Below, one piece after another: positions 1 to 36,110 of a DNA stretch of 36,110 bases. Source of the stretch: an uncultured Alphaproteobacteria bacterium (GTDB lineage: Bacteria; Pseudomonadota; Alphaproteobacteria; HIMB59; GCA-002718135); contig CACDMT010000012.1 in assembly GCA_902553945.1 (NCBI GenBank), positions 1 to 36,110 of the forward strand. The letters are read 5' to 3'. The number at the start of each line of letters is the position of its first letter. The first letter of the stretch is position 1. The notes under the pieces were generated by a model that was given only the letters and a program-made list of their open reading frames with translations, did no database searches and was not told the DNA's origin. The position numbers were made by a program, and so were the translations under genes.

Positions 1-1
1 G

Positions 2-400
2 ACCCTTTCTGTTGCAATGAATAGAATAGGTGCAAAATCTGACTCAGGTGAAGGTGGCGAAGACCCTATAAGATTTAAACCAAAGTCAAATGGAGACAAT
101 CCTTCTTCTAAAATAAAACAAATTGCAAGTGGAAGATTTGGAGTTACTGCAGAATATTTAAATAATTGTGAGGAAATTGAAATAAAAGTTGCACAAGGAG
201 CTAAACCTGGTGAAGGAGGGCAGCTACCAGGAGGGAAGGTAACAGAATTAATAGCTAAACTAAGACATTCGACAGAAGGCGTTACACTTATAAGTCCCCC
301 ACCTCATCATGATATTTATTCAATAGAGGACCTAGCTCAATTAAAACTGCAAAATACTGTACATCTAAGCATTCTGCTGATTGAACGTTTAAAGAAATAA
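2..400 (+). CDS. gltB: Glutamate synthase large subunit, internal fragment (FMN domain), inverted relative to the rest of gltB
   Basis: The reading frame enters from the left edge ([10 protein letters not shown]) and carries hallmark residues of the GltB FMN/synthase domain: [28 protein letters not shown] and [18 protein letters not shown]. These belong well downstream of the N-terminal glutaminase domain. True GltB coding ends near position 343; after that the frame reads antisense through the minus-strand gltB copy and gives an unrelated tail (about 18 residues) to a stop at 398-400. The ATG at 17 is internal, not a start. This piece and the minus-strand piece are two non-adjacent parts of one gene facing each other, with roughly 200 residues of normal GltB missing between them (judged from memory of the E. 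coli protein). Read it as a gene fragment. Family assignment is very sure; whether the arrangement is real is doubtful. Confidence 0.85.
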
Positions 401-2396
401 ATGTTCTTAGATTTTGCTTAATTAAATGATGATGTACAGAACTTGTAACTAATATCATTGGAAGGGCTATTCTTGATTTAGACATTTCTTTGTCGCTTAA
501 AATTATATGTATATATCCTTCTCTTACCGCTTGCTCTGCTTCGTTGTTAATTATTGATATATATTTTTCAAAATTATTTTCAGTATTATTTTTATCCATA
601 GTAGTATCAATAATTTTTACTGTATCTTTCATATACTTACGCATGGATTTAAATTGCTCTATAGAAAGTACTGGTGAATTTAATTGTAAGTGATCACATT
701 GTGTCTCATTTTCATCAAGAATATTGCTTAAATTCCCAATTCTTGTTCTAAGACTCATTACAACCCTCTCTCTTAAAGAGTCTATTGGTGGATTTGTAAC
801 TTGACTAAAATTTTGTCTAAAGAAATGATGAAGGCCTCTATATTTATTTGAAAGAACAGCAAGCGGTGTATCATCACCCATTGATCCTGTTGCTTCTTTT
901 TTTTCTGCAATCATTGGATGAAGAATTAATTCAATGTCCTCAATTGACCAGGCAAAACATGCCATTCTTTTTCTTAAATCCCCTGAGTCTAAATCTCTAA
1001 ATTCTTCATCAGTAGATTTAACTAATTTATCAATATAAGTAATTTTTTTAGTCCAATCACCAAATGGCTTAGTATCAGCTAAGTATTTTTTTATTTGATC
1101 ATCTTTATAGAATTTTTTATTTTTAAAATTAATAGCTATTAATTGTCCTGGTCCAACTCTTCCTTTTTCAACAACATTACTTTCATCAATAGTAACCATT
1201 CCAGTCTCAGATCCAGCAATTAAAAGTTTTTTAGTGAGAGTATATCGAATTGGTCTCAAGCCGTTTCTATCCATTCCTGCTATAGCCCAATCTCCATAAG
1301 CGCCACAGATTGCAGCTGGACCATCCCAAGGCTCCATAACAGCGCCACCATATGCATAAAGGTCTTTAAGTTTTTTCGGAAAATCCCTTCTATGTGCCCA
1401 AGCTTCTGGAATTGTTATAATTTTTGCCATTGGAAGTGAGCGATTTGCTTTAACAAGCAATTCAATTGTAGAGTCTAATGCAGCTGAGTCTGAAGCTTTG
1501 GAATCTATTATTGGTTTTAAATCATTTACATTATTGCCAAAATTTTCATGTTGCATTCTAGGTTCATGCGCAGTCATCCAATTTTTATTTCCTTTTAATG
1601 TATTAATCTCTCCATTATGGGCAATAACTCTAAATGGTTGTGCCAGTGACCAGGTTGGAAAGGTATTAGTTGAATATCTTTGGTGATAAACTGCAAATTT
1701 AGATATAAAATTTTCTTTTTGAATATCTGGATAAAAATTAGATAACTGCTCAGCTAAAAACATTCCTTTGTAGACAATAGACTGACATGATAGTGAACAA
1801 ATATAAAAATCAGCAATATTTTGTTTTCTAATTTCTTTTTCAATTCTTTTTCTTACTAAATAAAGTTTATTTTCAAATTCTTTTTCTTCTTCATAATGTT
1901 CATTACAAATTAATATTTGTTCAATTTCTGGACGTGTTGCTTTAGCCTTGTCCCCTATAATTGATGAATTTATTGGTACATGTCTCCATCCATAAATTTT
2001 TAGTTCTTCTCTTAAAATTTCTGACTCAACAATAGTCCTTGCGTTTTCTTGTGCTGAAAAATCAGTTCTAGGTAAAAAAATCATTCCAACACCAAATGGA
2101 AATTCATTTGGTTGATGGCCTGTTCTTTCAATTTTTTCTTTGAAGAATTTCTTAGGTATTGACAGTTGGATACCAGCTCCATCTCCCGTTTTACCATCTG
2201 CATCTACTGCACCTCTATGATATAAAACTTTTAGAGCTTGTACTCCTAGTTCAACGATATCTCTTGTTTCAGAACCATCAAGAGATGCAATTAAACCTAC
2301 TCCACAAGAAGAATGTTCATCTTTCTCATTGTAAATATGATTCTCTTCAAGTAATTTTTTATTTTTTTTATAATTTTGAATAAAATTATTATTCAT
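288..2396 (-). CDS. gltB: Glutamate synthase (NADPH) large subunit, N-terminal part, 3' end replaced at an inverted junction
   Basis: N-terminal class II glutaminase domain plus part of the central domain of GOGAT, the enzyme that turns glutamine and 2-oxoglutarate into two glutamates. The nucleophilic cysteine exposed after propeptide removal is C31 ([13 protein letters not shown]). Further family motifs include [34 protein letters not shown] and GMDRNGLRP. Genuine homology runs to about residue 685 (YFAVLI, near position 343); the last ~17 codons to the stop at 288 are antisense of the opposing gltB fragment. Full-length GltB is about 1500 residues, so the FMN and C-terminal beta-helix domains are missing here. 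I chose the ATG at 2396; an in-frame TTG lies two codons upstream at 2402. The start overlaps the end of gltD by 8 nt, so the order is gltD then gltB, cotranscribed. Confidence 0.9.
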
Positions 2397-3834
2397 TAAC
2401 AACTCTTTTTTGTGAATTATTTTCTAATTCAAATTTATTTCTGATATAGTCATGAATATTATTTGCAGCATCTCTGCCATCTTTTATACCCCACACAACC
2501 AGGCTTGCACCACGAACTATATCTCCAGCTGCAAAAACACCATCTAAAGAAGTCATCATGTTTTTATAGTTAATTTTAAGTGTTCTCCAACGAGTTACGT
2601 TTAAATTTTCATTATTAAAAAGTTTTGGAAGATCTTCAGGCTCAAATCCAAGAGCTTCGATGACAAGATCAACATCTAGATTTTGTTCTGTTCCTTCTTT
2701 TGGCTCAGCTTTTTTTCTTCCTGATTCATCTGGTTCACCAAGTTGCATCAAAACTGTTTCTACGTTTTTAAGTATACCATTACCCGAATATTTGGTTGGA
2801 AGAGTTAACCATTTAAAGTTAACTCCTTCTTCTATAGCATTTTGAACTTCTCTTTGTGAACCTGGCATATTTACTTTGTCTCTTCTATATAAACATTTAA
2901 CAGATTTTGCTCCTTGTCTAACAGCAGTTCTGACACAATCCATGGCAGTATCCCCACCACCTATAACAACAACATTTTTTCCATTAGCATTTAGCCTACC
3001 ATTAATAAAATCATCAACTTTATCTTTTAATCCTGTTTTATTACTAGCTATTAGAAAATCTAATGCTGGCACTACATTATTAAAATTTGAATTGTTGAGA
3101 TTAATTTCTCTAAATTTATAAACACCGGTAGCAATTAATATTGCATTATGTTTTTCTTTTATTATTTCAAAGGTTATATCTGTTCCAATATTACAATTTA
3201 ATTCAAATTTAATACCGCTATTTTTCAAACGTTCAGTTCTTCTTACAACAATCTCTTTCTCTAATTTAAAATTTGGAATACCATAAATTAATAATCCTCC
3301 AGGCCTATCGTATCGATCATATATTGTAACTTGATATCCTTTTTTTCTTAATTCCTCAGCAGCTGCTAAACCAGCAGGCCCTGATCCAATTATACCAACA
3401 CTATAATTTTTTTCTTCTAAGGGTTTTATATTTTTTACCCAACCTTCATCCCAAGCTGTATCAGTTATATATTTTTCAATTGAACCAATTGTAACGGTAC
3501 CATGACCAGATTGTTCTATAACACAATTGCCTTCACATAATCTATCTTGAGGACAGATACGTCCACAAATTTCAGGCATATTATTTGTTGCACTTGAAAT
3601 TTCAAAAGCTTCTTTCATTCTATTTTCAGCAGTTAGTTTTAACCAATCTGGAATATTATTATGAAGGGGGCAATGAACTTGGCAAAAAGGAACGCCACAC
3701 TGCGAACATCTTGATGCTTGTTCTTCAGCTTTTTGGGCTGCGTATTTAGCATATATTTCATCAAAAGATTTTACTCTTCTTTTAGCATCAGCTTTATTAG
3801 GATTTTCCTTATTTATTTTTGTAAATTTTAACAT
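2389..3834 (-). CDS. gltD: Glutamate synthase small subunit (NADPH, FAD, Fe-S)
   Basis: 481 residues, normal length for GltD. It supplies electrons from NADPH through FAD and iron-sulfur centres to GltB. The N-terminal Cys-rich region is present (SRCSQCGVPFCQVHCP near 42-57 and CGRICPQDRLCEGNC near 90-104), followed by an FAD Rossmann motif GIIGSGPAGLAAAEEL (about 148-163), an NADPH-binding motif VVVIGGGDTAMDC (about 288-300) and the final FAD motif GVFAAGDIVRGASLVVWGI. No residue looks out of place. The gene is first of a gltD-gltB pair on the minus strand and overlaps gltB. Upstream (3835-3952) is a 118-nt AT-rich gap before the convergently oriented tail of the SDR gene on the same strand; it probably holds the gltDB promoter, but I could not point to a clear -35/-10 pair there. 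Confidence 0.97.
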   Translation of the reverse strand: MLKFTKINKENPNKADAKRRVKSFDEIYAKYAAQKAEEQASRCSQCGVPFCQVHCPLHNNIPDWLKLTAENRMKEAFEISSATNNMPEICGRICPQDRLCEGNCVIEQSGHGTVTIGSIEKYITDTAWDEGWVKNIKPLEEKNYSVGIIGSGPAGLAAAEELRKKGYQVTIYDRYDRPGGLLIYGIPNFKLEKEIVVRRTERLKNSGIKFELNCNIGTDITFEIIKEKHNAILIATGVYKFREINLNNSNFNNVVPALDFLIASNKTGLKDKVDDFINGRLNANGKNVVVIGGGDTAMDCVRTAVRQGAKSVKCLYRRDKVNMPGSQREVQNAIEEGVNFKWLTLPTKYSGNGILKNVETVLMQLGEPDESGRKKAEPKEGTEQNLDVDLVIEALGFEPEDLPKLFNNENLNVTRWRTLKINYKNMMTSLDGVFAAGDIVRGASLVVWGIKDGRDAANNIHDYIRNKFELENNSQKRVVNE

Positions 3835-3952
3835 TTAGGTCAACATTGTTTACTAATATATCTGCTTAAGTCCAAATATACAGTTAAGAAGAAAAAATAA
3901 ATATAAAAATTACTAAATTAGTCTCATTTATTTACTAAAAATGTTAAAATAG

Positions 3953-4858
3953 CTAATTTTCAACAATATTTCTTGTAATTTGCATGATATCTTGTGGATT
4001 AATATTTAGATCTTTAAAGGATTTATCAATATTTAGAACAACATTATCTTGCTGGAATAATAGTAATTGTTCTGAGGTAAGAGGTGATAGTGGAGTTTTT
4101 TCAGCAATATTAACTAGAGGCTTTATGACTTTAAAAGAAACAGGCACAAAAACTCTAGTTTTTTTTAAACATAAGGAGATATGCTCATAATACTCCTTAT
4201 AAGATAGGATTTTATCACCAGCCAACTCATATATAATTTTTCCATTAATATTATTATTGATTATCTTTTCAATAGCCTGAGAAATATCATCTATATAAAC
4301 TGGTTGAAATTTAATAGATCCATCACCAAAAAGAGGTACAAAAAACGATGACTTAAAGATTGGTAATAATTTTTTTAGGAATAGATCGCCTCCACCTATT
4401 ATAACACCAGGTCTAATAATAATGCTGTTATCAATATTTTTAAAAGCATCCTTTTCAGAGTTATAAACTGCAATACTTCTTTCTGAATTTTTATCTATAT
4501 CTACCCCTAATCCAGAGAAATAAATATACTGCTTTAATTCTTTATTTAGCTTTAAAATACTTAAAAGTTTCTTGTTAAAGTTTAATATAGTTTCTTCAAA
4601 ACTACCTTTTTTTTGATCATAAGATGTCTTTAAATTAATACATACATCTGAGTTAATTAAAACTGATTGTAATCTTTCGTTTTTAAGAGAATGATAACGA
4701 AATGGTATAACTTGTCCTGTAACTCCTAGTAGGCGAATTTTGGCTTCCTGTATAGATCTTTGATAAGGTACAATAATTTTGTGCCCATTTTTTGCTAATC
4801 TTCTAATTAAATGTTTGCCTATAAAACCCGACCCTCCAAAAATAACAATTGATTTCAT
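3953..4858 (-). CDS. NAD(P)-binding atypical SDR, complex I NDUFA9-like
   Basis: 301 residues. The N-terminus is a Rossmann nucleotide-binding motif, VIFGGSGFIGKHLIRRLAKNGH (split here: GGSGFIG then KHLIRRL), typical of extended or atypical short-chain dehydrogenases. The middle has IRPGVIIGGGD and a FQPVYIDDI motif, which are characteristic of the NDUFA9/YbjT-like group that alphaproteobacteria annotate as complex I NDUFA9 subunit family protein. In mitochondria NDUFA9 is a structural NADPH-binding complex I subunit; in bacteria the role is not clear, and no nuo gene is nearby. The canonical YxxxK catalytic pair is not evident. It is transcribed divergently from rnd across a 55-nt gap, with AAAGG three to seven bases before its ATG as a possible ribosome site. 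The family assignment is good; the function is open. Confidence 0.8.
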   Translation of the reverse strand: MKSIVIFGGSGFIGKHLIRRLAKNGHKIIVPYQRSIQEAKIRLLGVTGQVIPFRYHSLKNERLQSVLINSDVCINLKTSYDQKKGSFEETILNFNKKLLSILKLNKELKQYIYFSGLGVDIDKNSERSIAVYNSEKDAFKNIDNSIIIRPGVIIGGGDLFLKKLLPIFKSSFFVPLFGDGSIKFQPVYIDDISQAIEKIINNNINGKIIYELAGDKILSYKEYYEHISLCLKKTRVFVPVSFKVIKPLVNIAEKTPLSPLTSEQLLLFQQDNVVLNIDKSFKDLNINPQDIMQITRNIVEN

Positions 4859-4913
4859 GACCTTTAATTAAATAAATGATATAATATACATATTATAGTT
4901 AAATAATAAAAAA
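4859..4913. promoter_or_regulatory. Divergent promoter region between the SDR gene and rnd
   Basis: This 55-nt AT-rich gap separates two divergent genes, so both must be started from it or from just inside the neighbours. A perfect TATAAT is present on the plus strand at 4880-4885 (toward rnd) and another on the minus strand at 4892-4897 (toward the SDR). Neither has a convincing TTGACA-like -35 at 16-18 nt. In DNA this AT-rich TATAAT arises often by chance, so the boxes are only candidates; that a promoter lies here follows from the gene arrangement. Confidence 0.4.
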
Positions 4914-5522
4914 ATGAAAATAAATCTTTACGAAGAAGATCTGCCAAAAAAAATTAATATTGGTGACAGTGTAGCAATAGACAGTGAAACAATGGGTTTA
5001 AATCCTAAACGTGACAAACTATGCCTTGTTCAACTATCAAAAGGCGACAATGTGTGTCATTTGATTAAGATAAATTTGGAAAAAACTAAGCCAATAAATT
5101 TAATTAAAATTTTAAAAAATAATAAAATTCAAAAAATTTTTCACTATGCAAGATTTGATGTAGCAGTATTTAAATACAATTTTAAAATCAATATCAAAAA
5201 CATTTATTGCACTAAAATTGCATCTAAACTTACAAGAACCTATACAGATAAACATGGTTACAAAGATCTTTGTAAAGAACTTCTAAATAAAAATATTTCG
5301 AAAGCTGAACAATCCTCTGATTGGGGAGGAAAATTATCAATGCAACAACAAAAATATGCAGCAACTGATGTTTTATATCTTCATAAAATTAGAGATAAAC
5401 TAGATAAAATGTTAATTAGAGAAAAAAGGTTAAAATTAGCACAAGCCTGTTTTAATTTTATTGAATATAGAACTGATTTGGATATTAATGGTTGGGCTGA
5501 TTATGATATTTTTAGGCATTGA
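4914..5522 (+). CDS. rnd: RNase D-like 3'-5' exonuclease, catalytic domain only
   Basis: 202 residues, a single DEDDy exonuclease domain without the C-terminal HRDC domains of E. coli RNase D (about 375 residues). Catalytic residues are visible: Exo I DSETMGL (D and E), Exo II HYARFDVAVF and Exo III YAATDVLYLH with the Y-x3-D pair. It is expected to trim 3' ends of tRNA and other small stable RNA precursors in the cytoplasm. Short rnd genes like this sit directly upstream of kdsD-lptC-lptA-lptB in many alphaproteobacteria, and that is the case here; the stop codon overlaps the kdsD start (TGATG). As first gene after the divergent promoter region it probably leads the whole LPS-export operon. 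Confident of the family; the substrate is inferred. Confidence 0.9.
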   Translation: MKINLYEEDLPKKINIGDSVAIDSETMGLNPKRDKLCLVQLSKGDNVCHLIKINLEKTKPINLIKILKNNKIQKIFHYARFDVAVFKYNFKINIKNIYCTKIASKLTRTYTDKHGYKDLCKELLNKNISKAEQSSDWGGKLSMQQQKYAATDVLYLHKIRDKLDKMLIREKRLKLAQACFNFIEYRTDLDINGWADYDIFRH

Positions 5523-6481
5523 TGTTAAAAAAGAAAAGAATAATTGAAAGTGCAAAAAAAGCACTAGCTAAAGAATTAAAAAGTATCAAAACTTTATCAA
5601 GTATATTTAATGATACTTTTTATAAGGCAATAGAAGCTATTTATAATTCAAAAGGCAGAATTATTGTTACTGGGGTTGGCAAAAGTGCCCACATTGGAAA
5701 TAAAATGTCAGCTACCTTGACATCTACTGGAACACCTTCTTATTTTGTACATGCAACTGAGGCTAGTCATGGAGATTTAGGAAGTATTAAAAAAAACGAT
5801 TGTGTAATTGCTATATCAAACTCAGGTGAAACTTCAGAGCTAAATAATATTATTAATTATACCAAAAGATTTAATATAACATTGATAAGTATATCAAGTA
5901 ATTCAAAAAGTGTATTATACAAAAACTCATCTTTTGGTATATTATATAAAAAACCAATTGAAGCTTGCCCTTTAAATTTGGCCCCAACAAGTTCTACATC
6001 AATGGCGATGATAATTGGAGACTGTATTGCAATTGCTTTACTTGAACTAAGGGGTTTTAAAAGTAATAATTTCAAAAATCTTCATCCAGGTGGAAATATT
6101 GGTAAAGATTTAAAAAATATTAGTGAAATTATGCATCAAAAAAACTCTCTTCCTATTGCAAAGGATAATGAAAAAATGTCCTCTGCTCTTATTACAATGA
6201 CTAAAAAAAGTTTTGGTTGTTTAGGTGTTGTAAATAATAAAGGAAATATTATTGGTATAATCACAGATGGAGATTTAAGAAGAAAAATGAATAAAAATTT
6301 TTTTGAGAAAAAAGCCTCTGAAATAATGAATAAGAAACCTACATTGGTAAATGAGAACTTACTTGTTTCGGAAGCTATAAATTTAATGAATAGAAAAAAA
6401 ATTACCAGTCTTTTTGTTTGTAATAAAAAAAAGCCTGTAGGAATAATTCATATTCATGATCTATTAAGGTTAACTAATTAA
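5522..6481 (+). CDS. kdsD: Arabinose-5-phosphate isomerase (KdsD/KpsF)
   Basis: About 319 residues: an N-terminal SIS sugar-isomerase domain (roughly 40-175) followed by two CBS domains (roughly 205-260 and 270-319). It interconverts ribulose-5-phosphate and arabinose-5-phosphate, the first committed step toward Kdo for the LPS core. SIS signatures are present: VTGVGKSAHIGNKM, SHGDLG, ISNSGETSEL, CPLNLAPTSSTS and HPGGNIGK. I prefer the ATG at 5522, which overlaps the rnd stop by one base; an in-frame TTG is one codon upstream at 5519. It is followed immediately by lptC. Its place with lptC/A/B links Kdo precursor supply to LPS transport, a standard alphaproteobacterial arrangement. Confidence 0.95.
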   Translation: MLKKKRIIESAKKALAKELKSIKTLSSIFNDTFYKAIEAIYNSKGRIIVTGVGKSAHIGNKMSATLTSTGTPSYFVHATEASHGDLGSIKKNDCVIAISNSGETSELNNIINYTKRFNITLISISSNSKSVLYKNSSFGILYKKPIEACPLNLAPTSSTSMAMIIGDCIAIALLELRGFKSNNFKNLHPGGNIGKDLKNISEIMHQKNSLPIAKDNEKMSSALITMTKKSFGCLGVVNNKGNIIGIITDGDLRRKMNKNFFEKKASEIMNKKPTLVNENLLVSEAINLMNRKKITSLFVCNKKKPVGIIHIHDLLRLTN

Positions 6482-6482
6482 A

Positions 6483-6932
6483 TTGAATAATCTTTTATTA
6501 TTAAATAAAAAAATATTGTTATTATTTATACTATTTTTATTTTTATTAATTTTTGGTTTTTTATTTACAAAATTCTATCTCACAAATACGCTAGTTAACT
6601 ATAGTAAAAGTAATCTTAATATAGGGGCTGATATCGTTGAACCAAGATTTTCAATAAATAATAAATCAAAAAAAATATCTGTATCAGCTAATGAAGGAAA
6701 TTTTGTAAATGATCAGGAAATACTTCTTAGAAATAATGTAATGTTCAAGTCAAAAGATTTTATAATTAAATCAGATAATGTAGTTTTTGATACAATTAAG
6801 CTAACTGCACAAAGTAAAGATGATTCAAAATTTATTTCAGATAAAACTACTATATCATCAAAGGGTTTTGGTATAACTGAAAATGGTAATATAATTAATT
6901 TTAATGGAAAGTCTAAATTAATAATTAAATGA
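6483..6932 (+). CDS. lptC: LPS export protein LptC
   Basis: 149 residues with one N-terminal membrane anchor (about 8-30, LLLFILFLFLLIFGFLF) and a periplasmic beta-rich remainder. LptC is the inner-membrane, bitopic part of the LptB2FGC complex that hands LPS to the periplasmic bridge protein LptA. Sequence is divergent, as usual in this family; recognition rests on topology, size, the pattern of alternating hydrophobic strands (for example VSANEGNF, LLRNNVMFKSKDF, IKSDNVVFD) and the position between kdsD and lptA. The start is a TTG at 6483, one base after the kdsD stop; no in-frame ATG occurs before about residue 88, so a non-ATG start is needed to keep the membrane anchor. The 3' end overlaps lptA by 4 nt. 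Confidence 0.85.
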   Translation: MNNLLLLNKKILLLFILFLFLLIFGFLFTKFYLTNTLVNYSKSNLNIGADIVEPRFSINNKSKKISVSANEGNFVNDQEILLRNNVMFKSKDFIIKSDNVVFDTIKLTAQSKDDSKFISDKTTISSKGFGITENGNIINFNGKSKLIIK

Positions 6933-7693
6933 AGTTTTTTTTTATTATAATTTGTATATTAATTTTTACTAAAGAATTATATTCAAGAAATATTGGTGAA
7001 ACCGAAATTTTAACAGACGATGGAATAGAAGTTTTTCAAAAAGAAAAATACTATCTTTTAAAAAAAAATGTAAAAATAGAGTCTGATACTTTTTCTTTAA
7101 AAGGTGATAATGTTGAAGTTTATTTTGAAAAAGATCTGTATGATATTAAAAAAATTGTTGCTATTGGAAATGTAAATTTTAATTCCTCTGAGTATAATTT
7201 GAATGGTTTAGGTAATGAATTGATCCTTTATACTGAAAAAGAAGAAATTATTATTAATGGCATTCAATCTAAATTAATTATTAATGGTACAGAAATGAAA
7301 TCAGATGGTAATATTAATGTTAATAATCTAACAGGTGAGTTTTTTATTTTAGGTGATAACTCATCTCTTTTAGCACAAGAAATATACATCATCGGAGAGA
7401 AGATTGATGGGATATTTAGCTCTAATACAGAAGTAAATGAAATTAAGTTCTTAGATGTAAAAGATAAAAACATTTCTTATATTAAATCTGATGATACCGA
7501 AATGTATGCTAAACATGCTATATACAAAAAGGAGATTGATATAATTGAATTAAAAGAAGACGTTAAAATAATTAGAGATGGTGAAACAATATCTGGCGAT
7601 TATGGAACACTTGATACAAAAGATAATTCATATAAAGTAAAATCTAATAGTTCTAATAAAGTAAAAGTTGTAATTATTAATAGTGATGAATAA
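6929..7693 (+). CDS. lptA: LPS transport periplasmic protein LptA (OstA-like)
   Basis: 254 residues. A hydrophobic N-terminus (MKFFFIIICILIFTKELYS) looks like a signal peptide for export to the periplasm. The rest is repetitive beta-strand sequence of the OstA/LptA jelly-roll type, for example LLKKNVKIESDTFSLKGDNVE and ELKEDVKIIRDGETISGDYG, which resemble two OstA units near the start and end of the mature chain. LptA polymerises into a bridge that carries LPS from LptC to LptD. It is longer than E. coli LptA (185 residues) by about 70 residues. It overlaps lptC (ATGA) and lptB, so translation is probably coupled. The assignment is strong from context and moderate from sequence alone. Confidence 0.85.
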   Translation: MKFFFIIICILIFTKELYSRNIGETEILTDDGIEVFQKEKYYLLKKNVKIESDTFSLKGDNVEVYFEKDLYDIKKIVAIGNVNFNSSEYNLNGLGNELILYTEKEEIIINGIQSKLIINGTEMKSDGNINVNNLTGEFFILGDNSSLLAQEIYIIGEKIDGIFSSNTEVNEIKFLDVKDKNISYIKSDDTEMYAKHAIYKKEIDIIELKEDVKIIRDGETISGDYGTLDTKDNSYKVKSNSSNKVKVVIINSDE

Positions 7694-8429
7694 ATTTCAA
7701 ATTTTAGATGATGGTTTAAAAATAAATAAAATTTCAAAAACTTATGGAAATAAAGAAGTTATTAGAGATATAAGTATTGAAATTAAAAGAGGAGAAATTG
7801 TTGGACTATTAGGACCTAATGGAGCTGGGAAAACTACAAGCTTTTATGTAATTGTTGGTTTGGTTAAACCAGATAGGGGGTCAATTTTTTTAGATAAAGT
7901 AGAGATTTCTGATCTACCAATTTATACAAGAGGAAAACTGGGTATTAGTTACTTACCTCAAGAAGCTTCAATCTTTAGAGGAATGAATGTTGAAGATAAT
8001 CTTCTTTCCATAATTGAGATTGTTGAAAAAGATAAAAATAAACACGAAATAATTTTACAAAATTTACTCAATGAATTTGATATAAATCATGTAAGAAAAT
8101 CAAAGTCTATAGTATTATCAGGAGGTGAGAGAAGAAGGTTAGAAATAGCTAGGACACTTGCATCGAATCCAAAGTATCTATTGTTGGACGAACCTTTAAC
8201 AGGAATAGATCCAGTTTCTATTGAAGAAATAAAAATGATAATTTCAAAATTAAAGAAGAAAAATATTGGTATTCTTATAACTGACCACAATGTTAGGGAG
8301 ACACTTAAAATAGTTGATAAAGTTTATATTGTTAATGAAGGCGCGATCTTTTTTGAAGGAAACCCAAAAGACGCAATCAATGATGAAAAAATTAAAAAAT
8401 TTTATCTTGGTTCTGCATTTACTATATAA
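7686..8429 (+). CDS. lptB: LPS export ABC transporter ATPase LptB
   Basis: 247 residues. Complete ABC ATPase: Walker A GLLGPNGAGKTTSF, Q-loop YLPQEAS, signature LSGGERRRLEIARTLA, Walker B YLLLDEPLTGIDP and H-switch ITDHNVRETL. The wording of these motifs (LPQEASIFRGM, DHNVRETL) is characteristic of LptB. It powers extraction of LPS from the inner membrane together with LptF/G/C; lptF and lptG are not in this window. The ATG at 7686 overlaps lptA by 8 nt; a GTG one codon upstream is possible. In many alphaproteobacteria lptB is followed by rpoN, hpf and ptsN. Here aroA follows after 5 nt instead. Confidence 0.96.
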   Translation: MNKFQILDDGLKINKISKTYGNKEVIRDISIEIKRGEIVGLLGPNGAGKTTSFYVIVGLVKPDRGSIFLDKVEISDLPIYTRGKLGISYLPQEASIFRGMNVEDNLLSIIEIVEKDKNKHEIILQNLLNEFDINHVRKSKSIVLSGGERRRLEIARTLASNPKYLLLDEPLTGIDPVSIEEIKMIISKLKKKNIGILITDHNVRETLKIVDKVYIVNEGAIFFEGNPKDAINDEKIKKFYLGSAFTI

Positions 8430-8434
8430 ATATT

Positions 8435-9733
8435 ATGTTAAGTCACAAATTAAACTCAGGTATTAATGGTGAAGCAATTATACCTGGGGATAAATCAATT
8501 TCACATAGATCAGTAATTATACCATCAATATCAAATGGAATTTGTGAAGTAGATAATATTTTAAAATCAGATGATGTAATGCATACAATAAATGCTTTTA
8601 TATCAATGGGGATTAAGATTGAAGAATATAAAAAAAAAATTATTATTCATGGAAAAGGTTTGCATGGATTAAAAAAACCATTAACAGAAATATATCTCGG
8701 AAACTCAGGTACAAGCGCTAGACTTTTAATTGGTCTATTGGCTTCACAGAATTTTAAATCAATATTAACAGGTGACGAATCTTTATCATCAAGGCCAATG
8801 CAAAGAATATCTGAGCCATTAATGCAAATGGGGGGGAAGATTAAAACGACCAACAACTCGTTACCAATTTATATAGATGGAAATGAGTTAAATAGTTCTG
8901 ATATAAATATTGATATACCTTCAGCACAAATAAAATCTGGTTTATTATTAGCAGCTTTAAAAACTAAAGGAATAACAAAAATAATTGAAAATAATATTAC
9001 AAGAGATCATACAGAAATAATGTTAGAAGCATTTAACGCGAATATAAAAAGTCGCAAAGATGATAAAATAAAAATTATTACAATTGAAGGTAATAAAGAA
9101 ATGACTAGTAAAAATATAGATGTTCCTTCAGATTTATCTAGTAGTTCTTTTTTTATCGTTGCTGCATTAATTAATAAAAATTCAAAATTAGATCTGAAAA
9201 ATATTAACATTAATCCAACTCGTAATGGTATTTTACTAGCCTTAAAAAAAATGGGGGCTAGAATTAATTTATATAATGAAAGATATAAAAATAATGAAGT
9301 TATTTGTGATATTGAAGTTCTAAGTTCAGAATTAAATGGATGTGAATTAGACTCTGAAATGGCAAAATTAATGATAGATGAATATCCTATATTATCAGTG
9401 GCTGCTTGTTTTGCGAATTCTCCAAGTATTTTTAGAGGCTTAAATGAATTAAGGGTTAAAGAAAGTGATAGGTTAAATCTTATATATTTAAACTTACAAA
9501 AATGTGGGGTTAAATGTAAGATAGATGGCGACGACTTATTTATTTATCCAGAAATAAATTACAAAATTCAAGATCAAATTATTAAAACAGACTTTGATCA
9601 TAGAATTGCAATGGCTTTTACTATTATGGCTTCAAAAATTGGATCTCTTAAAATTAGTGAGTCTGAATGTATTAATACTAGCTTTCCAACCTTTATCAAT
9701 GAATTTAAAAAAACTGGCGGCATAATTTCTTGA
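8435..9733 (+). CDS. aroA: 3-phosphoshikimate 1-carboxyvinyltransferase (EPSP synthase)
   Basis: 432 residues, normal length. It joins shikimate-3-phosphate and PEP to EPSP in the shikimate pathway, upstream of chorismate and hence of the tryptophan genes found further on. Active-site motifs are intact: GDKSISHR (K20), LGNSGTSARLLIGLL, SSRPM, the acidic catalytic region LMIDEYPIL, LRVKESDRL and DFDHRIAMAF. The sequence is of the class II-like type common in alphaproteobacteria rather than the E. coli type, judging from the DHRIAM and SAQIKSGLLLAAL wording; that assignment is from memory. aroA-cmk-rpsA is a classic gene order. The stop overlaps the TTG start of cmk. Confidence 0.97.
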   Translation: MLSHKLNSGINGEAIIPGDKSISHRSVIIPSISNGICEVDNILKSDDVMHTINAFISMGIKIEEYKKKIIIHGKGLHGLKKPLTEIYLGNSGTSARLLIGLLASQNFKSILTGDESLSSRPMQRISEPLMQMGGKIKTTNNSLPIYIDGNELNSSDINIDIPSAQIKSGLLLAALKTKGITKIIENNITRDHTEIMLEAFNANIKSRKDDKIKIITIEGNKEMTSKNIDVPSDLSSSSFFIVAALINKNSKLDLKNININPTRNGILLALKKMGARINLYNERYKNNEVICDIEVLSSELNGCELDSEMAKLMIDEYPILSVAACFANSPSIFRGLNELRVKESDRLNLIYLNLQKCGVKCKIDGDDLFIYPEINYKIQDQIIKTDFDHRIAMAFTIMASKIGSLKISESECINTSFPTFINEFKKTGGIIS

Positions 9734-10377
9734 AAAAAATAATAGTAACAATTGATGGGCCAGCTGGATCAGGAAAAGGAAGAATTGCTAAATATATTAG
9801 TAAAAAATGGGGTCTGTACCATCTAGACTCAGGAATTTTATATAGAAGGTTAGCAGAAGTATTAAACAATAAAAATATAGATTTGAAAAATATAGATAAA
9901 GTTAAAAAAATAATAAAAAAGCATAAAAATTTATCATTTAGAAAAAATAAAAACTTAAGAAGTGAAAAAATTAGCAATATTGCATCAAAAATTGCTGTAT
10001 TCCAGTATGTGAGGAAATATATAAATAAATTACAAAATGACTTTGTAATTCAAAATATTGATAAAAAAGGTTTTGTAATTGATGGTAGGGATATAGGCTC
10101 AGTCGTTTTTAAAAATGCAGATTTAAAACTATATATAGACGTTGATGTGAAAATTAGGGCAAAAAGAAGATATAAACAGTTGATTGATATAGGTGAAAAG
10201 TCTATATACCGACAAATTTTAAAGGATATAAGATTGAGAGATAAATTAGATAAAAATAGAAAAAATTCACCTTTAGTTATCCCTAAAGGAGCTTATGTTA
10301 TTAAAAATGAATCTTCACTTCTTAATACTTATAATAAGATTAATAAGTTAATTGAAAAAATACAATATGGAAAATAA
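9730..10377 (+). CDS. cmk: Cytidylate kinase
   Basis: 215 residues. It phosphorylates CMP and dCMP with ATP. The P-loop is IDGPAGSGKGRIAKYI (about 8-23), followed by YHLDSGILYRRLA (NMP-binding), DGRDIGSVVF and RAKRRYKQL with the basic lid residues. The start is a TTG at 9730 that overlaps the aroA stop (TTGA); the beta-strand KKIIVTIDG begins directly after it, which leaves no room for a downstream ATG. The 3' end overlaps the start of rpsA by 11 nt when the ATG at 10367 is used. The aroA-cmk-rpsA order supports the call. Confidence 0.95.
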   Translation: MKKIIVTIDGPAGSGKGRIAKYISKKWGLYHLDSGILYRRLAEVLNNKNIDLKNIDKVKKIIKKHKNLSFRKNKNLRSEKISNIASKIAVFQYVRKYINKLQNDFVIQNIDKKGFVIDGRDIGSVVFKNADLKLYIDVDVKIRAKRRYKQLIDIGEKSIYRQILKDIRLRDKLDKNRKNSPLVIPKGAYVIKNESSLLNTYNKINKLIEKIQYGK

Positions 10378-12064
10378 TAATTCACAAAATATTTCAAATT
10401 CTGAATATGAAACTTTAATTAGTAATTCATTCAAAAATTCTAATATTAAAGAAAAAACAATAACGAGCGGAAAAGTTGTTTCAATAGAAAATGACATTGT
10501 AACTATAGATGTAGGACTTAAAAGTGAAGGAAGAGTTCCTTTAAATGAATTTTCTAGACCAGGTCAAAAACCCGAAATCAGTGTTGGGGATACAACAGAA
10601 GTATTTGTTGAAACCTTAGATAGTGCAAATGGTGAAACAAAATTATCTAGAGAAAAAGCTGTAAAACAAAAAGCTTGGCATGATTTACAAGATAGTTTTA
10701 ACAATAACACAGTAGTTACAGGCATACCTTTTAATAGAGTTAAAGGAGGTATGAGTGTTGATTTAAATGGTGTAACAGCATTTCTTCCAGGAAGTCAAAT
10801 TGATACAAGACAAATTATTAAAGATACAAAAGAGTTATTAAATAAACCTATTGAACTAATAATATTGAAAATGGATAAGTACAGAGGCAATATTGTAGTA
10901 TCTAGAAAAGCAATAACTGAAAATGAACTAAAAGAACAAAGGAAAGAGCTTTTAAGTAAAATAGAAGAAGGATCAATTATTGAGGGCAAAGTTAAAAACT
11001 TAACTGATTATGGTGCATTTATTGACTTAGGTGGTTTAGACGGTTTAGTTCATGTGACTGATATATCGTGGGTTAAAATTAATAATCCTTCAGAGGTTTT
11101 AGAACTTAATCAACAAGTTAAAGTTAAGGTTCTTAAATTTGATGAAGAATTATCTAGACTCAGTCTTGGTATAAAGCAAATCTTAGATAACCCGTGGGAT
11201 AGTGTTAATGATAAAGTTAAAGTTGAAAATATATATAAAGCTAAAGTTAATGCAGTTAATGATAATCAAATAAACCTTATAATAAATGATAATTATGATG
11301 GTGTCGTATTATCAAATGAAATAAGTTGGTTAAAAAAGCCTCCCCACCCTTCAAAAATTGTTAACCTTAATGATGAAATTGAAGTTAAAGTTTTAGAAAT
11401 AGACGAAGAAAAGAAAAAAATAATTTGTAGCCTAAAACAAATGAAAGATAATCCATGGAATAAATTAAAAGAGAAATTTAATGTAAATGATGATTTTGAA
11501 ACAGAAATTGTAAATATTGTTGATTTTGGAATTTTTGTTAAGGTCCAGGATGAAATCGATGGAATGGTTCATGTATCAGATTTAAGTTGGGATGAAAAAG
11601 AATGTGACTCACTTTTAAAAAATTATAAAAAAGGTGATAAGGTTAAAGTCAAAATATTAGAAATTAATGTAGACAAAGAAAGAATTAGTCTTGGAATAAA
11701 ACAAATGGATAGTGATCCAGTTCAAGATTTCTTAAATTCAAATCCATTAAAATCAAAAGTAACTGGAAAAATTAAATCAATAGATGATAAAGGTTTGTCT
11801 TTAGAGCTTGATGGTAACATTAATGGATTTATTAAGAAAAGTAATCTTTCAAAAGATAAGAATGAACAAAAAACAGAAAGATTTGCAATTGGAGAAAATG
11901 TAGACTCAATAATTATATCTCTGGATAATAAAACAAGATCTTTAAATTTATCTATTAAAGAATTAGAAATTAAAGATGAGAAAGAAGCTCTATCAAAATA
12001 TGGATCAAGTGACTCTGGGGCATCTCTAGGAGATATTCTTAGTTCTGTATTAAAGAAAAAATAA
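10367..12064 (+). CDS. rpsA: 30S ribosomal protein S1
   Basis: About 565 residues with six S1/OB-fold repeats, matching E. coli S1 (557). Repeats are easy to see: GKVVSIENDIVTIDVGLKSE, VTGIPFNRVKGGMSVDLNGV, EGKVKNLTDYGAFIDLGGLD followed by GLVHVTDISW, and again TEIVNIVDFGIFVKVQDEID with GMVHVSDLSW. S1 sits on the 30S subunit and unfolds mRNA for initiation. An in-frame TTG at 10352 would add five residues, but the ATG at 10367 (MENNNSQN) is the better start. It is followed 3 nt later by ihfB, a conserved pairing in proteobacteria. Confidence 0.97.
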   Translation: MENNNSQNISNSEYETLISNSFKNSNIKEKTITSGKVVSIENDIVTIDVGLKSEGRVPLNEFSRPGQKPEISVGDTTEVFVETLDSANGETKLSREKAVKQKAWHDLQDSFNNNTVVTGIPFNRVKGGMSVDLNGVTAFLPGSQIDTRQIIKDTKELLNKPIELIILKMDKYRGNIVVSRKAITENELKEQRKELLSKIEEGSIIEGKVKNLTDYGAFIDLGGLDGLVHVTDISWVKINNPSEVLELNQQVKVKVLKFDEELSRLSLGIKQILDNPWDSVNDKVKVENIYKAKVNAVNDNQINLIINDNYDGVVLSNEISWLKKPPHPSKIVNLNDEIEVKVLEIDEEKKKIICSLKQMKDNPWNKLKEKFNVNDDFETEIVNIVDFGIFVKVQDEIDGMVHVSDLSWDEKECDSLLKNYKKGDKVKVKILEINVDKERISLGIKQMDSDPVQDFLNSNPLKSKVTGKIKSIDDKGLSLELDGNINGFIKKSNLSKDKNEQKTERFAIGENVDSIIISLDNKTRSLNLSIKELEIKDEKEALSKYGSSDSGASLGDILSSVLKKK

Positions 12065-12067
12065 CTG

Positions 12068-12346
12068 ATGCTAAAATCTGAAATTGTAGATACCTTACAA
12101 AATAAATATAATAACTTAAGACATGAGGATTTAGAAAATATATTTGATATTTTTATTAAAAAAATTGTTAACTCTTTAAATAATGGAAACAATATAGAGA
12201 TAAGAGGTTTTGGAACAATTAGTAAAAAACTAAATAAAGAAAAATATGTTAGAAATCCTAAGACTAATCAAAAATTATTTAAAGAACAAACTTATAAATT
12301 ACATTTTAAAATTGGAAAAACACTGCACAATAGATTAAATCCATAA
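12068..12346 (+). CDS. ihfB: Integration host factor beta subunit / HU-family DNA-binding protein
   Basis: 92 residues, the usual size for the HU/IHF family. The N-terminal two-helix body (LKSEIVDTLQNKYNNLRHED) is followed by the beta-arm region IEIRGFGTISKKLNKEKYVR and RNPKTNQK, where the arm-tip proline that intercalates DNA is kept. The position right after rpsA identifies it as IHF-beta (himD) rather than HU. The partner IHF-alpha is not in this window. Bends DNA in replication, recombination and transcription. The arm is more basic and lysine-rich than in E. coli IhfB, as expected from the AT bias. Confidence 0.9.
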   Translation: MLKSEIVDTLQNKYNNLRHEDLENIFDIFIKKIVNSLNNGNNIEIRGFGTISKKLNKEKYVRNPKTNQKLFKEQTYKLHFKIGKTLHNRLNP

Positions 12347-12353
12347 TTACATA

Positions 12354-13043
12354 ATGATGAATAAAAGAATTATTGTGGCTCTTGATAGCAATAATTTTAT
12401 AAATTGTATTAGAATAGTAAAATTATTAAAAGATGATGTTTATGCATTTAAAATAGGTTATGAATTTTTTTTAAATTTTGGGATTGAAGGTTATAAAAAA
12501 ATTAAATATGTATCGCCAAAAATTTTTCTAGATTTAAAACTTCACGATATACCTAATACTGTGAAAAAAGGAATTGAAGCCATAGAAAAATTAAAACCTA
12601 TTTTAACAACTGTACATATATCTGGTGGTGATCAAATGCTTAAATCAACTATTATTAAGAAAAATAGAAATACTAAAATTTTAGGTGTGTCAATTTTAAC
12701 AAGCTTAGATAGTAATCAAACATTAAAATATTATAATAATAAAAATATTAACTCATTGGTAAAAAAATTTATAAAAGCTGCTAAAAAGTTTAAATTAGAT
12801 GGCGTTGTCTGTAGTCCCAAAGAAATTGATTTGGTAAGAAAAGAGGTTGGTAATAATTTTTTAATTGTGACGCCTGGTATAAGGCCTGCGGGCTATAAGT
12901 CAAAAAATGATGATCAAAAAAGAACATTATCACCTAAAATGGCTATAAAAAAAGGTGCTGATCTTCTTGTAATAGGAAGACCAATTACAGAGTCTAAAAA
13001 TCCGCTTAAAAATTTGAGAGAAATTAATAAATCACTTAAATAA
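12354..13043 (+). CDS. pyrF: Orotidine 5'-phosphate decarboxylase
   Basis: 229 residues. It makes UMP from OMP, the last step of de novo pyrimidine synthesis. The catalytic D-x-K-x-x-D array is present as FLDLKLHDIPNT (D60, K62, D65), and the phosphate-binding end of the barrel is seen in VTPGIRPAG and VIGRPITES. Two ATG codons in tandem at 12354 and 12357 make the start ambiguous by one residue. It lies 7 nt after ihfB and 1 nt before trpF, in the order typical of alphaproteobacteria. Confidence 0.97.
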   Translation: MMNKRIIVALDSNNFINCIRIVKLLKDDVYAFKIGYEFFLNFGIEGYKKIKYVSPKIFLDLKLHDIPNTVKKGIEAIEKLKPILTTVHISGGDQMLKSTIIKKNRNTKILGVSILTSLDSNQTLKYYNNKNINSLVKKFIKAAKKFKLDGVVCSPKEIDLVRKEVGNNFLIVTPGIRPAGYKSKNDDQKRTLSPKMAIKKGADLLVIGRPITESKNPLKNLREINKSLK

Positions 13044-13044
13044 A

Positions 13045-13674
13045 ATGATAACTAAAATCTGTGGAATCAAAAAAAGTGAGACACTTTATTGTTGTGAAAA
13101 AAATAATGTTAATTTTTTTGGAATGATATTTTATGAAAGAAGTCCAAGAAACATATCAATCGATCAAGCAAAACATCTTCAAGAAATATCAAAAAATTTA
13201 AATATAAATGGTGTTGGCGTATTTGTAGATTACAATTTAAATGAATTGAAAAATATAGTTTTAAATTTAAATTTAAAATATGTTCAATTACACGGTGAAG
13301 AAAATAATGATTATATTAATTCACTTAAAGAAAATAATATTAAAATCATAAAAAAAATTTCAATAAATGAAGAAGAAGATTTGAATAAAATTAAAAAATT
13401 TCATTCTGCAGATATTATATTGTTTGATTATAAACCATTAAATAATGAATTACCTGGAGGAAATGCTAAAAAATTTGATTGGTCAATTGTTAAAAATTTA
13501 AAATTAAATAGACCTTGGTTTCTTTCAGGCGGTATAAATTTACATGATATATCAGTCTTAGTTAGAGAAATTAAGCCTTTTGGAATTGATTTATCATCTG
13601 GAGTTGAAAAAGAACTTGGCATTAAAGATAATGTGATGATAAATAAATTAATGGGTAATATAATTAATGCTTAA
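13045..13674 (+). CDS. trpF: Phosphoribosylanthranilate isomerase
   Basis: 209 residues, a TIM barrel that isomerises PRA to CdRP in tryptophan synthesis. The catalytic general base cysteine is C6 in TKICGIK, and the general acid aspartate is in ILFDYKP (about 128). Other family marks are [44 protein letters not shown] and GIDLSSGVE. It overlaps trpB by 8 nt, so the two are probably translationally coupled. trpF, trpB, trpA are together, while trpE/G/D/C are not in the window and must lie elsewhere if present. Confidence 0.97.
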
Positions 13675-14875
13675 AAATTCATATAAAAGTTTACCAAATG
13701 AAAAAGGATATTTTGGTCAATTCGGTGGAAGATATGTATCTGAAACTCTTATGCCTTTAATCTTGGAAGTAGAAAAAGAATATACTAAAATAAAAGATGA
13801 TAAAAATTTTATTGAAGAATTTAATTACTATTTAGAAACTTATGTTGGAAGACCAAGTCCACTATTTTATGCAAAAAGAATTTCTGATGACTTAAAGGGC
13901 CCAAGAATATATTTTAAAAGAGATGAACTAAATCATACAGGGGCACATAATATAAATAATTGTATGGGTCAGATTTTACTTGCTAAAAAAATGGGTAAAA
14001 CAAGAATTATTGCTGAAACTGGAGCTGGTCAACATGGTGTTGCAACTGCAACTGTTTGTGCTTTGTTTGGCCTACCATGTATTATCTATATGGGTGAAAA
14101 AGATATTGAAAGACAATCTCCTAATGTATTTAGAATGAAATTACTGGGTGCTGAAATAAGATCTGTTTCTACTGGATCAAAATCATTAAAAGATGCAATG
14201 AATGAAGCTCTTAGAGATTGGGTTACTAATGTAACAGACACTTTTTATATAATAGGCACTGCTGCAGGTCCGCATCCTTACCCTGCTATGGTAAGGGATT
14301 TTCAATCAGTAATTGGAAAAGAAGTAAGAGAGCAAATAAATAAATTAGAAGGTAAATCTCCAAATCTATTAATTGCTTGTATTGGAGGTGGCTCTAATGC
14401 ATTAGGTTTATTTCATGAATTTTTAGATGACCCAGATGTCAAAATGATTGCAGTAGAAGCCGCGGGTCATGGTATAAAATCTAATAAACATGCTGCAAGT
14501 CTAGCTGGAGGTAAACCAGGAGTCTTGCATGGAAATAAAACATACCTTTTACAATCTAATACAGGACAAATAGAAGAGGCGCATTCTATATCAGCAGGCT
14601 TAGATTATCCTGGTATTGGTCCAGAACATTCTTATTTGTTTGAAGAAAAAAGAGTTGATTACATGTCTGCTACAGATAAAGAAGCTTTAGATGCTTTTCA
14701 ATATTGTTGTAAATTAGAAGGTATTATTCCTGCATTAGAACCAGCTCATGCTTTAGCAGTATTAAAAAAAGTTGCCAAAGATTATAGTAAGAATGATATT
14801 ATAGTTATGAATATGTGTGGAAGAGGCGATAAAGACATATTTACTATAGCAGATGAACTAAATATTAAATTTTAA
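13667..14875 (+). CDS. trpB: Tryptophan synthase beta chain, catalytic lysine read as asparagine
   Basis: 402 residues, full length. The beta subunit condenses indole with serine using PLP. Nearly all signatures are intact: [32 protein letters not shown] (with the catalytic Glu), [24 protein letters not shown] (PLP phosphate loop), ALEPAHALA and CGRGDKDI. The exception is the PLP Schiff-base lysine. In the family motif HTGAHK the K is asparagine here (N95, codon AAT at 13949-13951). E. coli K87 is the equivalent, and without it the enzyme should not catalyse normal turnover. A one-base change from AAA explains it, so a sequencing or amplification error is likely, but a real loss cannot be excluded. 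It abuts trpA (TAATG). Confidence 0.95.
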
Positions 14876-15669
14876 TGACTAATTTAATTAGTCAAATTTT
14901 TAAAAATAAAAATAAAAAACTTGTAACTTTTGTTACAGGAGGAGATCCTGATTTTAAAACCAGTAATGAAATTTTAAAAATAATTATTGAAAATGGTGTT
15001 GATATCGTTGAAATTGGAATGCCCTTCTCAGATCCAATGGCAGATGGTCCGACAATTCAACTTTCTAGCAACAGGGCATTAGAAAATAATATTGATCTAG
15101 ATCAAATTTTTGAATTATCAAGAAACGCAAAAAAAATTAAAGAAAAATTACCTATAATTCTTATGGGCTATTACAATGTAATTTTACATTATGGCATTGA
15201 GAAATTTGTTAGTAGTTGTGTAAAAAATGGTGTTGATGGATTAATTATTGTTGATCTTCAACCTGAGGAAGATAATTTTTTAATTAATGAATTAAAAAAA
15301 AACAACCTTCATTTAATAAGATTAATAACCCCAACAACTAATAAAGATAGACTAAAATTAATACTAAAAAATTCTAGTGGATTTTTATATTATGTAAGTA
15401 TTATGGGAATTACTGGACAAAAATCTGCAGATTTAAAAGAACTAGAAAAATCAATAAATTTTATTAGAAAATTTACTAATTTGCCCATAGTTCCAGGTTT
15501 TGGAATAAAAGATGAAACTGATGTTAAAAAAATATGTAAGATTGCTGATGGCGCTGTTGTTGGATCAAGTATTGTTAAAATAATTGAAGAAAATTTATCT
15601 AAGAAAGAAATTATGTTAAAAAAAATAAATAAATTTACAAAAGATTTAAAAAAAGCAACAATATCATGA
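14875..15669 (+). CDS. trpA: Tryptophan synthase alpha chain
   Basis: 264 residues, a TIM barrel that cleaves indole-3-glycerol phosphate to indole, which is channelled to TrpB. The catalytic pair is present: E46 in VEIGMPFSDP and D57 in MADGPTIQ. The mobile loop 6 (MGITGQKSADL, with the conserved Thr) and the phosphate-binding VPGFGIK and GAVVGSSIV segments are also intact. The start overlaps the trpB stop by one base, and the 3' end overlaps accD by 4 nt (ATGA). Unlike TrpB, no key residue is changed. Confidence 0.97.
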   Translation: MTNLISQIFKNKNKKLVTFVTGGDPDFKTSNEILKIIIENGVDIVEIGMPFSDPMADGPTIQLSSNRALENNIDLDQIFELSRNAKKIKEKLPIILMGYYNVILHYGIEKFVSSCVKNGVDGLIIVDLQPEEDNFLINELKKNNLHLIRLITPTTNKDRLKLILKNSSGFLYYVSIMGITGQKSADLKELEKSINFIRKFTNLPIVPGFGIKDETDVKKICKIADGAVVGSSIVKIIEENLSKKEIMLKKINKFTKDLKKATIS

Positions 15670-16508
15670 ACTGGTTAACTAACTTTGTAAAACCAAAATT
15701 ATCTTCACTTGTAAAAAGAAGAAATGTTCCAGAAAAATTATGGAATAATTGTATATCATGTGGAAATATGATTCATCATAAAGATCTAAGTGAAAATTTA
15801 AGAGTTTGTATTAATTGTGACTATCACTTTAGAATGTCAGCTGAAGATAGAATCAATTTATTTTTTGATAAAGATCAATATTCAGAAATTGATTTAGATA
15901 AAATTACTGATGATCCTTTAAATTTTTCAGACAAAAAAAAATATAAAGATAGATTAAAAGAATATAGAAAAAAAACGAAAAGAGACGATGCTTTTATATT
16001 GATACATGGTAAAATTTTTGAGAAAGAAACAATAACTGGATTAATGAATTTTGAATTTATGGGAGGTTCAATGGGTCGTGCAGTAGGTGGCGCTATTGTT
16101 AAAGGTGCTAAATTAGCAGTTGAAAAAAACCTGCCTTATATAATTGTTACATCTTCAGGTGGTGCTAGAATGCAAGAAGGTCTTATAAGTTTAATGCAAA
16201 TGCCGAGAACAATAGCAGCTGTTGATTTACTTAACGAAAACAATATACCATATATAGTGATTTTAACTGAACCAACAACTGGAGGAGTTACTGCATCTTT
16301 TGCAATGTTGGGAGATGTAACTATTGCTGAAAAAGGAGCAACTGTTGGGTTTGCCGGTAAAAGAGTAATACAAGATACAATAAGAGAGGAATTACCTATA
16401 GATTTTCAAAAAGCAGAATATTTAAAAGAGCATGGCATGGTCGATATTGTTTCTCATAGAAAAGATCTAAAGAACACTTTGCATAAAGTATTAAGCCATA
16501 TAAGTTAA
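15666..16508 (+). CDS. accD: Acetyl-CoA carboxylase carboxyltransferase subunit beta
   Basis: 280 residues. The zinc ribbon is complete (C29, C32, C48, C51 in NCISCG and RVCINCDYHF). It is followed by the crotonase-like carboxyltransferase core with GGSMGRAVGGAIVKGA, VTSSGGARMQEGLISLMQMP, EPTTGGVTASFAMLGD and GFAGKRVI. With AccA it transfers CO2 from biotin to acetyl-CoA, making malonyl-CoA for fatty acids. trpA-accD-folC is a conserved alphaproteobacterial order. The start overlaps trpA; folC follows after 3 nt. Confidence 0.97.
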   Translation: MNWLTNFVKPKLSSLVKRRNVPEKLWNNCISCGNMIHHKDLSENLRVCINCDYHFRMSAEDRINLFFDKDQYSEIDLDKITDDPLNFSDKKKYKDRLKEYRKKTKRDDAFILIHGKIFEKETITGLMNFEFMGGSMGRAVGGAIVKGAKLAVEKNLPYIIVTSSGGARMQEGLISLMQMPRTIAAVDLLNENNIPYIVILTEPTTGGVTASFAMLGDVTIAEKGATVGFAGKRVIQDTIREELPIDFQKAEYLKEHGMVDIVSHRKDLKNTLHKVLSHIS

Positions 16509-16511
16509 TTA

Positions 16512-17771
16512 GTGAAATCTAAAACAGAAAAGCTATTGGATGAGCTAGTAGGTCTTCATCCAAAATATATTGATTTATCTTTAAATAGAGTAAACAAACT
16601 TTTAGATAAATTGGGAAATCCACATCATAATTTACCAAAAACTATTCATATAGCTGGTACAAATGGGAAAGGATCAGTCCAGAGCTTTATACGAAATATT
16701 ATAGTTGCAAATGGATATTCATGTGATGCATATATATCACCTCATTTATATAAATTTAATGAGAGAATCATAATCAACAATAAAGAAATTAGTACTAAAA
16801 AATTATACGAAACTTTAAAAATTGTAAAAAAAATTAATAATAATAATCCAATAACATTTTTTGAAATAACAACAGCTGTTGGTTTTTTACTTTTTAGTAA
16901 ATCAAAATCAGATTTTTTAATTCTTGAAACAGGTCTTGGTGGTAGATTAGATGCAACAAATATATTAAAAAATAAAATATGTAGTATTATAACACCTATA
17001 AGTTTTGATCATGAAGAATTTTTAGGTAAATCTATTGAAAAAATTACAAAAGAAAAATTAGGCATTACAAAAAAAAGCAATTATATTTTAATCTCAAAAC
17101 AGAGTAATGTAGTTAATAAAATAATAAAAAATAATATACCTAAAAATAAAAAAATTTTCTATTATGGAAAAGATTACAATATAAATAAAATATTAGATAA
17201 TAAATATGAATTTAGATTCAAAGATAAAAAATTATATATACAAAAACCTAAACTTAATGGTAATCATCAAATTGAAAATGCAAGTGTAGCATGCGCTTGT
17301 ATTTATATTTTAAAAGACCTAGGAATCAAATTTAAAACTAAATTAATTAACAATTCAATAAAAAATACCTCATGGCCAGGTAGATTAGAAAAGTTTAAAT
17401 ATAAAAATAAAACTATTATTTTTGATGGCTCTCATAATATTGACGGTGCAAAAAAATTAAATATTTTTTTAAAAGAAAGCAAAATTAAACCACTAGTTGT
17501 ATTTGGAATGTTAAATAATAAAAAATTAAATAGTTTTCTCAAAATTTTAAAAAAACAAATTAAATTTATTTTGGCTGTTGAAATTCCTAATGAAAACAAT
17601 TCATTTAAAACAAATGAAATAAAAAAGGTCTGCTTAAATCAATCTATTGAATGTAAAGAGATTAAAGATTTTAAAAAAATTTTTAACATTATTAAAAAAA
17701 CAAAAGATTCAAAAATTCTAATTACAGGTTCACTATATTTAGTAGGTAAACTCAGAAATAGATTCTTATAA
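16512..17771 (+). CDS. folC: Folylpolyglutamate synthase / dihydrofolate synthase
   Basis: 419 residues, a Mur-ligase-family enzyme that adds glutamate to dihydropteroate and folates. The P-loop is HIAGTNGKGSVQSF (about 46-59); LETGLGGRLDATNI and ITPISFDHEEFLG are FolC-specific; the C-terminal ligase domain has FDGSHNIDGA. The start is GTG at 16512, three bases after the accD stop, and the homology begins at once (TEKLLDELVGLHPKYIDLSL). It is the last gene of the plus-strand run. Its stop overlaps the trxA stop on the other strand by 6 nt, leaving no space for an intergenic terminator. Confidence 0.96.
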   Translation: MKSKTEKLLDELVGLHPKYIDLSLNRVNKLLDKLGNPHHNLPKTIHIAGTNGKGSVQSFIRNIIVANGYSCDAYISPHLYKFNERIIINNKEISTKKLYETLKIVKKINNNNPITFFEITTAVGFLLFSKSKSDFLILETGLGGRLDATNILKNKICSIITPISFDHEEFLGKSIEKITKEKLGITKKSNYILISKQSNVVNKIIKNNIPKNKKIFYYGKDYNINKILDNKYEFRFKDKKLYIQKPKLNGNHQIENASVACACIYILKDLGIKFKTKLINNSIKNTSWPGRLEKFKYKNKTIIFDGSHNIDGAKKLNIFLKESKIKPLVVFGMLNNKKLNSFLKILKKQIKFILAVEIPNENNSFKTNEIKKVCLNQSIECKEIKDFKKIFNIIKKTKDSKILITGSLYLVGKLRNRFL

Positions 17772-18086
17772 ATTTAATTTTATCCAATTTTCAAGTGCTG
17801 ACTTTGGCAAACTACCTACTTTTGAATCTATCAATTTCCCATCATTAAAAAGCATAATTGTGGGAATTCCTCTAACACCGTATTTTTGAGGAGTAAGTGG
17901 ATTTTCATCAATATTCATTTTATATATTTTAATTTTATTTTTATTTTCTTGGGCTATTTCTTCAAGAATTGGATCAATTTGTTTACAAGGGCCACACCAT
18001 TCAGCTCCAAAGTCTACTATTACTGGAATTTCAGAATTTGATATATCTTGATCAAAGGTACTATCACTTGTTTTAAATGTTGTCAT
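17766..18086 (-). CDS. trxA: Thioredoxin
   Basis: 106 residues, one thioredoxin fold. The active site is W30-C31-G-P-C34-K, with the buried aspartate in VDFGAEW and the cis-proline in GIPTIMLF. It is the general cytoplasmic dithiol reductant and can serve ribonucleotide reductase. Place: folC and trxA face each other, as in many alphaproteobacteria, but there the addA-addB pair normally lies on the far side of trxA. Here murU comes next after a 47-nt gap (18087-18133) with nothing evident in it. Confidence 0.97.
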   Translation of the reverse strand: MTTFKTSDSTFDQDISNSEIPVIVDFGAEWCGPCKQIDPILEEIAQENKNKIKIYKMNIDENPLTPQKYGVRGIPTIMLFNDGKLIDSKVGSLPKSALENWIKLNL

Positions 18087-18133
18087 ATTTAATACATAAG
18101 AGTTATAATTTTTTATTCAAGAAAATATTGTAA

Positions 18134-18814
18134 TTAGACTTCAAGAAATGATTTTTTATCCCCAATATGAAATATTTTGGATTGCATTATTTCACCTTTT
18201 AATTTTTTTTGTAAAATTAATTCATCCCAGACTTCATTCATAGAAAATTTATTTTTATTTTTTTTAAATATATTTGAAGAAACAATTTGCAAACCAGAAA
18301 AAAAGAGTTTTCTTTCGCTTTTTTTCCATCTTGTTATTACATTTTTACTTAAACTAAAATCACCAACTTCTTTTTTTAAACCAATAAAACTTTCATCTGG
18401 AGATAAAAGTATTTTACAATAGTTAACATCTTCAAGATTTTTAACAAATAATAAAACTTCTGAAACATTATTTTTTTTCCAATAAATATCGGAGTTAGTA
18501 GTTATTATTTTTGTTTTATCTGTATAATTAAAAATATTTTTTATACCACCACCAGTTCCAAGAATAGTTGGTTCATAAATTAATTTAACAAATGCTTTAT
18601 CATAATTTTTTTTTATATAATTCTCAATTTCCTTATGGAGATAGTGTGTGTTAATTAAAATTTCATCACATCCAAGTTTTTTAAAAAAAGTAATTGTGTT
18701 ACTTAATAGTGTTGTCTTATTAATTTTTAATAAAGGCTTGGGTATCCTGTGTGTTAAATCTAACATTCTCGTACCAAAACCAGCACATAAAATCATTAAT
18801 GAAAAATTCTGCAT
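18134..18814 (-). CDS. murU: N-acetylmuramate alpha-1-phosphate uridylyltransferase-like nucleotidyltransferase
   Basis: 226 residues. Sugar-phosphate nucleotidyltransferase signature LCAGFGTRMLDLTHRIPKPL at the N-terminus, with the metal-binding aspartate in TTNSDIYW and substrate loop GTGGGIKNIF. The family next to an AmgK-like kinase and tsaE is MurU, which makes UDP-MurNAc from MurNAc-1-phosphate in peptidoglycan recycling (shown in Pseudomonas putida). It could instead act on another sugar phosphate, because alphaproteobacterial homologues are mostly annotated only as nucleotidyltransferases. It follows amgK with a 4-nt gap; both are on the minus strand and probably co-translated. Confidence 0.8.
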   Translation of the reverse strand: MQNFSLMILCAGFGTRMLDLTHRIPKPLLKINKTTLLSNTITFFKKLGCDEILINTHYLHKEIENYIKKNYDKAFVKLIYEPTILGTGGGIKNIFNYTDKTKIITTNSDIYWKKNNVSEVLLFVKNLEDVNYCKILLSPDESFIGLKKEVGDFSLSKNVITRWKKSERKLFFSGLQIVSSNIFKKNKNKFSMNEVWDELILQKKLKGEIMQSKIFHIGDKKSFLEV

Positions 18815-18818
18815 CTAA

Positions 18819-19739
18819 TTAATCTAAGATATTATTATAAATTGATATTAATTTTTTATTATTAATATTTTTGAGACTTATATTTAACCTTGAAAATGTG
18901 ATATCGATAAAATTTAAATATTTTTTATGGCCATCTTGATTAAATAATTTAGTCCATCTTCCAAGCAACCTTGTTAGTCTAGCTGTATTTAGTATATAAT
19001 ATTGATCTCTAAATGTTTTATAATCTGTTTTAATTAATGAATTATTATAAAAATATTCAATCAAATTTTCATTATACTCCCTGGTAATATTTAATCTTGG
19101 ATTTTCTAATATTGAAAATAAGTCCCAGGCTGCAAAGCCAACAAATGCGCTTTGAAAATCTATAATTCCACATTTAAGATGCCCTTTTTTATTGGGCAAA
19201 TAAAATAAATTCACAAATTCAAAATCTCTATGTACAAAATAATCAAAGTTAAAATCTTGAGAATAAAATGTTTTTTCCCATACTTCATAAAATTTCTTAT
19301 TTAAAATATTTGACTTTTTTTTAAATGGTAAATAAAAATCTATAAATTCACTAATTTCATTTTTTAAATCAATAAATGAATATGTTTTTAAATTATTTAA
19401 CTCGTTTTTAAAAATTGAATTATGAATTATAATTAAGTTATCGACTGCTAATTTTAATATTTGATAGATATCATAATCTTCCAAAATTTTATCAAATCTT
19501 TTTTGTCCAAAATCTTCCATACATATAACATAATTATCATTTTGAACTTCGTAAACAGAAGGTATAGAAATATTTTTTTTTTGTAATATTTGTACTGTGT
19601 TTAAAAAATTTTCGTAGTCCTCTTTAATATCTGAAAAATCAATTATAACTTTATTTAATTTTTTATCAATTTGCTTATATACCTTTTTTTTTGATAGTCC
19701 TTCTGTAATTTTCTCTAGTTTATTAAAATTTAAAACCAT
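18819..19739 (-). CDS. amgK: Aminoglycoside-phosphotransferase-fold sugar kinase, AmgK-like
   Basis: 306 residues with the APH/choline-kinase fold. The catalytic loop is FVHRDFEFVNLFYLP (Brenner motif H-x-D) and the metal-binding motif is CGIIDFQSAFVG followed by AAWDL. In this context (tsaE-amgK-murU) the likely role is anomeric phosphorylation of MurNAc/GlcNAc to feed MurU, the salvage route that bypasses de novo UDP-MurNAc synthesis. Antibiotic resistance is not implied despite the domain name. The sequence is quite divergent in its N-lobe. Spacing to tsaE is 5 nt and to murU 4 nt, supporting an operon. Confidence 0.78.
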   Translation of the reverse strand: MVLNFNKLEKITEGLSKKKVYKQIDKKLNKVIIDFSDIKEDYENFLNTVQILQKKNISIPSVYEVQNDNYVICMEDFGQKRFDKILEDYDIYQILKLAVDNLIIIHNSIFKNELNNLKTYSFIDLKNEISEFIDFYLPFKKKSNILNKKFYEVWEKTFYSQDFNFDYFVHRDFEFVNLFYLPNKKGHLKCGIIDFQSAFVGFAAWDLFSILENPRLNITREYNENLIEYFYNNSLIKTDYKTFRDQYYILNTARLTRLLGRWTKLFNQDGHKKYLNFIDITFSRLNISLKNINNKKLISIYNNILD

Positions 19740-19744
19740 TTAAA

Positions 19745-20191
19745 TTATTTATAATAATTAATATTTAATTTTCTTAAAGTTTCAGAGTATACCTCAATTT
19801 TTATAAGATAATAATTTTTATTATTATAATTTTGAAGAAATAATTCGGGCCATTCAATAAGTGTTATTGATTTATAAATATCTTCATAAATGTTTAATTC
19901 ATTTAAATCTTTTTCATTTGCTAATCTATATAAATCATAATGAAAAATCTGATGAGAATTTAGATCATATGTAATAAGAATTGGATAAGTGGGACTTTTT
20001 ACTAATGATGGTTTTGCTATTTTACTTTTTAAATATAAATTACTAATTAAAAATCTTGCAAAAGTTGTTTTACCTACACCTAAATCTCCTTGTAATAGAA
20101 CTAGATCACCTATTTTCAATTTATTAGAGAATTTTGATGCCAAAATCTCCAGATCTGAAATATTTAAAATCTGATTATTTAGTTCAATCAA
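19745..20191 (-). CDS. tsaE: tRNA t6A biosynthesis ATPase TsaE
   Basis: 148 residues. P-loop LLQGDLGVGKTTFARFL (about 33-48), then KSPTYPILITYD, FHYDLYRL and LIEWPELF, all in the usual TsaE order. With TsaB and TsaD it drives formation of N6-threonylcarbamoyladenosine at position 37 of ANN-decoding tRNAs. tsaB and tsaD are not in this window. It starts 6 nt after the metK stop and is followed by amgK; the pairing of tsaE with the AmgK/MurU genes is conserved in alphaproteobacteria. Confidence 0.94.
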   Translation of the reverse strand: MIELNNQILNISDLEILASKFSNKLKIGDLVLLQGDLGVGKTTFARFLISNLYLKSKIAKPSLVKSPTYPILITYDLNSHQIFHYDLYRLANEKDLNELNIYEDIYKSITLIEWPELFLQNYNNKNYYLIKIEVYSETLRKLNINYYK

Positions 20192-20197
20192 ACCTTC

Positions 20198-21367
20198 TTA
20201 TGATATCCCTTTAAGAGCATCTACTAAATCTGTTTTTTCCCATGTAAAATGACCATCATTAGTTGGCATTCTTCCAAAATGACCATAAGCAGAAGTTGGA
20301 ACATATATAGGATTGCTTAACTTTAAATGTTCTCTAATTCCTCTTGGGCTTAAATCAAATAAATCTTGAACAGCTTTTTCGATTTTTTCCTCATCTACTT
20401 TATTAGTGCCATTAGTATTTACATAGACTGACAAAGGTTTTGAAACTCCTATTGCATAAGATAATTGAATAGTACATTGTTCAGCAAGCTCAGCTGCAAC
20501 TATATTCTTTGCTAAATATCTTGATGCATATGCTGCAGATCTATCAACCTTTGAAGGGTCTTTTCCAGAAAATGCTCCGCCTCCATGAGGTGCAGCACCT
20601 CCATAGGTATCAACAATTATTTTTCTACCAGTTAAACCAGAGTCTCCATCTGGTCCACCAATAACAAAGTTTCCTGTAGGATTAACATAAAATTCTTCAT
20701 CTTTGAGTCCCTCTAACAATTCATTAGGTATGCACTCATATACATAAGGTTTAACTATTTCCTTAACATCAGAAGGAGATAAGCCTTCTTTATGTTGTGA
20801 AGAAATTACTAATGAAGTTACTCTACTGGGTTTTCCATTTTCATAAAGCATTGTTACCTGACTTTTAGAATCAGGTTCTAAGCCATCAGCAGATCCATCT
20901 TTTCTAGCTTGCGCCATTTTATACAAAATTTGATGAGAATAATGAATAGGAGCTGGCATTAATGTATCAGTATCCTTACATGCAAAACCAAACATAATAC
21001 CTTGGTCTCCAGCGCCTTCATCTTTGTCACTTCCTGAATCAACCCCCATTGCAATATCTGAAGATTGTTCATGAAGAAAACTCTCAACATCACAGTTCTG
21101 CCAATGAAAACCTTCTTGTTCATAGCCTATGTCTTTAATACAATCTCTAACTTGAGATATGATTTGGTCTTTTGAGATTGATGGTCCTCTAACTTCACCG
21201 GCTAAAACTACTTTATTTGTAGTAGTAAGAGTTTCACAAGCAACTCGAGTTTGTGGATCTCCTGATGATAAGTAGGTATCTACAACCATATCAGAAATTC
21301 TATCACAAACTTTATCTGGGTGTCCCTCAGAAACTGACTCACTAGTAAATAAATAAGATCTATTCAT
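20198..21367 (-). CDS. metK: S-adenosylmethionine synthetase
   Basis: 389 residues, usual length. It makes SAM from methionine and ATP. Signature elements are intact: [51 protein letters not shown] and [20 protein letters not shown] strong ribosome site, AGGAG, lies 6 nt before the ATG, in the 9-nt gap after ahcY. Being directly downstream of ahcY it forms the core of the methyl cycle: MetK supplies SAM and AhcY removes the inhibitory by-product SAH. The gap is far too short for a SAM riboswitch. Confidence 0.98.
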
Positions 21368-21376
21368 AATTCACTC

Positions 21377-22666
21377 CTAATATCTATATGTGTTATCTTT
21401 AAATGGGCCTTGCTTACTAACACCAATATATTCAGCTTGTTTATCTGTTAGTTCTGTAAGCTTAGCTCCGACTTTCTTTAAGTGCAATGATGCTACTTTT
21501 TCATCTAAATGTTTTGGTAAAACATAGACTTTATTTTCATAATTCTTTGAATTGTTCCATAATTCAATTTGAGCTAAAACCTGATTAGTAAAAGATGCAC
21601 TCATTACAAAACTTGGATGACCAGTAGCATTTCCTAAATTTACAAGTCTACCTTCTGATAATAAAAGTATCTTTTTACCATCAGGAAACTCAACTTCTCT
21701 TACTTGAGGTTTAATTTCATCAGATTTATAATTTTGAAGCGCCTCAGTTTGTATTTCATTATCAAAATGACCAATATTGCATACAATTGCACGGTCTCTC
21801 ATTTGTCTCATGTGATCTTGGGTAATAACATCTAGGTTCCCAGTAGCTGTAACAAATATATCTCCATATTTGCAAGCATCATCCATAGTAACTACTTCGT
21901 AACCCTCCATTGCGGCTTGTAATGCATTTATTGGATCAATTTCCGTAACACAAACTCTGGCTCCAGCACCTCTTAAACTAGCAGCTGAACCTTTACCTAC
22001 ATCTCCGTAACCAGCTACAACAGCAATTTTTCCTGCCATCATTACATCGGTGCCTCTTCTTATTCCATCAACTAAACTTTCCTTACAACCATATAAATTA
22101 TCAAATTTAGACTTTGTAACAGAGTCGTTAACATTTATTGCTGGAACTTTAAGTAAGCCTTTTTTCTCCATTTCCTTCAAACGATGAACTCCTGTAGTAG
22201 TCTCTTCAGATAAACCTAATATATCTTCAAGCATTTTAGGATATTTGTCGTGAATAATTTTTGTTGCATCTCCACCATCATCTAAAATCATATTTGGTTT
22301 CCATCCATCAGGACCCTCTAGCGTTTTTTCAATGCACCACCAAAATTCCTCTTCAGTCTGACCTTTCCAGGCAAATACGGGTATGCCTTTAGCCGCAATA
22401 GCAGCAGCAGCATGATCTTGGGTTGAAAATATATTACACGAGCTCCATCTTACAGTTGCACCAAGGTATACTAGTGTTTCAATTAAAACTGCAGTTTGAA
22501 TTGTCATATGAAGACAGCCTACAATTCTTGCTCCATCAAGAGGTTTTGTTTCTTTATATTCTTCTCTTAGTGCCATTAAACCGGGCATTTCTGTTTCAGC
22601 AATAGCAATTTCTTTATTTCCAAAATCTGCAAGGCTTATATCTTTTACTTTGAAGTCATCAGTCAT
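21377..22666 (-). CDS. ahcY: Adenosylhomocysteinase (SAH hydrolase)
   Basis: 429 residues. It hydrolyses S-adenosylhomocysteine to homocysteine and adenosine using bound NAD. Active-site residues are present: [39 protein letters not shown] (with the catalytic Lys, Asp and Cys), the NAD loop [25 protein letters not shown] and the C-terminal [12 protein letters not shown] motif. TAGGAAA precedes the ATG as a ribosome site. Only 31 nt separate it from the chvG stop, so no SAH riboswitch fits and it is probably carried on the chvI-chvG transcript or driven from inside chvG. Confidence 0.98.
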
Positions 22667-22697
22667 GTAATTTCCTATTGTTTGTATATTTATAAAA

Positions 22698-24386
22698 TTA
22701 GTGTTTTAAAGGTAATTTTATAATAAAACAAGCACCACCAAAATGTATTTTATCACTTTCTGTTAATTCTATCGAACCACTAAATGAGTTAATTATTTCC
22801 TTTGAAATTGACAACCCTAACCCTGAATGTTGATCGTTTTGATTGTCTCGATCAGTATAAAAACGTTCAAAAATTTTATCTTTATGTTCAAGTTTAATAC
22901 CCTTCCCCTGATCATAAAATTTTATCTGTACAATTTCTTCATTGATAATATCTATGGCAATTAAAATTTCACTATTTTTAGTAGATAATGAAATACTATT
23001 ATCAATTAAATTAAGTATTACTTGAATAAACTTATCTTCATTTACAAAAACATTAATTGCTTCGTTTCTAATATAAGTTTTAATTTTAATATTTTTTTTA
23101 TTTCCTGAATAATCTTTGATAAAATTATTAAAAAATGCATTTAAATTTATAAACTTAAACTCTTCGGTTTCAATTTCTGAAATAGTTCTTGAAAAATTAG
23201 AGATATCAGAAATTAATTTATTCATACGATTAACTTCTTTATTAAAATTTTTGAGTACTTTTAATTTATTATTTTCACTAACATTATTTTTTAACAAAAG
23301 TTCACTTGATAATTTTATTGCGGTTAGTGGGTTTTTTAATTCGTGAGCAACATCTGTTGTAAATTTTTCTAATTGTTCCATTTGTAGTTTTAAATCTTTT
23401 GACATTATTTGAATTTGTTTAGCTAAAATACCAATTTCATCTCCTCTTATTGGATAATTTAAGTTTTTAAAATTTCTTATTTTTTGTCTTTCTAAAATTG
23501 TTATATTAGTTAATTGTTTAAGCGGTGTAATTAAATCTCTAACAAAAAAAAGAGATAAAAAAATCATAACTAAAATAAAGAGAATATAAAAATTAAATAA
23601 AATAAATGAAGTAAATGCTAAATCATCATTTTTATCACCCAAAATATATGAAATTATTATGACACCAAAAACCTTGTTATTGGATATTATTGGAGATGAA
23701 TAATAATTAATTACATTTTTGTATTTATCAATATACTTTTCATTAATAATTTTTTGCTTTTTGGTTGTTTCCATTAGAATATTGATATCGTGCTTTTGTT
23801 TCATAATCTCTTTACTATATTTTTTTTTAATTAATTTAGAATAAAATGAGTTGAATTTCTCATTATAATAATCTTGATATAATTGAATTAAATTACTTTT
23901 ATTTTGATCAATTTCGCTCAATTGAACTTCATTAACTGACAAAACAGAGTCATTTACGCTAGATAAATTTTTAGAGTCTACTATTTTGATCATACTATCA
24001 TTATAAATTTTAATATTTAAATCAGGATCAAAGTAATTTTGCATTATAAATTGCTGAGCGCTGCTTGGTTCTAATTCTGGTTCGGAAAAAACCAATTGAT
24101 CATATGAATTATTTTTTTTACAATTTTTATCAATTAAATTATCTATTCTGCAATTCTGAAAAAGTGGGGTCCTTGTTATTGAATTTGTTTTTAAAAAAAA
24201 TGATATATTTTTAAGATCTTTTACAGTTTTTTCATTTTTATTGAGAAGACTATTATCATATTGAATTAAAAAAAAATTTATTCCAATTATTATCAATAAT
24301 CCAATTACTGTTGTTAAAAAATTTATTAATAAAAGTTGATTAGTTAATGAATAATTTGATAACAATAATAAATTTTTTTTAATCAC
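22698..24386 (-). CDS. chvG: Sensor histidine kinase ChvG/ExoS-like
   Basis: 562 residues. TM1 is at about 18-40, a periplasmic sensor of about 200 residues follows, TM2 is at about 258-283, then HAMP (about 284-335), HisKA with phospho-acceptor H348 in [16 protein letters not shown], and HATPase_c with NLIDNS, DQGKGI and [10 protein letters not shown]. ChvG senses acid or envelope stress in rhizobia and works with ChvI. The start is GTG at 24386, overlapping the chvI stop by 8 nt; no in-frame ATG follows before about residue 114, so GTG is required to include TM1. In many relatives hprK and PTS genes follow; here ahcY follows. Confidence 0.88.
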
Positions 24387-25092
24387 GCCAAGAGTATCCA
24401 GATCCGTATCTAGTCCTTATTTGATCAAAAGATTTATCATAAGATCTGAATTTTTTTCTTAGTCTTTTTATGTGACTGTCAATAGTTCTATCATCAACAT
24501 ATATGGAGTCTCCATACATAGCATCCATTAATTGATTTCGATCTTTTACAACCCCAGGATATTGAGCAAGAGATTTAATAAGATTAAATTCTGCAACAGT
24601 AAGTTCAATCTCTAAATCTTTCCAAAAACATAGTTGCTTGCTTTCATCTAATATTAAATTTCCTTTTATAATATTTTGTTTATTTATGTCTTCTTTATCG
24701 TTTTTATTATTTCTGTTTGAATATATCCTTAGAACTGTTCTTATTCTCTCATTTAATAATTTTTGTGAAAAAGGTTTTTTAATATAATCAGCAGCGCCCA
24801 TTCTTAAGCCTATGATTTCATCTTGTTCGTGATCTTTTGAGGTTAAAAAAATAATTGGCATTTCTTTTAACTTCTCGATCTTGCTAGATCTGACTTTATT
24901 TAATAATTCGTTTCCATCCATCTTTGGCATTTTGATATCAAATAAACCTAAATCATAAGTTTTACTCTCAAGTGCCTGTAAAGCTTCCTCTCCATTAAGA
25001 AAGGTATCAACTGTGAAACCTTCACTTTCTAGAGATAAAGATACAGATGTAAGAATCGACTGTTCATCGTCTACTAATGCAATACTTGCCAT
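24379..25092 (-). CDS. chvI: Response regulator ChvI-like, OmpR family
   Basis: 237 residues. Receiver domain (1-120) with acidic pair DDE at 8-10, phospho-acceptor D52 in GLFDIKMPKMDG, the switch Thr in FLTSKD and Lys in YIKKPF. The C-terminal winged helix (about 145-237) contains YVDDRTIDSHIKRLRKKF, a stretch nearly diagnostic of ChvI, and ends in RYGSGYSW. It is the first gene of a long minus-strand run (chvI-chvG-ahcY-metK-tsaE-amgK-murU-trxA) and its promoter must lie in the 288-nt region it shares with nrdA. Targets in this organism are unknown. Confidence 0.92.
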   Translation of the reverse strand: MASIALVDDEQSILTSVSLSLESEGFTVDTFLNGEEALQALESKTYDLGLFDIKMPKMDGNELLNKVRSSKIEKLKEMPIIFLTSKDHEQDEIIGLRMGAADYIKKPFSQKLLNERIRTVLRIYSNRNNKNDKEDINKQNIIKGNLILDESKQLCFWKDLEIELTVAEFNLIKSLAQYPGVVKDRNQLMDAMYGDSIYVDDRTIDSHIKRLRKKFRSYDKSFDQIRTRYGSGYSWRD

Positions 25093-25380
25093 ATAGAATT
25101 TTATTAATAATTTATGGCATATTTAAGTTCAAAGGCAAAAACAATATATTTAAAATTTAATAAATTGTGACAAAAGTTGATAACTAAATGTAAATAAATC
25201 AATAACTTGTTTACGTTGTATAAATTTGAACTAAATATTAAGTTTGACATCAGAAAAAAAAGATTTATGTTCTTACTTTGTTCTTATTGCGATATTAAGC
25301 AAATGTTGTATTGTCTTTTATCGGCGGCACTACATATTGTGTTTCTCGACAATAGATTTTTAAAAATGGATATAAACTAA
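25093..25380. promoter_or_regulatory. Largest intergenic region: divergent promoters of chvI and nrdA
   Basis: 288 nt without a credible gene, a wide gap for this compact DNA. The half near chvI (25093-25235) is plain AT-rich sequence. Toward nrdA there is TTGACA at 25244-25249 with TATGTT 16 nt downstream at 25266-25271, a fair sigma70-type promoter candidate for nrdA. A less AT-rich patch (25287-25350) holds the NrdR box candidates described separately. A weaker promoter (TTGTCT 25311-25316 with CATATT 25333-25338) would overlap the main box. No small ORF, hairpin with U-tract, or tRNA-like fold was found here. Confidence 0.5.
25296..25342 (+). promoter_or_regulatory. NrdR operator: one strong box and a degenerate second box
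   Basis: At 25327-25342 the sequence GCACTACATATTGTGT matches the NrdR consensus ACACWATATATWGTGT at 14 of 16 positions. Exactly 31 nt upstream (25296-25311) TAAGCAAATGTTGTAT matches 9 of 16, mainly in its right half. Paired boxes three helical turns apart, one often weak, upstream of nrd genes are the usual target of the repressor NrdR, which senses dATP/ATP. The site ends 38 nt before nrdA. nrdR itself is not in the window. The first box is convincing; the second is tentative. Confidence 0.65.
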
Positions 25381-28137
25381 ATGGCAGACAATCTACAGGT
25401 ATCAGCTAAAATTAAAGCAAATAAAAACATAGTTAATTTATTAACACTAAGTGTAGTTCGTCGTGATGGAGCCATAACACCATTTAAATCAGATAAAATA
25501 TCTAGTGCAATAAAGAAAGCATTTCTTGCACAAACAAAGATTAGAAATGATAAAAATAAAGAAAGAGAACAACAAGATGGAATTCATAAAACTGTAGACT
25601 CTTTAACTCACAAAGTTGTCTCCGCACTTACAAGAAGAATAGCTGATGGAGATATGATTCATATTGAGGATATTCAAGATCAAGTAGAGCTTGCACTAAT
25701 GAGGGATGAGCATCACAAAGTTGCAAGAGCTTATGTCTTATATCGAGAACAAAGAGCGGCTTCGAGATATCATACAAAAAAACTAAAAGAACAAGTTGGA
25801 GAAAAAGCTTCTTCAATGATGGTTTCTAAAAGAGATGGAAGTAAAGAACCAATATCATTAGATAAAATAACAAATCGTGTATCAGTTTTATCTACTGGAT
25901 TAAGTATAGATCCAATTGTTGTTGTACAAAAAGCAGTTCCAGGTCTTTATAACGATATAAGCTCAATAGAAATTGATACTTATCTAGCTGAAACAGCGGC
26001 AGCACTAACAGTAGAACATCCTGATTATTCATATTTAGCAGCAAGAATTAAGGTCAATTCTTTACATAAAGAAACACCCGGTTTCATAATAGCAACTAAA
26101 AATCTTTATGAAGATGGATTATTAAAAGAAGACTATTATAAAAAAGTTATTGATAATTCAGATACTATTGAATCTATTATAGATTATGACAGAGATTATA
26201 CATTTGATTACTTTGCATTAACTACATTAATTAGAGCATATCTTTTAAAATTTGATAATAAAACAATTGAAAGACCTCAGGATCTTTGGATGAGAGTTGC
26301 ATTAACAGTATGTGGTGATAATTTTGACATAGATAAGTTAAAAGAAACTTATGAAAGTTTATCTTCTGGAATGTATACGCATGCTACGCCAACTTTATTT
26401 AATAGCGGACTTAAAATGCAACAATTATCATCTTGTTTCTTAATAGGCATGGAAGATGACTCCATCGAAGGAATTTTTAATACAATTAAAGACTGTGCTT
26501 TGATTTCAAAAACAGCAGGTGGAATAGGAATGCATGCTCATAATATCAGAGGCAGTGGAAGTAGAATAAAGTCTACGAATGGTAAATCTAATGGATTAAT
26601 ACCTTTTTTAAAAATATTTAATGAAACTGCTAAATCAGTTGATCAAGGTGGTGGAAAAAGAAAAGGGTCTTTCGCCGTATATTTAGAACCTTGGCATGCA
26701 GATATAGAAAAGTTTTTAGAACTTAGGAAAAATACTGGTGCAGAAGAGTTTAGAGCCAGAGATTTATTTTATGCCTTATGGATCCCCGATCTTTTTATGA
26801 AAAGAGTAGAAAATGATGAAAATTGGACTTTAATGAGTGAACACCAATGCCCAGGCTTATCTGATGTATATGGAGATGAATTTGAAAAACTTTATACTAA
26901 ATATGAAAATGAAAAGAAAGATTTAGAAAAAATAAAGGCAAGAGATTTAATGTCCAAAATAATTGAAGCCCAAATTGAAACTGGTCAACCATACATGCTT
27001 TATAAAGATTCTATAAATAACAAATCTAATCAAAAAAATATTGGAGTAATAAAATCATCAAATCTATGTGCAGAAATTGTTGAATATTCAGATAAAAATG
27101 AAACTTCTGTTTGTAATTTGGCATCAATAGCATTGCCAAAATTTATAAAAAAAATTAATAAAAAATTGATTTATGACTATGACTCACTTTACGAAACTGC
27201 AAAATTAGCAACTAAAAATTTAGATCAAGTTATAGATATTAATTTTTATCCAACAATTAAAACTAAAACATCAAATAATAAACATAGACCAATTGGCTTA
27301 GGTATTCAGGGTTTAGCTGATGTATTTTTTAAATTAGGCATAGGTTATGAAAGTGAAAAGGCTAAAGAAATAAATAAATTAATTTTTGAAACTATATATT
27401 TTGGTGCACTAGAAGCTTCCTGTGAATTAGCTAAAGAAAAAGGTGCATACGAAACTTTTAAAGACTCACCAATATCAGAAGGTAAATTTCAATTTGATCT
27501 TTGGAATGTAAATCCATCATCAAAATGGGATTGGGATACACTGAGAGCTAAAATAAAAAAATATGGTGTAAGAAATTCTTTAACAACAGCTTGTATGCCT
27601 ACTGCTTCAACTGGTATTATTTTAGGCAATACTGAAACATTCCAAATTCAAACTTCTAATATATATAAAAGACAAACCTTATCTGGAGAATTTTTACTTG
27701 TTAATAGATATCTTGTTAACGAATTATCACAAAGAAATCTTTGGAATAAAGAAATGAGAGATAAGATTATTCTAGAAAATGGCTCTGTTGAAAACATATC
27801 AGAAGTTCCAAACGACCTTAAGGAAATTTATAAAACAGTTTGGGAAGTATCTCAAAAAACAGTAATAGATATGGCAGCTGATAGGGCACCATTTATAGAT
27901 CAGACACAATCAATGAACTTGTGGCTTTCAACACCAACGTTTGGTAAAGTGAATTCTATGCATATGTATGCATGGAAAAAAGGATTAAAAACAGGTATGT
28001 ATTATTTACGCAGTAGATCAGCTGTTGATGCTGTAAAGGTTACGGTATCCTCAGAAAAGGCTGCTAAAGATGCATATATAAACAATGCTATTACACAAAA
28101 TAATGAACCAGAAGATTGTGAAACTTGTAGTGCGTAA
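25381..28137 (+). CDS. nrdA: Class I ribonucleotide reductase, alpha (large) subunit
   Basis: 918 residues, long because it carries two N-terminal ATP-cone domains (roughly 22-125 starting SVVRRDGAITPFKSDKI, and 145-240 starting MVSKRDGSKEPISLDKI). Catalytic residues are intact: SSCFLIG and SVCNLAS supply the redox cysteine pair, NLCAEIVEY gives the N-x-C-x-E active site with the thiyl-radical Cys, and GMYYLRSR holds the radical-transfer tyrosine pair. The C-terminal ECETC-like tail reads DCETCSA, the swinging dithiol reduced by thioredoxin or glutaredoxin. It reduces ribonucleoside diphosphates to deoxy forms. First gene of nrdA-nrdB-grx with an NrdR box upstream. Two cones suggest tight dATP control. 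Confidence 0.97.
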   Translation: MADNLQVSAKIKANKNIVNLLTLSVVRRDGAITPFKSDKISSAIKKAFLAQTKIRNDKNKEREQQDGIHKTVDSLTHKVVSALTRRIADGDMIHIEDIQDQVELALMRDEHHKVARAYVLYREQRAASRYHTKKLKEQVGEKASSMMVSKRDGSKEPISLDKITNRVSVLSTGLSIDPIVVVQKAVPGLYNDISSIEIDTYLAETAAALTVEHPDYSYLAARIKVNSLHKETPGFIIATKNLYEDGLLKEDYYKKVIDNSDTIESIIDYDRDYTFDYFALTTLIRAYLLKFDNKTIERPQDLWMRVALTVCGDNFDIDKLKETYESLSSGMYTHATPTLFNSGLKMQQLSSCFLIGMEDDSIEGIFNTIKDCALISKTAGGIGMHAHNIRGSGSRIKSTNGKSNGLIPFLKIFNETAKSVDQGGGKRKGSFAVYLEPWHADIEKFLELRKNTGAEEFRARDLFYALWIPDLFMKRVENDENWTLMSEHQCPGLSDVYGDEFEKLYTKYENEKKDLEKIKARDLMSKIIEAQIETGQPYMLYKDSINNKSNQKNIGVIKSSNLCAEIVEYSDKNETSVCNLASIALPKFIKKINKKLIYDYDSLYETAKLATKNLDQVIDINFYPTIKTKTSNNKHRPIGLGIQGLADVFFKLGIGYESEKAKEINKLIFETIYFGALEASCELAKEKGAYETFKDSPISEGKFQFDLWNVNPSSKWDWDTLRAKIKKYGVRNSLTTACMPTASTGIILGNTETFQIQTSNIYKRQTLSGEFLLVNRYLVNELSQRNLWNKEMRDKIILENGSVENISEVPNDLKEIYKTVWEVSQKTVIDMAADRAPFIDQTQSMNLWLSTPTFGKVNSMHMYAWKKGLKTGMYYLRSRSAVDAVKVTVSSEKAAKDAYINNAITQNNEPEDCETCSA

Positions 28138-28149
28138 AGGAGTTAAATA

Positions 28150-29139
28150 ATGATATCAAAAGGTGTTAAATCAATTTTTCCTATTAAAAATCAAGAAATT
28201 TGGGATCGATATAAACAACATATTCAAGCTTTTTGGACTACAGAAGAAGTTTCACTACAAGATGATTTAAGAGATCTTGAAACCCTTAATGATGGTGAAA
28301 AACACTTTATTAAACATGTACTTGCTTACTTTGCTAACTCAGAGGCAATGATTAATGAAAACTTGGCAAGTAGATTTTATAAAGAAATACTTATACCTGA
28401 GGCAAGATGTTTTATTTCAATGCAAATGTTAAATGAATCGATCCACGCAGAAATGTACGGTTTACAAATTGAAGCTTATGTAAAAGACACAAAAGAAAAA
28501 GACATGTTATTTGATGCTATAAAAAATGTTCCCTGTATAAATCACAAAGCACAATGGGTATCTAAGTGGTTAAATGGTAGTCAAAATTTACTAACTCGTT
28601 TAATTGGATTTGGATTAGTTGAAGGCTTATTCTTTGCAGGTTCTTTTTGTGCAATATATTATTTCAGAAAAAGAGGATTACTTCCTGGACTTGCACTATC
28701 AAATGATTGGATTGCAAGAGATGAAGGTATGCATTTTAGTTTTTCATCATTAATGTTTAAAACTCTAAGAGATAAATTTAACAATAAAACATTAACTGAC
28801 TCAGATATAAGTGATTTGTCATTAATTCCATCAGATGTTCCACAATCTCAATTTGAAGAAATTGTAAGAGAAGCGGTAGCCTTTGAAAAAGAATTTGTAA
28901 AAGATGCATTGCCAGTAGATTTGATTGGAATGAATGCTGATTTGATGTGTAAATACATTGAAGCAGTTGCTGATAGAATTGCAGATTTATTTGAATTTGA
29001 TAGGGTATTTAATACAGAAAATCCATTTGATTTTATGAGAGCATTGGATGTACAAAATATAACAAACTTTTTTGAAAAAAGAGTATCTGAATATCAAAGA
29101 CCAACAGACAGGGCACTAAGTTTTGATGAAGCATTTTAA
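28150..29139 (+). CDS. nrdB: Class I ribonucleotide reductase, beta (radical) subunit
   Basis: 329 residues, eukaryote-like R2 type, making the radical that NrdA uses. The carboxylate and His ligands of the dimetal site can be placed as E96 and H99 (NESIHAEMY), E158 (GLVEGLFF) and E192/H195 (RDEGMHF). The radical tyrosine is Y103. At the first ligand position, Asp in mouse and E. coli R2, this protein has Glu (E65, FANSEAMINEN); Glu there is a mark of class Ic, which however has Phe instead of Tyr. Strong ribosome site AAGGAG 7 nt before ATG. It lies 12 nt after nrdA and overlaps grx by one base. Confidence 0.96.
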   Translation: MISKGVKSIFPIKNQEIWDRYKQHIQAFWTTEEVSLQDDLRDLETLNDGEKHFIKHVLAYFANSEAMINENLASRFYKEILIPEARCFISMQMLNESIHAEMYGLQIEAYVKDTKEKDMLFDAIKNVPCINHKAQWVSKWLNGSQNLLTRLIGFGLVEGLFFAGSFCAIYYFRKRGLLPGLALSNDWIARDEGMHFSFSSLMFKTLRDKFNNKTLTDSDISDLSLIPSDVPQSQFEEIVREAVAFEKEFVKDALPVDLIGMNADLMCKYIEAVADRIADLFEFDRVFNTENPFDFMRALDVQNITNFFEKRVSEYQRPTDRALSFDEAF

Positions 29140-29378
29140 TGGAAGCTGAGATATATTCTAAAACTAACTGTGGATACTGTGAAAGAGCTAAATTTAGGTT
29201 GGCTAAATATAATCCTAAAATATATATGTTAGGAACAGATTATACTCGGGAGGATTTTTTTGAAAAATTTCCTAATGCAAGAACTTTTCCTCAAATAATA
29301 CTAAATGGTGAAAAAATAGGTGGGTATCATGAACTTGAAAAGTGGTTCGAAATGAATTCATTTAATGAAGACTTTTAA
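29139..29378 (+). CDS. Glutaredoxin
   Basis: 79 residues, a minimal glutaredoxin fold. Dithiol active site C11-G-Y-C14 after the first strand (AEIYSKTN), cis-proline motif TFPQIILNGEKIGGYHEL. Being the third gene of the nrdA-nrdB run, with its ATG overlapping the nrdB stop (TAATG), it is the likely electron donor to the NrdA C-terminal cysteines, like NrdH or Grx1. The C-G-Y-C sequence is not that of NrdH (usually C-V/M-Q-C), so I call it a glutaredoxin. Its 3' end overlaps the end of the small minus-strand gene by 4 nt. Confidence 0.93.
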   Translation: MEAEIYSKTNCGYCERAKFRLAKYNPKIYMLGTDYTREDFFEKFPNARTFPQIILNGEKIGGYHELEKWFEMNSFNEDF

Positions 29379-29503
29379 TTATTTTTATTATTTTTTTTTC
29401 TATTATAAATTTTTTTACTTTTAACAGTTCTTTGTTTGTATTTAGGACTACGAAGCTCATTAGCAATAGGGTTGCTTTTTTTAGTACTTTTTTTTGTTTT
29501 CAT
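29375..29503 (-). CDS. Small basic protein resembling alternative ribosome-rescue factor ArfA
   Basis: A 42-codon gene: ATG at 29501-29503, stop at 29375-29377. About 40% of residues are Lys or Arg. The central segment NPIANELRSPKYKQRTVKSK and the following KKIYNRKK align by eye with the ArfA core of E. coli (N-x-I...L..P.F+QR...K.KK....Y.RK), which binds the empty mRNA channel of stalled ribosomes and recruits RF2. The KGKG turn of E. coli ArfA is missing. The ATG directly abuts the polA stop (TAAATG), with AAGG about 10 nt upstream, so it would be co-translated with polA. That it is coding is likely (start, ribosome site, fills a gap exactly); the ArfA role is inferred. Confidence 0.6.
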   Translation of the reverse strand: MKTKKSTKKSNPIANELRSPKYKQRTVKSKKIYNRKKNNKNN

Positions 29504-32245
29504 TTAGTGAGCCTTACCCCAATTATCGCCGAAACCAAAATCAACAGTAAGTGGAACAGAGAAATTTTTATATTGCAAATGAATGTTTTCCATTATCTTC
29601 GTAACTTGATTTATAAGTTCTTCACGTTTATCATTTTGAACTTCAAAAATAAGTTCATCATGAACTTGTAAAAGCATTTTTGCATCAATATTATTTAATT
29701 CGATTTCATTATGTATTTTAATCATAGCTAATTTAATTATATCTGCAGCACTACCTTGAATTGGAGCATTAATTGCTTGTCTTTCTGCAAAGCCTCTAAC
29801 AGCAAAATTTTTATCTGTAATACCTTTAATATTAATCTTTCTTTTGAATATTGTTTCAACAAAATAATTTACCTTAGCAAAATCTATTTGGCTTTCCATA
29901 TACTTTTTAATATTTGGATATTTCCCAAAATATTCAGTTATGTATTCTTTTGCTTCAGTATTTGTTATAGCTAATTGCTTAGCTAAACCATATGGACTAA
30001 TGCCATATAATATTCCAAAATTAATTGCCTTGGCTTTTCTTCTATAATCATTATTTATTTGACTATCTGTTAAATTAAATATTTCTTTAGCAGTAGACGC
30101 ATGAATATCTTCTTTATTTTGAAAAGCTTTAATGAAGTTTTTATCTCCAGAAATTTCAGCAGCTAATCTTAATTCAATTTGTGAATAATCAAAGCTTACT
30201 AAACTACTATTTTTTTTACTAATGAAAGCTGTTCTAATTTTTTTACCATTTTCTGTTCTTATTGGAATATTTTGTAAGTTTGGATCTGTAGAGCTTAATC
30301 TTCCTGTTAAGGTATTTGCTAGTCCAAATGAAGTATGTACTCTACTATTATTATCTGTTAATCTAAATAAAGCATCTGTGTAAGTAGATTTTAATTTTGT
30401 TAATTCTCTCCATTCAAGTACTAATTTTGCAATATCATAGCCCCCTATTGCAAGATCATTCAAAGTTGATGAATCAGTAGAATAGGATCCTGATTTTGTC
30501 TTTTTACCACCTTTTATTTTTAGATTTACGAATAATATCTCACCTAATTGTTTTGGAGAGCCAATATTAAATTCCTGCTTTGATAACTTATAAATATTTT
30601 TTTCTAATTTTTTACTTTCTTGCTCAAATTCTTTACCTAAACTAGTTAAAAAATTTTTATTAACTTCAATTCCATTTTTTTCTATCTTTGAGAGAACATC
30701 CACTAGAGGTAAATCAATATTGTTGTACACAAAATTTGCCTTTTCTTTTACCAATCTTGGATAAAGTTTATTAAATAATTTCAATGTTAAAAGAGAATCT
30801 TCAGCAGCATAATTTACTGCATCATCTATAGATACCTTATCAAAAGTAATTTCATTTTTTCCTGTACCAACCACATCTTTGTATTTAATTGTTGTATGAT
30901 CCAAGTGGTTGAAGGATAAATCATCTAAATTATGTTTAAGTATACCATTGTCAATTGCGTAAGAAATAAGCATGGTGTCCGCAATAGATTTAAATTTAAC
31001 ACCATATTTACTTAGAATTCGTATATCATATTTAATATTTTGACCAACTTTTAATATAGACTCATTAGAACAAATTGAATTAATTTTTTTAATAATATAA
31101 TTTTGTTCTAATTGAATTGCATTCTTTTTTGCTAAATCAATAGATTGATGATTTATTGGTATGTAGTAAGATTTATTATCATCAAAGCATAATGATATAC
31201 CAACTAATATTGCATTTTCAATATTAAGAGAGTTAGTTTCAGTATCAATTGCACAAATTCCTCTTGTTTCTATATTTTTTATGACTATTTCAAGTTCTTT
31301 TTTTGAATTTAAAAGTATGTATTTTGGTTTAGTTTTTTTTATATTTTTTTTATATTCATTATTGTTAGATATAAATGCATTTGATTTAAGTCTTTCTGAG
31401 GTAGATTTAAAACCTTGCTCTTTGAGAAAATTAAAAATATTATTTTCTTGATCTTTTAATTCATTATAGGTTTGAATATCTTTTATTTGTAAGGGTAGTT
31501 TTATATCATTTTTTAATTTAACAAGATCTAAGCTTAGCCTAATATCTTTTTCAGCGTCTAATAAAATATTTTTTCTTTTTTCTTGTTTAATTTTTTCAAT
31601 ATTTTTTAATAGACCATCTATATCATTAAATTCATTAATTAATTGTGATGCAGTTTTTGGTCCAATGCCTGGAGCTCCAGGAATATTATCAACTTTATCA
31701 CCAGTAAGTGCTTGTATGTAAATTACTTTTTCTGGTTTTACTCCAAATTTCTCTTCTACATCTTTTATTTCTATTATTTTATTCTTCATAGGATCTAGCA
31801 TTTTAACTTTATTATTAACTAATTGCATAAGATCTTTATCAGATGAAACTATTATGGTTTCTATATCCTCACTTTTTGCCAAATTTGAATAAGTTGCTAT
31901 TAAATCATCAGCTTCATATCCGTCTATTTCCAATTGCGGTATATTAAAACTTTCTACACATTCTCTAATAAGCGAAAACTGAGGAATTAAATCGTCAGGA
32001 GCATCTCCTCTATTAGCTTTATATTGAGGATAAATTTTATTTCGAAAATTTTCTCTAGCAGCATCAAAAATTACAATCATTTTGTCATTACTGTAATCTT
32101 CTATAAGTTTAACTAACATGTTGGTGAAGCCAAAAACTGCGTTTATAGGTGTTCCATCCGGACGATTCATTGGTGGAAGACCGTAATAAGCCCTAAAAAT
32201 ATAGGCCGAACCATCAACTAGTATCAATCTACTCTTTTTATTCAT
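29504..32245 (-). CDS. polA: DNA polymerase I
   Basis: 913 residues with all three activities. The 5'-3' flap exonuclease domain (1-290) has VDGSAYIFRAYYG, DGYEADDLIAT, VSSDKDLMQL and TGDKVDNIPG. The 3'-5' proofreading domain (about 310-500) keeps its acidic residues in CAIDTETNSL, NIKYDIRIL and YAAEDSLLT, so unlike many alphaproteobacterial or thermophile enzymes it looks able to proofread. The polymerase domain has SFDYSQIELRLAA (motif A), RRKAKAINFGILYG (O helix, motif B) and QVHDELIFEV (motif C). It fills gaps and removes Okazaki primers. Divergent from the ABC gene over 31 nt; followed immediately by the ArfA-like gene. Confidence 0.98.
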   Translation of the reverse strand: MNKKSRLILVDGSAYIFRAYYGLPPMNRPDGTPINAVFGFTNMLVKLIEDYSNDKMIVIFDAARENFRNKIYPQYKANRGDAPDDLIPQFSLIRECVESFNIPQLEIDGYEADDLIATYSNLAKSEDIETIIVSSDKDLMQLVNNKVKMLDPMKNKIIEIKDVEEKFGVKPEKVIYIQALTGDKVDNIPGAPGIGPKTASQLINEFNDIDGLLKNIEKIKQEKRKNILLDAEKDIRLSLDLVKLKNDIKLPLQIKDIQTYNELKDQENNIFNFLKEQGFKSTSERLKSNAFISNNNEYKKNIKKTKPKYILLNSKKELEIVIKNIETRGICAIDTETNSLNIENAILVGISLCFDDNKSYYIPINHQSIDLAKKNAIQLEQNYIIKKINSICSNESILKVGQNIKYDIRILSKYGVKFKSIADTMLISYAIDNGILKHNLDDLSFNHLDHTTIKYKDVVGTGKNEITFDKVSIDDAVNYAAEDSLLTLKLFNKLYPRLVKEKANFVYNNIDLPLVDVLSKIEKNGIEVNKNFLTSLGKEFEQESKKLEKNIYKLSKQEFNIGSPKQLGEILFVNLKIKGGKKTKSGSYSTDSSTLNDLAIGGYDIAKLVLEWRELTKLKSTYTDALFRLTDNNSRVHTSFGLANTLTGRLSSTDPNLQNIPIRTENGKKIRTAFISKKNSSLVSFDYSQIELRLAAEISGDKNFIKAFQNKEDIHASTAKEIFNLTDSQINNDYRRKAKAINFGILYGISPYGLAKQLAITNTEAKEYITEYFGKYPNIKKYMESQIDFAKVNYFVETIFKRKINIKGITDKNFAVRGFAERQAINAPIQGSAADIIKLAMIKIHNEIELNNIDAKMLLQVHDELIFEVQNDKREELINQVTKIMENIHLQYKNFSVPLTVDFGFGDNWGKAH

Positions 32246-32276
32246 TAATAATTTAAATATATAAGATTCTAAATTA

Positions 32277-33215
32277 ATGTCAGATTATAAATATTCAATT
32301 GAAGCAAAAAATGTAAATAAGATTTTTTATAAGAAATCTAAAGAAATTAAAGCACTTATAAATTTTGATATTCAAATAAAAAAAGGGAGTATTCATGGTT
32401 TATTAGGCCCAAATGGAGCAGGTAAGTCTACATTTATTAATGTGCTTGGAGGCTTAGTTAAAAAAAATACTGGTAAAGTTAGTATTTGCGGTATTGATAT
32501 TGATAAAAATGCAAAAAAAAGTAAGTTTAAAATAGGTATAGTTCCTCAAGAATTAAATATAGATCCTTTTTTTTCACCAGCTGAATTACTTGAATTACAA
32601 GCTGGGCTTTATGGTATTCCAAAACAAAAAAGAAAAACTGATGAAATTCTATATAATCTTAAATTATCAGATCAAAGAAATGCTTATGCGCGTACATTAT
32701 CTGGTGGGATGAGGAGAAGATTGCTTATTGCAAAAGCTCTAGTACATAGTCCTGAAATGTTAATTTTAGATGAGCCAACTGCAGGCGTTGATATAGATAT
32801 TAGATCTTCTGTATGGAATTATATAAGAAAGATAAATAAATTAGGTACTACTATATGTTTAACTACACATTATTTAGAAGAAGCAGAAAATTTATGTGAC
32901 ACTATTTCAATTATTAACTTTGGTAAAAAAATTAAGGAAGATACAAAAGAAAATCTTTTAAATATTATTTCTAATAAAACTGTGTCTTTTGTTATAAACA
33001 ATGATTTTTCAATACCTGAGGATTTAAAAGAATTTAATCCTATAAAAAACGAATCAAAACTAACCATACAATATGATAAAAATAAAACAAATCTTAAAAA
33101 AATAATTAATATACTCAATAGAGATAAAATTGACTTCAAAGAAATAAATACCTTTGAAAGTGACTTAGAGGATGTTTTTTTAAAACTTACAAAAAATAAT
33201 GATTTATCAAACTAA
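32277..33215 (+). CDS. ABC-2 type transporter ATP-binding protein, YadG-like
   Basis: 312 residues. ABC domain with Walker A GLLGPNGAGKSTFI, Q-loop VPQELNID, signature LSGGMRRRLLIAKALV, Walker B MLILDEPTAGVD and H-switch LTTHYLEEAE. The order and the C-terminal extension of about 80 residues (to 312) match the drug/polysaccharide export group typified by E. coli YadG, whose membrane partner is YadH. No permease gene is adjacent; the next gene, overlapping by 17 nt, is an O-antigen ligase-type protein. So the substrate cannot be told. The partner permease may be elsewhere in the genome. It starts 31 nt from polA, with which it diverges. Confidence 0.85.
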   Translation: MSDYKYSIEAKNVNKIFYKKSKEIKALINFDIQIKKGSIHGLLGPNGAGKSTFINVLGGLVKKNTGKVSICGIDIDKNAKKSKFKIGIVPQELNIDPFFSPAELLELQAGLYGIPKQKRKTDEILYNLKLSDQRNAYARTLSGGMRRRLLIAKALVHSPEMLILDEPTAGVDIDIRSSVWNYIRKINKLGTTICLTTHYLEEAENLCDTISIINFGKKIKEDTKENLLNIISNKTVSFVINNDFSIPEDLKEFNPIKNESKLTIQYDKNKTNLKKIINILNRDKIDFKEINTFESDLEDVFLKLTKNNDLSN

Positions 33216-34521
33216 AAATATTTTTTTTTATTTATTTCTTTTAATTCCTTTATCTCTAATTACTGGTCCAGCTATACCTGATTTAACTATTACATTTGGT
33301 GGAATTTTTGCTTTATTTTATTTATTCATAAAAGAAAAAAATTTTGATCTAATTAAAAATAATTTTATTCAAATATCATTAATTTTTTGGATTAGTTTAA
33401 TATTAATTAGTTTTTTTGCTTTTAATAAAGAAAAGTCATTTCAAGACTCTATAATCTTTTGCAGATACCTTGTAATTCCCATAAGTTGTTATTTTTTATT
33501 CTTTAAAACTAATAAAGAACTTAATTATTTATTTTTAATAATATTTATTTTAGTAATTTTTGTATCATTAGATACACTTTTTCAATTTTTCAATTATACA
33601 TCTAAGGATGGATTTGGAAAAGATTTACTAGGCTTTAAATCAAGCTGGTATGGTAGATTAACAGGACCATTTGGTGACGAATTAGTTCCAGGCGCATATG
33701 TATCAAAATTTGGTTTAATCGGATTTATTTTTCTTTTATTAAATAAAAATTTAAAAAACAAAATTTTATTTCAATCAATTTATCTAGCGATAATTCTTGT
33801 AGTCTGTTTTGTTTCAGGAGAAAGAATGGCTTTTGCTTCATATTCATTAGCGTTAATAGTACTATTATTTTTTTTAAAACAACATAGAACTGTTATCTTA
33901 TTTTCAATTATATTAGGATTAGTAACTATATTTACAATATATAAACTTCATCCATTTTATAATGATTACAAAGTTATTGAATCAAGTCAATATCATCAAG
34001 GATTAAAGATAGAAAAAAACTTTGAATGTGAAAATGATTTAAATAAGAAATGTAAAAAAATAATTAACATTCAACCAAGTTTTTATGAAATTATTAAAAA
34101 TTTTCCAACGTCTGCATATGGTGAAATTTATTTATTATCTCTTAAAATGTTTAAAGATAATCCATTAACAGGGATAGGAGTAAGTAATTTTAAATACTTA
34201 TGTAACAATGAAATTAAATATAAAAAGATGATGGTAAATTATGATTGTGCCTCACATCCTCATAATACTTATGTACACTGGTTAGTAGAAGGTGGATTAT
34301 TAGTACTACTTATTTTTATATTATATTTAATTATACTTAGTTATTTTATTATTAAGAATAAAGGTGAAAAAAATTATAAAATTATATCTTTAGTTTTAAT
34401 TTTAATATTATTTTGGCCACTAATGTCGACAGGTAGTCTTATAAAGAATTGGTATGGTATTAACGTATTTTTTATTATTGGAGTTAGTATGTGTATTAGT
34501 AAACTTAAAAGTAATTTTTAA
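33199..34521 (+). CDS. O-antigen ligase / Wzy-type multi-span membrane protein
   Basis: 440 residues, strongly hydrophobic with about 10-12 membrane spans, and a large periplasmic loop around 255-340 that carries the conserved family region: LSLKMFKDNPLTGIGVSNF followed by CASHPHNTYVHWLVEGG. The pattern of G-x-G-x-x-x-F and the H-N-x-x-x (HPHNTYVHWL) is the signature of the WaaL/Wzy (Wzy_C) family. Such proteins attach O-antigen to lipid A-core or polymerise it; which one cannot be said from sequence. It overlaps the ABC gene by 17 nt, so the two are co-transcribed, and its 3' end overlaps the convergent glycosyltransferase gene by 17 nt. Together these suggest a cell-surface polysaccharide cluster. 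Confidence 0.85.
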   Translation: MIYQTKNIFFYLFLLIPLSLITGPAIPDLTITFGGIFALFYLFIKEKNFDLIKNNFIQISLIFWISLILISFFAFNKEKSFQDSIIFCRYLVIPISCYFLFFKTNKELNYLFLIIFILVIFVSLDTLFQFFNYTSKDGFGKDLLGFKSSWYGRLTGPFGDELVPGAYVSKFGLIGFIFLLLNKNLKNKILFQSIYLAIILVVCFVSGERMAFASYSLALIVLLFFLKQHRTVILFSIILGLVTIFTIYKLHPFYNDYKVIESSQYHQGLKIEKNFECENDLNKKCKKIINIQPSFYEIIKNFPTSAYGEIYLLSLKMFKDNPLTGIGVSNFKYLCNNEIKYKKMMVNYDCASHPHNTYVHWLVEGGLLVLLIFILYLIILSYFIIKNKGEKNYKIISLVLILILFWPLMSTGSLIKNWYGINVFFIIGVSMCISKLKSNF

Positions 34522-35536
34522 AATTTGAATTTGCAAAATATTTTTTAATATATCTTGAAATAATAATACCAAGTATAAAAAAAACTAAAACTGATAGCGA
34601 AGTTCCATTACCTTTACCAAAAAAAGAACCTACAAATATACAAAATAAAATTATAGAAGAAGATAATACTTTAAAATGTAGTCCAATAATTGATCCAAAA
34701 ATAAAAAAAAATATGATAAATAAACTATTACCTAAACCCATACCAAAATGTGATCCAACATATGACATGTAAATTGAAGAGTATAAAATAGATAAGTTTG
34801 TTGATGAACTATTGTCATAAAATCGAGCTTTAATTAAATAATAAAAAGATTTAATTCCATCAAGCCATGTGATCTTTTTACCTTGAGCTTTGGTTCTAAA
34901 ATAATAGGAGACTCCAAATTCATAAATAAAAAAATTATTTCTCACTATTTGTGAAGCTAAATCTATTTCAATTCCAAAATCATTTACACTTAAATTAATT
35001 TTTTCAATAACACTTTTATGTAATATTTTTAATCCACAGTGGACATCACTTATTGATTGGGAAAAGAAAATATTAAATATTAGTGAGTTTATTTTGCCAA
35101 CAAGATTATTGAAAAAATAATTATTTTTTTTTAATTTTCCTGAAAGATACCTGCTACCAAATATACATTTTATCTCTTCATTATTTTTTATCATTTGATA
35201 CATTTCATGAGAATCTTTAGTATCTAATTCTAAATCTGCATCTTGAAGTAATATATATTCACCTGAGGAATTTTTTATTCCTGTTTGTAAAGCCTTACCT
35301 TTCCCTGAATTAATATCAAGTCTTAGAGTTTTTAATTGAAAATTTTTTTCAGAATTTTTATTTAAATTTTTTATAATGTCTGTTGATTTATCTGTTGAAC
35401 CATCATCTACAATTATAACTTCAGTATCTTTATTATTAAAATATTTTAATAAATCATTAAATAATTTATCCAAAAAATTTTCTTCGTTAAAAACTGGTAT
35501 TACTATTGAAAGATTAACTTTATTCTCTTGGGGCAT
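34505..35536 (-). CDS. Family 2 glycosyltransferase, DPM1-like, with C-terminal membrane segments
   Basis: 343 residues. GT-A domain (about 8-235): SIVIPVFNEENFL, EVIIVDDGSTDKS, the metal-binding LLQDADLELD and FGSRYLSG, with DVHCGLKIL and the acceptor region near GIEIDLASQIV. These fit polyprenyl-phosphate mannose/glucose synthases. The rest (about 255-335) has three hydrophobic segments separated by glycines, a likely membrane anchor. A lipid-linked sugar would be the product, consistent with the O-antigen ligase that faces it. The ATG at 35536 lies inside the last codons of regA (17-nt overlap), so the gene is transcribed with regB-regA. Family confident, substrate unknown. Confidence 0.88.
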   Translation of the reverse strand: MPQENKVNLSIVIPVFNEENFLDKLFNDLLKYFNNKDTEVIIVDDGSTDKSTDIIKNLNKNSEKNFQLKTLRLDINSGKGKALQTGIKNSSGEYILLQDADLELDTKDSHEMYQMIKNNEEIKCIFGSRYLSGKLKKNNYFFNNLVGKINSLIFNIFFSQSISDVHCGLKILHKSVIEKINLSVNDFGIEIDLASQIVRNNFFIYEFGVSYYFRTKAQGKKITWLDGIKSFYYLIKARFYDNSSSTNLSILYSSIYMSYVGSHFGMGLGNSLFIIFFFIFGSIIGLHFKVLSSSIILFCIFVGSFFGKGNGTSLSVLVFFILGIIISRYIKKYFANSNFKNYF

Positions 35537-36047
35537 GCTTATTCAATATTCTTTGAAGAGTTCTTCTATGCATTCTAAGCCTTCTTGCTGTTTCTGATAC
35601 ATTTCGATTACACTGTATAAATACTCTTTGAATATGTTCCCACCTAATTCTATCAGCAGTCATAGGATTTTCTGGTGGGGGAGGAAGAATTTCCTTGAAA
35701 TTTGTTAAAGCATCATAAATTTGATCAATTTCGGCAGGTTTTGGTAAATAATCAATAGCTCCTGATTTAATTGCAGCTACAGCAGTTGCAATATTACCAT
35801 ATCCTGTAAGCAATAAAGATCTCGTATTTGGACTAATTTTTTGAATTTCTTTAATTAATTCTAATCCAGATCCATCTTCTAACCTCATATCTACTATGGC
35901 AAAATCAAATTTTATATCATTCAGTCTTTTTAAAGAGTCACTAAATTTTGCATATGATTCAACTATGAAACCTTTTTTTTCCATTGATTTTGATAGTCTT
36001 TCTCTAAATGGAAGGTCGTCGTCAACTATTAATAAATTTTTAGTCAT
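35520..36047 (-). CDS. regA: Response regulator RegA/PrrA/ActR
   Basis: 175 residues. Receiver domain with acidic pair DDD at 9-11, phospho-acceptor D53 in AIVDMRLEDG, and the switch residues in LLLTGYGNIATAV and YLPKPA. A proline-rich linker (ILPPPPENPM) leads to a Fis-type helix-turn-helix (NVSETARRLRMHRRTLQRIL), which with the linker is near-identical to RegA/PrrA/ActR of other alphaproteobacteria. It is a global redox regulator of respiration, carbon and nitrogen metabolism. It starts 2 nt after the regB stop. In Rhodobacter senC (prrC) lies between regB and regA; here there is no room for it. Confidence 0.96.
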   Translation of the reverse strand: MTKNLLIVDDDLPFRERLSKSMEKKGFIVESYAKFSDSLKRLNDIKFDFAIVDMRLEDGSGLELIKEIQKISPNTRSLLLTGYGNIATAVAAIKSGAIDYLPKPAEIDQIYDALTNFKEILPPPPENPMTADRIRWEHIQRVFIQCNRNVSETARRLRMHRRTLQRILNKHAPRE

Positions 36048-36049
36048 AA

Positions 36050-36110
36050 TTATAAAATAGAGTTTTTAAGTTTTATTTCAACACAAGCGCCATTTTGCTT
36101 ATTATTATAG
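36050..36110 (-). CDS. regB: RegB/PrrB sensor histidine kinase, C-terminal end only
   Basis: Only the last 19 codons are inside the window, reading YNNKQNGACVEIKLKNSIL then a stop at 36050-36052. The pattern N-G-A-x-V-x-I-x-L is the closing beta strand of a HATPase_c domain. Its position 2 nt before regA and on the same strand makes it RegB, the membrane-bound redox-sensing kinase that phosphorylates RegA. The main body (TM domain, redox cysteine, phospho-acceptor His) lies to the right of this window and cannot be checked. This is too short to be sure on sequence alone. Confidence 0.6.
   Translation of the reverse strand, partial: YNNKQNGACVEIKLKNSIL

Follow-up and report, generated by a model that had tools for sequence, protein, structure and literature searches.

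The tryptophan synthase beta chain (TrpB) encoded in the window, which is the whole 36,110-nucleotide stretch of alphaproteobacterial DNA analyzed here, carries asparagine at the position of its PLP lysine, and this change is very probably a single-base error in an otherwise normal gene. We favor this reading because all of the compared relatives keep the lysine and because the same contig bears a scar of amplification. The wrong base would stem from whole-genome amplification of a single cell, or from the sequencing or assembly that followed, and the TrpB of the cell itself is predicted to be a normal PLP enzyme that, together with TrpA, would make tryptophan from indole and serine.

In TrpB, PLP is held by the lysine of the HTGAHK motif. 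The motif in the window reads HTGAHNINN, with the codon AAT at positions 13949-13951 of the forward strand encoding asparagine at residue 95; alignment places a lysine at the equivalent position in three solved TrpBs. The gene itself (trpB, 13667..14875, forward strand) encodes a full-length protein of 402 amino acids with neither a stop nor a frameshift inside the frame, and scores 631 bits against the TrpB1 model TIGR00263 (cut-off 392.45), covering positions 1-383 of 385. Both the altered codon and the full-length frame bear out the initial annotation, which had been made from the sequence of the window. The gene is also linked to trpA (14875..15669, forward strand; open, full length, and above the TIGR00262 cut-off at 273 bits), such that the trpB stop codon ends on the first base of trpA, position 14875. 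On its other side lies trpF (13045..13674, forward strand), which is open and full length and whose best model gave 180 bits, under that model's cut-off of 216. The genes accD (15666-16508) and folC (16512-17771), both on the forward strand, follow trpA, in the same order beside trp genes as is reported for Pelagibacter ubique (PMC2395257). A trpE-type gene, trpD, and trpC are found on contig C14 of the same genome, and because these three, like trpF and trpA in the window, are open without stops, the tryptophan pathway looks kept in this organism.

We compared the residue across 102 genomes of the genus, a set that includes the source of the window (1,154,655 bases in 58 contigs, 62.8% complete, with 0.1% contamination); 67 of these yielded a TrpB1 match and 35 did not. 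Lysine occupies the site in the protein alignment of all 62 full-length TrpBs from genus relatives, as well as in all four partial or broken TrpBs that cover it—asparagine is thus shared by none of the 66 genus relatives covering the site. Among eight genomes from other genera of the family, one of which (G105) gave no TrpB1 match, lysine was present in seven of seven TrpBs. At the DNA level, the codon was AAA in 29 of 29 genus relatives checked, the remaining relatives having been checked as protein. The initial annotation had proposed that lysine in relatives, with no repeat of asparagine, would speak against a real loss, and this is the pattern we observed at both genus and family level. 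The nearest TrpB DNA is 83% identical, and the comparison genomes include no second one of the same species.

A scan of a wider contig collection (genome_contigs) for the same motif with an Asn codon, which covered that one motif and Asn codons only, matched a single stretch, a count from which no rate of recurrence is drawn, in a collection that may leave out the window's own genome. This stretch, in the betaproteobacterial MAG contig CAIXDG010000004.1 (L035, 1137-2330), has trpF and trpA next to a trpB of full length in which AAC (Asn) takes the place of the same lysine codon. The one match among viral contigs (L074) contained no TrpB among its listed open reading frames and was taken as chance. 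The literature retrieved on TrpB2 and lysine 87 and on catalytic lysines and pseudoenzymes held, among the matches listed and in the portions of those sources that they represent, no natural bacterial TrpB lacking the PLP lysine.

Judged from its sequence, trpB apart from residue 95 is not decaying. We aligned 63 TrpBs of the genus, leaving out L035 (a different branch of the phylum and too short a match) and five gapped, broken, or split genes (L069-L073) that were inspected separately, of which L073 does not cover the site. Of 402 columns, 254 were invariant and 31 had a single dissenter, and K95N was the only departure of the window protein at columns otherwise invariant across the genus, which argues against decay; the comparable numbers of dissents for the window's other proteins were five for MetK (30 rows), three for TrpA (33 rows), and three for TrpF (28 rows), using only loci that covered those genes. 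That the other 284 conserved columns are all unchanged implies that neutral divergence since any loss was below about 0.005 per site, a rough bound based on an estimated 653 non-synonymous sites. It follows that any loss of the lysine was very recent, unless the remaining protein has been kept for another function. Over the first 400 codons, comparison of trpB with that of L006 (NG86) gave a dN of 0.062 and a dS of 1.14, with 140 codons differing synonymously and 37 otherwise. When sequences were ranked by the non-synonymous share of codons differing from the nearest relative, the window stood at 59 of 63 for TrpB, 29 of 30 for MetK, 28 of 28 for TrpF, and 24 of 33 for TrpA. Relaxed selection on trpB was considered as an explanation and rejected, given that MetK and TrpF are also high; we read these shares as an effect of branch length, because the species is divergent and its synonymous sites are near saturation. 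The ranks give no argument for the error reading.

The left end of the contig bears a different kind of lesion. Within positions 1..345 (forward strand, Pfam Glu_synthase), with a junction near 339-346, gltB residues ~897-1010 on the forward strand (numbered by the frame in L127) abut gltB residues 1-689 on the reverse strand, and about 207 residues that should separate the joined parts are absent; a single open frame contains both parts in two relatives, G077 and G044. This inverted join is probably an amplification chimera, and the left contig end is therefore unlikely to represent true genome order. In a study of 475 chimeras produced by multiple displacement amplification (MDA) from one E. 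coli cell, inversions accompanied by a deletion between the joined parts predominated (PMC1855051). From the MDA-type join, the incompleteness of the genome, and its low contamination, we infer that the source was a single amplified genome. The chimera shows amplification, not the base error at residue 95 itself. These observations lend support to the suspicion, raised first in the initial annotation, that sequencing or amplification had altered the codon.

To place such an error in context, we considered one single-cell workflow that, on benchmark cultures, produced 1.5 misassemblies, 3.0 indels, and 5.0 mismatches per 100 kbp (PMC6122165, PMC9007364). If this workflow's mismatch rate is assumed for the assembly, ~58 wrong bases are expected in the whole and about 2 in the window. 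Assuming 300-500 enzymes with 2-4 key residues each, the same rate gives roughly 0.07-0.23 hits on key residues per genome, and such cases will consequently turn up when broken active sites are sought across many genomes. The argument for error rests on this multitude of sites at which an error would be noticed, not on the chance of a change from lysine to asparagine at this single codon, which is about 3e-5 per genome.

Lesions inside trpB were also found in two other genomes, G072 and G043, among the 67 with a TrpB1 match. In the former (L071, 3293-4613, on G072:C2), trpB2 residues 1-122 run into trpB1, which is entered at residue 82 and in a different frame; this chimeric join of two loci is flanked by eamA and, at its other end, by trpA-accD. 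In the latter (L070, 3648-4851, on G043:C4), a frameshift divides trpB between two frames, which local alignment assigns to residues 1-83 and 63-401. The gene is additionally gapped by a run of Ns in G058 and split over two contigs in G047. As a control, internal stops in metK were found in 0 of 72 genomes with a match, two of which were partial (G066 and G020). Two lesions in 67 genomes do not differ significantly from none in 72 (Fisher p 0.23, or 0.11 when the window is counted), and the control neither proves nor excludes an artefact origin of the trpB lesions.

The suggestion in the initial annotation that a trpB2 gene might exist elsewhere in the genome proved correct. Contig C8 encodes a TrpB2 (G000:C8 29570-30607; L002 1267-2631) that scores 604 bits against TIGR01415 (cut-off 518.85) and 697 against PRK12391 (cut-off 366), with its lysine present in the motif TGSHKPN. 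Its position agrees with a published description of species in which trpB1 sits in an operon and trpB2 lies outside operons (PMC1854888). TrpB2 matches were found in 79 of the 102 genus genomes, this one included, and the lysine was kept in all nine TrpB2 loci checked (seven from the genus and two from other genera). TrpB2 reportedly uses O-phosphoserine, going by the title of a study by Busch et al. in 2014. Given its frequency across the genus, TrpB2 is not a response to loss of the TrpB lysine; it is a genus trait that could soften a loss of TrpB, with no sign of compensation for K95N. Next to the C8 gene lie genes encoding an EamA transporter and a DUF1015 protein. Its product is 97-98% identical to those of five genus members (L083, L084, L086-L088), 96.5% to that of L082, and 88% to that of L085; full-length matches across the genus are 85-91% identical for TrpB1 and 87-94% for MetK, and TrpB2 seems to be unusually slow-evolving in part of the genus.

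These data also bear on three readings that take the asparagine to be real. A loss of function that arose recently in this cell or its nearest kin, and that uptake of tryptophan or indole or the activity of TrpB2 makes tolerable, would draw on the lysine-bearing TrpB2 of contig C8, and the lack of a second lesion in trpB fits a very young loss; such a loss must nevertheless be extremely recent and have been caught by chance, and it would sit in a pathway that looks kept, with the trpE-type gene, trpD, trpC, trpF, and trpA all open. We consider this explanation unlikely. Less probable still is that the enzyme stays active because another amine or a relocated lysine restores catalysis. Although a published list of enzymes that small-molecule supplements can rescue includes lysine mutants of tryptophan synthase (PMC12018205), the known rescue depends on added amines, and the conserved columns of the window TrpB show nothing unusual apart from residue 95; we would assign this possibility next to no weight.

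Alternatively, TrpB might have been repurposed as a non-catalytic protein that docks on TrpA and activates the release of indole, which TrpB2 would then join to serine or phosphoserine. The strong constraint on the rest of the protein and the presence of TrpB2 in the genome are consistent with this scenario, and eudicots offer a precedent in TSB-like, a non-catalytic TrpB paralogue able to activate the alpha subunit (PMC12727527). In eudicots, however, TSB-like is an additional copy, whereas the window gene is the sole TrpB1 found in a genome that is 62.8% complete; the two residues altered in TSB-like, a glutamate and an aspartate, are unchanged here (E117 and D313); and asparagine recurs in none of the genus relatives. 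The possibility of a repurposed TrpB, which the initial annotation had raised, gained no positive support and appears very improbable. A wrong base thus continues to be the best account of the AAT codon: where a lone change that would kill an enzyme, with no other decay, lies on a contig that bears the mark of amplification, error is likelier than biology in a single-cell or environmental assembly. If reads supported the asparagine, the gene would represent a bacterial TrpB pseudoenzyme in a TrpB2-carrying lineage, and would be of use in testing the function of TrpB2.

Among known systems, laboratory TrpB lysine mutants resemble the window protein in the replacement of the PLP lysine and differ in having been made in the laboratory. 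One of them, a Lys87 mutant of Salmonella TrpB, is said to have been described by Lu et al. in 1993; in an ancestral TrpB K90A (PDB 9vgk), the residue replaced is presumed to be the PLP lysine. With canonical TrpB1, the window protein shares its family score, length, gene order (PMC2395257), and all genus-invariant columns but one, differing by asparagine at residue 95 in place of the PLP lysine. Its likeness to eudicot TSB-like, conditional on the asparagine being real, is that of a TrpB expected not to make tryptophan, whereas TSB-like is an added paralogue in which other key residues have changed (PMC12727527). Numbered as in A. squarrosa, those changes are loss of the indole-activating glutamate at position 190 and replacement of Asp by Glu at position 386; the TSB-like section of that paper names these two residues, neither of which is the PLP lysine (PMC12727527). 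Mapped by a constant offset of 73, these positions correspond to E117 and D313 of the window protein, both kept, and we found one TIGR00263 hit over the cut-off, with no second TrpB1 beside a working one, an absence that is not firm at the completeness of this genome. There is only a slim chance that this free-living bacterium has turned the TrpB of its trp operon into a non-catalytic activator of TrpA that releases indole, with a separate, highly conserved TrpB2 making tryptophan; if it has, the protein would be a bacterial counterpart of eudicot TSB-like, reached by losing the PLP lysine itself.
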